A stretch of 64,000 bases of DNA from Gemmatimonadaceae bacterium (GTDB taxonomy: Bacteria > Latescibacterota > UBA2968 > UBA8231), in assembly GCA_026706075.1 (NCBI GenBank), contig JAPOZM010000007.1, positions 1-64,000 of the forward strand, in the 5' to 3' direction. Shown here one piece after another: positions 1 through 64,000 of this stretch. The notes below the pieces were generated by a model that searched no databases, was not told the DNA's origin, and worked only from the letters and a program-made list of their open reading frames with translations. Both the position numbers and the translations under genes were made by a program. Numbering within the stretch: position 1 is the first letter of the stretch; every line of letters begins with the position of its first letter.

Positions 1-2
1 GC

Positions 3-269
3 GACGTGGTCTACGCCCTGCGCCCGGAGTTCGACGGCGCCCACGGCAAGCAGCTGCCCTCGGTCGCCTTCGGCATGGCCGGCCAGCACTCGACCTTCAT
101 CGCCGCCGGCGCCGGCGTGCGCGCCTCGGGCCAGCTGCAACGCCAGGTTCGCGTCATCGACGTGGCACCCACGATCTGCTACCTGACCGGGGCGCCGATG
201 CCGCGCAACGTCGAGGGCGGCGTGATCTACGAGGCGGTGAGGGAGCCGGACCTGCACCGGGCGGGGTGA
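3..269 (+). CDS. Alkaline phosphatase superfamily phosphodiesterase/nucleotide pyrophosphatase, C-terminal fragment (5' end outside window)
   Basis: Open from left edge; 'HGKQLPSVAFGMAG...VRVIDVAPTICYLTGAPMPRNVEGGVIYEA' is typical of type I phosphodiesterase/sulfatase-fold C-termini. Confidence 0.7.
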   Translation, partial: DVVYALRPEFDGAHGKQLPSVAFGMAGQHSTFIAAGAGVRASGQLQRQVRVIDVAPTICYLTGAPMPRNVEGGVIYEAVREPDLHRAG

Positions 270-324
270 GCGTTGCGGCTGCGGCGGGTCCGGGCTGCCC
301 CGGGAGAGGACGACTTCGCATGGG

Positions 325-352
325 TTGACAGTGCTCTTGAAGCATGTACCCT
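325..352 (+). promoter_or_regulatory. Sigma70-like promoter candidate TTGACA-N16-TACCCT
   Basis: Perfect -35 TTGACA at 325-330; TACCCT at 347-352; inside a convergent intergenic region, directly before the tandem hairpin element. Confidence 0.45.
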
Positions 353-541
353 CTCCATCGGGTTGAAACGGTTGGGATGGAGACGTACAGGTTGTCCCCC
401 GGGGCAGGAGGTTGCAGCCTCCTCGCCCCCACAGTCTGGATTTGGAGGAGCAGTCACGCTCCATCTTGGGTTAAAGGAATGGGATGGAGACTTACAGGCT
501 GCCCCCCGGGGGCAGGAGGTGACAGCCTCCTCGCCCCCACA
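353..541 (+). repeat. Two tandem copies (353-433 and 459-541) of an ~82-nt unit with two potential stem-loops each; candidate structured RNA
   Basis: Both copies: CTCCATC-N16/17-GATGGAG hairpin, then GGAGAC(G/T)TACAGG(T/C)TG(T/C)CCCCCGGGG(G)CAGGAGGT..CAGCCTCCTCGCCCCCACA, which folds GGGGcAGGAGG against CCTCCTcGCCCC. Confidence 0.7.
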
Positions 542-551
542 TGATGCGGCA

Positions 552-587
552 GATGCCCCCGCCCCTGGTCACCGGGTCGGGGGCATC
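552..587 (+). terminator. Strong hairpin, candidate terminator of the repeat RNA
   Basis: Perfect 10-bp inverted repeat GATGCCCCCG (552-561) / CGGGGGCATC (578-587), followed by GCTTTAG (weak U tract). Confidence 0.5.
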
Positions 588-703
588 GCTTTAGTACGGA
601 GAAGCGAACCTACCGAGGCCGGTCACAGAGTCAAGAAACCCTGTGCACTCGGCATGGTCGGTCAGCAGTCGATCCTCGAGGTCCTGCGATGGCCCCGGGC
701 GTG

Positions 704-722
704 GGTGACCGCCGGGGTCACC
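704..722 (-). terminator. Hairpin just 3' of the Gfo/Idh/MocA gene, candidate terminator
   Basis: GGTGACC-GCCGG-GGTCACC, 7-bp perfect stem, no clear U tract. Confidence 0.35.
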
Positions 723-738
723 AGGAGCAGCAGCGGCC

Positions 739-1812
739 TCACTCCTCCAGCGCCGGCACGCCGTGAGCGGCCGCGAAACGCGGGTTCCAGGCCACGGCGC
801 CTGACACCACGTCCTCCAGCGCCAGGCGCTCCCCGTCGCGCTCGGCCGAGGCGTTGGCGCCCAACACCGCCGCCAGGCTGTTCAGGCTCGGCCCGTAGGG
901 GCTGAGAGTCGCAGACGGGTCGCCCGCCCGCACCGCGGCGACGAAGGCCTCGGCCTGCAGGCCGAAGGAGGCCCGCCCTTCGGCCTCCTCCTCCCAGACC
1001 GTCTCGCCGTTCTCCACCACCCTCGCCGCCGACCACTCGATCAGGGCGTCGTCGCAGACTACCAGCACCTCGCGCCGTCCCGCCTGCACGTTGGTGAGCA
1101 CCCGCGAGGTGGTGAAGCTGCCCGTGACCCCGGAGTCGAAGCGGTAGTTCACGTCGTAGGCGTGGGGCAGGTTCATCGGCTCGGGACCCATCCCCGGCTC
1201 GCGCCAGTGGTAGAAGGCGGAGACCTGGGCGATGTCGCCGAGCCAGTATCGCACCAGGTCGACCATGTGGATGGTGTTCTCCACGAAGGAGCCGCCGCAC
1301 TCCTCGTAGCGGCTGGTCCACCAGCGGATCGGACTTCCGCTGTAGAGCAGCTGCACCTGGACGTGGCGGGGGGTCAGGGACGCGAGGCGCTCGCGAACGA
1401 CCGCCGACGAAGGGCAGTAGCGGCTGTTGAACCCGACCTGGGAGACGACACCCGCCTTCTCGATGGCGGCGGCGAACTCCACGGCCTGGGCCAGGTCCAG
1501 GCTCACCGGCTTCTCCACGAAGAGGTGGAGGCCGCGCTCGGCGGCCAGCTTCACCTGGTCGGTGTGCAGGGTCGGCGGCAGGTTGACGTACACGGCGTCG
1601 AGGGCCTCGCGCTCCAGCATGCGTTCGTGATCGGTGTAGACCGCCCTGGCGCCGAAGGCGGCGGCCTGCTCCTTCCCGGTCTCCTCGTTGAGGTCGCAGA
1701 AGGCGGTGAATTCCGCCTCGCCGGCCTCCACCAGCGGCTGCAGGGCCGGCAGGTGGGCGCGCTGGGTGATGAACCCCACGCCGATGAATCCGAGTCTCAC
1801 GGGTGCGGCCAT
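739..1812 (-). CDS. Gfo/Idh/MocA family oxidoreductase
   Basis: 'VRLGFIGVGFITQRAHLPAL' Rossmann motif, 'LFVEKPVSLDLAQAVEF' EKP motif. Confidence 0.92.
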   Translation of the reverse strand: MAAPVRLGFIGVGFITQRAHLPALQPLVEAGEAEFTAFCDLNEETGKEQAAAFGARAVYTDHERMLEREALDAVYVNLPPTLHTDQVKLAAERGLHLFVEKPVSLDLAQAVEFAAAIEKAGVVSQVGFNSRYCPSSAVVRERLASLTPRHVQVQLLYSGSPIRWWTSRYEECGGSFVENTIHMVDLVRYWLGDIAQVSAFYHWREPGMGPEPMNLPHAYDVNYRFDSGVTGSFTTSRVLTNVQAGRREVLVVCDDALIEWSAARVVENGETVWEEEAEGRASFGLQAEAFVAAVRAGDPSATLSPYGPSLNSLAAVLGANASAERDGERLALEDVVSGAVAWNPRFAAAHGVPALEE

Positions 1813-2708
1813 CAGGCCTCCTCGATCTGGCGGATCAGCTCCGCGTCCAGGGGTCCGGCGTCCGAAGCGGCGACGGACCGTTCCAGCTCGGCGACGCTGT
1901 CGACGCCGGAGAGGATGGTCCCCACGCGGGCATCCGACAGCAGGTAGCGCAGCCCCGCGTCGGCGGGGCTCAGGCCGTGGCGGTCCAGGACCGCCTCGAC
2001 CCGCTCCAGGCGCTCGTAGCGGTCGCGGAAGCGGCCCTGCTGGCGCCAGTGGTCGCGCCGCGAGCCGAGAAGCCCGGCGTGCAGCGGCGAGGCGCAGATG
2101 AGGGCGGCGTCGGCGGCGACCGCGGCCGGCACCAGGGCCTCGCGGGCGTCCTGCACCAGCAGGTCGTACTTCAGGTAGGTGATGACGGAGACGAACTCGT
2201 CGGTGGCGCCGAGCATGCGCACCATGAGACCGAGGTCGGAGCCGGTGAGGCCGATGTGGGTCGCCAGACCCTGCTCGCGCAGCTCGATCAGCGCTTCGAG
2301 GGTGCGCCCCTTGCCGAAGACCCCCTCCCAGCCGGCCTTCTCGGTCTCGTGAATCTGCACCAGGTCGACGCGGTCCCGCTGCAGGCGCCGGAGGCTGGCC
2401 TCGAAGCCGCGCATCACCGTGTCGCGGGTGTAGTCGAAGGGCTCGGGTAGGTAGCCGACCTTGGTGGCCAGGAAGAAGGGCTGCTTCACCCCCTTCAGCG
2501 CGTGGCCCAGGACCTCCTCGCTGCGGCCGCTGCCGTAGAGGGGGGCCGTGTCGATGTAGTTGACGCCCAGCTCGAGGGCGCGCTCGACGATGGCGGCGCC
2601 GTGGGAGACGGGCCGCGGGCCGAACTCGGGACGGCCGTAGAACCAGGCGCCGCCGAGGGCGATCTCGCTGACCTGCCAGCCGGTCTTGCCGAACCGGCGG
2701 CAGCGCAT
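1812..2708 (-). CDS. Aldo/keto reductase
   Basis: Start at 2708 'MRCRRFGKTGWQVSEIALGG', 'GVNYIDTAPLYGSGRSEEVLG', 'LVQIHE'; longer ORF call extends upstream over the next gene. Confidence 0.9.
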   Translation of the reverse strand: MRCRRFGKTGWQVSEIALGGAWFYGRPEFGPRPVSHGAAIVERALELGVNYIDTAPLYGSGRSEEVLGHALKGVKQPFFLATKVGYLPEPFDYTRDTVMRGFEASLRRLQRDRVDLVQIHETEKAGWEGVFGKGRTLEALIELREQGLATHIGLTGSDLGLMVRMLGATDEFVSVITYLKYDLLVQDAREALVPAAVAADAALICASPLHAGLLGSRRDHWRQQGRFRDRYERLERVEAVLDRHGLSPADAGLRYLLSDARVGTILSGVDSVAELERSVAASDAGPLDAELIRQIEEA

Positions 2709-3136
2709 CAGGGCGGCGCCGCCGGCGGCCGGGTCTGGCGCTCGCCGTAGGAGATGTCGCAGAGGTCGTCGCAGGCCATCTCGGGCGGGACCCGCCCGAA
2801 GCGGTGGCGGTTGCGGGCGATCACCGCGTAGCCCAGGCGGAAGAGCCAGGTGAGCACCGGCACCCGGTAGAGCCAGGCCACCCGATTCAGGGGCGGCAGC
2901 CGCCGGTAGATGTGGTAGACGCCGTCGGCGCCGACGTGGACGGTATCCGCGTCGGGCACGAGCCGCAGGCCGGTGTTGAAGTCGCTGTGCTTGAGCAGCG
3001 GGAAGCGCTCCTCGGCGCCGGGGGCCTGCCGCGGGAGGTACTCGAACTGCCCCTCGCGGTCCAGCCGCTGGATGCGGGTCACGCTCCACCGGCAGAAGCG
3101 GCACTCGCCGTCGTAGACGACTACGGGTCGATTCAT
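2708..3136 (-). CDS. DCC family thiol-disulfide oxidoreductase (DUF393)
   Basis: 'MNRPVVVYDGECRFCRWSV' DGxCxxC motif; start 3136. Confidence 0.85.
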   Translation of the reverse strand: MNRPVVVYDGECRFCRWSVTRIQRLDREGQFEYLPRQAPGAEERFPLLKHSDFNTGLRLVPDADTVHVGADGVYHIYRRLPPLNRVAWLYRVPVLTWLFRLGYAVIARNRHRFGRVPPEMACDDLCDISYGERQTRPPAAPP

Positions 3137-3200
3137 GGGGGGAAAGGAACGGAAAGGATCGAGATTCGCAAGACTGGCGTCCGGTTGATGCCGCAGCCGG

Positions 3201-5615
3201 TCAACTCCGGTGCTCTCTACGCTCTCTGAAGACCAGGACCAGGGCTCCTGCAAGGGAGACCCCGGCGAGCAGGAGAAGGCTCTTGCGGAGAGGAGAGAGC
3301 CGCGCCCGGATCACGATCTCGTGCTCGCCGGCTTCCAGTGGGATGGCCATGAAGCGGCCGGCCGTCTCCATGGGCCGCACCGGCGTCCCGTCGACGGTGA
3401 CCCGCAGCCAGGGCCAGTACCCGTAGGCCAGCCGCGCATGGCACTTTGCGGAAACGGTCACCGTCATTTCCACCTGCTGGTGGTCGACCCGGTGGGCCAG
3501 GACCTGCGCCGTCGGTGTGGTCCCCAAGTCGAGGTCGCTCTCCACGCCCCGGACGAGGATGCGCTCGCAGGAGAGGGAGGCCCCATGGTGGACACCGGTC
3601 CGGGTGATGATCCACAGGGCCCGGGCGATCCGATCGTCCAGATCCTCGCCGAAGCGGGAATGGATGCCGGCGAGATCGACGGCGTTCTCGTCGTAGCCGA
3701 CCAGCCGCCCGGAGACCCTGATGGGGCTGGCGTGGTCCAGAGAGAAGCCGAAGCCGGATGTCTTCTCCTCTGATGTGACTGTCAGGTATCGGGTGTTCAG
3801 CAGGTGGAAACCAGCCAACAAAGAGTGGCGGTCGGCGTGGGCCGTGAGTTGCTCGACCGACTCCATCTGTGGCATCAGTGCGTGGGCCCACTCGGTGAAG
3901 GGACCGGTAAAGGCATCGAGGGTGCGCAGTTCGCCGGGATGGAAGGTCTCCGCAACCGGGGTCTTCCCTATGTGGAGCATGCGCGCCACCCGCAGGGTCG
4001 GGTAGATGCCCTCGGCGACCCACTGGGCCCGGTAGTTGGGCAGGTCCCCCTGCTCCGCGAATGGCCTGGCTCCATCCGCGACCTGCGCGAAGAGCTCCGG
4101 CGGCCAGCCCGTGGGTGTCACTGCGGGAGAGGCATAGGGCTGAAGGAAGGTGGTGGGAAACAGATCGACGAACACCACCAGCAGCAAGAGGGAACACCAG
4201 CGGCTGCCCTCGACTCCCCAGGGAGGGTTCTTCGTGAGCACATGGGCGCCTGCGCCGACCGCCAGGGCGAGGAAGAAGGTCAGGAAGAGGAGGTAGCGCG
4301 AGGCGTTGAAGGCATGAATGAGCGGCAGCGAATCCACGAGTGGCAGGCGGTAGGCGCAGAGGACAAGGAGGGTAAGGAGCAGGCATACCCAGCAGGCGGC
4401 GAAGCGCCTGTCTCTCCGTGTCAGTACGGCCGCGCCGCCAACGATGGCGATGACACACAACGAAACGCCCAGGTAACCGCCGTACCAGTGAAAGGGCTCC
4501 GGGGGAATCAGCCAGAAGCGATAGTTCGACCAGCCCAGCAGGTGCAGCCAGCTGGGGTCGGGGAGGCCGGACAGGTCCATGGCGAAGTCGTGCATGCGGG
4601 TATGAACACGCTCGAAGTACATGCCCACGTTCATGTAGGACCCGAGAACGATCCCCAGGGCGAAGAGCAGCAGTCCGGCGCGCAGGACGGCTGCCCTGCC
4701 AGGGGAGCTCCAACAAGACCACACACGCACCAGGCCGTAGCAACCCGCCAGGGCCATGGCGAAGGCGCCGTAGCCGGGATGGGTGAAGGCGAGCAGTGCC
4801 AGGCAGACCCCGCCCAGCAGGGCCGCCGTCACTCTCCGCGGGCCATCAACCACCCGCTCGATCGAGTAGAACGCCCACGGCAGGAAGGCGTAGAGCAGCG
4901 ACAAGGACAGTCGCCCCATCAACAGGACGTGCTGGGTATGCCAGAAGCAGAGGGCATAGGCCAGTCCGGCGATGAACCCGGCGGAGCGCGAGCGGCAGAG
5001 ACTGGCCGCCAGGAGGTACATGCCGATGCCGGAGAGCACGTGGGCGGCGCCCATGATCAGCTTCAACGACAGGCCGAAGTTGTCGAGACCCAGGTTGACC
5101 AGTCCCACGAGGTAGAAGAAGACGAAGCCGTAGGTCTGGAAGACGGGAGAGCCGGTGCCGATGTAGAACGTCCAGATGGGCAGCTGGCCGTCGGCGATGG
5201 CCCGGGCGGCGATCCAGGAGTGGGCGAGGTGGTGGGAGGCGTCAGCGGCCCAGCTGGGCTCGCCGCGGGCGAAGTAGAACCGGCCGCAGACCGCCAGCGA
5301 GGCGGTGAGCAACCACATGGTCTTGTGCGGACTGTCGAAGCAGTCCTGAAGGAACCCGGAGAGCGCGCGATGGCGCGCCTCCCCGTACACGAGTGCCGCC
5401 GCACACAGGACGAAGAGGGCGGCCAGCAGGCCATCGAGGGCGCCGAAGGTGATCTGCTTCTCGCCGACGGCCTGCAGGAAATTGCCCCAGGTGACGTAGG
5501 ACTGGCTCGGCGACAGCACCCAGAGCTTTGTCATCGTGACATACTGGATGCCGACCGCCAGGGCCCCGAGAGAGATCAGAATCCCCAGGGTGGGGAACCG
5601 GGTCCTGCCTGTCAC
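3201..5615 (-). CDS. Polytopic membrane protein, YfhO/glycosyltransferase-like
   Basis: 804 aa with many TM segments and a soluble C-terminal region. Confidence 0.6.
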   Translation of the reverse strand: MTGRTRFPTLGILISLGALAVGIQYVTMTKLWVLSPSQSYVTWGNFLQAVGEKQITFGALDGLLAALFVLCAAALVYGEARHRALSGFLQDCFDSPHKTMWLLTASLAVCGRFYFARGEPSWAADASHHLAHSWIAARAIADGQLPIWTFYIGTGSPVFQTYGFVFFYLVGLVNLGLDNFGLSLKLIMGAAHVLSGIGMYLLAASLCRSRSAGFIAGLAYALCFWHTQHVLLMGRLSLSLLYAFLPWAFYSIERVVDGPRRVTAALLGGVCLALLAFTHPGYGAFAMALAGCYGLVRVWSCWSSPGRAAVLRAGLLLFALGIVLGSYMNVGMYFERVHTRMHDFAMDLSGLPDPSWLHLLGWSNYRFWLIPPEPFHWYGGYLGVSLCVIAIVGGAAVLTRRDRRFAACWVCLLLTLLVLCAYRLPLVDSLPLIHAFNASRYLLFLTFFLALAVGAGAHVLTKNPPWGVEGSRWCSLLLLVVFVDLFPTTFLQPYASPAVTPTGWPPELFAQVADGARPFAEQGDLPNYRAQWVAEGIYPTLRVARMLHIGKTPVAETFHPGELRTLDAFTGPFTEWAHALMPQMESVEQLTAHADRHSLLAGFHLLNTRYLTVTSEEKTSGFGFSLDHASPIRVSGRLVGYDENAVDLAGIHSRFGEDLDDRIARALWIITRTGVHHGASLSCERILVRGVESDLDLGTTPTAQVLAHRVDHQQVEMTVTVSAKCHARLAYGYWPWLRVTVDGTPVRPMETAGRFMAIPLEAGEHEIVIRARLSPLRKSLLLLAGVSLAGALVLVFRERREHRS

Positions 5616-5669
5616 GAGTGTTGCAGATCGGCCGCTCGGGGGACCGGGACTCGGGTGGTCAGGCCGAGC

Positions 5670-6788
5670 CTACGGAACCACCACCACCTTCATCGAGCCC
5701 TCGGTCCCCGTCACCTCGATGCCTTTCTCGGTCTCGTCCAGGCCCAGGGTGTGGGTGATGAAGCGGTCCAGGGGAGCGCGGGTGCTCCGGAGGAAGGAGA
5801 GGGCCGTCTTGAACTGCATCGCCGGGTAGGCCCACATGCCGCGGATGTCGAGGTCCTTGAAGCAGACCTGGTTCGGGCGGATCTCGACGCCGCCGGGGTC
5901 GGTGAAGTGGCCGACCTCGACGACGATGCCGCCGCGGCGGACGAAGTCGAGGGACTCCTTGAAGACGACGGGCACGCCGGCGGTCTCGATGACGATGTCG
6001 GGACCGACCCCGCCGGTGAGCTCCTGAACCTGCTCCAGGCGCTCGTCGAGGGAGGCGTCGGCGGCGATGGCGTGGTGGGCACCCATGGCCCCGGCCAGGG
6101 TCAGCCTCGACGGGCTGAGGTCCGAGGCGATGATGCAGTCGGTGCCGACGTGGGCGAGGGCGGCGATGACGAGCTGGCCGATGGGGCCGGCGCCGAGGAC
6201 CATGACCGACTTGTCCATGCCGAGGCCCTCGGAGATGTGGGGGATGCCCGGCGCCAGGGCGCGCTCCACGGCGCGGGTGGCGACGGCGGCGGGCTCGGTG
6301 AGGACGGCGATCTCCGGCGAGAGGCCCTCGGGAATCTTGAATATCCAGGAGCGGGAGGTCAGGTGCATGTGCTCGGCGAAGCCGCCCCTCGGCGCCGGGG
6401 CCACGTCGCTGGAGACGAAGCCGTGGACGTAGCGGTTGGCGCACAGGGCCGGGCGCTGGGGCTGGTGCAGGCAGAACCAGCAACGGCCGCAGGCCACCGA
6501 GCTGGGGGTGGTGGTGACGAGGTCGCCCTCGGCGATCGGGCCGCCGATGACGGCCATCTCGTCGGCCGCGCGCGGGCCCAGCTCCTCGATGACGCCGACC
6601 AGCTCGTGGCCGGGGACCACCGGGAACTGCAGCGGCATGTGGCCGGCGTACATGTGCTTGTCGGAGCCGCAGATGCCGGCGCGCTCCACCTTCAGCAGGA
6701 TCTCGTCGCCGCCGATGGCCGGCCTCGGGAACTCCCGCATCTCCACCGCCCCGGGGCCGGTCATGACGGCGGCCTTCACGGCGGCCAT
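5670..6788 (-). CDS. Zinc-dependent alcohol dehydrogenase (MDR family)
   Basis: 'GICGSDKHMYAGHMPLQFPVVPGHELVGVIEE', four-Cys structural Zn motif 'CGRCWFCLHQPQRPALC', 'VLGAGPIGQL'. Confidence 0.92.
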   Translation of the reverse strand: MAAVKAAVMTGPGAVEMREFPRPAIGGDEILLKVERAGICGSDKHMYAGHMPLQFPVVPGHELVGVIEELGPRAADEMAVIGGPIAEGDLVTTTPSSVACGRCWFCLHQPQRPALCANRYVHGFVSSDVAPAPRGGFAEHMHLTSRSWIFKIPEGLSPEIAVLTEPAAVATRAVERALAPGIPHISEGLGMDKSVMVLGAGPIGQLVIAALAHVGTDCIIASDLSPSRLTLAGAMGAHHAIAADASLDERLEQVQELTGGVGPDIVIETAGVPVVFKESLDFVRRGGIVVEVGHFTDPGGVEIRPNQVCFKDLDIRGMWAYPAMQFKTALSFLRSTRAPLDRFITHTLGLDETEKGIEVTGTEGSMKVVVVP

Positions 6789-6790
6789 GG

Positions 6791-7936
6791 TCAGCGCACC
6801 TTGCCGCGGGCGGCGACGGGCCACACCGCCTCGAGCCGGCCGCCGCGCACGGCGTAGAGTTCGTCGTAGAGGTTGACGGTGGTGCAGCCGTGGCCGGGGA
6901 TGAACTCGATCACGTCGCCGCACTGCAAGTGGCACGGCCCTCCCTTGGCGCGCAGGCGGCCGTGCTCCTCCGACAGGGACTCGCACTCCAGGTGGCGCAG
7001 GCCCTGCGGGTCCCAGCCGACCTCGACGCCATCCCGCGAGGGCAGCTTGACGAGGGGGAAGCCGTGCTCGGGAGTCGCCGCCTTCAGCCCGGCGTCGGTG
7101 ATCACCTGCTCTGGGGTGGGCCGGCTGGTGACCGTGGTGAGCACGGTCATGGCGTTGCGGAAGCCGAGGCCGAGGCGGCCGTAGGCGGCGTCCATGAGGG
7201 CGTAGGAACCGGCCTGCACCTCGGTGACGGCGTCGTAGGTGGTGCTCACGTAGTAGTCGCCGGTGGCCGAGGTGCTGACGATCTCCAGGGGGAGGCCGTC
7301 GGCCTTCACCCGCCCGGCGCAGTCCGAGAGCCGCTGCAGGCACTCGCGGGCGCCGGCCTCGCGCTCGTCGGCGTCCTCCAGGGCGACGATGTGGCCCTGG
7401 TAGCCCATGAGGCCGGCGAAGCGCAGGTGCTCGGCCCGGTGGGCGGCGCGGCACAGCTCCAGGGCCTGGTCGGAGCTGGACAGGACGCCGCAGCGGTTGT
7501 GGCCGATGTTGACCTCCACCAGGATCCGCGGCGAGACCCCGGCGGCGCCGGCGGCGGCGTCGAGGTCGGCCAGGTTGTCCGGGTGGTCGACGGCGGCCAT
7601 GATGTCGCAGCGGCGGGCCAGGGCCATGAGGCGCTCCACCTTGCGGCGTCCCACGACCTCGTTGGCGATGAGCACGTCGTCGATGCCGGCGTCGGCCATG
7701 ACCTCGGCCTCGCCGACCTTGGCGCAGGTGACGCCGATGGCGCCGGCCTGCAGCTGCATGTGGGCGATGGCGGGGGTCTTGTGCGACTTGGTGTGGGGCC
7801 TCAGGTGCTTGCCCGCGGCCTCGAAGTGGCCGGCGAGCTTCCTGATGTTGAACTCCAGGTCGTCGAGATCGACCAGCAGGGCGGGGGTGTCGATCTCGGC
7901 GACGGGCATGCCGATGTACTCGCCGGGGCTCACCAT
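6791..7936 (-). CDS. DSD1/D-threonine aldolase-like PLP enzyme (alanine racemase N-terminal fold)
   Basis: 'IDTPALLVDLDDLEFNIRKLAGHF...LRPHTKSHKTPAIAHMQ'. Confidence 0.88.
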   Translation of the reverse strand: MVSPGEYIGMPVAEIDTPALLVDLDDLEFNIRKLAGHFEAAGKHLRPHTKSHKTPAIAHMQLQAGAIGVTCAKVGEAEVMADAGIDDVLIANEVVGRRKVERLMALARRCDIMAAVDHPDNLADLDAAAGAAGVSPRILVEVNIGHNRCGVLSSSDQALELCRAAHRAEHLRFAGLMGYQGHIVALEDADEREAGARECLQRLSDCAGRVKADGLPLEIVSTSATGDYYVSTTYDAVTEVQAGSYALMDAAYGRLGLGFRNAMTVLTTVTSRPTPEQVITDAGLKAATPEHGFPLVKLPSRDGVEVGWDPQGLRHLECESLSEEHGRLRAKGGPCHLQCGDVIEFIPGHGCTTVNLYDELYAVRGGRLEAVWPVAARGKVR

Positions 7937-9186
7937 TCCAGTAGATCGTCCCTTTCGTCGAATGTCATGTCAGCGGGTTTCTCCAGGACGGACAGGTCGG
8001 GGCGGGCCTCCACCTCCCTGGCGTAGGCCTCGGAGACCAGCAGCTCGCCGAGGTGCAGGGTGTCGCGGATGCGCAGGACCTTCGCCCTGGCGGGCTCCAC
8101 GAACCCCACCGTGGTCAGGGCCTGGTCCAGGCACTCGCGGTCGGTGGGGAAGTGGACGGGCACGGAGGCGCCGGAGGGCGCGTTCCCCGTCATGCAGTTG
8201 ATGACGGTGGCGTTCACGTCCATGGCGTCGACGAGGCGCTGGTGGCAGTACTCGGCCATGCCGATGCCGGCGGCGTTGCCGTGGGTCTCCTCGGTCAGGC
8301 CGCGGACGAAGATGCGCGTCACCTTGGGGAACTCCTTGGCGGCGGCGCAGTGGTCGTAGTACTTGCGGCCCACGACGTTGGTGTCCATGCCGGAGCCGGA
8401 GATGTTCTTGCCCATCTCGTCGACGATCAGCAGGTCGACGTGGTCGAAGGGCAGGCGCGGCATCCACTGCTTGGCCAGCACCAGCAGCTCCTTCTCGCGC
8501 TCCACGAACCTGTCGGGCGGCACGGCGTCGATCTCGGCCGTCCGGTCGTACTGGTTCTCGACGATGGCCAGCCCGAAGAGGACCCGGCACTTGTCGATCA
8601 CCTCCTGGCCGACGGCGCGGACGATGCGGTCGAAGGAGTATTGGACGATCGCCTGGTGGTAGACGGCGGCGCCCCGGTGCTTGCCCAGGCCGATGAGCAT
8701 CATCTTGTGAAGGCCGGACTCGATCTCGCCCACGAACCCGGTGTGGGGCTTGACCCGTCCGGCGACGACCACGTGGTCGGCCTCGCTGGCGTACTTGTCG
8801 AAGTAGACGGGCACCTCGCCCTCGACGGTGCCGACCTGCACGACCTCCATCGTCGAGCGGATCGGGCAGCCCGTGAACTCCTCCGTCACCCCGTAGCTCT
8901 CGACGATCTCGCGCTGGCCTTCGGCGGTGCCGCCGCCGTGGCTGCCCATGGCCGGCACGATGAAGGGCTCGGCGCCGAGCTCCTTCAGGGCCTCCACCAT
9001 GGCGCGGGTGATGACGGCGATGTTGTTGATGCCGCGGCTGCCCACGGTGACGGCCACCGAGTCACCTCGGCCGACCTTGCGGGACAGGTCCAGCGCTTCG
9101 ATACGCTCCTTCACGGTGGCGGGGATATCCCCGATCTCCGGGGCCTCGAAGTGCTGGCGCACCTTCATCATTCTCGGGAAAGGCAT
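7930..9186 (-). CDS. LarA-like (DUF2088) protein
   Basis: Start 9186 'MPFPRMMKVRQHFEAPEI'; 'VAVTVGSRGINN', 'VPAMGSHGGGTAEGQREIVESYGV', 'GRVKPHTGF'. Confidence 0.85.
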   Translation of the reverse strand: MPFPRMMKVRQHFEAPEIGDIPATVKERIEALDLSRKVGRGDSVAVTVGSRGINNIAVITRAMVEALKELGAEPFIVPAMGSHGGGTAEGQREIVESYGVTEEFTGCPIRSTMEVVQVGTVEGEVPVYFDKYASEADHVVVAGRVKPHTGFVGEIESGLHKMMLIGLGKHRGAAVYHQAIVQYSFDRIVRAVGQEVIDKCRVLFGLAIVENQYDRTAEIDAVPPDRFVEREKELLVLAKQWMPRLPFDHVDLLIVDEMGKNISGSGMDTNVVGRKYYDHCAAAKEFPKVTRIFVRGLTEETHGNAAGIGMAEYCHQRLVDAMDVNATVINCMTGNAPSGASVPVHFPTDRECLDQALTTVGFVEPARAKVLRIRDTLHLGELLVSEAYAREVEARPDLSVLEKPADMTFDERDDLLEW

Positions 9187-9197
9187 GTTTCCTCCGA

Positions 9198-10361
9198 TCA
9201 GAGTCCGCAGGACTTGCGGAACAGCTCTTCCATGTCGGACATGGTCGTCTTGCGCGGGTTCACCCGCACGTTGCCGCTGCGCATGGCGGCCTCCGCCAAG
9301 CCTTCGATGTCCGGGTCCTCGACGCCGGCGTCGCACAGGTGCCCGGGGATGCCCAGGTCCTCGTTGAGGCGGCGCACCGCCTCCACCGCCAGGCAGGCGG
9401 CATCGTAGTCGCCGTGGCCGTCGGTCTCCTCCCCGAGGGCGGCGGCGACGGCGGCGAACTCGGGGACCCGGGCCTGCAGGTTGTACTCCATCACGTGGGG
9501 CAGGATCACGGCGTTGGCCAGGCCGTGGTGAACGCCGTGCCGGGCGCCGACCGGATGGGACATGGCGTGCACGTTGCCGAGCCGCGTCTGCGAGAAGGCC
9601 ACGCCCGCCAGGCAGCTGGCGATGAGCATGTTCCCGGTCGCCTCCAGCTCGTGGTCGTTGGCGCAGGCCCGGCGCAGGTTGCCGCCGATCAGCTCGATGG
9701 CGCCCAGGGCGAGGCCCTCGGTGAAGGGGGTGGAGAGCAGGTTGGTGTACGACTCGAGGGCGTGGGTGAGGGCGTCCATGCCCGTGGGGCCGCCCACCGA
9801 GGCCGGCAGGGCCACGGCCAGCTCCGGGTCGAGGACGGCCGCCCGGGGCGCGAGCCGCCAGCTGATGACGGGTTCCTTGTTGCGGGTGCGGGGGTGGGTG
9901 AGCACGGCGAAGGGGGTCACCTCGCTGCCGGTGCCGTAGGTGGTGGGCACGCAGACCAGGGGCGGCAGCTCGCGGGTGACCTTGTCCTGGTAGCCGATGT
10001 AGCTGCCGATGCGGCCTCCGTGGCTGACGATGACGCCGATCATCTTGGCCACGTCCATGGGGGAGCCGCCGCCGACGCCGAGGATGGCTCCGCAGCCGGC
10101 GCGCTCGTAGAGCCGGGCGCCGGAGGAGACGTTGCGGGCCACGGGATTGGCGGTGACGTCGGTGAACAGGGCCCACGCGACGCCGGCGTCGTCGAGGGTG
10201 GAGGTGACGCGCTCGACCACGCCGGCCTGCTCCAGGCCGCGGTCGGAGACGACGAGGACCTTCTCGCCCTCGGGCAGCAACTCGGGCAAGCGGGCGACCG
10301 AGCCGGCCCCGTGGACGACGCGGGTCGGAGAGCGGAAGTCGAAACTGTTGGGAAAGGCCAT
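9198..10361 (-). CDS. Iron-containing alcohol dehydrogenase
   Basis: Start 10361 'MAFPNSFDFRSPTRVVHGAGS'; 'GVGGGSPMDVAKMIG', 'HAMSHPVGARHGVHHGLANAVILPHVMEYN'. Confidence 0.93.
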   Translation of the reverse strand: MAFPNSFDFRSPTRVVHGAGSVARLPELLPEGEKVLVVSDRGLEQAGVVERVTSTLDDAGVAWALFTDVTANPVARNVSSGARLYERAGCGAILGVGGGSPMDVAKMIGVIVSHGGRIGSYIGYQDKVTRELPPLVCVPTTYGTGSEVTPFAVLTHPRTRNKEPVISWRLAPRAAVLDPELAVALPASVGGPTGMDALTHALESYTNLLSTPFTEGLALGAIELIGGNLRRACANDHELEATGNMLIASCLAGVAFSQTRLGNVHAMSHPVGARHGVHHGLANAVILPHVMEYNLQARVPEFAAVAAALGEETDGHGDYDAACLAVEAVRRLNEDLGIPGHLCDAGVEDPDIEGLAEAAMRSGNVRVNPRKTTMSDMEELFRKSCGL

Positions 10362-10520
10362 CACCGGCCGGAAGCGTTGGGGTTGGGAGGGGCGAAGGTA
10401 GGGGGGACCGGATGGGCGGGCAAGGACGGGACGCCGTAGACTAGCCGCCAAGGCCCTGCCCCCGAAGGCCGCAGTTCCGAGCGTGCCACGGACGCCGGCG
10501 GGCCTTTGTGACGACCTCCT

Positions 10521-12128
10521 GTGATCCGCTCCCTCCGCAATCGCCGCGTGCTCCTGTGCCTGCTGGCGTCGCTGGCGGTGCACATGCTCTTCCTGTGGGC
10601 CTACCAGCGTTGGGCGGCCGAAAGCGTGCTGCGGGTGCTGCGCCCGGCGCGCTTCGAGCTGGCCCCGTCGCTGGAGCCGCAACGCTTCGAGCCGGCGCCG
10701 CGCGCCACGGTGCCCGATGTCGTGATGGAGCAGCTCCGCCTGGCCGAGCTGATGATGGAGGCGCCCCTGCCCGAGGACGCGGTGGCGGTGCCATCGCCGG
10801 GCCTGGAGGGCCTGGCGCCGGAGCCGGGGCTGGAGGCCGACCCGGGGCTGGGACCCGCCCTTCTGCCGGGGGACACCCTGTCCTACGACAGTGCCCTCAC
10901 CGACCTCTACCGGCGCAAGCTCGTGGAGCTGCACGGGCGCCGCGTCCGGGTGCTGCCCCTGGCCGACACCACCTCCGAGGCCGGCCGCAGGCGCACCCGG
11001 GCCCGCCGGATCATCGACCGCGCCATCGAGGCCATGGGCGGGCTCGAGCGGCTGCAGGCGATCCGGGACAAGAGGATCCGCGTCGAGCGGTGGAACCACC
11101 AGCGCCAGATCTGGGAGCCCGGCGTTGTGCGCTCGTACCTGCGCGGCCGGCGCTACCGCGTCGACATCGGTCCCGCCGAGGCGCGCGGGTACGACGGCAT
11201 GCAGAGCTGGTACCTGCGGTACGGACTCCTCCTGCCCCCCGGGGACGAGAGGCACAACGCCGAGCGCTGGGACTTCCTGACGCGGTTCCGCGGCGACGGC
11301 GTGATCGTGGAGTACGTGGGCCGGCGGGAGATGCGGTTCCGGACCTTGGAGGCGGTACGCGTCATCGACACGAAGTTCGGCCGCCAGCGCCTCGCCTACT
11401 TCGACCCGGGCGACAGCCTGCTTCACACCGAGGTGGAGCGTGGCCGCACGACCACCTACAGGCAGTACCGGGAGACCGGAGGCGTGCTGACGCCCTTCGA
11501 GGTCCTGATCGGGCGACTCTCCTCGCCGCGAGTCACTCGCTACCGCTGGCACACGGAGTTGAACGCTGGCCTGACGGCGGACCTCTTCGAGGTGCCGCAG
11601 CCCGTCTCCTGGGAGCCGGAGGCGGTGCGAATGGTCATCTTCGAGCACGCCCCCGTGCCGCCGGGGGGTCCCGCCGCGCTGAGCCTTCGGTTGGAGGAAC
11701 TGGACCCGGGGGTCGATCTCGAGGGCCGGGCATGGCTCGACCCCCTCGCAACCAACTTGCTCCGGACCTACATGAAGAGGAAGCTGGAGGCGGCCGGCGT
11801 CCTGGCCGAGGCCGAACCCGACTGGCGGCTGAGTTTCCGGGTGGAGGGGTTCTGGGTGGTTTCCGGGCTGGATGGGGGCCCGCCGGTGGCCACGATCGTG
11901 ATCGCCGTGCGACTGCAGAGCCTGACTGGCGAGGGCCTGTGGGAAGGGGAGGTGAAGGACCGCTGGAGGGTCCGCGGCGCTGCCATCGACGACCAGGCGG
12001 CCGATCACCTGACCTTCGAGGGGATCTCGCGGGCCTCGGCGGGTCTGAAGGCGCTCCTCGACGCCCGCACCGCCGTCGCTCAGCCGGCGTCGACTCCGAG
12101 CGCCGGCAGCAGCTCCGGCAGCGAGTAG
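10521..12128 (+). CDS. Hypothetical envelope protein with N-terminal membrane anchor
   Basis: 535 aa, 'RRVLLCLLASLAVHMLFLWAYQRW' TM; 3' end overlaps the convergent HAD gene. Confidence 0.6.
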   Translation: MIRSLRNRRVLLCLLASLAVHMLFLWAYQRWAAESVLRVLRPARFELAPSLEPQRFEPAPRATVPDVVMEQLRLAELMMEAPLPEDAVAVPSPGLEGLAPEPGLEADPGLGPALLPGDTLSYDSALTDLYRRKLVELHGRRVRVLPLADTTSEAGRRRTRARRIIDRAIEAMGGLERLQAIRDKRIRVERWNHQRQIWEPGVVRSYLRGRRYRVDIGPAEARGYDGMQSWYLRYGLLLPPGDERHNAERWDFLTRFRGDGVIVEYVGRREMRFRTLEAVRVIDTKFGRQRLAYFDPGDSLLHTEVERGRTTTYRQYRETGGVLTPFEVLIGRLSSPRVTRYRWHTELNAGLTADLFEVPQPVSWEPEAVRMVIFEHAPVPPGGPAALSLRLEELDPGVDLEGRAWLDPLATNLLRTYMKRKLEAAGVLAEAEPDWRLSFRVEGFWVVSGLDGGPPVATIVIAVRLQSLTGEGLWEGEVKDRWRVRGAAIDDQAADHLTFEGISRASAGLKALLDARTAVAQPASTPSAGSSSGSE

Positions 12129-12667
12129 ATCACCAGGCCGTCCCCGTCCTCGCCGTCCCCGTGGTTGTCCAGATGCACGTAGGGGACGCCCGCCGCCTCC
12201 GAGGCCATGCGGTCGTAGCGGCCGTCGCCGACGAAGACGGCCTCGCCGGCGCCCACGCCAAGCCGCTCCAGGGCCACCCACAGCAGGTCGGGGGCCGGCT
12301 TCAGCATTCCGTCCTCCCGGCAGAGCATCACCTCGAAGCTCAGCCCGAAGGCGGCCACCACCCGCTCCATCGCCTCGCGGTGGTTGTTGGTGATCAGGGC
12401 GCGTCTCAGGGGCAAGCGGTCCAGCCCCTCGAAGAGCTCCGCCAGCCCCTCGTTGGGGACCGCGGCCTCGGCCGCCTCCAGCTCGGTCTCGCGGACGATG
12501 CCCTCGGCGCGGCGGGCCTCGTCCGGCGGCAGCCCGTAGATGTGCTCCATGATGCCGGCGCCCTCGGGCACGCCGACGCGGGCGCGCAGGGACTTCCAGT
12601 CGATGTGGGGGACGGTCAGGGTGCCGTCCATGTCGAAGAGGATGGCCTGCAGGTTCGCGTTGTTCAT
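12080..12667 (-). CDS. HAD-family hydrolase (phosphoglycolate phosphatase-like)
   Basis: 'ILFDMDGTLTVPHIDW', 'ALITNNHREA', 'KPAPDLLWVALERLGV', 'VFVGDGRYDRMAS'. Confidence 0.9.
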   Translation of the reverse strand: MNNANLQAILFDMDGTLTVPHIDWKSLRARVGVPEGAGIMEHIYGLPPDEARRAEGIVRETELEAAEAAVPNEGLAELFEGLDRLPLRRALITNNHREAMERVVAAFGLSFEVMLCREDGMLKPAPDLLWVALERLGVGAGEAVFVGDGRYDRMASEAAGVPYVHLDNHGDGEDGDGLVIYSLPELLPALGVDAG

Positions 12668-12824
12668 GCAGGCTAAGTTGCGTCCCAGGGCCGTGGAGCG
12701 ACAGGGAGGGCCGCGATCTGCGCGGGCGCAGAAGGCCGCGGGCTCCGCCGGTTTGCATCTCCCCCGCCGGGGTCCGTTGCGTATGCGCGAGGCACCGCGT
12801 CATGCGCGACTCCGCAGGATTCCA

Positions 12825-13889
12825 ATGCAACGACGAGCCCTGGGCCGGACCGGCCTGAAGGTCAGCGAGATCGCCATCGGGGGCATCGGGCCCATGGGCA
12901 AGTACGGCCCGGTGGCCGCCGACGGCACCTCCCCGCGCGACCCGGGCCGGCCCAGCGGCGCCTACCGCGGCAACCCCCACTTCGAGGTGGCGCCCGAGGG
13001 GTTCGCCCGCACCATGGCGCGGGCCGAGGAGCTGGGCGTGAACCTCCTCGACACGGCGACTTCCTACGGCCGCAGCGAGGAGGTCTTCGGCCACTACCTG
13101 CGGGACCCCGCCCACCGGAGGAACTGGGTGGTGTGCACCAAGACCGGCGTCTGCGGCAGCATGGGCGACGGCGAGGCCCTGCGGAGCGAGGAGATCGCCG
13201 CCCAGGCCGAGGCCAGCCTGGCCCGGCTGCGGATCGACGAGATCGACATCCTCCTCATCCACAGCGTCGACCAGTACGGCGAGGGGGCCGGGGCGATCGA
13301 GCGGATCCTCAGTTCCGGCATGGTCGAGGCCCTCGAGCGGTTGAAGGCGGAAGGCAAGATCCGGCACTACGGCGTCAGCGGCATGCTGCCCGAGCTCACC
13401 GCGGCCGTCCGCACGGGGCTGTTCGACGTGGCCCTCACCTACAACACCCACAACCTGCTGGTCCGGGACGCGGAGCAGGAGTTCCTGCCCGTGGCGGCCG
13501 AGCAGGACCTTGGCGTGCTGCTCGCGGGCGTCTTCCACGGCGGCCTGCTCTCGGGAGACGCGGCCTGCCAGTCCCTGACGGCGATCGAGCGCTTCTACGA
13601 GAAGGGCGACCCGGGTCTGCACGAGACCGCCCGCATCCTCGAGGGCGCCCGCCGGCTCCAGGAGCTCGCCGGGGGCGGGGCCGCCGGCCTGCGCCGGCTC
13701 GGCATCCGCTTCGCCCTGTCCAACCCGGCGGTCTCGTCGATCGTCTCCGGGATCCGCAGCATCGCCGAGATCGAGGAGAACGCGGCGGCCGTCTCGCAGG
13801 GTCCCCTCTCCGAGGACGAGCTGGTCCGGCTGGCCGAGGTCACCGCGGACCTGCCCGAGATCACCTGGCGGTCCCCGGCGGGGGCGTGA
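12825..13889 (+). CDS. Aldo/keto reductase
   Basis: 'MQRRALGRTGLKVSEIAIGGIG', 'GVNLLDTATSYGRSEEVFG'. Confidence 0.9.
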   Translation: MQRRALGRTGLKVSEIAIGGIGPMGKYGPVAADGTSPRDPGRPSGAYRGNPHFEVAPEGFARTMARAEELGVNLLDTATSYGRSEEVFGHYLRDPAHRRNWVVCTKTGVCGSMGDGEALRSEEIAAQAEASLARLRIDEIDILLIHSVDQYGEGAGAIERILSSGMVEALERLKAEGKIRHYGVSGMLPELTAAVRTGLFDVALTYNTHNLLVRDAEQEFLPVAAEQDLGVLLAGVFHGGLLSGDAACQSLTAIERFYEKGDPGLHETARILEGARRLQELAGGGAAGLRRLGIRFALSNPAVSSIVSGIRSIAEIEENAAAVSQGPLSEDELVRLAEVTADLPEITWRSPAGA

Positions 13890-13891
13890 GC

Positions 13892-14265
13892 ATGGGACGG
13901 ATCTACGAGTTCCGCACCTACAAGCTGCACCCCGGCAAGCTGGAAGCCTTCCGGAAGCGCCTCGAGGAGGGCAGCGTCCCCTTCTTCAAGAAGCACGGCG
14001 TCAGGCTCCACGGCTTCTTCGAGATCGGGGAGGTCCGCCCGAGGCGGTGGCCGAGCACTCGGCCGGAGGGATCGTGCTGCCGGCGGAGGGCACCCGGTTC
14101 GGGCGGGACGAGGTGGCCTACGAGGGCGACGCCGTCTGGCGGCGGTTCGTCGCCGACCCCGAGTGGCACGCCCTGCGCGCCGACAGCGAGGAGCGCCACG
14201 GCGCCATCGTCGCCGAGGAGCGCACGGGCATCCTGACGCCGGGGGCCTGCTCTCCGATGCAGTAG
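13892..14265 (+). pseudogene. NIPSNAP-like small protein interrupted by an apparent 1-nt deletion
   Basis: Frame 1 'MGRIYEFRTYKLHPGKLEAFRKRLEEGSVPFFKKHGVRLHGFFEIGEV', continuing in another frame 'AEHSAGGIVLPAEGTRFGRDEVAYEGDAVWRRFVADPEWHALRADSEER'; one extra G near 14040 gives a continuous 124-aa ORF. Confidence 0.65.
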
Positions 14266-14267
14266 CC

Positions 14268-15071
14268 CTACCCGTAGGCGCCGCTCGGCAGGAAGCCGAG
14301 CAGACGGCGCAGCCGGTCGTCGGCGCCCGCGTACACGTGCTCGGGCATCTGGTAGTTCATGAAGGGATGGTACTTGTGGCCGATCACCCGCCGGGCATAG
14401 CTGATCTGGGTGATGTAGCGCGTGCGGTCGCTCTGGTTTGGCGCGCCCCGGTGCCAGACCTGGTTGTTGAACATGATCACGCTGCCCGCCGGGCCGACGT
14501 TGGAGACCACCCGGTCCTCGTAGCCGCTGCCCTCGATCGGGTTCGGCGGACGGGCGCCGAACAGGTGCGAGCGCGGCACGGTCTGGGTGGGCCCGTTCTC
14601 CACGGTGTCCACGTCGGTGAGGTAGTAGTTGCAGGTGAAGAGGAGCACGGGCAGATGGACGTTGTCGGGCGGCTCTCCGTGGGTGACCTCGAAGTGGGGG
14701 GCGTCGTCCTGGTGCCAGCCGCTGATGCCGCCGCCGGTGGGCGTGCGGAAGCTGTTGTTGTGCATCACGTGGCAGTCCGGCGCCACCAGGCGCTCGGCGA
14801 AGGTGACGATCGGCTCCAGGTCGAAGAGCCGCAGGTTGGCGGCGCTCGTCTCGAACATGCGGGGGTGGAGCTGCTTCCCGGTCCCCTCCTCGGGGCGGCC
14901 GAGAGCGCTCTCCAGGTCGCGGCGCAGCTCGGCGCACCAGTCGGGCGGCAGCACGTTGCGCAGGAAGAGGCAGCCCTCCCGGTGAAAGCGCTGGACCCAG
15001 CCGTCTATGACGGCGTCGTCGGGGGGCTGGTCGGCGAGGCAGGGCTGCTGTGTGGACATTGAGGTGGCCAT
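14268..15071 (-). CDS. Phytanoyl-CoA dioxygenase (PhyH) family protein
   Basis: 'FHREGCLFLRNVLPP', 'GWHQDDAPHFE' (HxD), 'VENGPTQTVPRSHLFG', 'IMFNNQVWHRGAPNQS'. Confidence 0.9.
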   Translation of the reverse strand: MATSMSTQQPCLADQPPDDAVIDGWVQRFHREGCLFLRNVLPPDWCAELRRDLESALGRPEEGTGKQLHPRMFETSAANLRLFDLEPIVTFAERLVAPDCHVMHNNSFRTPTGGGISGWHQDDAPHFEVTHGEPPDNVHLPVLLFTCNYYLTDVDTVENGPTQTVPRSHLFGARPPNPIEGSGYEDRVVSNVGPAGSVIMFNNQVWHRGAPNQSDRTRYITQISYARRVIGHKYHPFMNYQMPEHVYAGADDRLRRLLGFLPSGAYG

Positions 15072-15191
15072 GCTGTATGGTGTTCCCCCCTGTCAGAGAG
15101 TCGGTCGGTGGCTGGGAATCCAACCTAAGCAGCATCGACCGTTGGGGTCCAACAATCCGCCTTCACGCCATACCATAACGAAAGGAATCAC

Positions 15192-16262
15192 GTGAAGAAG
15201 ACAGATCCATTTGAAGAGGGCCTGGCGGCCGGCGAGGCGGCGGCTTCCGCCGCCGGAGGCGCATCGGAGACATCGGGAAACGGGGAGCGCATGTATGTGC
15301 GCACCCAGGGCTTCGGGTCGACTGACGCCGAGCTGCGTTTCCTGCAGCGCTGCGGCGTGCGCCACAAGGCCGCCAACTTCCCCTTCCACCCCGGCCAGGG
15401 CTGGGTTCTCGAGGAGTTGATCCAGGAGAGAGAGCGCCACGAGGCCTTCGGGCTGACACTGGATCTGAGCCTGCTGCCCATATATCAGGAGTTCCCCAGC
15501 ATCATCTACTGGGGGAAGAGCCCGGATCGGGACCGCGACATCGACCTCGTCTGCGAAATGATCCGGACCGCGTCACGGGCCGGTATCGATTCTCTTCGCT
15601 ACAATACCTGCATCCTGAACATCGACCGGACGGAGCAGGAGGAGGGCCGCGGCGGTTACATGCACACCGCCTTCCGTCTGGAGAAGATCCCGGCAGAAGA
15701 TCAGGCCAGGCTCACCGAGGTCGGGAGGGTCACGGCGGAGATGCACTGGGAGCGGATCGAGTATCTGCTGGAACGCATGATTCCCGTGGCGGAGGAGTTC
15801 AAGGTTCGAATGGGCAACTCCCAGGAGGATCCTGCCGTACCCCTCGGGTACAGGGGCGTGGACAAGGTCCTCAATGAGTTCGAGGGGATGAAGCGCTTCA
15901 TCGAGATAGAGCGCAGTCCATACCACGGGTGGAACTTCTGTGTCGGTTCGGTCGCGGAAGGGCTCGAGGATCCGGCGACTGAGATCTACCCCATCATCGA
16001 GTACTTCGGCAGCCGCGATACGATCTTCCTGGTTCACTACCGCAACCTGCTGGGGGGTCGTTACAGCTTCCGCGAGGCTCTGCCCGACGAAGGAGACATG
16101 GACTTTCACCGGGTGCTGAAGGCCCTCAAGGACACGGGCTACTGCTACGGCATCGATCCCGACCACGTCCCCCACACCAAGGACGATCCCGGGGGCCACT
16201 ACCAGTCCTACGCCTACTGCTTCGGCTACATCAATGCCATGATCCAGGCCGTGTACGGATAG
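15192..16262 (+). CDS. Mannonate dehydratase (UxuA)-like TIM-barrel protein
   Basis: 'EEFKVRMGNSQEDPAVPLGYRGVDKVL', 'NFCVGSVAEG', 'IFLVHYRNLLG', 'MDFHRVLKALKDTGYCYGIDPDHVPHTKDD'; GTG start with AAAGGAA upstream, or ATG at 15291. Confidence 0.8.
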   Translation: MKKTDPFEEGLAAGEAAASAAGGASETSGNGERMYVRTQGFGSTDAELRFLQRCGVRHKAANFPFHPGQGWVLEELIQERERHEAFGLTLDLSLLPIYQEFPSIIYWGKSPDRDRDIDLVCEMIRTASRAGIDSLRYNTCILNIDRTEQEEGRGGYMHTAFRLEKIPAEDQARLTEVGRVTAEMHWERIEYLLERMIPVAEEFKVRMGNSQEDPAVPLGYRGVDKVLNEFEGMKRFIEIERSPYHGWNFCVGSVAEGLEDPATEIYPIIEYFGSRDTIFLVHYRNLLGGRYSFREALPDEGDMDFHRVLKALKDTGYCYGIDPDHVPHTKDDPGGHYQSYAYCFGYINAMIQAVYG

Positions 16263-16281
16263 AGGCGCAAGACCTGGCCAG

Positions 16282-16716
16282 ATGGGTTCGCTGGAGATCA
16301 GGATTGCGGAGGGCCGATCCGAGCTGGAGGTCGTCGGAAGTCTGATGCTCCAGCTCCGATCCGGCTATGACCTGGACGGCATGCTCTCGCAGATCGAGGC
16401 CCAGCAGGAGAGAGGCTACAGGGTCGCGTATGCAGAGGAGGGTGGGCGGGCGGTCTGTGCCGCGGGATTCGCAATCAAGACCGGCCTCGCCTGGGGGAAG
16501 CACATGTACATCGAAGATCTGGTCACGGACTCGGAGCGGCGTTCCTCGGGCATGGGCCGTGTCATGATGGATTGGCTCAAGTCTCATGCTCGGGAGCACG
16601 GGTGCGAGCAGATCCATCTGGATTCGAGCGTTCGGCGGTTCCCCGCCCACAGGTTCTACCTTCGCGAGGGCTTCAAGATCGCGAGTCATCACTTCTCGAT
16701 CGTGGATCTCAGGTGA
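16282..16716 (+). CDS. GNAT family N-acetyltransferase
   Basis: 'MYIEDLVTDSERRSSGMGRVMMDWLKSHAREHGCEQIHLDSS'. Confidence 0.85.
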   Translation: MGSLEIRIAEGRSELEVVGSLMLQLRSGYDLDGMLSQIEAQQERGYRVAYAEEGGRAVCAAGFAIKTGLAWGKHMYIEDLVTDSERRSSGMGRVMMDWLKSHAREHGCEQIHLDSSVRRFPAHRFYLREGFKIASHHFSIVDLR

Positions 16717-16722
16717 GGTAGG

Positions 16723-17142
16723 ATGGAACCTGGTCTCGGTATTGTAGCAGTTCTTGCTTGGGCTCCCCTGTTTCTCCTGTGCGCTCTGCTCCTGATCTTC
16801 GGTATCAAGACGAGCCGAAGCTGCAAGCTCGAGAGTCTGCCCTGGCTGGGCGTCTACGTCTTCGGGTCGGTCGTATTGTCATTGACGTGGCCTGTTCTGA
16901 TCCGCCAGGCGGTCGACAGCATGGGCACGGAGGGTGCGCCCTTTGGATGGACTGTGGCGGCATTCGCAGTCCTCTTGCACTATTGCGGCGCTTTCCTCTC
17001 GAATTCAGCCGGACTGGTTCTGGGCCTTCTCATTCTCTCGGACCTGGTGTTCTTGCTCTCGAAGTCCGGTGTTGCCGTAGAAGGTAGATTCCTGACAGAC
17101 TCATCAGGGTACGGGAGCACGGCACCACCTGGGGCACCGTGA
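16723..17142 (+). CDS. Hypothetical small membrane protein
   Basis: 139 aa with several hydrophobic segments; 7 nt after previous stop. Confidence 0.45.
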   Translation: MEPGLGIVAVLAWAPLFLLCALLLIFGIKTSRSCKLESLPWLGVYVFGSVVLSLTWPVLIRQAVDSMGTEGAPFGWTVAAFAVLLHYCGAFLSNSAGLVLGLLILSDLVFLLSKSGVAVEGRFLTDSSGYGSTAPPGAP

Positions 17143-17209
17143 TGTCCATCCTGCTGTTCTCGAAGCTCGCCGTGGTCCTGATCCTCTATCTGTACTAGAG
17201 ATCGGAGCC

Positions 17210-19483
17210 CTACAGCGTCCCCGACAGCGCCACCGTGACCCGGCGCATGGGGCGTATCTCGCGCTCCGACAGGATGTAGTGGTAGCGCAGCAGGTTGTCG
17301 ACTCGGAGGATCAGCGTCGCCGGCCCGATACGGCGCTCGACGAAGGCGTCCACCAGGTAGACGGGCAGGTGGTCCCGCCCGCACTCCGCGAACAGTCCTG
17401 ACACCCTTTCGAAGCGGCTCGTGTAGCGGAAGGTCACTCCGCCGCGACCGTGGCCCCTCGCCATTCCCAGGCTGGTCGTGACGGCGTGGCGGGACCGGTA
17501 CGGCAGGGGCGCGGTCTGTCCGGGGCCCAGGTCGTCGTGGCAGTACGGCGGAAGGGGCACCCCCTCGGCGAGGTACTCCTCGGCGTCGACGTAGGTGTAG
17601 GACGCCTTCCAGAGCGCCCCGAGGGGCAGCGCCAGTTGCTGCTCCAGCTCGAGGCCGCGGATGCGGGCCCTGGAGATGTTGCGGAAGCTGGCCCTGGGGA
17701 CGACCGTGGAGGTCGGATCGGGCCGGGCCTCGATCAGCCCTTCGAACTCGTTCCAGAACAGGGCGGCGTCGACGGCGAGCGCCCCTCCGAGGACCCGCCG
17801 GATCCCCGCCTCGTACGACCAGCTGCTCTCCGAGGCGAGATCAGGGTTCGGACAGACCAGGATTCCCGAAGCGTCGGCCTGGACGTGGATCTCGGTAACC
17901 GAGGGAGCCCTGAAGCCGCGGCCGGCCGAGAGCCGGATGGCGCCCGGGGCCGCCTTCCACGACAGCCCGACCTGGGGGCTGAGCTGGGCCTCCGTGTGCG
18001 CCGCGATGCCGTGGTCTCCCGCCGCCGGTCCGCACGGCCCGCCGGCCGGCGCGGCCTCTCCGGCGCCGCGGCGGTGCAGGTCGGCGCGCAGGCCGAGGGC
18101 GAGCTCCAGGTCGCGGAAGGCCGACACGTTCTGGGCGTAGAGCGCCGTGTTGAGCACGGTGCGCTGGCCGAGGAAGTCCGCCGGGGACCGCGCCAGGTCG
18201 TAGATCCCGGTGGCGCCCACGATGAGCCCGCGGCTGCCGAGGCGCTCCCCGAGGTCGAGCTGCGCCTCGGTGCCGATCTTGTGTCCCGCCGAGGCCAGGC
18301 CTCCGGCGGCGCGGGTGTTGTCGAAGTCGGTGCGGAAGTAGAACCCGCGCCAGGTCAGGTTCGTCCCCGGGTTCACGAGGTGGGTCACCTGGGTGTTGAG
18401 ATTGAGCTTCCACGAGACCGTGGCCGCACCGCGGTCGCCCACCGGCACAAGCAGCGGCGTGGCGCGGTCCTTCCACTGCAGGAAGACCCCGTGGTCGTCG
18501 TGGGCCCAGCTGGCCAGGCCGGTCCAGCGGGTGTGCCGGCCGAGCCGGCGGGTCCCCTTGGCGAAGAGGTTGTAGCGGGTCGCCTCGTTGTTCTCGCGGT
18601 ACCCCGTCCGGCGCTTGTGTCCCGCGGAGACGAGGTAGCCGCCGGCGGAGGTCGTGCGGGAGTGGCTCACATCGACGCCGCCGAGGTACATGAGGTCCCG
18701 CCACTCCCAGGACGGGTGCGCCGGCTGGTCGTAGAGGCCGCTCACGAGGCGGAAGCGGGTCTCGGGAAGCTCCGACGGCGCGCGGGTGATGACGTTGATG
18801 ACGCCGCCGAGGGCCCCGGTCCCGTAGAGGGCCGAGCCCGCCCCCTTGATCAGCTCGACCCGCTCCACCTCGGTGACGGGGATGATGTCCCACTTGATGT
18901 CGGCCTGGTCGGCCGAGAGGGCGGGGACGCCGTCGAAGAGCAGGAGCACGCGGCTGCCCGTGCCGCGGCTGTACCCGCTGGAGCCGCGGATGCTGACCTG
19001 ACTGCCCACCTGGCTGACGCCGGGCAGATGGCGCAGGGGCCCCGAAAGGCTGAAGGAGTTGAAGCCGGTCAGCTCCCGCCGGTCGGTCACCGACATGCTG
19101 ATCGGGGCTTCGGAGAACAGCTGCGGCCTCCGGGTCGCCGTGACCACGACCCCGGGCAGCTCGACCGCGGACTCTTGGAGGACGAGGACGCCGAGATCGA
19201 GAGACTCCCCCTCGCCGACCTCGACGGGAACCGTGCGGGTGCCATAGCCGAGGAAGGAGACGACGAGCAGCTCCGCACCCGGCTCCACCGCGAATCGGAA
19301 GCGGCCTCCCTTCCCGGCAAGGACCCCCTGTCCGCTCTTCTTCAGGTAGACACTCGCTCCGGCGAGGGCGGTGCTGTCGACGGCCGCGGCGATCCGGCCG
19401 CTGATCCCGGCGCCGGTTGCCGGGGCCGCGGACGCGAGCAGGCCGCCTGCCAACAGCGCCAGGAGAAGCACACGGGCCGCCAT
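17210..19483 (-). CDS. TonB-dependent outer membrane receptor
   Basis: Start 19483, signal peptide 'MAARVLLLALLAGGLLASAAPATGA', carboxypeptidase-regulatory-like domain, plug 'RGSSGYSRGTGSRVLLLFDGVP', 'IKGAGSALYGTGALGGVINVIT'. Confidence 0.9.
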   Translation of the reverse strand: MAARVLLLALLAGGLLASAAPATGAGISGRIAAAVDSTALAGASVYLKKSGQGVLAGKGGRFRFAVEPGAELLVVSFLGYGTRTVPVEVGEGESLDLGVLVLQESAVELPGVVVTATRRPQLFSEAPISMSVTDRRELTGFNSFSLSGPLRHLPGVSQVGSQVSIRGSSGYSRGTGSRVLLLFDGVPALSADQADIKWDIIPVTEVERVELIKGAGSALYGTGALGGVINVITRAPSELPETRFRLVSGLYDQPAHPSWEWRDLMYLGGVDVSHSRTTSAGGYLVSAGHKRRTGYRENNEATRYNLFAKGTRRLGRHTRWTGLASWAHDDHGVFLQWKDRATPLLVPVGDRGAATVSWKLNLNTQVTHLVNPGTNLTWRGFYFRTDFDNTRAAGGLASAGHKIGTEAQLDLGERLGSRGLIVGATGIYDLARSPADFLGQRTVLNTALYAQNVSAFRDLELALGLRADLHRRGAGEAAPAGGPCGPAAGDHGIAAHTEAQLSPQVGLSWKAAPGAIRLSAGRGFRAPSVTEIHVQADASGILVCPNPDLASESSWSYEAGIRRVLGGALAVDAALFWNEFEGLIEARPDPTSTVVPRASFRNISRARIRGLELEQQLALPLGALWKASYTYVDAEEYLAEGVPLPPYCHDDLGPGQTAPLPYRSRHAVTTSLGMARGHGRGGVTFRYTSRFERVSGLFAECGRDHLPVYLVDAFVERRIGPATLILRVDNLLRYHYILSEREIRPMRRVTVALSGTL

Positions 19484-20043
19484 CACTCTTGTCCCGCCTG
19501 GGCCGCCTCGATCAGGCTCTCGGGCAACACCGCCGTGCAGGGGGTGGAACCGAGCTCGGGAGGATCGGCGATCACGGCGAGGTCGATGGTCATGTCGATG
19601 CCGGTGGCGACGCGGCCGGGAGAGACCTCGACCACCCCGGGAAGCGAATCCCCCTCGACGTGGTAGCATCCGAGGAGAGAGGTGAAGTCCCAGAAGGCCT
19701 CCGGCCGCCGCCAGGCGACGATGATCCAGCGGTAGGTCCCTTCCCTCTGGATGGGCACGAAGTAGTCGTAGCTGCGGCTCCCGAGGGGGACGCCCTGATC
19801 GGTGCCGCTGAGCCCGAAGAGGTCCGCCGGCTCCTCGGGCAGATCGCGGTACACGGCGACCGCCACCTCGCCGATCTCCTCCGTCCACTCCCCCAGGAAG
19901 GTCACGGTGCCGGCGATGCCGGTGAGGGGCGGCTCGGCCTCCAGGCCGCGGTCGCAGGCAGCGATTGCGAGAGCGGCGGCGATCGCTGCGGCGGCGGCCA
20001 GGGCTCGAGGGCCACGTCGACAGGGTGTCCTGGGCGGTTGCAT
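19483..20043 (-). CDS. Lipoprotein preceding the TonB-dependent receptor
   Basis: Lipobox-like 'LAIAACD'; stop overlaps next start (TGATG). Confidence 0.6.
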   Translation of the reverse strand: MQPPRTPCRRGPRALAAAAAIAAALAIAACDRGLEAEPPLTGIAGTVTFLGEWTEEIGEVAVAVYRDLPEEPADLFGLSGTDQGVPLGSRSYDYFVPIQREGTYRWIIVAWRRPEAFWDFTSLLGCYHVEGDSLPGVVEVSPGRVATGIDMTIDLAVIADPPELGSTPCTAVLPESLIEAAQAGQE

Positions 20044-20323
20044 TGCCGTCTGGGCGTCTCACCTCGTGAGCGGAACGGGTGCTCCCTAGCCAGGTCGGGA
20101 AGATAGCCTCAAGGCAGTTCGCCCTGCTACACCGGGAGCGAGCCGTGCAACTGTCCATGCGGACCGTCGGGGGAAGTCGTCACCTCGGGCCGGTGGACGG
20201 ACTGGCCTTACCCGCCAGGAACCCTATCCGCGCCTGAAGGTCAACTGGGGGATCTGACCTGCCCGATCGTCAGCGCGGAAGCTCAACTGGACGAGAAGGA
20301 GAACTTCCACAAGCACCCTGCGG

Positions 20324-21814
20324 GTGCGCCGTGCCGGGACGTTGACATCGTGGCAATCGGCAGGCTACGTGAGTACCTCGCCACACGGGGGGAAAGTGGA
20401 GGCTCGGATTAGCGGGACTGTTCGAATCCTCGGACGCAGGGATCATGCCGGGAGCACAGGAGTGGGCCGGCGGAGACACACGCACTGGGTTGAGCTGATC
20501 ACGGCGGAGTCCGAAGCGTCGCGGTTCGTCCGCCACCGCCGGATCATCCGCTTTCCTCAGCTCACCATGCCCCTCATCGCGGCGTACACCCCCGGGAACT
20601 GGCGGGTCACGCACACCGACGAGATCGTGCAGCGGGTCCGCTTCGACCGTCCCTTCTCCCTGGTGGGCATCACCGCCAACACCGCCGCCGCCCCTCACGC
20701 CTACGGGCTGGCGCGGAGATACCGCGGACTGGGGATCCCGGTCGTCATCGGGGGCCCTCACGCAACCCTCATGCCGGAGGAGGTGGGGGAGCACGCGGAT
20801 GCCGTCGTCGTGGGGGAGGGAGAGCTGGTCTGGCCGCGACTGCTGAAGGACTTCGAGCAGGGACGGCTGGCCAGGGTCTACAACAGCGAGACCCTGCCCG
20901 ACCTGAAGAGCATGCCGCCGCCGCGCTGGGACCTGATCAAGGGGCGGGTCTACGGCAAGGGGGTCGCCATCGCCACCCGCGGCTGCCCCTTCGACTGCGA
21001 CTACTGCTCGATCCCGGCCATGTACAAGCGGCGCATGCGCTACCGTCCCGTCGGCGAGGTGGTGGATGAGGTTCGCCGGATGCCCGGCAAGGCGCTGGTG
21101 TTGTGGGATGACAACATCAGCGCGAACCGCAGGTATTCGAAGGAGCTCTTCGAGGCGATAGCACCGCTGGGCCGCTGGTGGACGAGTCAGGCGACCCTGG
21201 ATGCGGCCTTCGACGACGAGTTCCTCCACCTGGCGGCGAAGAGCGGCTGCAAGGCGCTCTTCATCGGCCTCGAGTCGGTCTCGCAGGCCAGCCTGAACGG
21301 CGCCAACAAGAAGCACAACGACGTCTCCCGCTACCGTGAGGCGGTGCGCCGACTTCACTGGCACGGAATCGCGATCCAGGCCGGTACCGTCTTCGGATTC
21401 GACAACGACGACCGCTCCATCTTCCGGGACACGGTCGACCATTTCCGCGAGATCGCCATCGATTCGGCCACCATCGGCATCTTGGTGCCGTTCCCCAATA
21501 CGGCCTTGTTCCGGCGGCTGGACGCGGAGGGGCGCATCCTGACCCGGGACTGGTCGAAGTACGATGGCAAGAAGCACGTCGTCTTCGAGCCCGCCCGAAT
21601 GACCCCGGAGGAGTTGCTGATGGGGACCGAGTGGGCGGCCCGGGAGTTCTATTCACTCGGCTCCATAGCCGAGCGGATGCGGCGGTCGAAGACGGGGCTC
21701 TGGTGGAACGTCCTGCGAAATGCAGGATACCACCTGGCGCTCAGGAACTTCGGACGGATCGGCCGCGATCCGGCTGCAGCGGCGGAAGGGAGGCTCTCCA
21801 CATGCCCGGCGTAG
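20324..21814 (+). CDS. B12-binding-domain radical SAM protein (start uncertain, likely downstream)
   Basis: 'ATRGCPFDCDYCSIP' CX3CX2C; upstream 'VVIGGPHATLMPEEVGEHADAVVVGEGE' typical of B12-binding radical SAM proteins. Confidence 0.88.
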   Translation: MRRAGTLTSWQSAGYVSTSPHGGKVEARISGTVRILGRRDHAGSTGVGRRRHTHWVELITAESEASRFVRHRRIIRFPQLTMPLIAAYTPGNWRVTHTDEIVQRVRFDRPFSLVGITANTAAAPHAYGLARRYRGLGIPVVIGGPHATLMPEEVGEHADAVVVGEGELVWPRLLKDFEQGRLARVYNSETLPDLKSMPPPRWDLIKGRVYGKGVAIATRGCPFDCDYCSIPAMYKRRMRYRPVGEVVDEVRRMPGKALVLWDDNISANRRYSKELFEAIAPLGRWWTSQATLDAAFDDEFLHLAAKSGCKALFIGLESVSQASLNGANKKHNDVSRYREAVRRLHWHGIAIQAGTVFGFDNDDRSIFRDTVDHFREIAIDSATIGILVPFPNTALFRRLDAEGRILTRDWSKYDGKKHVVFEPARMTPEELLMGTEWAAREFYSLGSIAERMRRSKTGLWWNVLRNAGYHLALRNFGRIGRDPAAAAEGRLSTCPA

Positions 21815-21832
21815 TGTCCCGGGAAGACGCTG

Positions 21833-22420
21833 ATGTCTGAGACCCCGCAGCAGGAGGGCGTCACCCCCACGAAGACCTGGCCGCGGCTGACCACCGACCG
21901 CCTGGTCCTGCGCCCCTTCTCGCTCGAGGACGCGAAGGACGTGCAGAGACTGGCCGGCGACCGTGACGTGGCTGCCACGACCCAGGTTCCCCACCCCTAC
22001 GAGGACGGCGTCGCCGAGGAGTGGATCGGCGGCCACGAGTCCGCCTTCCAGCAGGGGTCCAGGATGGTATTCGCCATCACCCTGAGATCGGGAGAGCTCG
22101 TCGGCGCCATCGGCATGAGCATCAACGAGAAGCATCGCAGGGGAGAGCTGGGTTACTGGATCGGCAAGGCTTTCTGGAACAACGGCTACTGCACCGAGGC
22201 CGTGCAGGAGATGGTCCGGTACGGCTTCGAGGAGCTTGGCCTGAACCGGATCGAGGCGCGTCACATGACGAGGAACCCGGCCTCGGGCCGGGTGATGGCG
22301 AAGGCGGGGATGAAGTTGGAAGGGACCCTGAGGCAGCAAGTGCTGAAGTGGGATTCCTTCGAGGACCTCGTGATCTACGGGATTCTCGCCTCCGATCTCG
22401 ACCGGCCCTCGAACAGTTGA
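21833..22420 (+). CDS. GNAT acetyltransferase, RimJ/RimL type
   Basis: 'TTDRLVLRPFSLEDAKDVQRLAGD', 'ELGYWIGKAFWNNGYCTEAVQEMVRYGFEELGLNRIEARHMTRNPASGRVMAKAGM'. Confidence 0.92.
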   Translation: MSETPQQEGVTPTKTWPRLTTDRLVLRPFSLEDAKDVQRLAGDRDVAATTQVPHPYEDGVAEEWIGGHESAFQQGSRMVFAITLRSGELVGAIGMSINEKHRRGELGYWIGKAFWNNGYCTEAVQEMVRYGFEELGLNRIEARHMTRNPASGRVMAKAGMKLEGTLRQQVLKWDSFEDLVIYGILASDLDRPSNS

Positions 22421-22456
22421 CGCTTCAGGACGCGGGAAGCTACCCTTCCCGCCGCC

Positions 22457-23962
22457 ATGCGGAGACGGAGACATCCCGCCCGCCGTCGATGGCCGCTGGC
22501 GGTCCTCTCTCTCGCGATGGTGACCGGAGCGTGCGCCCCGGATTCCGCACGGGCCCCGGAGCTGGCAACCTGGCCCGATCCCGACTCTACCGTGGCCTGG
22601 CAGTCCTGGGGGCACGCGGCCTTCGACAGTGCCCGCAGCCGCGACGTGCCGGTCCTGCTCTACGTCTCCGGCCCCGGCTGCGGGGGCCTCTTCGCCGGTG
22701 ACGAGGGGGTGGCCGCCTGGAACGCGGAGACGCGCTTTCTGCCCGTGCGCATCGATCCCGAGAGACAGCCTCACGTGGCGCGCCGCTACGCGCCGGCGGG
22801 ATGCCCGTCGATCAGCGTCCTCGACTCCTCCGGGAGGGAGGTCGTGCGCGCCACCGACATTCCCGCCGACAACGTGACCCGCCTGCTGACCCGCATCCAC
22901 CACCACCGGCGCCAGGATCCCTCCCGACTGCGGGTGCCGCCGCCGCCCGCCGCCGTCCGCCGCCACCGGCTCTCGGCGGCGAGCGTTCATGCCGCCGTGG
23001 TCTCCGACTACGACGAGCGCTTCGGCGGCTTCGGCGGACCCCACAAGTTCCCCGAGCCGCAGGTGATCGCCTTCCTCCAGGCGTGGGAGGGCCGCAGGGC
23101 CGAACCGGAGGCCGGGCGGATGGCGCGTCGCAGCCTCGACGCGCTGCTGGCCAGCCCCCTGTGGATGCCGCGGGGGGTCCTGAGCTACTCCCACACGCCC
23201 GACTGGACGACGCCGCGGCGGGAGATGAGCGGCGCCGCGCAGGCCGGCCTGCTGAGGGTGCTGGCCGCCTCCGACTCCTCCTCCCACCGCAAGGCGGCCG
23301 GGACTCTGTTCGAGATCCTGCGGCGGGACTGGTACGACGAGGACCGCGGCGTCTTCCGCACACGGAGGCTGCGCGCTTCCGACGGCCGGTGGTGGTCGGA
23401 TCCCACGGTCTACAGCGGGGACAACCTGCTGCTGATCCGCGCCCTCCTGGGCACGGGAGCCGCCCTCGACCGGCAGGCCGCCGCGGGGGAGACGGCGGCA
23501 GCGGCCGGCGGCTTCCTGCTGCGGGAATGCCTGGACGCCGACGGCAGGGTCCGCCGCGACGACGGCCCGGAGGCCGCCGCGGGTCTGCTGAGCGACCAGA
23601 TGCTGGCCTCCCTCGCCTTCGGCGATCTCGCCCGCCACAGCGGCCGCGGTGATTTCGCCGATGCCGCGCGGAAGGCCCTCGGATGGGCGGACCGCCACTT
23701 GTGGGACGAGACGGCCGGCGCCTACGCCGACGCTCCCGACCCGGCCGCTCCCGAGGCCTGGCCGCGGCGGTACGCCCTCGACGACGACGGCCGGCGGCCG
23801 GCGGGACAGGCCCTGGCCGTCGAGGCGCTGCTCGCCGCGGGAGAGGCCGACCGCGCCCGGAGGATCCTGGAGGGCCTTCGCTACCCGGTTCCGCCGGCGC
23901 GGCCCCAGGCGTCGATGGCCACCCAGCTGCTGCGTCTCGAGGACGGGGCGGAGCCGCGATGA
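22457..23962 (+). CDS. DUF255/YyaL-like protein with thioredoxin-like domain, probable lipoprotein
   Basis: 'AVLSLAMVTGAC' lipobox-like, 'WQSWGHAAFDSARSRDVPVLLYVSGPGCGGL'. Confidence 0.7.
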   Translation: MRRRRHPARRRWPLAVLSLAMVTGACAPDSARAPELATWPDPDSTVAWQSWGHAAFDSARSRDVPVLLYVSGPGCGGLFAGDEGVAAWNAETRFLPVRIDPERQPHVARRYAPAGCPSISVLDSSGREVVRATDIPADNVTRLLTRIHHHRRQDPSRLRVPPPPAAVRRHRLSAASVHAAVVSDYDERFGGFGGPHKFPEPQVIAFLQAWEGRRAEPEAGRMARRSLDALLASPLWMPRGVLSYSHTPDWTTPRREMSGAAQAGLLRVLAASDSSSHRKAAGTLFEILRRDWYDEDRGVFRTRRLRASDGRWWSDPTVYSGDNLLLIRALLGTGAALDRQAAAGETAAAAGGFLLRECLDADGRVRRDDGPEAAAGLLSDQMLASLAFGDLARHSGRGDFADAARKALGWADRHLWDETAGAYADAPDPAAPEAWPRRYALDDDGRRPAGQALAVEALLAAGEADRARRILEGLRYPVPPARPQASMATQLLRLEDGAEPR

Positions 23963-24891
23963 AGCTGCTGGTCACCGGCGCCCACGGGCTGCTGGGGCGC
24001 ACCCTCCTGGAGACCGACTGGGGCGCCGATGCGGAACTCGTGGGGTGCGGCCGGCGTCCCGGTGCCGTGGGCGGACGCGAGTGCCGGGTCGTCGACCTGA
24101 CCGAACCGGGCGCCGTCCGCGAGCTGATCTCCCGGGAACGGCCGGACCGGGTCATCCACACGGCGGCGGAGACCAACGTCGATCTGTGCGAGACCGACCC
24201 CGCTCCGGCACGGCGGATCAACGTCGACGCCGTCGCCAACCTCGTGACCGCCTGCGCCGCCTCGGGCTGCGGCCTGGTGCAGCTGTCGACGGACTACGTC
24301 TTCGACGGCGCCGCGGGACCCTACTCCGAAGAGGACGAGACCCATCCCCTGTCGCACTACGGGCGCATGAAGCTGGCGAGCGAGGCCCTCGTCCTCGAAG
24401 GGGGAGGCCCCGGCCTGGTCCTGCGTACCTTGTGGCTCTACGGCCACCGCCGGGGCGCGCGGCCGAACCTGGTCACCTGGCCGCTGGCGGCCCTGGCCCG
24501 CGGCGAGACGGTGCGCGTCGTCGCCGATCAGTGGGGCAACCCGACGCCGGTGGCCGATCTCGCCCGGGCGGCCGTCGAGTTGTGTGTCCGCGGCGCCACC
24601 GGGTGCTTTCACGTGGGGGGGGCCTCGTTCATGACCCGTGAGGAGCTGGTGCGCCGCACCGCGGCCTTCTTCCAGCTGGACTGCGGGAGGCTGGAGACGG
24701 TGACCACCGCCGAGGCCGGGCAGGCGGCGGCGCGGCCGCTGCGCTCCGGTCTGCGCACGGAGCGGCTCGAGGCCGAGCTCGGCTGGGCCCCGGCCGACCT
24801 GGAGTCGGGCCTGGAACGGATGGCCTCCGCAGAGCCCTTCCGCCGCGACTTCGCGAACCTCGTCGACCTTGGGGAGATGCCCCGCAGGTGA
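23959..24891 (+). CDS. dTDP-4-dehydrorhamnose reductase-like SDR (RmlD substrate-binding family)
   Basis: 'MKLLVTGAHGLLGRTLLE', 'VIHTAAETNVDLCE', 'LSTDYVFDGAAGPYSEEDETHPLSHYGRMK'; ATGA overlap with previous stop. Confidence 0.88.
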   Translation: MKLLVTGAHGLLGRTLLETDWGADAELVGCGRRPGAVGGRECRVVDLTEPGAVRELISRERPDRVIHTAAETNVDLCETDPAPARRINVDAVANLVTACAASGCGLVQLSTDYVFDGAAGPYSEEDETHPLSHYGRMKLASEALVLEGGGPGLVLRTLWLYGHRRGARPNLVTWPLAALARGETVRVVADQWGNPTPVADLARAAVELCVRGATGCFHVGGASFMTREELVRRTAAFFQLDCGRLETVTTAEAGQAAARPLRSGLRTERLEAELGWAPADLESGLERMASAEPFRRDFANLVDLGEMPRR

Positions 24892-25604
24892 ACGACCGAC
24901 TCTCCATCTCCCTGGTCGCTCCGACCTACAACGAGCGCCAGAACGTCGTCCTCCTGGCCGAGGAGATCTTCGGCCTCCTCGGCGCCTGCGGCGACATCGA
25001 CCTGGAGCTGATCATCGTCGACGACAACTCGCCCGACGGCACGGGACAGGCCGCCGAGGAGCTGACGGAGCGGTTCCCGGTGCGGGTCGTGCACCGCCCG
25101 GGCAAGCTCGGCCTCGGCTCGGCGGTGATGGAGGGATGGCGCCACTCCGAGCGCCCCTTCCTCGGCGTCATCGACGCCGACCTGAGCCACGACCCGGAGA
25201 TCCTGGCCGATCTCGTGCGCGGCCTGCGCACCCACGACCTGATGATCGGCAGCCGCTTCGGCGAGACCAGCCGCGTCATGAAGTGGGCCCCGCACCGCAA
25301 GATGATCTCCTTCCTCGGCGTCGGCCTGGCGCGGCTCATCACCGGGGCCGAGGATCCGCTCTCGGGGTACTTCTGCCTGCGGCGGGAGGTGCTGGGAGAC
25401 CTGCGCCTGACCTCCGGCGGCTACAAGATCCTCTTCGAGATCCTGGTGAAGGGCCGATACCGCTCCCACCGCTCCATCCCCTACGTCTTCCGCAACCGCC
25501 AGTTCAGCGCCAGCAAGCTCGACTGGCGGGAATACCTGCTCTTCGCCAAGCAGGTCCTGGTCTTCGGGTGGCGGCGCCTTCTCCGACGCCGCGGCTCCAC
25601 ATGA
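24888..25604 (+). CDS. Family 2 glycosyltransferase, polyprenol-phosphate mannosyltransferase-like
   Basis: GTG start; 'LVAPTYNERQNVVLLAEEI', 'IIVDDNSPDGTG', 'VIDADLSHDPE'. Confidence 0.9.
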   Translation: MNDRLSISLVAPTYNERQNVVLLAEEIFGLLGACGDIDLELIIVDDNSPDGTGQAAEELTERFPVRVVHRPGKLGLGSAVMEGWRHSERPFLGVIDADLSHDPEILADLVRGLRTHDLMIGSRFGETSRVMKWAPHRKMISFLGVGLARLITGAEDPLSGYFCLRREVLGDLRLTSGGYKILFEILVKGRYRSHRSIPYVFRNRQFSASKLDWREYLLFAKQVLVFGWRRLLRRRGST

Positions 25605-27334
25605 CGGCCGCCGAACCGACCCGCGACGCGGGCTCCGCGCCCAACGACTCCGCCGCCGAGGTGGACCTGAGCGTCGTCATCCCCAGCTACAACACGCGGG
25701 AGCTGATGGAGCAGGCCCTGCGCACGGTGGACGAGGCCTCCGGGGGCTTGCGGGTGCAGGTGATCGTCGTCGACAACGCCTCCCGGGACGGGAGCCAGGA
25801 GATGGTGGAGGCCGGCTTCCCCCACGTGGAGCTGATCCGCAACGACCGCAACCTCGGGTTCGGCGGCGCCAACAACATCGCCTTCGGGCGGGTGAAGGGG
25901 CGCCACGTCCTGCTGCTCAACTCCGACACCATCGTCCGCGCCGACACCCTGCGCACCCTGGTGGAGTTCATGGACCAGCATCCCGAGGCCGGCGCCGCCG
26001 GATGCCGGATCCTCAACCCCGACGGCAGCCTGCAGCTCGACTGCCGGCGCGGCTTCCCGACGCCGTCGGCGGCGTTCTACAAGCTCACCGGCCTCAGCCG
26101 CCTGTTTCCGCGGAGCCGACGCTTCGGGCGCTACAACCTCACCTACCTGGACCCGGAGGAGACGAGCGAGGTCGACGCCCTGTCGGGCTCGTGCATGATC
26201 GTGCGGGGCCGGGTCTTGGAGGAGGTGGGGGGGTTCGACGAGGACTACTTCATGTACGGAGAAGACCTCGACTGGTGTTTCCGCATGGGCCAGGCGGGAT
26301 GGAAGATCTACTACGTGCCGGCGACGCAGATCATCCACTTCGGGGGAGCGAGCGGGCGCGCCGAGTCGATGCGCATCCAGTTCCGCAAGAGCTCGGCCAT
26401 GTCGACCTTCGTCAGCAAGCACATGCGGGACCGCTACCGGTTCTTCCCCGCATGGATGCTGCACGCCGGCATTCTCGCCTACGGGCTCTACTCCTTCCTG
26501 GGCCCGCTGGCGCGCAGCCTCGCTCTCCCGGTACTCGACGGGCTGCTCTTCCTGCTCTCCGTGCGCCTGGCCCTGCTGGTCCGCTATCACGCCGATCTGC
26601 TGCCCCTGATCGCCGCCCTGGAGCGCGTCTGCCGGGGTCTCGGCCTCGACGTGAACCCCACCCGGTGGGTGGCGCCGCCGAGCTACACCGACTTCCAGTG
26701 GCTGCTGGTCTACCTCGTGCCGCTGGCGATCTGGTCGGCCTGCTTCTTCGCTCTCGGTCTCTACGACCGCCGCCGCTACTCGCCGGCCGTGGCGGCCCTG
26801 GCGGTGGCGCTCGGATTCGCCGCCGTGGTGACCACCGCCTTCTTCTTCAAGGACTACAGCTTCTCGCGTCTGGCGGCGGGCGCCGCCTGGGTCTGCAGCA
26901 CGGTGCTGGTCGCCGGCTGGCGCCTCGGGGCCCGCTGGCTGACGCGCTCCACTTCCGGGCGCCGACTCGGGCGTCGGCGGTTGCTCATGGCCGGCACCGA
27001 CCCCGCCATGCGGGAGTTCGTGGAGCTCGTCCAGGCCCGGGGTGGGCTCGATTGCCAGATCGTCGGCTTCGCGGGAAGCAGCGAGGAGCGGGGCCGGGTC
27101 GTGTCGGGGGCTCCCGTCCTGGGGGTGCTGGAGGAACTGAGCAGGCTCGTGAAAGAGTACGACGTGGACGAGGTCCTGTTCTCCGCCGATACGGTTACCG
27201 ACGGCCTGGGCCACGTGCGCGGCCGCTGGCGGCGGTCCCCGAGGCGGCGGCTGGTGCCCGGCCGCCTCGGCAGCCTCGACCTGGTGCCGGAGTCGGTGGA
27301 CGATCTGCCCCTGGTCGACATCCACTCCGGCTGA
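25601..27334 (+). CDS. Family 2 glycosyltransferase fused to TM segments and a CoA_binding_3-like domain; catalytic sugar-transferase domain absent
   Basis: N-term 'VVIPSYNTRELMEQAL...VVDNASRDGS...LLNSDTIV...GGFDEDYFMYGEDLDWCFR'; C-term 'RRRLLMAGTDPAMREFVELV...VVSGAPVLGVLEELSRLVKEYDVDEVLFS'. Confidence 0.82.
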   Translation: MTAAEPTRDAGSAPNDSAAEVDLSVVIPSYNTRELMEQALRTVDEASGGLRVQVIVVDNASRDGSQEMVEAGFPHVELIRNDRNLGFGGANNIAFGRVKGRHVLLLNSDTIVRADTLRTLVEFMDQHPEAGAAGCRILNPDGSLQLDCRRGFPTPSAAFYKLTGLSRLFPRSRRFGRYNLTYLDPEETSEVDALSGSCMIVRGRVLEEVGGFDEDYFMYGEDLDWCFRMGQAGWKIYYVPATQIIHFGGASGRAESMRIQFRKSSAMSTFVSKHMRDRYRFFPAWMLHAGILAYGLYSFLGPLARSLALPVLDGLLFLLSVRLALLVRYHADLLPLIAALERVCRGLGLDVNPTRWVAPPSYTDFQWLLVYLVPLAIWSACFFALGLYDRRRYSPAVAALAVALGFAAVVTTAFFFKDYSFSRLAAGAAWVCSTVLVAGWRLGARWLTRSTSGRRLGRRRLLMAGTDPAMREFVELVQARGGLDCQIVGFAGSSEERGRVVSGAPVLGVLEELSRLVKEYDVDEVLFSADTVTDGLGHVRGRWRRSPRRRLVPGRLGSLDLVPESVDDLPLVDIHSG

Positions 27335-27400
27335 GCTTGATGGCCGCCCCCGCGGGGCCGTACCTTGACGGGTCCTGTGGCCAAACTCTGAGAGGACGAG

Positions 27401-28105
27401 ATGACGGAACACGCACTGGCGGGCGGGCGCTCGATATCCCTGCCCATGAGCAAGGCCCTGGAGATCAGCCTGCGGAGCCTGAAGATCCGCTTCGGCCGCT
27501 CCCTGATCACGACCAGCGGCATCATCCTCGCCATCGCCTTCCTGATGTCCGTGTGGAGCAACAACGAGATCATCGGGAGCCTGCGGGCGCCCAACAAGAG
27601 CGACATCAACCTGCTGCTGCAGAAGAACGGGCACGAGACCATGGCCGCCTCGGGCGAAGCGGCCACCTCGCCCGAGGCCATGGCCCGCCTCGAGGAGGAG
27701 CGCTCCAAGCAGGCGTGGCTCATCAGCCTGTCCCTGCTCGTCTGCGTCGTCGGCATCGCCAACGCCATGCTCATGTCGGTGACCGAGCGCTTCCGCGAGA
27801 TCGGCACCATGAAGTGCCTCGGCGCTCTCGACTCCTTCATCATCAAGCTCTTCCTGCTCGAATCGACCTTCCAGGGGGCGGCGGGAACGGCCGTGGGCAT
27901 CGTCCTCGGTCTGTTGATGACCCTGGCCCTGGCCTTCATCGACTACGGCATGTTCGTCATCGACTACTTCCCCACCGCGGGCATCCTCCGATCGGCCCTC
28001 GCGGCGATCGTCTCGGGCACCTTGCTGTCCCTCGTGGGCGCCATGCTCCCGGCCTACAAGGCGGCCAAGATGGAACCGGTCGAGGCGATGCGCTCCGACA
28101 CCTGA
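27401..28105 (+). CDS. Short FtsX-like ABC transporter permease
   Basis: 'MLMSVTERFREIGTMKCLGALDSFI', 'GAMLPAYKAAKMEPVEAMR'; 234 aa, no large periplasmic domain. Confidence 0.85.
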   Translation: MTEHALAGGRSISLPMSKALEISLRSLKIRFGRSLITTSGIILAIAFLMSVWSNNEIIGSLRAPNKSDINLLLQKNGHETMAASGEAATSPEAMARLEEERSKQAWLISLSLLVCVVGIANAMLMSVTERFREIGTMKCLGALDSFIIKLFLLESTFQGAAGTAVGIVLGLLMTLALAFIDYGMFVIDYFPTAGILRSALAAIVSGTLLSLVGAMLPAYKAAKMEPVEAMRSDT

Positions 28106-28121
28106 GGAAAGGCGGCTGACC

Positions 28122-28919
28122 ATGACAGAGACGACGAAAGCACCGGCGGCGGCAACCGCCGAGGAGCGCAACGGCGCCGAGGAGGAGAAGCGCACGGTGG
28201 TGCGCACCCAGCAGGTCAAGAAGGTCTACCAGATGGGCGAGATCGAGGTCCACGCCCTGCGCGGGGTCGACCTCGAGATCTACGCCGGCGAGTACCTGTC
28301 GATCATGGGCCCCTCCGGCTCCGGAAAGAGCACCTTCTTCAACATGGTGGGCGGCCTCGACAAGCCGACGGAGGGCAAGGTCTACATCGACGAGGTCGAC
28401 GTGGCCCAGCTCGACGCCTACGAGCTGGCCTGGCTGCGGTGCCGCAAGATCGGCTACATCTTCCAGTCCTTCAACCTGATCCCGGTGATGACCGCCCTCG
28501 AGAACGTGACCCTGCCCATGGTCTTCGCCGGGCTCACGAGCGACGAGTCCCGCGACAAAGGCATGGACCTGTTGGGCAAGGTTGGTCTCGGCGAGCGCCA
28601 CTCCCACAAGCCCTTCGAGCTGTCCGGCGGGCAGCAGCAGCGCGTGGCCGTGGCCCGGGCCCTGGCCAACGACCCGGCGGTGGTGCTGGCCGACGAGCCG
28701 ACGGCCAACCTCGACCTGCGCACGGGCACCGAGATCATCGAGTTGCTGCGCAGCATGAACGAGAGCTTCGGCGTCACCGTCATCTCCGCGACCCACGACC
28801 ACAAGATGCTCAGCGTCTCCGACCGCGTGGTGCGGGTGAGCGACGGCCAGGTCGAGCGCATTCAGCTGCGCGAAGATCTCGAGATCGAGACCGTCGCCGT
28901 CGGCGACGAGGAGACCTAG
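28122..28919 (+). CDS. ABC transporter ATP-binding protein (LolD/MacB type)
   Basis: Walker A 'GPSGSGKST', signature 'LSGGQQQRVAVARAL', Walker B 'VVLADEPTANLD'. Confidence 0.96.
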   Translation: MTETTKAPAAATAEERNGAEEEKRTVVRTQQVKKVYQMGEIEVHALRGVDLEIYAGEYLSIMGPSGSGKSTFFNMVGGLDKPTEGKVYIDEVDVAQLDAYELAWLRCRKIGYIFQSFNLIPVMTALENVTLPMVFAGLTSDESRDKGMDLLGKVGLGERHSHKPFELSGGQQQRVAVARALANDPAVVLADEPTANLDLRTGTEIIELLRSMNESFGVTVISATHDHKMLSVSDRVVRVSDGQVERIQLREDLEIETVAVGDEET

Positions 28920-28956
28920 TCCCCGGGAGAGGCTCCCTCGCGGGACCCCCGCTCCA

Positions 28957-30219
28957 CTACCTGACCCGCACCCCCGCCTGAAAGACCGCCCTCACGTCGC
29001 TGAAGGCGGCCACGTCCTCGGTCGGATCTCCGCCGAAGGCCGCCAGGTCGGCCGCCTTTCCCGCCTCGATCGTCCCCACCTCGTCGGCGATGCCGGCGGC
29101 TTCCGCCGAGGTCCGGGTCGCCGAGACCAGGGCCTCGCCGGGGGTGAAGCCGCACGCCACCAGCAGCTGGAGGTCGTAGTCGAGGTGGCCGAACTCGAGG
29201 CCTCCCACCCCGGAGTCGGTGCCGGGGACGATCCGTTCCTTCAGGCAGTAGTCGAGCATCCTCCGCATGAGGTCGATGCGCTTCTCCGCGCGCTGTTCCA
29301 GGTGGGCGAGCCGGGCCTCCTCCCTGGCGCCGAGGGCCCCCTGCTCGCGGCGCCGGCGCAGCTGCACCATCGAGGGGTAGTTGGTCCAGGCCTGCAGGGT
29401 GGGGCTGAGCCAGACTCCCGACTCGGCCAGCATCTCGGCGACCTTGGGGTCGAAGCGCATCTGGTGGTCCGGGTCGAGGAACTCGACGTGCTCGATCAGG
29501 TCGATGCCGGCCTCGACGGCCCGCACCATCGACTCCTTGGCGCGGCAGTGGGCCGCGGTGAGGCGGTGGAACTGGCGCGCCTCCCCCACCAGCGCCCGCA
29601 GCTCCCGGGTGGAGTAGGTGGCCAGCCCCGGGATGGTGCCGGCCGTGCCGCCGCCGGAGGCCATCACCTTGATGTAGTCGGCCCCCTCGTGCACCAGCCG
29701 CCGCACCGAGCGGCGGATCTCCTCCTCGCCGTCGGCGATCTCGTTGCACATGTGGAAGTGGCCCCCGATGCAGGTGATCGGACGGCCGCTGACCAGCATC
29801 CGCGGTCCCGGGATGTACCCCTGCCGCAGTCCTTCCTTGAGGGTGAAGCCGACCCGGTTGCGGGCCCCGTGCTCGCGCAGGGTGGTGATGCCGGCGTCGA
29901 GGTGGCGCCGCAGGTTCATGGCCCCGATGAGCGCCATCGTCTCGTCGCTCTCGCCGAAGGTCTCGCGGTAGGGGCGGCCGTCGCCGGGCAGGCTGAGATG
30001 GGTGTGGCCGTCGATCAGCCCGGGGGTCAGACAGCAGCCGGGCAGGTCGACCGCCTCGGTCCCGGGCGGCACCTCCGTGGCGACCGCCTCCGCCGGTCCG
30101 ACCGCGGCGATACGGCCGTTCCGCACGAAGACCGACTCGCCGGCACGGGCGCTGCCGCCGAGGCCGTCGGCGACCAGCCCGGGCCGAATGAGTACCGTCC
30201 GCGAATTCGACTCTGCCAT
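28957..30219 (-). CDS. Amidohydrolase family protein (imidazolonepropionase/prolidase-like)
   Basis: 'LTPGLIDGHTHLSLPG', 'YIKVMASGG', 'TAHCRAKESMVRAVEAGIDLIEHVEFLD'. Confidence 0.92.
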   Translation of the reverse strand: MAESNSRTVLIRPGLVADGLGGSARAGESVFVRNGRIAAVGPAEAVATEVPPGTEAVDLPGCCLTPGLIDGHTHLSLPGDGRPYRETFGESDETMALIGAMNLRRHLDAGITTLREHGARNRVGFTLKEGLRQGYIPGPRMLVSGRPITCIGGHFHMCNEIADGEEEIRRSVRRLVHEGADYIKVMASGGGTAGTIPGLATYSTRELRALVGEARQFHRLTAAHCRAKESMVRAVEAGIDLIEHVEFLDPDHQMRFDPKVAEMLAESGVWLSPTLQAWTNYPSMVQLRRRREQGALGAREEARLAHLEQRAEKRIDLMRRMLDYCLKERIVPGTDSGVGGLEFGHLDYDLQLLVACGFTPGEALVSATRTSAEAAGIADEVGTIEAGKAADLAAFGGDPTEDVAAFSDVRAVFQAGVRVR

Positions 30220-30239
30220 TCCTGTCTCTCCTTTGGAAT

Positions 30240-31295
30240 TCAGGGTTGCCGCTCCGGGCGAATCCTCGGAGGGGGCCTGCCGCTGTTCACCCAGACCGCG
30301 TCCGCGTCGCGGATGCGGCGCCAGACCCAGGCGAGCTGACTCCGCGAAGCGCCCCCCGACCCGGCCCGCACCGCCATCGGCTCCGCCGCCCCTGCGGCGG
30401 TGATCTCACCCACGACGAACTGGAACACGTAGAGCGGGTCCAGGCCCATGCGCAGATCGACGAGGACCACCCGCCGCCCGTCGAGGCGCGCGGCGTAGTA
30501 CCCGCCCGTGAACCACTGCAGCCGCCGCACCGCCCAGCTCTCCGAGAGGGGCTCCAGCAGCCGTCGGCCTCCGGCGCGGCGGCGCAGCTCGGGGGGCCGG
30601 TCGACGCCGTCGGCCAGGGAGTGGTAACCCTCCAGGTAGTCCCCTTCCGGCGTCATCGCCAGGATCCGCCACAGGAGGCTGTTGAAGGGGGTGGGGGTGG
30701 CCATGATGCGCTCTACCTCGACGCCTCCCGAGACCGCCGTACGGCGGCCCAGTTCCTCCACGTGGTCCTGGGCCGCGGCGGTCCACAACAGGTAGGCCGT
30801 GCTCAGGCAGAGGCCCGCCGTGTTGCATCGGTGCGCCAGCCGGCCCGGCCGCACCAGGACGGCGATCACCCCGGCCAGCAGCGGCAGGGTGTAGGCGGGG
30901 TCGACGATGAAGATCGTCGACCAGGCGACCGGCGGCGCCGGCAGCGGCCACAGCAGCTGGGTGCCGTAGGCGGTGAAGGCGTCGAGGAGGGCGTGGGTCC
31001 ACAGGCAGGCGAGGACGAGGACCGACCAGCGGCGGCGGTCCTCGCGCACCTGGGGGTGCAGCCGGCCGAGGGCCCACACCAGGACAGGCGCGGCGGCGGC
31101 CATCACCGGCAGGGAATGGGTGAAGGAGCGGTGGGAGGTGAACTCGAGGACGTCGTTGCCGAGGGGGATGAAGACGTCGAGATCGGGCAGGGTCGCCAGG
31201 GCCGCGCCCCAGGCGGCGGCCTTGCGTCCGGCGCGGCGTCCGCCAATCGCGTGGCCGACGGCGGCCCCGAGGGCGGCCTGGGAGAGGGAGTCCAC
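30240..31295 (-). CDS. Membrane-bound metal-dependent hydrolase, YdjM/DUF457 family
   Basis: 'MDSLSQAALGAAVGHAIGG', 'HRSFTHSLPVM', 'WTHALLDAFTAYGTQLLWPL'. Confidence 0.85.
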   Translation of the reverse strand: MDSLSQAALGAAVGHAIGGRRAGRKAAAWGAALATLPDLDVFIPLGNDVLEFTSHRSFTHSLPVMAAAAPVLVWALGRLHPQVREDRRRWSVLVLACLWTHALLDAFTAYGTQLLWPLPAPPVAWSTIFIVDPAYTLPLLAGVIAVLVRPGRLAHRCNTAGLCLSTAYLLWTAAAQDHVEELGRRTAVSGGVEVERIMATPTPFNSLLWRILAMTPEGDYLEGYHSLADGVDRPPELRRRAGGRRLLEPLSESWAVRRLQWFTGGYYAARLDGRRVVLVDLRMGLDPLYVFQFVVGEITAAGAAEPMAVRAGSGGASRSQLAWVWRRIRDADAVWVNSGRPPPRIRPERQP

Positions 31296-31300
31296 CGGCC

Positions 31301-31879
31301 CTATTCGTAGCGCTCGCGGGGGCCGCGCAGGATCGGCTCGAAGCGCTCCGGCCAGTCCAGATCCTCCAGGATCCGGCGCCAGCGGTCGGGATGGCTCCCG
31401 TGGGCGATGACGGGCTCGAATCCCATGCGCAGGTAGATCCTCAGGGCCGGCACGCGGAAGTCGTCGGTCTGGAGGAAGGCGCGCCGGCGGCCCTCCTCGA
31501 CGGCCTGGTGCAGGACGGCCAGGGAGACCAGGGCGCCGAGGCCCCGGCCGCCGTGGCCGGGATGGCGGGCGACCCAGTGGAGCACGGCGGCGTCGTCGCC
31601 GTAGCGGGGCAGGACCCAGCAGGAGGCGGTGGCCACGATCTTCCCCGTGGCGTCGAGGAGCAGCTTCACCCTCTCTGGACGGTAAGGGTCGTCGGCGGCC
31701 ATCTCCCGCGCGAAGTCGGACTGCCCCGGCCGGCGCTCGAAGGCCAGGTCCATGAGCGCGTTCCAGCCCGCCTCGTCGCCGGGGCGGAAGTGGCGCAGCT
31801 CGTAGCCCTCGGGAGGGACCGCGGCCGGCACCTCCCGCAGGTGGGGCCGGCGCATGACCAGCTGGGGTCTGAGGCTCAC
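31301..31879 (-). CDS. GNAT family acetyltransferase
   Basis: 'VARHPGHGGRGLGALVSLAVLHQAVEEGRRRAFLQTDDFRVPALRIYLRMGFEPV'. Confidence 0.85.
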   Translation of the reverse strand: MSLRPQLVMRRPHLREVPAAVPPEGYELRHFRPGDEAGWNALMDLAFERRPGQSDFAREMAADDPYRPERVKLLLDATGKIVATASCWVLPRYGDDAAVLHWVARHPGHGGRGLGALVSLAVLHQAVEEGRRRAFLQTDDFRVPALRIYLRMGFEPVIAHGSHPDRWRRILEDLDWPERFEPILRGPRERYE

Positions 31880-32994
31880 GGCGTCCCCGTCCAGGCGCGG
31901 CTGTCCGGCACCGGATGCCAGCCGCCGCCGGCGGCCATGGAGGTCTGGCTGACCAGGCCCGGCAGGGTCTGGTCCATGGCCTCGTGCACGCCCAGCTCGG
32001 CCGGAGAGTCCCCGCGCACGGCGTCGACGAAGGCGCAGATCACGCGGGCGTCGCTGCCCCCGTGGCCCTGGCGATCACCGACGGTGCCGCTCCAGCGCGC
32101 CGGCAGGAACTCCTCCACCAGGTCTTCCAGGTCGAGCCAGGTGCCCTCGTCCGGGGAGCGCGACCGCAGCCACAGGCGGTGCCGCTCACCCGGTGCGCGG
32201 GCCGACTCGTAGCAGCCGTCCGTCCCCTGGAGCTGGTAGGTGGTAGTCACGCTGGGACGGTCGGAGATCATGTCGACGCGCAACTTGACGAGCCCGCCGC
32301 CGGAGAGCCGGCCGAGCATGACGTGCGTGTCCTGGTGGTAGGCGTCGCCCCGGGGGTCGAGGTGGTGATGGCCGCTGCCGGCGCAGCAGACCTCCGTGAC
32401 TCGCCCCGGCAGCCATCGCAGGATCGGTCCGAGGCTGTGGGTGCCGTAGGTGATCCCGTCGACGCCGGTCTGCCAGCGCCGCCGCCAGGGGGTGCGCTCG
32501 TTGAGGGCCTTCACCTCGTGGAGGTACTCGCCGTCGGCGAAGTAGGGCGTGCCGAAGAGGCCCTGGTCGACGAGGGCGGCCACCACGAGGTTGGGCACCG
32601 TGTAGTTGCAGTTCTCGGCCAGCATGTAGAGCCCGGACGAGCGCTGCGCGGCCCGGACCAGCCGCCGGCACTGCTCGAGGTCGACGGCGGCCGTGACCTC
32701 GCTGAGCACGTGCAGGCCGGCGTCGAGGGCGGCGGCGGACTGGCCGGCGTGGAGGTGCATGGGCGTGGCCACGACCACGGCGTCGAGGCCGCCGCAGGAA
32801 AGCAGGTCGTCGAAACAGGTGAAGGCGTGCTCGGCGCCGGTCTGGCGGCGGACCTGCTGCAGTCCCTCGGCGTCGGTGTCGCAGACGGCGGCGATGCAGG
32901 CCACCGACTCCCGGGCCGAGAGCCCCGACAGGAAGGCCCGCCCCCGGGCGCAGGCGCCGGCGATGCCGATGTGGAGCTTCTCGACGCGGTTCAC
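31876..32994 (-). CDS. Gfo/Idh/MocA family oxidoreductase (GTG start at 32994 preferred)
   Basis: 'VEKLHIGIAGACARGRAFLSGL', 'DAVVVATPMHLHAGQSAAALDAGLHVLSEVTAAVDLEQCRRLV'. Confidence 0.87.
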   Translation of the reverse strand: MNRVEKLHIGIAGACARGRAFLSGLSARESVACIAAVCDTDAEGLQQVRRQTGAEHAFTCFDDLLSCGGLDAVVVATPMHLHAGQSAAALDAGLHVLSEVTAAVDLEQCRRLVRAAQRSSGLYMLAENCNYTVPNLVVAALVDQGLFGTPYFADGEYLHEVKALNERTPWRRRWQTGVDGITYGTHSLGPILRWLPGRVTEVCCAGSGHHHLDPRGDAYHQDTHVMLGRLSGGGLVKLRVDMISDRPSVTTTYQLQGTDGCYESARAPGERHRLWLRSRSPDEGTWLDLEDLVEEFLPARWSGTVGDRQGHGGSDARVICAFVDAVRGDSPAELGVHEAMDQTLPGLVSQTSMAAGGGWHPVPDSRAWTGTP

Positions 32995-33047
32995 GGCGGT
33001 TAGATTCGCCCGGCGCCGGCACCATCGCAAGAGCCCGGAGCCGTCCC

Positions 33048-36000
33048 GTGCCGAAGTGTCGAATCATCCTCGCTTTGTGCGTGGGCTGTCTGACCGCTGC
33101 CCAGGCCCAGGAGGCGCCCAACCCCACCTTTGCGCGGGGGGACTCCCTGCCGGCCGGGTGGAGCCTGCGCGGCGAGGGAGAGTGGCGGACGATCGCCGGC
33201 GATCCCGCGATCGTCGTCCGCGGCGATGGCCGGGGGTCGGGCTGGTGGCGCTCGGACTCCCTCGCCTTCGAGGCCGGCGGCCACTACCGCGTGCGCTTCC
33301 GGGCCCGGCGCCTGGAGGGGAGCGGCGGCGGCACCGTCACCTCGGGGGCGGGATTCGCCAACCGCGACCTGGGGGAGACCGGCTTCGAGTGGCGGCGGTT
33401 CAGCTCCAGCTTCGCCGCCCCAGCGGCCACGAACCCCCACCGCCGGCTGCGCTTCGGCCAGTGGCGGCTGCCCGGCGCCGCCGCCTTCGACGACATCGAG
33501 CTGGACCGGGTGCGCGCCGTGCACCGCCTCGTCGGCGATGGTCTGCGCCTCGGCCAGGGCGAGCGCCTCGAGGCGGGCCGGTACGTCTTCGACTCCCCCC
33601 AGCACACGCCGCTGGCCAACATCAGCCGGCCCCTGGAGAGCCACGACGCCGGTTTCAACACCTACCGCTGGGTCTTCGGCCCGGGCCAGGAAGTCGTCTT
33701 CCGGCACGAGGTGGGGCACTTCCCGCAGCGGGAGGCAGGACTCCGCGTGAACCTCAACCACCACACCGGCGGCCACCTGCTCATCGAGGTCTCCACCGGC
33801 GGCGGGTGGATCACCCTCGGGGTGGTGCCGGAGGTCGCCTCCGCCTCCTTCGACGTGCCGGACTCGCTGCTGCCCGCCGCCGCCGTGCGGGTGCGTCTGC
33901 GCGCGGCCGGCGAGGGCGGCGGCGCCTTCCAGGTGGACGACTACGGGTACCAGGCCCGCCTCGACGGGGAGATCCCGGAGGGGGAGGGGTCCACCCTCCT
34001 GGTGTCGGAGGGCGGACGGGCGGGATCGCTGCGCTGCCGGGTGGAGGACCCGGGCCCGCTGCGGCCGGGTCTGGCCGACACTCTGCGCCTGCTCGTCCAC
34101 AGCTCCTCCGCCGAGACACTGCCGGCGCGGGTGCGCGCGGTGACGGGGGCCCTCGGGGAGGAGCCGCCGGAAGGGGGCTGGCGGCCGGCCGAGCTCCACC
34201 CGGGGGAGAACCGCCTCGCCGTGCCCTGCCGCATCTCGGGGACGGGCGCCCTCGTCCTGCACCTGCAGGTGGAGGCGGACGGGCTCTGGCGGGCGGAGGC
34301 CGATCTGGCCCTGTCGATGCTGCACGCCGACGGCTACGGCGAGCTGCTGAGCGCCGAAGACGCCGACCCGGGGGTGTGGTGGGCCTCCTCCGGCTGGAAG
34401 GTGTCGCGCACGCGGGCCCCGCCGCGGCGGAGGGGCACGGCGATCGCGATCTCCGCCGCCGGCAACGAGACCGAGGCGGCCCAACTCGTCCTGCGTCCCG
34501 GGCACCCTCTGCGTGGGCTGCGCCTGCGGCCCACCGAGCTGACCGGCCCGGAGGGCGCGGGCATCCCGGCCGATCGCATCGAGGTGCTGCGCGTGGGATA
34601 CGTGCCGGTGCGCCGCCCCACCGACCTGGCCGGAGAAGCGGCGTGGTGGCCCGATCCCCTCCTGCCCATCGACTCCGCCCTCGACCTGCCGGCGCGGCGC
34701 AATCAGCCCTTCTGGGTCCGCGTGTCCGTGCCGCCATCGACCCCCGCCGGGATCTACGAGGGGGCCCTCGTGCTGACCGCCGCCGACTACGAGACCGTCG
34801 TTCCTGTGCGGGTCGAGGTCTTCGGCTTCGACCTCCCCCGCCGCATGACCTGCGAGACCGCCTTCGGGTTCCACCCCGGCCACATCTGGCGCTATCACGG
34901 CGTCGACGAGGAGGCCGACCGCCGGCGCCTCCTCGATCTCTATCTCGAGAGCTTCTCCCGCCATCACATCTCCCCCTACGATCCCGCCCCTCTCGATCCG
35001 CCGGTGACCACCTGGCCGGACCTGACGGGCCGCGACGTCGCCGAGGGAGAGGTCATCGAACCGGCGATCGACTTCACCGCCTGGGACGCGGCGATGACGC
35101 GGGCCATCGAGGAGTACGGCTTCAACACCTTCCGCCTGGGCCTGCCGGGCATGGGGGGAGGCAGCTTTCACCGGCGCCGGGAACCGGTGCTGCGCGGATT
35201 CGCCGCGGACACGCCGCAGTACCAGGCCCTGTTCCGCGGCTATGCGGGGGCCGTGGAGCGGCACCTGAGGAGCCGGGGGTGGTTGGACGAAGCCTTCGTC
35301 TACTGGTTCGACGAGCCGGAGCCGAAGGACTACGCCTTCGTGATGGACGGCTTCCGCCGGGTGGCGTCCGCGGCCCCGGACCTGCGCCGCATGCTCACCG
35401 AGCAGGTCGAGCCCGAGCTGGTGGGCGGGCCCGACCTGTGGAGCCCGCTGGCGAGCCGCTTCGACCCGGCGGCCTCGGCCCCCCGCCTGGAAGCGGGAGA
35501 CCGCTTCTGGTGGTACCTGTGCACGGTGCCGAAGACCCCGTACCCCGGTCTGTTCATCGACCGCGCCGCAACCGACCCCAGGGTGTGGCTGTGGCAGACC
35601 TGGCAGGCGGGGGTCGACGGAATCCTCGTGTGGGCGAGCAACTACTGGACGAGCGGCGCCGCCTATCCCGAAAGCCTCCAGGACCCGTACGAGGATCCCA
35701 TGAGCTGGGTGTCGCTCCACTCCGGGTCCGTGGGCTCCCGGAGGCCGTGGGGCAACGGCGACGGCCGCTTCCTCTATCCGCCCCCGGGGGCTCTCGGGGG
35801 GGCCCCGGTGCTGGCCGGCCCCGTGGAGAGCGTGCGCTGGGAAATGCTGCGCGACGGCATCGAGGACTACGAGTACCTGGCGATGTTGAGGCGGTCGCTG
35901 GGCTCGGGGACGGAGCTGACGGCGGACGAGCGCCGCCGCTTCGAGGCGCTGTTGGCGGTGCCGCCGGAGATCAGCGTCTCCCTGACCCGCTTCACGAAGG

Positions 36001-36068
36001 ACCCGGCGCCGATCGAGGTGCGGCGCCGGGAGGTGGCGGCCGCCGTGGAGAGGCTGGCCGGAGGCTGA
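33048..36068 (+). CDS. DUF4091 domain-containing glycoside-hydrolase-like secreted protein
   Basis: Signal peptide 'CRIILALCVGCLTAAQA'; 'AFVYWFDEPEPKDYAFV', 'RVWLWQTWQAGVDGILVWASNYW', 'WEMLRDGIEDYEYLAMLRR'. Confidence 0.82.
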   Translation: MPKCRIILALCVGCLTAAQAQEAPNPTFARGDSLPAGWSLRGEGEWRTIAGDPAIVVRGDGRGSGWWRSDSLAFEAGGHYRVRFRARRLEGSGGGTVTSGAGFANRDLGETGFEWRRFSSSFAAPAATNPHRRLRFGQWRLPGAAAFDDIELDRVRAVHRLVGDGLRLGQGERLEAGRYVFDSPQHTPLANISRPLESHDAGFNTYRWVFGPGQEVVFRHEVGHFPQREAGLRVNLNHHTGGHLLIEVSTGGGWITLGVVPEVASASFDVPDSLLPAAAVRVRLRAAGEGGGAFQVDDYGYQARLDGEIPEGEGSTLLVSEGGRAGSLRCRVEDPGPLRPGLADTLRLLVHSSSAETLPARVRAVTGALGEEPPEGGWRPAELHPGENRLAVPCRISGTGALVLHLQVEADGLWRAEADLALSMLHADGYGELLSAEDADPGVWWASSGWKVSRTRAPPRRRGTAIAISAAGNETEAAQLVLRPGHPLRGLRLRPTELTGPEGAGIPADRIEVLRVGYVPVRRPTDLAGEAAWWPDPLLPIDSALDLPARRNQPFWVRVSVPPSTPAGIYEGALVLTAADYETVVPVRVEVFGFDLPRRMTCETAFGFHPGHIWRYHGVDEEADRRRLLDLYLESFSRHHISPYDPAPLDPPVTTWPDLTGRDVAEGEVIEPAIDFTAWDAAMTRAIEEYGFNTFRLGLPGMGGGSFHRRREPVLRGFAADTPQYQALFRGYAGAVERHLRSRGWLDEAFVYWFDEPEPKDYAFVMDGFRRVASAAPDLRRMLTEQVEPELVGGPDLWSPLASRFDPAASAPRLEAGDRFWWYLCTVPKTPYPGLFIDRAATDPRVWLWQTWQAGVDGILVWASNYWTSGAAYPESLQDPYEDPMSWVSLHSGSVGSRRPWGNGDGRFLYPPPGALGGAPVLAGPVESVRWEMLRDGIEDYEYLAMLRRSLGSGTELTADERRRFEALLAVPPEISVSLTRFTKDPAPIEVRRREVAAAVERLAGG

Positions 36069-36072
36069 CGCT

Positions 36073-36396
36073 TCAGGCCGCCCCGGATCCCACCGGCTGG
36101 CAGCGATGAACCCGCCCGCAGGAGGGACAGCGGCAGCGCACCCGCCCGAACCAGTCCTGGCTCAGCAGATGGCGCATGGTGGAGGCGCCGAAGAGGTGCT
36201 CGCAGCCCGGGCAGGCGTAGCGCCGGCGGCGGGCCTGCCAGGCGGCGGCGCCGATGCCGGCCACCAGACAGGCGGCGAGGACGACGATCACGCAGGTCAC
36301 CAGCCCGAATCGCTCGATCAGCCACGGCCGGGCGAGGAGGTAGAGGCCGGCGACGAAGAGCAGCATCACCGCCGGGGCGCGCCAGGAGGTCAGCAC
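36073..36396 (-). CDS. Small membrane protein with C-terminal zinc ribbon
   Basis: Two TM stretches then 'YACPGCEHLFG...VRCRCPSCGRVHRC'. Confidence 0.6.
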   Translation of the reverse strand: MLTSWRAPAVMLLFVAGLYLLARPWLIERFGLVTCVIVVLAACLVAGIGAAAWQARRRRYACPGCEHLFGASTMRHLLSQDWFGRVRCRCPSCGRVHRCQPVGSGAA

Positions 36397-36514
36397 GGTC
36401 GGGCGGGGCGGGACGGAGGGGGGAGGATGTGGGCGGACATGGGGCGCGGTAAACTAGGCATCCGCCCAGGAGGGACCAATCGCGGTGGTCGTCCGCGGCG
36501 CCCTGGTCCTGCCG

Positions 36515-36808
36515 TCAGAGCTTGATGACCCCGATGAGGATGCCGGTGAGGGCGACCAGGGTGGTCAGGGTCCACCTGAAGTTGGATTCCATGGCCTTGT
36601 GCACCGCCCGGATCTGCTCGCCCAGGGATCGGTTGGTCTCGTCGATGCGGCCATTCGTCTCGTCGATACGGCCATTGGTCTCGTCGATGCGGCGATGCAG
36701 GCTGCCTACCTGGTTGCGCAAGTCCTGGATGTCTTCCCGCAGATAGCCGAGGCCCCTGTGCAGCTCCTCGGAGGTGGGATGAGACGGGGAGGTGGCGCCA
36801 TCGGCCAT
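36515..36808 (-). CDS. Small coiled-coil protein with C-terminal TM helix
   Basis: Start 36808 'MADGATSPSHPTSEELHRGLGYLREDIQDL'; three RIDETN heptads; TM 'WTLTTLVALTGILIGVIKL'. Confidence 0.6.
   Translation of the reverse strand: MADGATSPSHPTSEELHRGLGYLREDIQDLRNQVGSLHRRIDETNGRIDETNGRIDETNRSLGEQIRAVHKAMESNFRWTLTTLVALTGILIGVIKL
36637..36699. repeat. 3 x 21-bp tandem repeat in the coiled-coil gene
   Basis: GGTCTCGTCGATGCGGCCATT / CGTCTCGTCGATACGGCCATT / GGTCTCGTCGATGCGGCGATG. Confidence 0.9.
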
Positions 36809-37081
36809 CGCCGCGGCTCCTTCCGTGCATGGGGACAGGGGAAATATGGCGACCCAGGGAAAAGCGGAGCAACCTCCATGCCCGGCACCCGCCCTGTGCC
36901 GGGGGACACGCCAGGCGATCGCGGAGGTCTCCCGGATCTTCCGGGGTTCCCTCTCCGCGTCTCCCGGGGGGCACACCCATGGCACCGGAGGGTAGCACGC
37001 CACGCGCATGTCCCGGACCGACTCCTGCATGGCAGCCAGCGCGCCCGGGCTCGATGGCTGCTCCGCGGGAACCGCGGTCCC

Positions 37082-37109
37082 TTGACCCCTTCTCCACGGT
37101 GCCTACCTT
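37082..37109 (+). promoter_or_regulatory. Promoter candidate TTGACC-N16-TACCTT upstream of the TPP riboswitch
   Basis: -35-like TTGACC 37082-37087, -10-like TACCTT 37104-37109; riboswitch P1 begins at 37123. Confidence 0.4.
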
Positions 37110-37122
37110 GAGCCTACGACAT

Positions 37123-37202
37123 CCGTTGGGGGTGGCCGGCTCTCCGGCCTGAGATCAGAACCCTTCGAACCTGACCTGGATCATGCCAGCGTAGGGAAAC
37201 GG
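37123..37202 (+). ncRNA. TPP riboswitch (THI element) aptamer
   Basis: CCGTTGGGGGTGGCC...GGCCTGAGATCAGAACCCTTCGAACCTGACCTGGATCATGCCAGCGTAGGGAAACGG contains the conserved GGGGT, CTGAGA, ACCCTT.GAACCTGA, CTGGAT.AT.CCAGCGTAGGGA blocks; P1 CCGTT/AACGG. Confidence 0.95.
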
Positions 37203-37214
37203 ACCAGCGCCATC

Positions 37215-37255
37215 AGAGGCCGTTTCCCACGTCTGGAGAAAGCGGCCTCTTTCTT
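37215..37255 (+). terminator. Riboswitch-controlled intrinsic terminator
   Basis: AGAGGCCG (37215-37222) / CGGCCTCT (37243-37250) + TTCTT; 5' arm overlaps CCGTTTCCC (37220-37228), exact complement of aptamer 3' strand GGGAAACGG (37194-37202). Confidence 0.85.
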
Positions 37256-39622
37256 ATGCGCATCCTACCTTCCGGCGCCGCTCCGGCGCTGATCGCCTTC
37301 CTCCTCACAGCTGCCACCGTCCCGGCGGAGACGCTGCGCGGCACCGTCGTCGACGCGTCGACCGGTGATCCCCTGCCGGGCGCCCATCTGACCCACGGAG
37401 ACCTGGTCGTCACCGCCGACGCCGACGGCCGCTTCGAGTTGTCCCTGGCGGCGGGGGACTCGGCCTTGGTCACCCACGTGGGCTACGGGCCTGCCGTCGT
37501 CCGCCCACGCCCGGGGGCGGTGCAGCCTGTCACCGTGCGGCTGCTGCCGGCGGCCGTGCCCGTGCCCGAGACCGTGGTCACCGGCGGGCTGATCGAGCAG
37601 GCCCTGGCCGAGGTCGCCTCCTCGGTGACCGTCCTCGACCGGGGCCGCCTGGCCGATTCGGGCGGCGACCACCTCCACGAGCTGATCCCCGCCGTGGCCA
37701 ACCTCAACTGGTCCGGCGGCACCTCCCGGCCTCGCTACTACCAGATCCGCGGGATCGGCGAGCGCAGCCACTACGCCGGCGAGGGGCCGCCCAGCTTCTC
37801 CGTGGGATTCGTCATGGACGACGTCGATCTGAGCGGTCTCGGCATGGCGGGTCTGCTCCACGACCTCGACCAGGCCGAGGTCTTCAAGGGCCCCCAGTCA
37901 ACCCTCTTCGGCCCCAACGCCATGGCCGGGCTGATCAACCTGAGGTCCACCGATCCCGCCCCGACCGCGGGCGGGGAGGCGACCCTGGCCGCCGGCAGCG
38001 ACGGACTCCTGCGCTACGCCGGGACCGTGAACCTCCCGGCCGGCGAGCGGTGGGCGGCGCGGGTCGGCTACAGCTCCGGGCGCACCAATGGGTTCCGCGA
38101 GAACCGGCACCTCGGGATCGACGACTCCAACGGCCGCGAGGAGACGCTGGCGCGGGCCAAGGTGGCCTACGAGGGGGACGGTCTGCGCCTCGTGGGCACG
38201 CTCTTCCGCGCCGACCTCGACAACGGCTACGACGCCTGGGCGCCGGACAACAACGAGGACCTGGCGACCTGGTCCGACAATCTGGGCAAGGACAGCCAGA
38301 CGACGGACGCCCTCTCCCTGCGGGCCCGGGCGCCCCTGCCGGGATCCGGCGCCGAGCTGGTCTCCATCACCTCCTTCAGTCGCACCGACCTGGAGCACAG
38401 CTACGACGGCGACTGGGGCAACGACGACTTCTGGAAGCAGGATCCCTACGGCTTCGATCCGGAGGAGCAGGGCTGGAGCTACGACTTCTTCGACCGCAAC
38501 CTGAGGGAGCGCAGCACCTTCACGCAGGAGATCCGGCTGCGGAGGGAAGATCCCGCCGGCGGGGGCGGCCTGGTGGCCGGCGCCTACCTGAAGTCGCTGG
38601 CCGAGGAGGACGATGCCGCCGGGTACCTCTTCGGCGGCGACGCCACCGACCTGCAGAGCCGCTTCGAGATCTCCGATCTCGCCTTCTACGGCCAGTACGG
38701 CCGCGCCCTGTCCGGCCGCTGGCACCTGACCCTCAACGGCCGGGTCGACCGAAACGCTACCTCGTACGAGGGCTCCACCAACAACGGCGCCGAACAGGTG
38801 GAGTTCGACGTGGCCCAGTGGCTGCCCGGCGGCAAGGCGGCCCTGGCGTACCGGCCGGCGCCGGACCGCAACCTCTACGCGGCGGTCTCCCGGGGTTTCC
38901 GCGCCGGCGGGGTCAACCAGCATCCCCGGCTGGCGTCCGCGAGCCGGCCCTTCGACCCGGAGTACGTCCTCAACCTGGAGGTGGGATACCGCGCCTCGGG
39001 TCCGCGGACGACCACGGCCCTCACCCTGTTCCACGCCCTGCGCTCCGACCAGCAGGTCGAGCTGTCGAGCCAGCAGGACCCGGGGGATCCCAACAGCTTC
39101 TTCTACTTCACCGCCAACGCCGTGACCGGGCGCAGCACCGGCGTGGAGTGGGAGCAGAGCCTCCGGCTCCGGCCGGACCTGCGCCTCACCGCCTCCCTCG
39201 GCCTGCTCGACACCTATGTCGACACCTACACCTTCCCCATCGGCGAAGGGGAGGAGGAGAGCCTGGGCGACCGCGCCGGCGCCCACGCCCCGCGCTACAC
39301 CTTCCGCCTGGGAGGCGAGTACCGCCATCCCTCGGGCCTGGGGGCGCGCTTGGCGCTGAGCGGCGCCGACCGGTTCTACTTCTCCGAGAGCCACGACCAG
39401 GAGTCGGAGCCCTACCAGCTGGTGGACGCCCAGCTCTCCTGGGACCGTGGGATCTGGTCGCTGCAACTGTGGGGGCGGAACCTGCTCGACGCGCGCTACG
39501 CGGTGCGGGGCTTCTTCTTCGGCCTGGAGCCGCCCGACTACGCCGACAAGCTCTACAAGAGCTACGGGGACCCGCGCCAGGTGGGCCTGCGGCTGACGGC
39601 GCGGCTGCCGGCGGGGGACTGA
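37256..39622 (+). CDS. TonB-dependent receptor, predicted thiamine (or precursor) outer-membrane transporter
   Basis: Signal peptide, 'GTVVDASTGDPLPGAHLTHGDL' regulatory-like domain, 'PETVVTGGLIEQ' TonB box region, plug 'EVFKGPQSTLFGPNAMAGLINLRS'; downstream of TPP riboswitch. Confidence 0.9.
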   Translation: MRILPSGAAPALIAFLLTAATVPAETLRGTVVDASTGDPLPGAHLTHGDLVVTADADGRFELSLAAGDSALVTHVGYGPAVVRPRPGAVQPVTVRLLPAAVPVPETVVTGGLIEQALAEVASSVTVLDRGRLADSGGDHLHELIPAVANLNWSGGTSRPRYYQIRGIGERSHYAGEGPPSFSVGFVMDDVDLSGLGMAGLLHDLDQAEVFKGPQSTLFGPNAMAGLINLRSTDPAPTAGGEATLAAGSDGLLRYAGTVNLPAGERWAARVGYSSGRTNGFRENRHLGIDDSNGREETLARAKVAYEGDGLRLVGTLFRADLDNGYDAWAPDNNEDLATWSDNLGKDSQTTDALSLRARAPLPGSGAELVSITSFSRTDLEHSYDGDWGNDDFWKQDPYGFDPEEQGWSYDFFDRNLRERSTFTQEIRLRREDPAGGGGLVAGAYLKSLAEEDDAAGYLFGGDATDLQSRFEISDLAFYGQYGRALSGRWHLTLNGRVDRNATSYEGSTNNGAEQVEFDVAQWLPGGKAALAYRPAPDRNLYAAVSRGFRAGGVNQHPRLASASRPFDPEYVLNLEVGYRASGPRTTTALTLFHALRSDQQVELSSQQDPGDPNSFFYFTANAVTGRSTGVEWEQSLRLRPDLRLTASLGLLDTYVDTYTFPIGEGEEESLGDRAGAHAPRYTFRLGGEYRHPSGLGARLALSGADRFYFSESHDQESEPYQLVDAQLSWDRGIWSLQLWGRNLLDARYAVRGFFFGLEPPDYADKLYKSYGDPRQVGLRLTARLPAGD

Positions 39623-39626
39623 AGCA

Positions 39627-40292
39627 GTGGCCGGCCGCTCGGCGCTCATCGTCGGCAACGGCGAGCCCCCCTCGCGGGAGCTGTTCGCCGCCTGCGCCCG
39701 GGAGGCGGACCTGGTCCTGTGCGCCGACGGCGGCGCCGACACCGCCCGGCGCCTCGGACGGGCCCCCGACTACATCGCCGGCGACCTCGACTCGGTCAGC
39801 GGCCCGGGGATGGCCGCCGTCGCCGGGGACCGCCTCGTCCGCGTCGACGCCGACGACACGGGCACGGACATGCAGAAGGTTCTGCGGCTGGCCCTGGAGT
39901 TGGGGGTCGGCCGGGCGGACATGCTGGGCTTCACCGGGCGGCGCACCGACCACACCCTGTGGAACCTGAGCCTGCTGAGGACCTTCGGCGACCGGCTGGA
40001 CCTGCGGCTGATCGACGACCACTGCGAGATCCGCCTGATCCGCGGCCGGGTGCGCTTCCGCGCCGACGTGGGGCAGAAGCTCTCCCTGTGTCCGCTCGAC
40101 GGACCGGCCGGCGGCATCGAGACCGAGGGCCTGAGGTGGCCTCTGCGGGGGGAGAGCCTCGTCCCTGGCCGCCGCGACGGCATCTCCAACGAGGTCACCG
40201 CCAGCCCGGTGGAGATCCGGGTGGGACGCGGCGACCTGCTGCTCTGCGTGCAGCGGCAGAGCGCCTCGGGGCGGATCGAGCTGCTGGAGTAG
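39627..40292 (+). CDS. Thiamine pyrophosphokinase
   Basis: GTG start 4 nt after receptor stop; 'LVLCADGGADTARRLGRAPDYIAGDLDSVS', 'DDTGTDMQKVLRLALELG', 'TGRRTDHTLWNLSLL', 'GISNEVTASPVEI'. Confidence 0.92.
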   Translation: MAGRSALIVGNGEPPSRELFAACAREADLVLCADGGADTARRLGRAPDYIAGDLDSVSGPGMAAVAGDRLVRVDADDTGTDMQKVLRLALELGVGRADMLGFTGRRTDHTLWNLSLLRTFGDRLDLRLIDDHCEIRLIRGRVRFRADVGQKLSLCPLDGPAGGIETEGLRWPLRGESLVPGRRDGISNEVTASPVEIRVGRGDLLLCVQRQSASGRIELLE

Positions 40293-40296
40293 CGGA

Positions 40297-41247
40297 TCAG
40301 GCGGAGCAGTGGGCTCCGCCGAGGACGCAGAACCGGGCGCAGTGGGGGTGGTTGAGCTTCACCGGCCCCCAGGCCTCGCTCAGGGTCGCGCCCATCTCGA
40401 AGGCCTCGTCATAGGGCAGGAGGGTGCAGGAGAGGACGACGGGCGCGTCCGCGCCCCGGCGCTTGACCACCATGCGCGACGAGGCGCACATGACGTCGTC
40501 GGGGGACTGGCCGAGGATCTCCCAGCAGGCGCCGGTGATCTCCGGCACGTCGGCGGCGGCGTCCATCTCCGGAAAGAGCACGAGCTGGGCGGGATCGCCG
40601 GCGTCGATGCGGACCCCGAGATCGGCGAAGAGGCGGGCGAAGCCGGCCCGCAGTTCCTCCTCGCAGCCGCCCCAGAGGGTGCGGCCGGCGGCGGTCACGT
40701 GGAAGCCGGAGTCCGAGAGCCAGCGCAGGCCCTCGACCATCGGCGCCCAGGAGCGCGGGCCCCGCTCCTCCTCGTGCAGGGCGGGGTCGTAGTGGTCGAT
40801 GGAGACGCGGACCCCCAGCCGGCCGCCGTGGTCGTCCCGCAGCCGCAGCAGTTCCCCGCCGCACTTCATCATCGGCCGCATGGCGTTGGTCAGCACCAGG
40901 CACTCGAAGCCCCGATCCAGGACCTCCCCGAGCATGTCGAGGATCCCGGGGTTCATGAAGGGCTCGCCGCCGGTGAAGCCGATCTCGCGGGTGCCCAGCC
41001 CGGCGCGCTCGATCTCGTCGAGGAAGGAGGAGACCTCGGCCGCCGTGAGGTAGACGAGGCGGTCGTTGCGCGGGCTCGACTCGATGTAGCAGTTGGCGCA
41101 GGTGAGGTTGCAGAGGGTGCCGGTGTTGAACCAGAGGGTCTCGAGGCGGGTCAGGGCGACCCGGGCCCTCGGCTCTCCCTCGGCGGTGACGTCGGGATCT
41201 CGGAACTTGCGAGGGTCCAGCCGGGCCGGGGCCAGCGTCTCAGTCAC
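40297..41247 (-). CDS. Radical SAM protein with C-terminal Cys residues
   Basis: 'NTGTLCNLTCANCYIESSP' CX3CX2C; 'EIGFTGGEPFMNP'; C-term 'HCARFCVLGGAHC'. Confidence 0.9.
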   Translation of the reverse strand: MTETLAPARLDPRKFRDPDVTAEGEPRARVALTRLETLWFNTGTLCNLTCANCYIESSPRNDRLVYLTAAEVSSFLDEIERAGLGTREIGFTGGEPFMNPGILDMLGEVLDRGFECLVLTNAMRPMMKCGGELLRLRDDHGGRLGVRVSIDHYDPALHEEERGPRSWAPMVEGLRWLSDSGFHVTAAGRTLWGGCEEELRAGFARLFADLGVRIDAGDPAQLVLFPEMDAAADVPEITGACWEILGQSPDDVMCASSRMVVKRRGADAPVVLSCTLLPYDEAFEMGATLSEAWGPVKLNHPHCARFCVLGGAHCSA

Positions 41248-42025
41248 CGTCCAGGGCCTTGCGCAGGTCGTCGCCGTTCGCCTTCCACCAGTTGAACAGG
41301 ATGGAGACGTCGGTGCCGATGCAGAAGTGGCGGACCCCCAGGTCGAGGTAGTACTTCGCCCCGTCGGCGCCGCCGATCTCGGCGCGCGGGGGCACGCCGG
41401 CGGCCAGGCAGGTCTCGATGACGCGCTTCTCCACCGCCTTGATCTCGGGTGAGCCGCCCTGTCCGGCCTTGCCGACGCTCATGGAGTAGTCGGACGGCCC
41501 CCACTGCACCATGTCGATGGGCAGCTCCACGATCTGCTCCAGGCTCTCCACGGCGCCGTGCTTCTCGATCATCAGGACGACGACGATGTCGCGCAGGGTC
41601 TGCACGTAGTCCATCGATCCGCCGTAGCCGGCGTGGGTGAACCGCCGCGAGGCGACGCCGTAGGTGCCGCCGTCCTCCGGGGTGTCGGGACGGGCGATGC
41701 GCAGGCACTCGCGGGCGTCCTCGACGCCGCGGCTGTCGGAGAACAGGACCGACTCGAAGCCCGAGCCGATGGCGCGCTGGGCGATCCAGGAGCGCGGCTC
41801 CTGCTCGACCTTGATCATCGTGCCGAGGTCGTGGAGCTCGGCGGCGCGGCAGATGTCGTCGAAGGCGTAGAGGTCGTAGGGGCCGTACTCGGCGACGAAC
41901 TCGACGTAGTCGTAGAGGCCGGTCTCGCCCAGGATCTCGACCACGTTGGGCCAGGTCGTGTGAACGTGGGTGCCGAGGGTCGGCTTCCCGTCGTTGAGCA
42001 GCTGTCGGAGCTTGTTCGGTTGGAT
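41240..42025 (-). CDS. HpcH/HpaI aldolase family protein; probable non-canonical ATC start at 42025
   Basis: Frame reads upstream of first ATG (41944) as 'IQPNKLRQLLNDGKPTLGTHVHTTWPNVVEILGETGLYDYVEFVAEY'; AAGGAGG 5 nt before ATC. Confidence 0.85.
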   Translation of the reverse strand: MQPNKLRQLLNDGKPTLGTHVHTTWPNVVEILGETGLYDYVEFVAEYGPYDLYAFDDICRAAELHDLGTMIKVEQEPRSWIAQRAIGSGFESVLFSDSRGVEDARECLRIARPDTPEDGGTYGVASRRFTHAGYGGSMDYVQTLRDIVVVLMIEKHGAVESLEQIVELPIDMVQWGPSDYSMSVGKAGQGGSPEIKAVEKRVIETCLAAGVPPRAEIGGADGAKYYLDLGVRHFCIGTDVSILFNWWKANGDDLRKALDGD

Positions 42026-42131
42026 GGCGGCCTCCTTCAGACCGTGGCTGTGGGGCCGGCGCTCGAGCGCCGGATCGTTCGGCCCGCGAAGGCGGGCACC
42101 TGGTTCGACGCGGGGCTCGCCGGGCGGTTTC

Positions 42132-43190
42132 TCAGCGAAGCATCCTGATGCACACCGGGGAGGGCGTCTCCGCGCTCTCTCCCGTGTCCTGGAGCCGGCC
42201 CGATCCGTCGACGCGCAGCCGGGCGATGCGGTCGGTGTGGTGTCCGCCCGAGTAGAGCCAGCGGCCCGAGGGGTCGATGGCGAAGTTGCGCGGCGCCGAC
42301 GGCACCGGCGTGTGGCCGAGGAGGGTGAGCTGTCCGCTGCCGGCGTCGACGGCGAAGGCGGCGATCGAGTCGTGGCCGCGGTTGGAGCCGTAGAGGAAGC
42401 GGCCGTCGGCGGACAGGTGGATGTCGGAGGTGTGCGTGGTCTCGGCGTAGCCGGCTGGGAGGGTGGTGACCTCCTCGACCTCGATCAGGGAGCCGCCGTC
42501 GTCGCCGCGGGCGAAGAGGGTGATCGTGTTGGACATCTCGTTGATGACGTAGGCGAAGCGGCGGTTCGGGTGGAAGGCCATGTGCCGGGGACCGCCGCCG
42601 GGGGTCACCCGCCCCGAGCCGTGGGGGACCAGGCGTCCGGCCTCCAGGTCGAGGCCGTAGACCAGGACCTCGTCGAGGCCGAGATCGGCGCAGAAGGCGA
42701 AGCCGTTGTCGGGATCGACGTTGATCGAGTGGGCGTGCGGCCCCTGCTGGCGCCCCGGATCGACGCTCGAGCCCATGTGCTGATGGAAGTCGGAGATCTC
42801 ACCCAGGCTGCCGTCGTCCCGCACGGGGTGCATGGAGACGCTGCCGCCGCCGTAGTTGGCGCACAGGACGTAGCGGCCGCTGTGGTCGACGGTGTTGTGG
42901 CACGGCGCCGAGCCGCCCGTGGGCTGCAGGTTGAGGAAGGTGAGGGCCCCCGAGTCGGCGTCGATGGAGAAGGCGCTCACGGCGCCGCCGCCGTCGAAGT
43001 GGGAGACCTCGTTCACGGCGTAGAGGAAGCGGCCGTTCGGGTGCAGGGCCAGGAAGGAGGGGTTGTCTTCGCAGGGGGTGCGGCCGTGGATGCGCAGGGC
43101 TCCCGAGTCGGGGTCGGCCTCGCCGTAGTAGATGGCGGCGTCGTCACCGCTGGTGTAGTTGCCGATGAAAACGAGAGCCCGGTCTGCCAT
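42132..43190 (-). CDS. Lactonase family (6-phosphogluconolactonase-like) beta-propeller
   Basis: 'FLALHPNGRFLYAVNEV', 'APCHNTVDHSGRYVLCANYGGGSVSMHPV', 'GPHAHSINVDPDNGFAFCADLGLDEVLVY'. Confidence 0.92.
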   Translation of the reverse strand: MADRALVFIGNYTSGDDAAIYYGEADPDSGALRIHGRTPCEDNPSFLALHPNGRFLYAVNEVSHFDGGGAVSAFSIDADSGALTFLNLQPTGGSAPCHNTVDHSGRYVLCANYGGGSVSMHPVRDDGSLGEISDFHQHMGSSVDPGRQQGPHAHSINVDPDNGFAFCADLGLDEVLVYGLDLEAGRLVPHGSGRVTPGGGPRHMAFHPNRRFAYVINEMSNTITLFARGDDGGSLIEVEEVTTLPAGYAETTHTSDIHLSADGRFLYGSNRGHDSIAAFAVDAGSGQLTLLGHTPVPSAPRNFAIDPSGRWLYSGGHHTDRIARLRVDGSGRLQDTGESAETPSPVCIRMLR

Positions 43191-43317
43191 GTGCGGTCAC
43201 GCGCTCCGGTGGAGGTCGGTATAGCCAAGGGGGGCGCAAGGTACGCATGGCCTCGATTGCCGACAAGCTCCCGCGGGCCCCGGCAGTGCCGCAGATGCGC
43301 CCGGTGGAGCGGCACTC

Positions 43318-43781
43318 TCACAGCTTGCAGTCAAGGGCCAGCGTCCCATCTCGGTACACTCTTGCGATGAACGGTTTGTCGTGCGCATCAAGGAAACGCC
43401 CAAGTCGGGGAACGGCCTTTAGCAGTGCAGCGGCCATGCTCTCTCCGCGCTGATTGCTGCTGATCAGCACGAACAATGCCACTCCTGCGTTCTTGACGGC
43501 CATCTTCTCATGCTGCCTGTACCTGATCCTTCGATCCTTTGTTATCACAATCCAATCGCGCTGTCCGACTTCAGCGATCCACTTCTCGTCAGCCGCGGCG
43601 GGGTCGAATGCTCCTCGAGCGTATGCACCACAACCCCTTCATCTCGAAGTGCCTGTACAACAATCCTGCTTCCTATGGAATGATCCAGAAAGAGCGGAGG
43701 CAGGTCAGGCGGCGAGGGGGAGGCCTTGGGCTTCGAACCGGATGGCCGCCTGGATTTCGAGCGGCTCTCGCCCATAGTCAT
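43318..43781 (-). pseudogene. VapC45-like PIN-like toxin split by a 1-nt frameshift
   Basis: 'PPLFLDHSIGSRIVVQALRDEGVVVHTLEEH' in one frame, '(F)DPAAADEKWIAEVGQRDWIVITKDRRIRYRQHEKMAVKNAGVALFVLIS' in the next; adding one T at ~43606-43609 restores one ORF. Confidence 0.7.
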
Positions 43782-44370
43782 AGGACAGATCTTCGATGGA
43801 CTCGCCGGCCCCGAAACGCTCGGCTATGACAGAAGTGGGTATTCCCGTTCCAACAATCGAAGGACGACCAAAGGACTTGTTCGGATCGATCACGACAATG
43901 CGTAGTTCGCTCAGTGAGTCGGTCGCTCTGGTCGTGAGGGGAAACAGCCGAGCGGCAAGTCCATTTTCCTTGTCAATTCGGCTCAGACTTGCTTCGATCA
44001 ACTCTCGGAGAACCAACTGGCCACTCCTCGATACCGCAATCCGGGTTACGAAGAGATCGAGGCCATCGGTGTCTATGTCCAGTTCGGCAAGGGGATGCTC
44101 AGAGGCAAAGGCCCCCTGCATATAGTCAATGGTGCGACGCATCCTCTGGAAGGAGATCCTGTGTCTCTTCCGGATGAAACCAAGAACATGCGCTTCCACC
44201 AGATTGGTGAAGGAGAGTTGGTCGCTGCCCCCCGGAGGATGGAATATGGGCGAAAAGCCACGGCCGCCACGAAACCAGGACCTCAATGTGGAAGATGGAA
44301 TGCGCAGATAGTGCGCAACCTCGACGACTCCATAGGCTGGCAGCGTACGAACGTCCTCAGTGAAGATCAC
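43705..44370 (-). CDS. DUF433-type antitoxin with N-terminal HTH (VapB45-like)
   Basis: 'YGVVEVAHYLRIPSSTLRSWFRGGRGFSPIFHP' HTH; 'GRPSIVGTGIPTSVIAERFGAGESIEDLSYDYGREPLEIQAAIRFE' DUF433 signature. Confidence 0.8.
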   Translation of the reverse strand: MIFTEDVRTLPAYGVVEVAHYLRIPSSTLRSWFRGGRGFSPIFHPPGGSDQLSFTNLVEAHVLGFIRKRHRISFQRMRRTIDYMQGAFASEHPLAELDIDTDGLDLFVTRIAVSRSGQLVLRELIEASLSRIDKENGLAARLFPLTTRATDSLSELRIVVIDPNKSFGRPSIVGTGIPTSVIAERFGAGESIEDLSYDYGREPLEIQAAIRFEAQGLPLAA

Positions 44371-44674
44371 TGGCTCCCCCGAACCGTGGCCGATTCCTCG
44401 TTGCTGGGAGGCTCTGGGATGGTGTGAGAAGGTGGAAGGGCCTGTTGCGTTTGGGTCTCGCGCTGAAAGACGGGAAGGAGGGGTGGCGATACCCGGCCGG
44501 ACAGGTGCAATTCAATCTGCGAAAATAGCTCCCGAATCATGGCGGGTCAATTTGTCCACCGAGTTCCGGCAGCTCGGCCAAAGCAACACTTGTGCCGGAC
44601 TGATCATACCGAGCTTTCGGCCTGAAGATACGTCCTGTCCGCCCCCAGCCGCGGACCGGAAGGGGAGCGTCGGC

Positions 44675-45721
44675 TCAGATCACCTCCCGCGCGTCCGCGT
44701 CGGGAAGCTCGGGAAGGGGCGCCGACGGCAGCGTCTGGTACCAGTAGACGACGGAGGAGATGTCGTCCTGCAGGGCCAGGTAACGGCCCTCCGAGCGCCA
44801 GCCGAGGGCCTGCATGTGGACCCGCAGATCGCTCTTGAAGAACACGGGGTCGTGGACGTGGAAGCGGTACAGGGTCATGCGGCAGCCGGCCTCGCCGGAG
44901 GTCTTCACCACCTGCCGGAAGCCGGCGTACGGTCCCGAGAAGTCGCGGCGGTCGAAGCCCCAGGCGCCCAGGAAGTAGTCCTCGGTGCCGGTGCCGCAGA
45001 TCGTCGGGTGCTCGCCGTCGCCGTCGAGGAACATCTTGATCTCCCCCTCGCCCCACCAGCCGGCGCTGTTCTGCTGCCAGGCCATGAAGGTGCCCACGTA
45101 CTGGCCGCGGCCACGGATGCCGTCGGCCATGACGTACTCCTGCGCGTAGGGCAGGGGGTTCGTGCGCCGCCACTGGGCGCAGAAGGCGAGGGCTTCGGCC
45201 GGGACCTCCTCCAGCGTGTAGTTGATGGTGTAGAAGAACCCGGGCAGCTCGTTGACGCCGTCGTTCTCCACGGTGATGCGGGCGTGCTTCCGGAAGGGCA
45301 TGGGGAAGTAGACGTTCATGCCGCCGTGGGGGTTGACGTTGACCGGCGCGCCGAGCACGTCCTGGCGCTCGTTCCAGGCGTTGCAGCCGAAGTCCCCGAG
45401 GGGCGCCTCCACCGAGGGGTGGTCCTGTCCGTCCCAGTAGATGCGCAGGATGACGGAGCGGTAGAAGGTGTGGCGGAAGGTGAACCACATGTGGCGGATG
45501 ACGCCGGGTCCCTCGTGGTCCATCAGGGTGGTGGTGCTGCCGGGGGCCAGCTTCAGGCACGGCCGCACCTTCCAGCCCTTGCCGAGGTCGCGGGCGGCGC
45601 TGCCGGCTTCGGGCTCGGCGCGGGCGCCGCCGCCGACGGCGCCGTCGGGGTTCTCGGCGCTCAGGGAGCGGGACTCGGCGCGCCGGTCGAGGTAGAGGTT
45701 GCCCAGGTCGATCGGTAGCAT
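44675..45721 (-). CDS. DUF2961 (GH172-like) protein
   Basis: Start 45721 'MLPIDLGNLYLDRRAESRSLS'; 'GPGVIRHMWFTF', 'YWDGQDHPSVEAPLGDFG', 'GTGTEDYFLGAWGFDRRDFSGPYAG'. Confidence 0.88.
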   Translation of the reverse strand: MLPIDLGNLYLDRRAESRSLSAENPDGAVGGGARAEPEAGSAARDLGKGWKVRPCLKLAPGSTTTLMDHEGPGVIRHMWFTFRHTFYRSVILRIYWDGQDHPSVEAPLGDFGCNAWNERQDVLGAPVNVNPHGGMNVYFPMPFRKHARITVENDGVNELPGFFYTINYTLEEVPAEALAFCAQWRRTNPLPYAQEYVMADGIRGRGQYVGTFMAWQQNSAGWWGEGEIKMFLDGDGEHPTICGTGTEDYFLGAWGFDRRDFSGPYAGFRQVVKTSGEAGCRMTLYRFHVHDPVFFKSDLRVHMQALGWRSEGRYLALQDDISSVVYWYQTLPSAPLPELPDADAREVI

Positions 45722-45732
45722 GGCGTCCTTTC

Positions 45733-47022
45733 TCAGGAGAAACGGTCGGGGTCGAGCAGCTCCAGGTCGTGGCCGGGCTCCTCGCCGGCCACCAGCCGCG
45801 AGACGATGCGCCCGGTCACCGGCCCCAGGGAGAGGCCGATCATGGCGTGGCCGGCGGCGACCACCACGTTGCGCCAGCGCCGCGGCCGGCCGAGGAGGGC
45901 CATGCCGTCGGGGGTGCACGGCCTCAGCCCGCGCCAGACCTCGTGGACGCGGAAGCTCGAGGGGTCCCAGTGGGGAATGTAGCGGGGCACGCCGCGCATG
46001 ATGGCGTCGACACGCCGCTGGTTGATCGACAGGTCCATGCCGGCCAGCTCCAGGGTGCCGGCGAAGCGCACCCGGTCCCGGCCCATGGGCGTCATCGCCA
46101 CCCGGGCCTCGGTCAGCATGAGGGGCAGGTCGGGCGTGCCGGGCGGGGACTCGACGGTGACCGAGTATCCCTTGGCCGGCTGGATCGGCGCCTTCACGCC
46201 GAGGCCGCGGGCCAGCTCCGGGCTCCAGGAGCCGGCGGCCAGGACCAGCTGACGGGGGCGGAAGACGCCCCGCGTCGTCTCCACCGCCTCGACGCTGTCG
46301 CCGCGGGTCAGCAGCCGCAGCACCTCGGCCCCCTCGACGACGGTCACCCCTGCCTCGGCGGCGCGGCCGGCGAGCCCCCGCACGAAGCGTCCGGGATCCA
46401 TGTGGGAGTCCTGGGAGTAGAAGACCCCGCCCACGCAGCGCACCTCGAAGCCGCCAAGCCGTGCGGCGGCCTCGGCAGCGTCCACGCTCTCCACCTCGAT
46501 GCCGGCGGCGCCCATGTGACGGGCCTCCTCCTCGGCGTCGGCGAGCCCCTCCGGGGTGTCGCACAGCATCAGCCGGCCGATCTCGCCGTAGCTGAAGTCG
46601 AGGCCGCTGTCGGCGATCTCGCGGAAGAGGCCGCGGCTCTCGAGGTGGAGGTCGCGCAGGACGGGGACGGCCCGGTCGACGCGGGCCTGGGTGGCGGCGC
46701 GGCGGAAGCGCCACAGCCAGCGCAGCAGGTCGCCGTCGAGGCGCGGCTTGATGTAGAAGGGGCTGTCGGGGCTCATCATGTAGCGCAGCCCGGCGCGCAG
46801 GGCCGCCGGCTCGGCGAGGGGCACGCTGTGGCTGGGCACCACGAGGCCGGCGTTTCCGTGGGAGCTGCCCGAGCAGACCTCGCCCTTGTCGAGGAGGACG
46901 ACCTCGGCGCCGGCCTGGCGCAGGAACCAGGCGCTGCAGACGCCGACGGAACCGGCGCCGACCACCAGGACCTCGGCGTCGCGGGGCCGGCCGAAGGCGG
47001 GGGCGGGCGCGGCTTCGCTCAT
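45733..47022 (-). CDS. FAD-dependent oxidoreductase, DadA/D-amino-acid dehydrogenase-like
   Basis: Start 47022; 'EVLVVGAGSVGVCSAWFLRQAGAEVVLLDKGEVCSGSSHGNAGLVVPSHSVPLAEP'. Confidence 0.88.
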   Translation of the reverse strand: MSEAAPAPAFGRPRDAEVLVVGAGSVGVCSAWFLRQAGAEVVLLDKGEVCSGSSHGNAGLVVPSHSVPLAEPAALRAGLRYMMSPDSPFYIKPRLDGDLLRWLWRFRRAATQARVDRAVPVLRDLHLESRGLFREIADSGLDFSYGEIGRLMLCDTPEGLADAEEEARHMGAAGIEVESVDAAEAAARLGGFEVRCVGGVFYSQDSHMDPGRFVRGLAGRAAEAGVTVVEGAEVLRLLTRGDSVEAVETTRGVFRPRQLVLAAGSWSPELARGLGVKAPIQPAKGYSVTVESPPGTPDLPLMLTEARVAMTPMGRDRVRFAGTLELAGMDLSINQRRVDAIMRGVPRYIPHWDPSSFRVHEVWRGLRPCTPDGMALLGRPRRWRNVVVAAGHAMIGLSLGPVTGRIVSRLVAGEEPGHDLELLDPDRFS

Positions 47023-47294
47023 CGGCGGCGCAGCCCCCGGGTGAAGACCTTGCCGCCGATGAGGAAGGCGGGGCCGCCGCCGGGGCCGCGCTCGCGGGCG
47101 AAGGTCTGGCCGCACCGAGGGCAGCGCAGGTCGCCGTCGGTGAAGTCCTCGGCGATGCGCTCCCGGCGGATCTTCACGAGGCCGCCGTCGCCCCCCTTGC
47201 GGTAGCGCAGCAGCCGTGTCCGGCAGCCGGCGCAGAAGACCGAGACCGTGCGGGCATCGGTGGGCACCCGCGCCCGCGCAGGCGCAGCGCTCAC
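47019..47294 (-). CDS. Small zinc-ribbon protein (GTG start)
   Basis: 'VFCAGCRTRLLRYRKGGDGGLVKIRRERI...LRCPRCGQTF'. Confidence 0.65.
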   Translation of the reverse strand: MSAAPARARVPTDARTVSVFCAGCRTRLLRYRKGGDGGLVKIRRERIAEDFTDGDLRCPRCGQTFARERGPGGGPAFLIGGKVFTRGLRRR

Positions 47295-47689
47295 GAGGAG
47301 TGGACTCCGGCCACGCGGCTGGCGAGCCAGGCCGAGGGCACGAAGACGAGAACGCTGAGCACCATGAACCACAGCGGGTGCGGGATCACCGCCAGGTTGG
47401 AGATACCGGCGAGCATCATCACCCCGCCTACGAGCAGGGCAGGGAAGGGCCGCCCGGCGATCCGCGCTGCCACCCAGGCGCCGCAGAACGTGCCGAGGGC
47501 ATAGGCGAGAAGGACCATGAGCAGGGCGCCCACCGGCATCTGGGCGACGATTTCAGCGAAGGCCTCCGGGTCGGCCGGGTCGAGGCCTTCCGGGGGCGGG
47601 TAGAGCTGGTGGCCGAGGGACTGGAACAGGGCGATGCCGCCGAAGGCGACGGCGATCCCCGCGGCGATGGCGAGAAGAGCACGGATCAT
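47291..47689 (-). CDS. Small four-TM membrane protein
   Basis: Start 47689 'MIRALLAIAAGIAVAFGGIALFQSLGHQLYPPPEGLD'; hydrophobic segments; overlaps next gene. Confidence 0.6.
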   Translation of the reverse strand: MIRALLAIAAGIAVAFGGIALFQSLGHQLYPPPEGLDPADPEAFAEIVAQMPVGALLMVLLAYALGTFCGAWVAARIAGRPFPALLVGGVMMLAGISNLAVIPHPLWFMVLSVLVFVPSAWLASRVAGVHSS

Positions 47690-47824
47690 GGGGTGGGTCC
47701 TCCTGCAAGGGATGGCCAATCTACCTCGCGCCGAGGCGGCCGGGCAAGAATCCGGGGGGCCGGTTTCCGGCTGCCTGTGTATCTTGGTGGAACCCCTTTG
47801 CCGCACAGAAAGGCGCAACCCCAA

Positions 47825-48928
47825 ATGGCCGACAAGATCCGGGTCGGCGTCCTCTTCGGGGGCCGCTCCGCCGAGCACGAGGTCTCCGTTACCTCGGCGC
47901 GCTCCGTGCTGGAGTCGATCGATCGCGAGAAGTACGAGGTCACCATGATCGGCATCGACCGCGACGGCCGCTGGCTGGCCGCCGGCGACGCCACGGCCCT
48001 GCTCGCCGCGGGCCGGGTGGGGGGCGAGGACCTCAAGCCCGTGGCCCTCGACTACCCGGGGGGCGAGCTGGTCATGCAGAACGGCACCGCCGGCAGTCAG
48101 GCGCTGGACGTCATCTTCCCCATCCTTCACGGCCCGTACGGCGAGGACGGCACCGTGCAGGGCCTGATGGAGCTGTCCGGAGTGGCCTACGTGGGATCCG
48201 GCGTCCTCGGCTCGGCGGTGGGCATGGACAAGGACATGATGAAGCGGGTCTTCCAGGCCGAGGGCTTCGACCAGGTGGAGTACGCCCCGGTGCTGCGCAG
48301 CCGCTGGCGCGCCGAGCCGGAGGCCGTGCGGAGCGAGCTGGAGGAGAGACTCGGCTACCCGATGTTCGTCAAGCCCGCCAACCTCGGCTCCAGCGTGGGC
48401 ATCTCGAGGGCCCGGGATGCAGGTGAGCTGACCGCCGGCCTCGACGAGGCCGCCCGCTACGACCGCAAGCTCGTGGTCGAGGCCGAGGCCGCCGACTGCC
48501 GCGAGGTGGAGGTCTCCGTCCTCGGCTACGAGGACCCCGAGGTCTCGGTGACGGGGGAGATCGTGCCCGGCAACGAGTTCTACGACTACCGCGCCAAGTA
48601 CCTCGACGACAACTCGGAGCTGATCATCCCGGCGCGGGTCGGCCCCGGGACGCAGGAGCGGGTCAGAGACTTGGGGCGGCGGGCCTTCCTGGCGGTGGAG
48701 GCGGCGGGCCTGGCGCGGGTCGACTTCTTCGTCAGCCGCGGCGACGAGGAACGGGTCTACGTGAACGAGATCAACACCATGCCGGGGTTCACGCCGATCA
48801 GCATGTACCCCAAGCTGTGGGAGGCGAGCGGCGTCAGCTACGCCGAGCTGATCGACCGCCTGATCCAGCTGGCCCTGGAGCGCCACCGCGACCGGACGGA
48901 CACCTCCACCGACCGCGGCCTGCCGTGA
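47825..48928 (+). CDS. ddl: D-alanine--D-alanine ligase
   Basis: 'VGVLFGGRSAEHEVSVTSARSVLESI', 'HGPYGEDGTVQGLMELSGVAYVGSGVLGSAVGMDKDMMK', 'FVKPANLGSSVGI', 'YVNEINTMPGFTPISMYPKLW'. Confidence 0.97.
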   Translation: MADKIRVGVLFGGRSAEHEVSVTSARSVLESIDREKYEVTMIGIDRDGRWLAAGDATALLAAGRVGGEDLKPVALDYPGGELVMQNGTAGSQALDVIFPILHGPYGEDGTVQGLMELSGVAYVGSGVLGSAVGMDKDMMKRVFQAEGFDQVEYAPVLRSRWRAEPEAVRSELEERLGYPMFVKPANLGSSVGISRARDAGELTAGLDEAARYDRKLVVEAEAADCREVEVSVLGYEDPEVSVTGEIVPGNEFYDYRAKYLDDNSELIIPARVGPGTQERVRDLGRRAFLAVEAAGLARVDFFVSRGDEERVYVNEINTMPGFTPISMYPKLWEASGVSYAELIDRLIQLALERHRDRTDTSTDRGLP

Positions 48929-49755
48929 GCGAGGGTTCCACGCCCGAGGGCCCGCTGGCGGAGATCCCGGGCCTCTCGGGACAAGACCCCGGCTTCTGGA
49001 CCAAGGGCAAGATCTCCAACGGCCTCTCCCTGCTGGTGCTGCTGGCGGGGCTGGGTCTGTCCGCGGGATCCCCCGGAGCCCCCGCCTGGCTGGCGGCGGC
49101 CGCCCCCTGGGCGCTGGCGGCCGGGCTCTTCGGGTTCGCCGGCGGCATCACCAACTGGCTGGCGGTGAAGATGCTCTTCGACCGCGTGCCCGGCCTCTAC
49201 GGGTCGGGGGTGATCCCCAACCGCTTCCGCGAGATCCGCGCCACCATCAAGACGCTGATCATGACCCACTTCTTCGACGAGGCGTACCTGCGCCGGTTCT
49301 TCGAGGAACACGGGTCCGGCGGCGAGGCCCCCCGCCTGGGGGAGGAGATGCGGGCCCTGCTGGACTCGCCGGAGGCCGACGCCGCCATCGAGGCGGAGGT
49401 GGAGAGCCTGAAGCAGGGCCCCATGGGGATGATGATCCGCATGGCCGGCGCGGATGTGGTCAAGATCCTGGCTCAGCAGTTCGTCGGTGCCCTGATCGAC
49501 CGCCTGGCGCCCCTGGTCGAGGAGCGGCTGCGGGAGGACCCCTCGGCCGGCATCCCGGCCCTGCGGGCGCAGGTCGACCGCCTGCTGGAGGCCAAGCTCG
49601 AGGAGCTGACGCCCGCCGTCGTCAAGGAGATGATGGAGCACGTGATGCGCCGCCACCTCGGCTGGCTGATCGTCTGGGGCAACGTCTTCGGGGGCCTGAT
49701 CGGCCTGCTGTCGAGGGCGGTGGCCGCGGGCTGGGGCCTGCGGGGGGTGCCGTGA
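48925..49755 (+). CDS. DUF445 family membrane protein
   Basis: GTG start; 'FAGGITNWLAVKMLFDRVPGLYGSGVIPNRFREIRATIKTLI'. Confidence 0.82.
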   Translation: MSEGSTPEGPLAEIPGLSGQDPGFWTKGKISNGLSLLVLLAGLGLSAGSPGAPAWLAAAAPWALAAGLFGFAGGITNWLAVKMLFDRVPGLYGSGVIPNRFREIRATIKTLIMTHFFDEAYLRRFFEEHGSGGEAPRLGEEMRALLDSPEADAAIEAEVESLKQGPMGMMIRMAGADVVKILAQQFVGALIDRLAPLVEERLREDPSAGIPALRAQVDRLLEAKLEELTPAVVKEMMEHVMRRHLGWLIVWGNVFGGLIGLLSRAVAAGWGLRGVP

Positions 49756-50558
49756 GCGAGCGCTTCCGCCTCGACGGACAGGTCGCCGTGGTCGTCGGCG
49801 GCACCGGGGCCCTCGGCGGCGCCATGGCCCGCGGCCTGGCGGCGGCCGGAGCGGCGGTGGCCGTGGCCGGACGCAACGCCGGCCGCGGCGGGCAGGTGGT
49901 GGAGGCTGTCGAGGCGGCGGGAGGCCGGGCGGTCTTCGCCCCCTGCGACGCGGGTTCCCGGGGGCAGCTGGTGGAGGCGCGGGAACTCGTCCTGCAGCGG
50001 CTCGGCGAGCCGTCGGTGCTGGTGAACGCCGCCGGCGGCAACCAGCCCGCCGTCACCCTGGACGAGCAGCTCCGCTTCGAGGACGTGGACCTGCAGGCCT
50101 GGCGGGACTGCCTCGACCTCAACCTGTCCGCCGGGGTGCTGCTGCCGTGCCAGGTCTTCGGACCGCCCATGAAGGCCGCCGGCCGCGGCTCCATCGTCAA
50201 CATCGCGTCGATCAGCGCCCACGTGCCCCTGTCGCGGGTGGTGGCCTACTCGGCGGCCAAGGCGGCCGTCGTCAACCTGACGCGGTTCCTGGCCCGCGAG
50301 TGGGCGCCGGCGGTGCGGGTCAACTCGATCACGCCCGGGTTCTTCCCCGGCGAGCAGAACCGCCGGCTGCTGTTCCAGGAGGACGGGGAGCCCACCGAGC
50401 GAGGCCGCCAGATCCTGGAGGGCACGCCCATGGGCCGCTTCGGCGATCCCGCGGAGCTGGTGGGCGCGGCCGTCTTCCTGGCCTGTCACGAGGCCAGCTC
50501 CTTCGTCACCGGCGCCGACCTGCCCGTCGACGGCGGCTTCCTGGCCTCCGCGCTCTGA
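49752..50558 (+). CDS. SDR oxidoreductase, D-mannonate oxidoreductase-like
   Basis: 'VAVVVGGTGALGGAMARGLAAAG', 'VNAAGGNQP', 'YSAAKAAVVNLTRFLAREWAP', 'VRVNSITPGFFPGEQNRRLL'. Confidence 0.88.
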   Translation: MSERFRLDGQVAVVVGGTGALGGAMARGLAAAGAAVAVAGRNAGRGGQVVEAVEAAGGRAVFAPCDAGSRGQLVEARELVLQRLGEPSVLVNAAGGNQPAVTLDEQLRFEDVDLQAWRDCLDLNLSAGVLLPCQVFGPPMKAAGRGSIVNIASISAHVPLSRVVAYSAAKAAVVNLTRFLAREWAPAVRVNSITPGFFPGEQNRRLLFQEDGEPTERGRQILEGTPMGRFGDPAELVGAAVFLACHEASSFVTGADLPVDGGFLASAL

Positions 50559-50590
50559 GACCCGGCGCGTCCGCCCCGGGCTCCACCCCA

Positions 50591-51865
50591 TCAGGCGAAG
50601 AGCAGCTTGAGGTAGTACAGGGGGCTGGTGAGCTCCTTCTTCGGCACGGCGTTGGCCATCATGCCGCAGATGTGCTCGGAGACTTTGGGCGAGCGCGCCC
50701 CCTTGCCGATGACGAAGTTGAGCAGCGGCCGCACGCGGCCCATGCGCTGCATCTGGTAGCTCACCTTCAGCTCGGGGCCGAGGGCGTCCCAGAGGCGGTC
50801 CTCGTAGCGGCCCAGGACGGCGGCCGAGGTGTCGCCCTCGTCCACGGCTTCGCGGCAGACCTCGGCGGCGATGCGGGCCGAGTAGAGGGCGTTGCCGATG
50901 CCCTCGCCGGTGAAGGGGTCGATCAGGCTGGCGGCGTCCCCGAGCAGCAGGAAGCCGTCGCCGTGGCAGGGACGCCGGCGGCTGCCCACGGGCAGGTTCC
51001 AGCCCACGGGCCGCTCCAACCGCCGGGCCTCGGCGAAGCGCTCGGCGAAGGGCGGCCGGCCGATGACCTGCTCCAGGGCCCCCTTCAGGTCGACGTCCCG
51101 GCGCTTCATCTCCGAGTGCACCATGCCGATACCGATGTTGGCGCCGCCGTTCTCGAGGGGGAAGATCCAGAAGTACCCGGGCCGGACCTCGTCGACGAAG
51201 TGCAGCTCGATCTCGTCGGTGGTGCCGGTCACGCCTTCGTAGTAGCAGCGCAGGGCGACCACCCAGTGCGGGGGATCGTGGGAGTAGAGTCCGGCGCGGC
51301 GGGCGACGATGGAGTTGAAGCCGTCGCAGCCGAGGACGACCCGGGCCGTCAAGGTCTCCTCGGGCCCGCGGTGACCGTTGCCGTTGCCGGAGCCGCCCGT
51401 CCGATGGCCCCGCACCCCGACGACGCGGCCTCCTTCGTCGCGAACCAGGTCCTTCACGGCGAACCCCTCCCGCACCTCGATACCCTGGGCGCGGGCCTCG
51501 CGCACCAGGAAGTGGTCGAAGACGCGCCGGCGGATCACGTAGCCGCGCAGCGGCAGGTCGCGGCCCGTGAGGGGGTCGTGGTGGCGCCGGTCGCGCAGGT
51601 CGACGCTCAGGCCGACGTGCTCGGGGCTGGCCATGAGGACGCGGTTGATCTCGCTGCCCTCGAGAGCGGCCGTGCCCTCCAGGAGTCCGAGCTCGTCGAG
51701 GACGGCGAGGGCCTTCCCGGACAGGGCGTCGCCGCAGATCTTGTCGCGCGGGAAGGTGTCGCGGTCGACGACGATGGATGTCAGGCCCTGGCGGGCGGCG
51801 TACATGGCGGCGGCGGTGCCGGCCGGGCCGGCGCCGACGATGAGCAGGTCGCAGTCGGTTCCCAT
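50591..51865 (-). CDS. Geranylgeranyl reductase family FAD protein
   Basis: Start 51865 'MGTDCDLLIVGAGPAGTAAAMYAARQGLTSIVVDRDTFPRDKICGDALSGKAL', 'LLLGDAASLIDPFTGEGIGNALYSAR'. Confidence 0.9.
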   Translation of the reverse strand: MGTDCDLLIVGAGPAGTAAAMYAARQGLTSIVVDRDTFPRDKICGDALSGKALAVLDELGLLEGTAALEGSEINRVLMASPEHVGLSVDLRDRRHHDPLTGRDLPLRGYVIRRRVFDHFLVREARAQGIEVREGFAVKDLVRDEGGRVVGVRGHRTGGSGNGNGHRGPEETLTARVVLGCDGFNSIVARRAGLYSHDPPHWVVALRCYYEGVTGTTDEIELHFVDEVRPGYFWIFPLENGGANIGIGMVHSEMKRRDVDLKGALEQVIGRPPFAERFAEARRLERPVGWNLPVGSRRRPCHGDGFLLLGDAASLIDPFTGEGIGNALYSARIAAEVCREAVDEGDTSAAVLGRYEDRLWDALGPELKVSYQMQRMGRVRPLLNFVIGKGARSPKVSEHICGMMANAVPKKELTSPLYYLKLLFA

Positions 51866-51987
51866 GGCAGCAGGAAGATACGGGCGCCGCCGGGGACCGG
51901 CCAAAGGCCGCCTTGCCCCGGCCGGGGGCGGCCGTAGATTCTCAGGTTTCCCGAAGCCGCGACACCACCCACCTTCCGAACACGCCC

Positions 51988-54099
51988 ATGACGACCGAAC
52001 ATCACACCACCCCCGAAGAGGAAGCACAGGTCGAGGAGCGGGCCTTCCAGACCGAGGTCCAGCAGGTCCTGCAGATCCTCGTCCACTCCCTCTACACCGA
52101 CAAGGACGTCTTCCTGAGGGAGCTGGTCTCCAACGCCTCCGACGCCCTCGACAAGATCCGCTTCCGCTCCCTCACGGATCAGGGCATCGTCGACCCCGAC
52201 GCCGAGCTCGAGATCGACATCAGCGTCGACAAGAGCGCCAGCAAGCTGACCATCCGCGACACCGGCATCGGCATGACCCGGGACGAGGTGAACCGCAACA
52301 TCGGCACCATCGCCCACTCCGGGTCGCGGGAGTTCCTCGAGCGTCTGTCGGCCGAGCAGGACGAGGAGCAGCGGCTGAAGCTGATCGGCCAGTTCGGCGT
52401 CGGCTTCTACTCGGTCTTCATGATCGCCGAGCGCGTCGTCCTCACCACCCGTTCCGCCGACCCCGAGGCCGAGGCGGTGGTGTGGGAGTCCACCGGCGAC
52501 GGCAGCTACACCGTGGCCACGACTCGCGACAAGACCGGCCGCGGCACCGAGATCCAGGTCTTCGTGCGCTCCGACTGCGAGGAGTACCTCGACGCCCACC
52601 GCCTGGAGGCCGTGGTGCGCCGCCACTCCGACTACGTGGCCTACCCGATCAAGGTGGCCGGCAAGCAGTCGAACGAGGCCTCGGCCCTGTGGGCGCGCCC
52701 CCGCAACGAGATCACGGAGGAGCAGTACAAGGAGTTCTACCAGCACCTCTCCGGCGACCACCAGGAACCGCTGGTCTGGGAGCACGTGGCCGTCGACGTG
52801 CCGATCCAGTTCTACGCCGTCCTCTACCTGCCGCGGCAGTCGCCGCTGGAGCTGCTGTTCTCGCCGGAGCCGAAGGTGCGGGTCAACCTGCACGTGAAGC
52901 GCGTCTTCATCCAGGACGACTGCGAGGTCCTGCCCCTGTACCTGCGCTTCGTGCGCGGCGTCGTCGACTGCGACGACCTGCCGCTGAACGTGGCCCGCGA
53001 GTCGCTGCAGAACAACCCGGTGGTGGCCAAGATCCGGCAGACCCTGACACGGCGGGTTCTCTCCTGCATCGAAGGTCTCGCGGACCGGGACCCGGCGGCC
53101 TTCCTGACCTTCTGGGAGTCCTTCGGCATCGTCCTCAAGGAGGGGGTGGCCCGCGACTTCGAGCACCGCGAGCAGGTGGGCAAGCTGCTGCGCTTCTACT
53201 CCTCCTTCTCCCGGAAGCTGGCCACCGACGCCGGCCCCGCGGAGGCGGACGCCGTGGAGGCGGGCCAGGCGGATGCCGTGAAGGCGCAGGGCGAGGAGGC
53301 GGGCCAGGCGGCTGCCGCCGGGGAGGCGACCCAAGAGGCTGACGCGGAGGCCGACGCCGAAGACGCCGCCGAGAGCCAGGAGAAGGCCCGCACGCCCGAG
53401 AGCGAGGGGCTGGTCTCCCTGCAGGCCTACGTGGACCGCATGAAGTCGGACCAGGAGAAGATCTTCTACCTGAGCGGCGACAGCCGGGCGGCGGTCGAGC
53501 AGAGCCCGTTGCTGGAGGCCTTCCGGCGCCACGACCTGGAGGTTCTCTACCTCACCGACCCGGTGGACGAGTGGGTGGTGGGCTCGATGCAGGACTTCGA
53601 CGGCAAGTCCTTTCAGGCGATCGACGCCGAGGATGTGGAGCTGCCCGAGGAGGTCAAGCTCGAAGGGACCGAGGACGCCGGCGACAAGGAGCGCACCATC
53701 GAGCTGGTGAGCTACCTGAAGAAGGAGCTGGAGGAGCGGGTCGGCGACGTGCGGGAGTCGAGCCGGCTGAGCGACAGTCCCTGCGCCCTGGTGACCCCCA
53801 AGGGGGGCGTGAGCCAGCAGATGGAGCGGCTCATGCGCATCAGCGACGAGAGCTTCCCCCTCACCAAGCGCACCCTCGAGATCAACCCCGGGCACGCGGC
53901 GATCCGCAACATGGGCGAGCTTCTCAAGACCCAGCGCGACTCGGAGGAGCTGAAGTCGTGGTCCCACTTCCTCGTGGACTATGTGCTCCTCGCCGAGGGC
54001 CAGGTGGAAGACCCCCAGCGGGTGATGGGCCAGATCCAGAAGATGATGGGCGCCGCCAGCGAGGCGGCCCTCGCTGAGCGCAAGCAGGAGGACTCGTGA
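51988..54099 (+). CDS. htpG: Molecular chaperone HtpG (Hsp90)
   Basis: 'FQTEVQQVLQILVHSLYTDKDVFLRELVSNASDALDKIRF', 'DTGIGMTRDEV', 'GQFGVGFYSVFMIA', 'RGVVDCDDLPLNVARESLQ'. Confidence 0.97.
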   Translation: MTTEHHTTPEEEAQVEERAFQTEVQQVLQILVHSLYTDKDVFLRELVSNASDALDKIRFRSLTDQGIVDPDAELEIDISVDKSASKLTIRDTGIGMTRDEVNRNIGTIAHSGSREFLERLSAEQDEEQRLKLIGQFGVGFYSVFMIAERVVLTTRSADPEAEAVVWESTGDGSYTVATTRDKTGRGTEIQVFVRSDCEEYLDAHRLEAVVRRHSDYVAYPIKVAGKQSNEASALWARPRNEITEEQYKEFYQHLSGDHQEPLVWEHVAVDVPIQFYAVLYLPRQSPLELLFSPEPKVRVNLHVKRVFIQDDCEVLPLYLRFVRGVVDCDDLPLNVARESLQNNPVVAKIRQTLTRRVLSCIEGLADRDPAAFLTFWESFGIVLKEGVARDFEHREQVGKLLRFYSSFSRKLATDAGPAEADAVEAGQADAVKAQGEEAGQAAAAGEATQEADAEADAEDAAESQEKARTPESEGLVSLQAYVDRMKSDQEKIFYLSGDSRAAVEQSPLLEAFRRHDLEVLYLTDPVDEWVVGSMQDFDGKSFQAIDAEDVELPEEVKLEGTEDAGDKERTIELVSYLKKELEERVGDVRESSRLSDSPCALVTPKGGVSQQMERLMRISDESFPLTKRTLEINPGHAAIRNMGELLKTQRDSEELKSWSHFLVDYVLLAEGQVEDPQRVMGQIQKMMGAASEAALAERKQEDS

Positions 54100-55442
54100 G
54101 CACGGCTGCCGAAGCATCCGCCGACCTGCGCGGCCTGGCCCTGAGGGCCCGGGAGGCGGGGCGCAAGCTGGCGGCCATCCCGGGAAGGGTGCGCGACGCG
54201 GGCCTCGAGGCGATCGCCCGGGCCCTGGAGGCCGAGCGGGAGGCGATGCTGGAGGCCAACGCCGCCGACTGCCGGGACGCGCAGGAGCTGGCGTCCCGGG
54301 GCGAGCTGGGCCTGCCGCTGGTGTCGCGCCTGGACCTTTCCTCCGGCAAGTACGAGCGCGCCGTGGAGAGCGTGCGCAGCGTCGCCGCCATGGAGGACCC
54401 GCTGTGGCGGACGCAGGGCGCCACCGAGGTCGACGACGGGCTGCGCCTCTTCAAGGTGAGCGTGCCCATCGGCGTCCTCGGCGTGATCTTCGAGTCGCGG
54501 CCCGACGCCCTCGTGCAGATCGCCGCCCTCTGCCTGAAGTCGGGCAACGCCGTCCTCATGAAGGGCGGCTCCGAGGCGTCCCGCTCCAACCGCGCCCTGG
54601 CGGACCTGATCGCGCGCGCCACCGCGGCCGTCGAAGGCCTTCCCGAGGGCTGGCTCACCCTGCTGGAGACGCGGGAGGACGTGCGCTCCATGCTGGACCA
54701 GGACGACGCCATCGACCTGATCATCCCCCGGGGGAGCAACGACTTCGTGCGCTACATCATGGACAACACCAAGATCCCCGTCACCGGCCACTCCGACGGC
54801 GTCTGCCACGTGTACGTCGACGCCGCCGCCGATCTCGACAAGGCGCTCCAGGTGGCGGTGGACGCCAAGGTGCAGGACGTCTCCACCTGCTGCACCGCCG
54901 AGACCCTGCTGGTCCACGCCGGCGTGGCCGAGGCCTTCCTCGGGACGGCGCTGGGCCGGCTGGCCGAGGCCGAGGTGGAGCTGCGCGGCGACCCCCGCAC
55001 CTGCAGGATCGCCGGCGACGGCCGGGTGGGGGAGGCCTCGGAGGAGGACTGGAGCGCCGAGTACCTCGACTACATCCTGGCGGTGAAGGTGGTGGACGGC
55101 CTCGAGGAGGCCGTGGACCACATCAACCGCTACGGCAGCGCCCACACCGACTCGATCGTCACCGAGGACCGGGCGGCGGCGGTGCGCTTCCTGCAGGGGG
55201 TGGACTCGGCGTCGGTCTTCGTGAACGCCTCGACGCGCTTTGCCGACGGCTTCCGCTTCGGCCTGGGCGCCGAGGTCGGCATCAGCACCGGCCGGCTGCA
55301 CAGCCGCGGGCCGGTGGGGCTGGAGGGGCTGACCATCTACAAGTACCTGATGGAAGGAGAGGGGCACACCGTGGGTTACTACGAGGGAGACCCGCCGAGG
55401 CCGTACGCGCATCGGCGACTGGAGGAGGAGTGGAGGGCATGA
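54096..55442 (+). CDS. proA: Glutamate-5-semialdehyde dehydrogenase
   Basis: 'VPIGVLGVIFESRPDALVQIAALCLKSGNAVLMKGGSEA', 'LIIPRGSNDFVRYIMDNTKIPVTGHSDGVCHVYVD'. Confidence 0.96.
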   Translation: MSTAAEASADLRGLALRAREAGRKLAAIPGRVRDAGLEAIARALEAEREAMLEANAADCRDAQELASRGELGLPLVSRLDLSSGKYERAVESVRSVAAMEDPLWRTQGATEVDDGLRLFKVSVPIGVLGVIFESRPDALVQIAALCLKSGNAVLMKGGSEASRSNRALADLIARATAAVEGLPEGWLTLLETREDVRSMLDQDDAIDLIIPRGSNDFVRYIMDNTKIPVTGHSDGVCHVYVDAAADLDKALQVAVDAKVQDVSTCCTAETLLVHAGVAEAFLGTALGRLAEAEVELRGDPRTCRIAGDGRVGEASEEDWSAEYLDYILAVKVVDGLEEAVDHINRYGSAHTDSIVTEDRAAAVRFLQGVDSASVFVNASTRFADGFRFGLGAEVGISTGRLHSRGPVGLEGLTIYKYLMEGEGHTVGYYEGDPPRPYAHRRLEEEWRA

Positions 55443-55795
55443 GCGAGCAGACCGACAACACGATCCGGCGTCACATCTTCCTGTGCGCCACGCCGACGAA
55501 GCCGAAGTGCCACACCGACGGCACCGGCGAGGAGTGCTGGGAATACCTGAAGAACCGCCTGCGCGAGCTGGGCTACGGCGATCCCACCACCGGGATCCAC
55601 CGCAGCAAGGCGGACTGCCTGCGGGTCTGCGAGCGCGGGCCCACGGTGCTGGTCTACCCCGAGCAGACCTGGTACCACTCGATGACGGTGGAGAAGCTCG
55701 AGCGCATCATCACCGAGCACCTGATCGGCGGCAAGGTGGTGGAGGATCTCGTGAACGAGGCGCCCTTCCGCCAGATCGAGGCCGAGAAGGGCTAG
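55439..55795 (+). CDS. (2Fe-2S) ferredoxin-like, thioredoxin-fold protein
   Basis: 'HIFLCATPTKPKC...CWEYLKNRLRELG...IHRSKADCLRVCERGPTVLVYPEQTWYHSMTVEKLERIITEHLIGGKVVEDLV'. Confidence 0.88.
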   Translation: MSEQTDNTIRRHIFLCATPTKPKCHTDGTGEECWEYLKNRLRELGYGDPTTGIHRSKADCLRVCERGPTVLVYPEQTWYHSMTVEKLERIITEHLIGGKVVEDLVNEAPFRQIEAEKG

Positions 55796-55803
55796 GCGGC
55801 GTC

Positions 55804-56997
55804 TCAGCCGCCGGCGCCCAGGTGCCGGCCGAACCAGGCCAGGGCCTCGGCCTGGATCTCGGCGTCGTAGCAGTGGTCCTTGTCGGGCCGGTAGTCGCGG
55901 AACCGATCCCCGAGTCCCGCCCACTCGTACCCCGCGCGGATCTGGCGCGCCGCGTCGGCCTGGCCCTCCACCGGGAACAGCTCGTCCCGCTGTCCCGAGA
56001 CGACCATGGCGGCTCCCGGCGCCGACATGACCGTCAGGTCCGGCACGTCGAGGCGGTCCCACACCCCCGGCAGCAGGCAGAAGGTGCCGATGGCGCCGTC
56101 CACGTTGTAGACCTGCTGGTAGTCCCCCGTCGTCATCCAGCCGACGCTTACCGACGCCTTGATGCGTCCGTCCAGGGCGGCGAGCACGTTCGTGCGCCAG
56201 CCGCCGCCTGACAGGCCGGTGCAGCCGATCCGCCCGGCGTCGACCTCCGGCCGTGAGAGCAGGTAGTCGACGCAGCGGCTGTCGTCCCAGTAGTTGACGC
56301 CCATCCAGGTGGTGCCGGCCCAGTTGAGCTGGCGCACGCCGAGGTAGAGGGCCTGCCGCACCCGGCCGTCGAGATCCTCGTACTCCTCCTCGCCCAGGTC
56401 GAAGGGATCGTAGCGGGCGGGGATCCCGAGGCCGCCGGCGTCCAGACCCCGGGGGGCGCGCCCGCCGAAGTGCCAGGCGTCGACGACGATCACCGCGTAC
56501 CCGGCGGCGGCGAAGACCTCGGCGAGGTAGCGGCCGCCGTAGTACTTGCGCCGGTGCTCGACCAGCACGGGATGGTCGCGGCCGCTGTTGACGATGCGGT
56601 CCCTGCCGAAGAGCATCGGCCCGCCCCAGGCGTGGAGGACCACGAGGCCGGGCAGGGGGCCGGGTGCCGCGGACGGGCGCAGGAAGTATCCCTGGAGGCG
56701 GCTCCAGGGGGTGGCAGTGAAGGCGACGCGCTCCACGATCAGGCCGTCGCGCTCCTCCGAGTCGAGCACCTCCGGGCGCAGATTCGCCGGCCCCGGGTCG
56801 CAGTGCAGCCCCTGTAGCAGGCAGCCCCGGGCCTGCTCCCGCCACGTCTCGAAGGAGCCGCCGGGGTGGCGGACCCGCCAGCGCTCGGCGTTCAGGTCGA
56901 GGGGGCGGTGGGCCCGGATGCGCCGCACCGGCTCCTCGAGGCTGCCGTAGTCCCCGCGGGCCGGGCGGGAGAGCGGCAGGTCGCCGAAGCGGCTCAT
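55804..56997 (-). CDS. Alpha/beta hydrolase (acetylxylan esterase/dienelactone hydrolase-like)
   Basis: 'LVVLHAWGGPMLFGRDR', nucleophile elbow 'GCTGLSGGGWRTN', 'QRDELFP', 'KDHCYDAE'. Confidence 0.85.
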   Translation of the reverse strand: MSRFGDLPLSRPARGDYGSLEEPVRRIRAHRPLDLNAERWRVRHPGGSFETWREQARGCLLQGLHCDPGPANLRPEVLDSEERDGLIVERVAFTATPWSRLQGYFLRPSAAPGPLPGLVVLHAWGGPMLFGRDRIVNSGRDHPVLVEHRRKYYGGRYLAEVFAAAGYAVIVVDAWHFGGRAPRGLDAGGLGIPARYDPFDLGEEEYEDLDGRVRQALYLGVRQLNWAGTTWMGVNYWDDSRCVDYLLSRPEVDAGRIGCTGLSGGGWRTNVLAALDGRIKASVSVGWMTTGDYQQVYNVDGAIGTFCLLPGVWDRLDVPDLTVMSAPGAAMVVSGQRDELFPVEGQADAARQIRAGYEWAGLGDRFRDYRPDKDHCYDAEIQAEALAWFGRHLGAGG

Positions 56998-57140
56998 GGG
57001 GTTGCCTCCGGCGGGCAGCTGCGGCGCGCACCTTCCCGCCGATGACGAGGCTCTGGGGTCCGTGCCCTGAGCCCCCCGCGCTTTACGGCCTCTCGCGGCA
57101 AGAGGTATGATAAATTGCCATACCAGGAGGACATGAAGAC

Positions 57141-57383
57141 ATGGGGAAGGCCAAAGTCGCGATCACACTGGACGAGAACATCGTCAGGCATCTGGACTAC
57201 CTGGTCGGTCAGCGCGCATTCAAGAACCGAAGTCAGGTGATTCAGGAAGCCGTAGCTGAAAAACTGGAACGGCTCAGTCGCGGCCGACTGGCCCGGGAAT
57301 GTGCGCATCTGGACCCCGTCGCCGAACAGGAGTTGGCCGAGGAGGGGCTCGCCGAGGACGTGAAGACTTGGCCAGAATACTGA
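57141..57383 (+). CDS. Ribbon-helix-helix antitoxin (MazE/CopG-like)
   Basis: 'KVAITLDENIVRHLDYLVGQRAFKNRSQVIQEAVAEKL' RHH; overlaps the toxin gene. Confidence 0.82.
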   Translation: MGKAKVAITLDENIVRHLDYLVGQRAFKNRSQVIQEAVAEKLERLSRGRLARECAHLDPVAEQELAEEGLAEDVKTWPEY

Positions 57384-57706
57384 GAGGGGACATCCGCTGG
57401 GCGGACCTGAATCCGACCCGGGGCCAGGAGCATGCGGGACATCGTCCGGTTCTCGTCTTGAGTCACGAGGTATTCAACCAGCGCTCCGGTACGGTGATCG
57501 CCATGGCGATTACGAGGCAACGGCCACGAGCGGGTTTTCCACTGACTCTGCCTCTTGCTTCTGAAGATCTGCCCAGGCCATCCTGGGTCAAGGTCGGGCA
57601 GATCCGCACCTTGTCCATAGACCGGATTGGTCGAAGACTGGCGTCGGCATCTCCCGAGGAGTTGGCACGGACAGTCGAAGGGCTGGACGAAATCATCGGC
57701 CCTTGA
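57368..57706 (+). CDS. MazF/PemK-family toxin (TTG start proposed)
   Basis: 'RGDIRWADLNPTRGQEHAGHRPVLVLSHEVFNQRSGTVIAMAITRQ...PSWVKVGQIRTLSIDRIGRRLA'. Confidence 0.9.
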   Translation: MARILRGDIRWADLNPTRGQEHAGHRPVLVLSHEVFNQRSGTVIAMAITRQRPRAGFPLTLPLASEDLPRPSWVKVGQIRTLSIDRIGRRLASASPEELARTVEGLDEIIGP

Positions 57707-57816
57707 TGTTCCACGGCCGGTCATCCGAAGCCGGCGCCTGCGGCAGACGAGAGGAGGGCGCGCCGCCAAGGGCGGGCCACCTTCGCGAGATTGGCAAGCC
57801 ATCGACGAGGGCAGCC

Positions 57817-58566
57817 ATGCGATTTCACCCTCATGAGTGGATCGACCAGGTCCCTTCGACCAACACCCTTCTCCTCGAGCGCATCGGGAGCGGTGCGGGG
57901 GCACCCCCCGGAACGGTGCTGGCCACCGCCGACCAGACCGGTGGCCGCGGGCGGGGCCGGCGCACCTGGGTGTCGCGGCCGGGGAGCGACCTCGCCTGCT
58001 CCTTGGTGCTCGAAGCCGCGGCGGACCCCCGCCGCCTGGGATCGCTGGCCATGGCCGCGGCCCTGGGAGTGGCCGACTGCCTGGACGAGCACGGTCTGAC
58101 GGCGCAGACCAAGTGGCCCAACGACGTGATCGTGGGCCGCCGCAAGATCGCCGGGATCCTGCCCGAGCAGGCGCCGGGGAGGGGTCGGCCGGGGCTGGTG
58201 GTGGTCGGCGTCGGCCTGAACCTCGGCATGAGGCGCGAGGAGGCGGAGGCGATCGATCAGCCGGCCACCTCGGTCCTCGTGGAGACGGGCTCCGCGCCCT
58301 TGCCGCGGGAGGTGCTGCCCCGTCTGCTGCAACGGCTGAAGCCGTGGCTGGAGGCCTGGGGGAGTGGGGGCTTCGCCGCCCTGCGCGGCGGCTGGGAGGA
58401 GCGCTGCGCCGGCCTCGGCGAGCGGGTCACCGTGGTCGACGACGGGGAGCGGCTGAGCGGGGTGCTCGCGGGGTTCGGCGAGGAGGGGCAGTTGCTTCTG
58501 GAGGAGGGTGGCTCGGTGGGCGAGGTCTGGACCGGGAGCTTGGCGCTCGGGCCTTCCACCCGATGA
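57817..58566 (+). CDS. birA: Biotin--[acetyl-CoA-carboxylase] ligase
   Basis: 'VPSTNTLLLERI', 'ATADQTGGRGRGRRTWVS', 'KWPNDVIVGRRKIAGIL', 'VVVGVGLNL'; no N-terminal HTH. Confidence 0.92.
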   Translation: MRFHPHEWIDQVPSTNTLLLERIGSGAGAPPGTVLATADQTGGRGRGRRTWVSRPGSDLACSLVLEAAADPRRLGSLAMAAALGVADCLDEHGLTAQTKWPNDVIVGRRKIAGILPEQAPGRGRPGLVVVGVGLNLGMRREEAEAIDQPATSVLVETGSAPLPREVLPRLLQRLKPWLEAWGSGGFAALRGGWEERCAGLGERVTVVDDGERLSGVLAGFGEEGQLLLEEGGSVGEVWTGSLALGPSTR

Positions 58567-58621
58567 TGATGCGATGCTTTAGCGCGGTATACTTTGGCCA
58601 ACGATTCCGGAGTTGAGGGAC

Positions 58622-59785
58622 TCAGGTGTAATCGATAGTCTCTCCCCCGGCGGCGATATGCAGTGAATTGCCGCTAGTTGAGCGCTCCGTGCGGCCCACG
58701 ACGCGGCCCTCCACGCCAAATCGGGCGGCAATATCGATGATCTCCTGGCTTACCGATGGATCGCAGGCGAGTTCCAGGCGGTGCCCCATATTAAACACGA
58801 TCAGCATTTCGCGCATGCTGCGCCCAGCGCTGGATTGGATAAATTTGAAGATGGCGGGCGGCTCAAAAAGATTGTCCTTGATATACCGGATGTTCTCGCC
58901 AAAGTTCAGACACTTGGTTTGTCCGCCGCCGGAGTTGTGGAACACGGCGGAAATAGATTGACGGAAGCGCTCCAGGACCAGTAGCATGATCGGAGCATAA
59001 GTGCGCGTGGGCGATAGCAGGGCGTCTCCAACCGTCATCTCCGAACCGGGAAGGGCGTCGTCGATATCGGCTGGACCGGTGTAAGCGACTTCGGCGATCT
59101 CAGGAGCGAACGACTCGGGAAACTGCGTGCGGAAACGGCTGTGGAGTAGGTCATGCCGAGCCGAGGTAAACCCATTGGAGCCGATGCCCGAATTGGGGAT
59201 CGACTCGTAGCCAGCCCTGCCGAACGACGCCAAGCCCACCAAGTCGTGACCGGGCTGAACCTTGGCGCAGTCAATAAAATCCGCGCGCAGCATCCGTGTC
59301 GCCAGCGTGGAATCGATAGTGATGGTGCGCACCAGATCGCCTAAGTCGGCCGTTTCCCCGCCACAGGAGACGATCTCTACGCCGTGGGGACGCAGCGATG
59401 CGGCGAAATCGCTATAGCCGCGGATAACCGCCGCTATTACTTCCCCTCCGATAGCGCGCGCATTGCGGCCGATGATGTTCGAAAGCGCAAATGGTCCGAC
59501 AGCGCCAACGCAGAGGAGGTCGTCGAGATTCATCGCCAGCGAGTCCTGCGCCAGGCGTTCGAATACGCGGATGTCGCCGTGGCGTTTATAGTGCAGATAT
59601 GCCAGCGAGGATTTTGTGCCCGCGCCGTCGGCGTGCAGAATGTAGCAATGCTCGGGCGAAGCGCCCAGTACATCGGGTATCGCCTTGCAGAATGCGCCGG
59701 GGAACAGACCGGGATCGACGCCCACTAGAGCGTTGTGAACGTCGAGCTTGTGCGGCGATACGCCGCGGGCCTCATAATCTACCAT
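58622..59785 (-). CDS. purM: Phosphoribosylformylglycinamidine cyclo-ligase, Bacteroidetes-like type
   Basis: 'YEARGVSPHKLDVHNALVGVDPGLFPGAFCKAIPDVLGASPEHCYILHADGAGTKSSLAYLHYK', 'GGETADLGDLVRTI', 'GSNGFTSARHDLL', 'SGGGQTKCLNFGENIRYIKDNLF', 'VFNMGHRLE'. Confidence 0.88.
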   Translation of the reverse strand: MVDYEARGVSPHKLDVHNALVGVDPGLFPGAFCKAIPDVLGASPEHCYILHADGAGTKSSLAYLHYKRHGDIRVFERLAQDSLAMNLDDLLCVGAVGPFALSNIIGRNARAIGGEVIAAVIRGYSDFAASLRPHGVEIVSCGGETADLGDLVRTITIDSTLATRMLRADFIDCAKVQPGHDLVGLASFGRAGYESIPNSGIGSNGFTSARHDLLHSRFRTQFPESFAPEIAEVAYTGPADIDDALPGSEMTVGDALLSPTRTYAPIMLLVLERFRQSISAVFHNSGGGQTKCLNFGENIRYIKDNLFEPPAIFKFIQSSAGRSMREMLIVFNMGHRLELACDPSVSQEIIDIAARFGVEGRVVGRTERSTSGNSLHIAAGGETIDYT

Positions 59786-59883
59786 TCCTGAACGACGACT
59801 ATGTAATGAGTTCGTTGTCCGGCTGAAGCCGCATTTCTGCCTATAGGCTCATGGCGTACGGGTATTTGGCTGCTGATGCTTTA

Positions 59884-59990
59884 CCTGAAGGCGAGAGGGG
59901 GCGCACAGTACGCGCCCCTGTGGCCCTTCAGGAGCCTCGCAGGCGCTGCGGGGCCGGCAGGAGAACCGGAGCACGACTTACCAGAGTAAG
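59884..59990. other. Array of consecutive inverted repeats in the purM leader region
   Basis: CCTGAAGG..GGGGCGC/GCGCCCC..CCTTCAGG (59884-59932); GCCTCGCAG/CTGCGGGGC (59934-59954); CCGG/CCGG (59954-59969); CTTAC-CAGA-GTAAG (59977-59990). Confidence 0.65.
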
Positions 59991-60017
59991 CACAAGTCCT
60001 TAGCACAGCAACTCAAG

Positions 60018-60206
60018 TCAGGCTGAAAACAGCTCTGCCCCCCGGTCCCGGTCGAGGAAGGTTGTCCCCCAGGTCGCGTGCGGGTCGGAACCGGGAATCG
60101 AGATCGTCGCCTCCAGGCGCCGGTGGAGTCCCGGCACGGAGATGAAGGCCCCCTGCTGGGTCGGCGTGTCGTTCAGGCAGAGCACGCCCTGCACACCGAG
60201 CGACAA
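60018..60206 (-). pseudogene. Remnant of a phytanoyl-CoA dioxygenase-like gene
   Basis: 'VQGVLCLNDTPTQQGAFISVPGLHRRLEA' resembles an internal PhyH motif; no intact ORF around it. Confidence 0.5.
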
Positions 60207-60318
60207 CGAACGGTTTTCTTGGAAGACACACTGGACGAATCGAGATGCTCCAAAGACCGATCCTCAGCGAGAAGGAGGAGGCCATGGGGCCAATCTACGA
60301 AGGTCGTGCCTTGAACGG

Positions 60319-61948
60319 TTACAGCCCCCACCACCAGTTGCCCTTGATCAGCAGGATGCTCTGCCCCGGGTCGAGGAAGGTGTTGCCCAGGTCGTCCCCG
60401 GGCCGGAACCGCGGGTCGAGGGCATCGAAGCCGCGGCCTCGGCTCTGCTGCCAGACGAGGAAGAGGGTGCTGCCGGGCCGGAACTCCCAGCGCAGCACCA
60501 GGTTGGAATGCAGGGAGCGGAAGTGGAAGTCGGGATTCCCGTCGAAGCCCGCGTAGGGGAGGAACTCGTAGGACCGTGGGCGGGCCAGCTCCTTGATGGC
60601 CCCGTAGTCGCCGGTGGTCACGAAGGGCTGGGCGTAGAGCTGCAGGCTCAGGGTGGGCGTGAAGGTCCAGTCGCCGCGCACGCTGATGTCCAGGACGCGG
60701 CTGTCGAGCTCTCCGAAGATGAAGCGGTCGGCCTCGCCGTCGCCGTCGTCGTCCTTGTTCCGCAGCCACTGGGCGAAGTTGCGCTGGTAGTTGTAGCTCG
60801 GCCCGATCGTCACCCTGAGCTGGGACATGGGCCTGAACTCGAGACGCACCCAGACCCCCGATTGCAGGTTGTCGCCGGACCGGCTCTCGAAGAGGCTCCA
60901 GCCGAACCGGGCGGTGACGGGCTTTCGGTCATCGCTCCACACACTCAGGTTGATCCGGGTGTCGGACGGGGCGACCATGATCGGTCCGCCGCGGGTGACC
61001 ACCTCGTCGAAGCCCTCGAAGTTGCGGATCACCCGGGCCCAGAAACCCCAGTAGTTGTGCAGCTGGTGCGAGGTGCTGGAGGCGATCCCCCGGAACAGCC
61101 GCACGCGCGCGTAGTTCCAGCGGACCCAGAAGTCGAGGTCAAACCAGGAACGGCGGGCGAACCAGTACGGGTGAAGCTTCTGGTGATAGAGGCCCAGGCC
61201 CGCCTGGATGCGGTTGCGGGGCTTCATCCAGCCCAGGTCGTTGACCTGGAAGTCGGGGGACCGCGCGTCCACGTGGGCCTCGCCGCCGAAGGCGCCTCCC
61301 GACTTCTTGAAGTTCATCAGACCCTCCCAGCCGGTGCCGCGCTCCTCCTCCTGTCCGGTGCGGCTCACGGCGAGGCGGGTGTAGATCCGGTAGGCGTTTT
61401 GCCGCCACTTGAGGTGCAGGTCGCCGGCCCCGACGTAGGCCGGGTCGAAGCCTCGGCCGTTGACCGCCGTGACCTCGGCGCCGGCGGTGGAGTTGGTCAG
61501 GAGGTCCTGCTGCACCCGGCCGACCAGGTAGTTGGTGACCGGTTCGACCTCGACGTGGCGGCGCACCGTGTCGGCCTGCTCGACGAGCACCTCCTCGCGG
61601 CCGGTGACGGCGTTGAGGAGACCGAAGGCCGTGCGTCCCCCCGTCTTCCCGGAGAGCTTGAGGGCGCCGAGGATCGTCGTGTGGTCGGGCCGCTCCAGCT
61701 CCCGGCTGCCGGCGGGAAGGGGGAACCGCGAAGGCGGCCGGCCGATGCGCCGCGAGTGGAACAGACGCGCCTGCCCGGTGACGCCCGTGATGCCCGGGCG
61801 GGGGGACTGGAAGATCTGGATGCCCTCCAGGAAGAAGGGCCGGCGCTCGCGGTGGCGGGTCTCGAAGACGGTCAGGTTGAGCACCGCGGGATCGCCCTCG
61901 ACCTGGCCGAAGTCCGGGGTTGATGGTGGCATTGAGGGAGATGTTGGG
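60319..61948 (-). pseudogene. DUF5916 outer-membrane beta-barrel protein lacking its N-terminal region
   Basis: 'PDFGQVEGDPAVLNLTVFETRHRERRPFFLEGIQIFQS', 'RLFHSRRIGRPP', barrel-like C-term ending 'LLIKGNWWWGL'; no DUF5916 N-terminal domain upstream. Confidence 0.75.
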
Positions 61949-62574
61949 GCAAGCGTCTCAAGCCCATCCCCAGAGTAGTGCGAGATCTCCACGGCGACTA
62001 CTTCGGCCGGGTCCATCTGGTCATTCAGGAACTTAACCACTCTTTGCAGCTCCGGCGGGATCGCGTCGGCTACGAACACCAGGCGGATTCGTCCTGCCTG
62101 GAGGTTGGTCTTGACCACCTTCCAGAACTCCTCCGGCGATTCATGGTCAATGAAATCGCGCAACTGTAGATCGGGATCGTCCCCGGACGCCTCGCATGAC
62201 CCGCGGAAGAGATCCTGGAGTTGGTCAAGCGGCCAGTACGCGACTCCGTTCGCCGCGTACTCGAGCATCTGTCCGACAACCTCCCGGCGCAGTCTCGTAT
62301 CCGAGCTTCGCTTGACCTCGACCAGAGTCGGCACTCCATCCTGATCGAGGAAGAGGTGGTCGAGCGACCACCGGTCACCACCATCGTTCTCGCCGGGAAT
62401 CCCTGCCTCCCGCGAGACCAGCAACCACCGGCGGGGTGCGGTTGGGTCGATGTCATCGCCGCGCAGCAGGTCCGGGAAGCGGGCGAGAAGATCCTGCAAC
62501 TGATCCTCCGAGGAGTACTGCTGCTGATCAAGCGGCTTGAGGTCGCCATCGGCAACCAGGAACATCTTGCCCAC
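61949..62574 (-). CDS. PD-(D/E)XK nuclease-like protein, C-terminally truncated at a junction with the DUF5916 fragment
   Basis: 'SEDQLQDLLARFPDLLRGDDI', 'RWSLDHLFLDQDGVPTLVEVKRSSDTRLRREVVGQMLEYAANGVAYW', 'LQAGRIRLVFVADAIPPELQRVVKFLNDQMDPAEVVAVEI'; GTG at 62574 with AAGGAAG upstream. Confidence 0.68.
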
Positions 62575-63021
62575 GGTGCTGCTTCCTTCCCTGTCAGCCA
62601 GGGTGACCAGGATCGGTGTTGTGTTCGGAGCGCCCCCGAAAACCCGGGTCACGCTGAACCTGCCAGACTCACCGTAACCTAGTGCACGATCGGACAGGCT
62701 CAGACGGTTCCGACGCTGCAAGGATCCCGTATGGTCGAACCAATCCGGAGGGGTACGTTTGGTCCAGGTGAAGGACACCACATGATCGGCAATCACGGAC
62801 ACATCGGCGTCGGCGAGATCGACCCGGAGGACATCGTCGAGGGTTACGACCCCACCGTCTTGCGCGGCCAAACCCCGCGGCAGGTCATCTCGCTGATGGA
62901 CGCGATCGGGGTCGAGCTGGCCAACAGCACCACGCCCGCGCGCTCAGGGAGCATCCGGGAAGGTTCATCGGCGTCTGCAAGATCGATGAATCAAGGGTGA
63001 CCACAGGTGTGACCGACAAGG

Positions 63022-64000
63022 TCACTCGCCCGCTTTCTTCCGGACCGTGGCCCGCACGGTCTCCTCCGCCGGGAAGTCCACCCGCGCCGTCAGCACCGTG
63101 TAGCGGCCGTCGTCGCTGGTGACCGCCGTCTCCAGCCGCCCCCCGTCCACCGAGTACTCCCCGGCGGGCAGCACGTAGGTCACGCGGCCGTCAGGGAAGT
63201 CCTCCTGCAGCCGGTTGGTCACCGTGGCCGTCACCCGGTCGTGCGTCCCGTCGTTGGCCGGATCCCAGGCGACCTCGAGGGGTGAAGGCCCTTCCCGCAG
63301 GAAGGGGATCGGTGCTATGGGGTCGCCGAGGTAGGTCAGCGACGCCACGCGTCCGTCCTCGAAGCGGACGATCCGGAAGCTCTCCTCGTCGTACTTGCCT
63401 GCCCGCACCGTGGGGGTGGCGCCGATGGACTGCACCTTGGGGCCCGGGCCGTGGGCGTCGTGGATCAACTGCACCCGGTGCCGGTCCAGGAAGTCCTCGA
63501 CCGGCGCGTTGGGCTCGTAGGCGTTGATCACCTTGATCCGGGTCTCGGCGCGCGAGGCCAGCAGCGCCTCGGCCCTGGAGAGGTCCACGTGCCAGGCGTG
63601 GCCGAAGTTGAGGATGCACAGGTCCGGGCCGTAGTCGATCATCCCCACCGGATCGCCGTACCAGCGCTCGTGTCCATAGAACTGGTGATTGCCGAAGTTG
63701 ATGGCGTAGGGCATCTGCAGGGCCTGGTGCGCCCCCGAGATGTAGGCCGGGTTCACCGAGTTGCTGATGAGGACCATGTCCGGCGCGATGAGGTTGGCGA
63801 CCTGCGCCAGCCGTCTCTCGAACTCCGCCTGGTACTGTCCCTGCGTGTCCAGGTGTCCGAAGGTCATGAAGACCGGATCGTCCGGGTACTCTCGAACGAC
63901 GTACACGCTCGCGGGGGAGCGCCGCTCCCAACGCCCGCGGGAGCCGGCCAGCCAGACCCACAGATCGTACAGCCCCGGTGGCATGTCCGGCGGCAGGGTC
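63022..64000 (-). CDS. Metallophosphoesterase/phosphodiesterase-like protein (5' end outside window)
   Basis: Open toward right edge; 'FMTFGHLDTQGQYQAEFERRLAQVANLIAPDMVLISNSVNPAYISG', 'INFGNHQFYGHERWYGDPVGMIDYGPDLCILNFGHAWHVD'. Confidence 0.6.
   Translation of the reverse strand, partial: TLPPDMPPGLYDLWVWLAGSRGRWERRSPASVYVVREYPDDPVFMTFGHLDTQGQYQAEFERRLAQVANLIAPDMVLISNSVNPAYISGAHQALQMPYAINFGNHQFYGHERWYGDPVGMIDYGPDLCILNFGHAWHVDLSRAEALLASRAETRIKVINAYEPNAPVEDFLDRHRVQLIHDAHGPGPKVQSIGATPTVRAGKYDEESFRIVRFEDGRVASLTYLGDPIAPIPFLREGPSPLEVAWDPANDGTHDRVTATVTNRLQEDFPDGRVTYVLPAGEYSVDGGRLETAVTSDDGRYTVLTARVDFPAEETVRATVRKKAGE

Follow-up and report, generated by a model that had tools for sequence, protein, structure and literature searches.

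The window, a 64,000-nucleotide stretch of DNA, begins with the first base of contig C119 in a genome of 5.6 Mb, 124 contigs and 69-70% GC. Near its left edge, two convergent genes are separated by 469 bases, their frames stopping at 269 on the plus strand and at 739 on the minus strand, and the gap between them holds a promoter-like site, two copies of a two-hairpin unit and a closing hairpin. The features are as follows.

3 to 269, plus strand: 3' end of a sulfatase/phosphodiesterase-like gene, truncated by the contig start.
325 to 330, plus strand: -35 hexamer TTGACA, assigned from sequence and class enrichment.
347 to 352, plus strand: -10 hexamer TACCCT after a 16-nt spacer, sharing its TACC(C/T)T form with the site at 37082.
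353 to 433, plus strand: unit copy 1, with the stem CTCCATC (353-359) / GATGGAG (376-382) and a GC-rich hairpin at 401-429.
357 to 361, plus strand: expected transcription start, placed by the usual 5-9 nt past a -10 hexamer.
459 to 541, plus strand: unit copy 2, with the stem CTCCATC (459-465) / GATGGAG (483-489) and a GC-rich hairpin at 508-538.
552 to 595, plus strand: closing hairpin with its GCTTTAGT tail, a perfect 10-bp stem (552-587) with a 16-nt loop.
739 to 1812, minus strand: convergent Gfo/Idh/MocA-family oxidoreductase gene, assigned from its frame and Pfam.
37118 to 37214, plus strand: TPP riboswitch (RF00059, 68.7 bits), followed by a gene at 37256-39622.

An earlier note on this DNA had described much of this anatomy, and its letters and coordinates were borne out: both flanking genes do end here, TTGACA is followed 16 nt on by TACCCT, and the two conserved copies, each with CTCCATC...GATGGAG and a GC-rich hairpin, lie where they were placed.

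The 88-aa fragment at 3-269 returned zero matches in a Pfam search, and we take it to be sulfatase/phosphodiesterase-like after a 587-aa relative in L253. Its orthologues in seven further genomes of this family (8 loci, L250-L257) have a zinc alcohol dehydrogenase gene directly 3', overlapping the stop codon. This neighbour is absent after 3-269, and the closest match elsewhere in the genome reaches 36% identity. The dehydrogenase has been lost here without a near duplicate anywhere else in this genome, which makes the region a junction specific to the lineage. The syntenic intergenic regions of relatives have nothing in common with the interval 270-738.

The two copies of the unit share 85.7% identity over 84 columns, with an E value of about 1e-18 within the region, so that, judged by this similarity, they represent a true tandem duplication. 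Their starts are spaced by about 107 bases, and the similarity continues weakly into the 5' flanks (ACAGT...AGCA.GT.C). Each copy contains a 7-bp stem, CTCCATC/GATGGAG, and a 12-bp stem with one bulged C, GGGGC-AGGAGGU / GCCUCCU-C-GCCCC. The tandem pair at 353-541 is the strongest direct repeat among 256 intergenic regions (100 kb, within the 1.2 Mb sampled from the genome); one of the five weaker direct repeats in these regions is a tRNA gene pair. Repeats shared between intergenic regions elsewhere in the genome are likewise partly tRNA genes. Long intergenic repeats linking neighbouring regions were also observed at G000:C124:82078-82782/83179-84336 and G000:C119:84326-85510/86485-87711 (333 nt, 91%; 167 nt, 92%).

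On the plus strand, the segment 643-740 resembles copy 1 marginally (8 of 300 shuffles equal it) and could be what is left of a third copy, overlapping the Gfo/Idh gene at its end. Given a match of this marginal kind, no further remnants of the unit are claimed in the flanks.

The differences between the copies spare the stems. None of the 13 inter-copy differences falls in a stem, with 38 of 83 columns being stem columns (hypergeometric P 1.4e-4), a result in which conservation is partly built in by the definition of the stems from the same two copies. When the structure was circularly shifted, none of the 82 shifts spared the stems as well as the real placement. Covariation between the copies was nil, as no stem pair differs.

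This pattern bears on an account in which an intergenic palindrome was recently duplicated at a gene-order rearrangement and is now a functionless, neutral relic. The loss of the dehydrogenase neighbour at a lineage-specific junction fits such a history, as does the lack of copies elsewhere in the genome or in relatives. Neutrality, however, predicts equal decay of stems and loops, whereas the 86% identical copies keep every stem base, and the orphan promoter described below is left without explanation; we regard this account as unlikely.

The sequence differences also bear on the proposal of a small protein gene, for instance from ATG 376 to TGA 544 (55 codons), an open frame that does cover both copies. 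Two single-base indels put the copies out of frame with each other, a Shine-Dalgarno-like site is absent ahead of ATG 376, the third-position GC is just 0.71 where the genome as a whole has 69-70% GC, and the Pfam search was empty, making a coding role barely credible. No open frame accounts for the promoter.

The promoter was assessed against the genome's own sequence habits, using 1.2 Mb sampled as regions (L189-L248) with genes called by a home-made caller. The pattern TTGACA-N15-19-TANNNT occurs at 30 sites in this sample, 22 of which lie outside called genes, in DNA that makes up 9.8% of the total. Gaps of at least 40 bases contain 18 such sites, compared with 0.27 expected from dinucleotide shuffles, and 17 of these intergenic sites have a gene start ahead of them; the sole orphan in the 1.2 Mb is the site at 325-352, which provides the locus with a promoter of its own, as looked for in an independent small RNA gene. 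The same layout, TTGACC-N16-TACCTT at 37082, lies directly upstream of the RF00059 match, confirming the near-identical promoter arrangement that the earlier note had pointed to at the TPP riboswitch. Since the class is enriched, 17 of its 18 intergenic sites face genes and the same form precedes the riboswitch, the 325-352 site is very probably a real promoter, one serving no protein gene. This orphan promoter is the best evidence that RNA is produced at the locus.

A generic sigma-70 scan misses the 325-352 promoter because TACCCT fits the -10 consensus at three of six positions, which makes it a poor -10 element by the E. coli standard. The TTGACA-class promoters of this genome carry a TANNNT -10 element with a C-rich middle (TACCTT, TATCTT, TAGCTT), and a scan for TATAAT misses them.

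A transcript from 325-352 would begin at about 357-361 and, ending after the closing hairpin, would be about 236 nt long, comprising one and a half units. With this start, the CTCCATC at 353-359 that opens the first stem would not, or hardly, be transcribed, and because initiation would occur inside or after this 5' arm, two complete units cannot share one RNA. Folding of 345-595 gave z = -3.5, as did folding of 360-595; the opposite strand of 360-595 folds about equally well (z -3.6), a palindrome effect, so that folding gives no preference for the plus strand.

The earlier note had pictured two copies that each fold as a two-hairpin unit; the minimum-energy structure predicted for the RNA as a whole is a different one. 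In that predicted fold, 401-429 pairs arm to arm with 508-538, forming one rod that encloses the copy-2 CTCCATC/GATGGAG hairpin, at -119.5 kcal/mol versus -115.9 kcal/mol when the pairing span is limited to 90 bases. As the energy gap between the two modelled folds is small, co-transcriptional folding could choose between the rod and separate hairpins. It is very unlikely, in our judgement, that the duplicated GC-rich hairpins act as a switch between separate and joint states, constituting a two-state regulatory RNA, driven by a promoter of its own, that would found a new structured class.

At the 3' end, the earlier note had described a perfect 10-bp stem followed by a short T stretch; the stem is there, and the T stretch amounts to merely TTT in GCTTTAGT. 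A generic terminator scan of the region returned no intrinsic terminator, and clear terminators in this genome carry at least four T's, with tails such as CTTTTTT, TTTTTTTG, TTTTC and GCTTTTCC. By its sequence, the 552-587 hairpin is a possible, weak terminator candidate in the plus direction, and its minus-strand tail, TGCCGCATC, makes it no terminator in the other direction.

The position of these hairpins suggests another explanation, in which no independent RNA is made: they would be 3' UTR or termination palindromes of both convergent genes, enlarged in tandem, which would stop or slow polymerases and shield mRNA ends, the TTGACA being incidental. The locus does sit between two gene ends, both strands fold similarly, and among the 88 convergent regions of the genome 12 contain perfect GC-rich hairpins. 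Terminators of convergent genes are known to act on both strands (PMC5381666), giving such bidirectional elements a precedent. The locus resembles intrinsic terminators of convergent genes in its location and closing hairpin, and is unlike them in its two added duplicated two-hairpin units, orphan promoter and lack of a T-run. Neither strand has a T tail, and the closing hairpin, separated by 282 nt from the gene on its left and by 151 nt from that on its right, is distant for a simple gene-end terminator. The promoter site is, moreover, improbable by chance, arising in 12 of 5000 dinucleotide shuffles of 270-738. Gene-end palindromes, which with the neutral relic make up the main alternatives, are a possibility to be taken seriously, though a doubtful one.

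A weak terminator also leaves room for a plus-strand transcript that passes the closing hairpin and regulates the convergent Gfo/Idh gene from its 3' end, this gene lying 387 nt ahead of the promoter. Antisense action of this sort appears highly improbable: a TTGACN-type promoter converging on Gfo/Idh was found in none of 17 family loci (up to 700 nt), and the repeats would be left unexplained.

Among known RNA classes, no Rfam 15 family matched the region 200-800 at the gathering cut-off; this cmscan-type check agrees with the earlier note in placing the unit outside Rfam. The best sub-threshold match, among those with E up to 10, was Streptomyces-metK, which scored 17.6 bits (E 0.53) where its cut-off lies at 44.2. 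Sibling sRNAs, which arise by duplication, usually each have their own promoter and terminator; the locus shares with them its adjacent near-identical copies, and differs in that copy 2 is without a promoter-like site in the matching flank. A 6S RNA would likewise be a long rod and a promoter-driven RNA of 200 nt or more, whereas the rod here is made of duplicated hairpins. This class was set aside on finding no RF00013 match at the locus or genome-wide, although the model is insensitive beyond well-studied groups (it detected 6S in only 6 of 14 control genomes), so that the missing match carries little weight. A CsrA sponge of the CsrB/RsmZ type was also rejected, as the genome is without CsrA (PF02599), and GGA occurs 10 times compared with 7.1 in shuffled sequences (86 of 1000 reach the observed count).

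The alphaproteobacterial sRNAs of the cuckoo, alpha-r14 (NfeR1) and CcsR types likewise contain multiple similar hairpins, and the unit shares with them a CCUCCU followed by a C-run. CcsR1-4 are four sRNAs released from one transcript (PMC10253847), while cuckoo and alpha-r14 are defined by a CCUCCUCCC anti-Shine-Dalgarno motif exposed in unpaired loops, with variable stems (PMC10746234, PMC3927594). In contrast to cuckoo-type RNAs, the CCUCCU of the unit sits in a stem, invariant stems are combined with variable loops, and there is no neighbouring DUF1127 gene. Membership of the cuckoo / alpha-r14 group was rejected because the CCUCCU at 418 and 526 is paired in the ensemble (unpaired probability 0.00-0.01).

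Dispersal in the genome would have suggested a REP or BIME element, whose tandem GC-rich intergenic palindromes at gene ends look alike. REP elements are dispersed, whereas the unit occupies a single place: blastn of 320-595 against the genome returned this place only, and a covariance model built from the two copies recovered just those two. The unit is therefore not scattered in the genome, a point raised by the earlier note, and with only two tandem copies found by either method a REP/BIME element was rejected.

Among 64 other genomes of the phylum, three of them from the same genus (a sample of 65 species genomes with the present one counted), BLAST and the covariance model found no credible copy. 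The compensatory changes that the earlier note hoped to find in related genomes accordingly had no homologue in which to appear. The same-genus genomes are distant (69-71% protein identity at the neighbouring gene) and incomplete, so that this absence is compatible with a fast-changing RNA. The best weak match, in L188 (25.9 bits), reads as coding DNA, hemC-like by inspection; that in L156 corresponds to NHPNPFNPM, a C-terminal sorting-domain motif of a secreted protein; and the remaining weak BLAST and covariance matches in relatives are chance-like. In 85,000 species genomes and in IMG/VR, a 17-nt pattern of the unit had unrelated matches only, those in L056 and L080 resembling coding DNA. 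A second hairpin pattern had zero matches in viral contigs, and the plasmids and phages searched showed no match beyond chance.

The reading we favour, with roughly an even chance of being correct, is that the locus encodes a small non-coding RNA specific to the lineage, about 236 nt long and driven by the 325-352 promoter. It builds on direct observations, namely the DNA anatomy, a promoter of defined class that faces no gene start, stems left unchanged between the copies and the absence of other copies. The small RNA gene proposed by the earlier note retains its promoter of the genome's own class and its spared stems, and loses the two full units and the proper T-run, and no homologue turned up in the 64 other genomes of the phylum.

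How such a gene would be transcribed, how its RNA would fold and how it might act are predicted as follows. RNA polymerase carrying the housekeeping sigma factor would initiate at about 357-361 from the 325-352 promoter, and the RNA would end at or just past the 552-587 hairpin. Of the two products of the tandem duplication, it would carry copy 2 in full and copy 1 from its middle onwards, with the GC-rich hairpins, separate or joined into a rod that encloses the copy-2 hairpin, forming a stable body. The G/A-rich single strands, at the 5' end (360-392) and in the linker (about 434-450), would be the likeliest contacts for other RNAs or a protein.

The locus is plausibly a new, if ordinary, small RNA gene, so far restricted to one genome, with no sign of membership in any known or widespread RNA family, and a single species-restricted candidate resolves by itself no long-standing question. 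If transcribed, it would be a small RNA gene from a thinly sampled phylum that was recognised without any homologue, through the genome's own promoter grammar and an orphan site. Establishing the enrichment of a promoter class and then collecting the sites that face no gene would offer a cheap way of listing small RNA candidates in any uncultured genome.

Follow-up and report, generated by a model that had tools for sequence, protein, structure and literature searches.

What does a TonB-dependent outer-membrane receptor import when its gene stands behind a thiamine pyrophosphate (TPP) riboswitch and just ahead of a thiamine pyrophosphokinase (TPK) gene, and does the cell have any other route to TPP? 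This arrangement occurs on the forward strand of the window, i.e. the whole stretch of 64,000 nucleotides of contig JAPOZM010000007.1 analysed here, and a sequence-only reading had taken it for a thiamine uptake operon, possibly in a host outside the Bacteroidetes; the host indeed belongs to the Latescibacterota, an uncultured phylum. Judging from its gene content and conservation, we consider it highly probable that the locus is a TPP-repressed thiamine salvage operon, which probably gives the cell its sole means of obtaining TPP.

A full-length TPP riboswitch aptamer (THI element) lies at 37118–37214 (+), where cmscan matched RF00059 over the entire model (positions 1–105) with 68.7 bits (gathering score 54.3; E = 5.9e-12), in clear agreement with the aptamer previously placed at 37123–37202. 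It is the single TPP riboswitch of the whole 5.62 Mb genome. The leader that follows is predicted to act as an expression platform whose folding competes with that of the aptamer, as two mutually exclusive helices can be drawn in it. In the first, a candidate antiterminator (37194–37228, +), GGGAAACGG (37194–37202), a segment sharing bases with the 3′ strand of stem P1 of the aptamer, pairs with its 9-bp perfect complement CCGTTTCCC (37220–37228), and the region 37190–37232 folds at −19.9 kcal/mol (z −4.6). The second is a candidate intrinsic terminator (37215–37254, +; −21.2 kcal/mol, z −4.0), formed by AGAGGCCG...CGGCCTCT and followed by TTCTT, whose hairpin (37215–37250) also contains CCGTTTCCC. 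When TPP is scarce, the antiterminator would form and break stem P1, allowing the receptor and TPK to be made; when TPP is plentiful, the aptamer would be stabilized and the hairpin freed, which would then either end transcription or mask the ribosome-binding site.

Of these two outcomes, termination of transcription is likely. A terminator-like hairpin was found downstream of the aptamer in 37 of 42 leaders from the phylum (shuffled sequences gave a mean of 9.5 and a maximum of 13), and in most related leaders it carries a good T-run (e.g. ACCGCT...AGCGG-TTTTTTT), which argues against a hairpin that governs the start of translation instead. Such translational control, which we regard as rather unlikely, is suggested by the imperfect T-tail of the window hairpin (UUCUU), for which a strict terminator scan made no call, and by the nearest GGAG upstream of the receptor ATG being held within the hairpin, although its distance of about 20 nt from the ATG is long for a Shine–Dalgarno site. 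A strict promoter scan found nothing. Elsewhere in the phylum, two loci (L075, G043:C51; L076, G044:C708) contain a LacI-family regulator gene between two TPP riboswitches, the second of which lies some 2.4 kb upstream and precedes this gene, and a LacI-like gene lies just 5′ of the lone riboswitch of G050 (L081).

The receptor gene (37256–39622, +; 788 amino acids) follows the aptamer, as had been proposed, and its product is a TonB-dependent receptor with CarboxypepD_reg, Plug (41 bits) and TonB_dep_Rec_b-barrel (104 bits) Pfam domains, preceded by a predicted signal peptide (37256–37330, +) with the hydrophobic N-terminus MRILPSGAAPALIAFLLTAATVPAE, recognized by inspection of the translation. 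Its AlphaFold model adopts the TonB receptor fold (pLDDT 85), and the nearest solved folds are those of FyuA (18% identity) and then PqqU, at 17–18% identity, a structural match that says nothing on the substrate. An ordinary siderophore or B12 receptor standing behind a TPP riboswitch by chance could take some comfort from this generic fold, from the siderophore receptor FyuA being its closest solved relative and from TIGR01783 (siderophore) being its best NCBIfam match, although this match, like all others in NCBIfam, fell below cut-off. We consider this explanation very improbable, given that the upstream riboswitch is kept with the receptor in three phyla and that the receptor is linked to, and co-occurs with, TPK. 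Escherichia coli BtuB, FepA and PqqU also fell outside the receptor clade in our tree, albeit with weak support and long branches, so that the clustering with siderophore or B12 receptors that the sequence-only reading had named as its refutation was not observed. The control by a TPP riboswitch across lineages and the link to thiamine genes instead suggest a receptor of the OMthi kind, and the protein is a predicted thiamine receptor. Within the phylum, the window receptor shares 62% identity with receptors of genus g3 but only 51% with receptors of g1, the genus to which it belongs; the genes neighbouring it are common to both g3 and g1 loci.

The conservation of the riboswitch reaches well beyond the Latescibacterota. 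The best 80 homologous receptor loci came from Latescibacterota, Neomarinimicrobiota and Gammaproteobacteria, with Latescibacterota receptors forming one supported group in the tree and gammaproteobacterial receptors another. Among the 63 loci from outside the Latescibacterota, a TPP core was found upstream by pattern in 58, and Rfam recovered three of the five that the pattern had missed, giving 61 of 63 under TPP riboswitch control; of the two left over, one begins at a contig edge. Three gammaproteobacterial operons (L193, L199 and L219, from Marinicella, Chromatiales and Lysobacterales) resemble that of the window in their TPP riboswitch and in a receptor about 40% identical, but differ in that the genes after the receptor encode a protein of the PnuT family and, in place of TPK, a ThiK-like kinase of the APH type. 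A small Thiamine_BP/YkoF-like protein precedes PnuT in these operons (weak matches, tested in two), and the kinase of L193 scored 78 bits against ThiK, below cut-off. The association with PnuT and a ThiK-like kinase is thus an independent pointer to thiamine. Among the 29 genomes sampled, TPK was present in 16 of 17 of Neomarinimicrobiota type versus one of 12 from Gammaproteobacteria, the other 11 being without it. In those 16 Neomarinimicrobiota-type genomes TPK is located elsewhere. In ten Neomarinimicrobiota loci (L232–L241) the gene immediately 3′ of TPK encodes a protein of about 450–480 amino acids, which Pfam identified as a sodium:solute symporter in both of the loci scanned; this symporter-like protein is a candidate inner-membrane thiamine transporter. 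An orthologue of it was rejected as the corresponding partner in Latescibacterota, as a profile search returned only family-level matches of about 140 bits, whether or not the genome has TPK.

The second gene of the window operon (39627–40292, +; 221 amino acids) encodes a thiamine pyrophosphokinase (thiamine diphosphokinase), as the sequence-only reading had recognized. It scored 124.5 bits against TIGR01378 (cut-off 76.4), has both Pfam domains (PF04263 and PF04265) over cut-off and carries the motifs GDLDS, TGTD and GRRTDH common to its relatives; its closest solved relative by sequence is 2OMK. Its GTG start at 39627 follows the receptor stop (TGA, 39620–39622) at exactly the 4 nt previously given. 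The operon is limited to these two genes, since the next gene, a radical-SAM gene (41247 to 40297), is convergent with it.

To place the operon in the metabolism of its host, we compared 64 Latescibacterota genomes, 25 of which make up the family of the window. Its own genome is a metagenome bin (about 96% complete, 9% contaminated), so that absences, which rest on family searches, are not absolute, yet they repeat across the 25 family genomes. A window-type receptor is present in 18 of the 64 genomes, and TPK in 17 of these 18 versus none of the other 46; in the exception (G044), the contig ends inside the receptor. Wherever the contig allows, the riboswitch lies directly 5′ of the receptor and TPK follows, an order that recurs across genera; in G040 TPK is located on a separate contig from the receptor, and in G058 the receptor is at a contig end. 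ThiC was found neither in the window's own genome nor in any of the 25 family genomes, and ThiE was likewise not found in the own genome, the family containing one borderline match (27.7 bits, G058). For ThiG, the family yielded weak partial matches only, that of the own genome (25.9 bits, profile positions 168–224) being assigned to another family because of its partial coverage. True ThiL, i.e. over the 184-bit cut-off, was not found in the 18 receptor genomes, which gave ThiL-superfamily matches of about 70–90 bits; the match in the own genome, at about 80 bits, was again attributed to another family. The earlier observation that no thiC, thiE or thiG gene lies nearby thus extends from the surroundings of the operon to the genome, and in the genome scan that it had recommended PnuT (PF04973) was not found either, in consequence of which PnuT was rejected as the inner-membrane partner of the receptor; neither this search nor the one with the symporter profile yielded an inner-membrane transporter. 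Riboswitches inspected in ThiC-bearing relatives precede thiC or a ThiG-containing cluster. Because ThiC, ThiE, true ThiG and true ThiL were not detected and TPK tracks the receptor, the host appears unable to make vitamin B1 and the operon is its apparent sole route to TPP.

These same genes bear on the substrate, for which thiamine or a precursor had originally been suggested. With ThiE and ThiL not found and TPK present, unphosphorylated thiamine is the parsimonious choice and a precursor less so. The TonB receptor would bind external thiamine and carry it across the outer membrane, an inner-membrane transporter would bring it into the cytoplasm, and TPK would pyrophosphorylate it to TPP. 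Import of a precursor (HMP or thiazole) or of a phosphorylated form in place of thiamine seems improbable to us. TPP riboswitches are known to control precursor transporters as well (PMC3766115), and precursor salvage does exist in the family, as indicated by G058, a genome without ThiC whose one TPP riboswitch precedes Thi4 and a ThiD–ThiN fusion (L089, G058:C16). The window's own genome, however, would lack both the ThiE needed to join precursors and the true ThiL needed to use thiamine monophosphate (TMP), TPK acts on thiamine, and the same receptor is paired in the three gammaproteobacterial operons with a ThiK-like kinase, i.e. a thiamine enzyme. A further conceivable variant is that TPP itself is imported and TPK serves as a backup.

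A different solution may operate in ten other ThiC-less genomes of the phylum (G053–G057, G016, G019, G025, G027 and G028), in which the TPP riboswitch precedes a different TonB receptor (loci L083, L085–L088, L094, L097, L099, L100 and L105). This second type is weakly similar to the window type in single-sequence searches, and the profiles of both align as TonB receptors. All ten genomes are without TPK and have ThiL over cut-off, although the counts of kinase by receptor type are not independent, as related genomes share history. From this combination of a riboswitch and TonB receptor with ThiL kept and TPK absent, a different vitamer may be proposed for the second type, and the simplest reading is that it imports TMP or TPP; alternatively, these genomes may use some other thiamine kinase. 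That the two receptors have specialized, the window type for thiamine and the second for TMP or TPP, is therefore offered tentatively, as a rather doubtful proposal. To our knowledge, a receptor that takes up a phosphorylated form of vitamin B1 would be new, and the swap of TPK for ThiL between the receptor types constitutes a natural experiment on the vitamer imported. In L083 and its relatives, genes for a FecCD permease and for a binding protein of the Peripla_BP_2 family (both assigned by Pfam in L083) lie about 7 kb 3′ of the second-type receptor gene, and an ABC-ATPase-like ORF accompanies them in L085, L087 and L088.

The closest precedents are published. In Bacteroides thetaiotaomicron, OMthi (BT2390), PnuT (BT2396) and Tnr3 (BT2397) are controlled by TPP riboswitches, and genetics supports their role in thiamine uptake, since a strain deleted for both OMthi and the biosynthetic operon needs about ten times more thiamine; in most gut Bacteroidetes the system is a single operon (PMC5613172). 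The window operon is like this system in gene content, with a TPP riboswitch, a TonB receptor and TPK, but unlike it in that PnuT is missing from operon and genome alike and in that its host, from another phylum, appears to have lost the biosynthetic pathway. The signature is therefore an established one, as previously stated, although it is not restricted to the Bacteroidetes: Caldithrix abyssi, a predicted thiamine auxotroph outside that phylum, has a TPP riboswitch, a BT2390-like receptor, a symporter and TPK at Cabys_3975–3977 (PMC5317091). The window locus shares with it the riboswitch 5′ of the TonB receptor and the presence of TPK, but is without the sodium–solute symporter.

An arrangement already published for Bacteroidetes and Caldithrix is thus found here in the Latescibacterota, for which our literature search returned no paper on thiamine salvage (searched as Latescibacteria). 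It provides a well-supported prediction of function for a clade of receptors that extends over Latescibacterota, Neomarinimicrobiota and Gammaproteobacteria, many of which have not been cultured. In this lineage, a TPP-riboswitch-controlled uptake operon appears to replace synthesis of the vitamin, and vitamin B1 auxotrophy is predicted for the whole Latescibacterota family, which bears on the choice of media for its cultivation.
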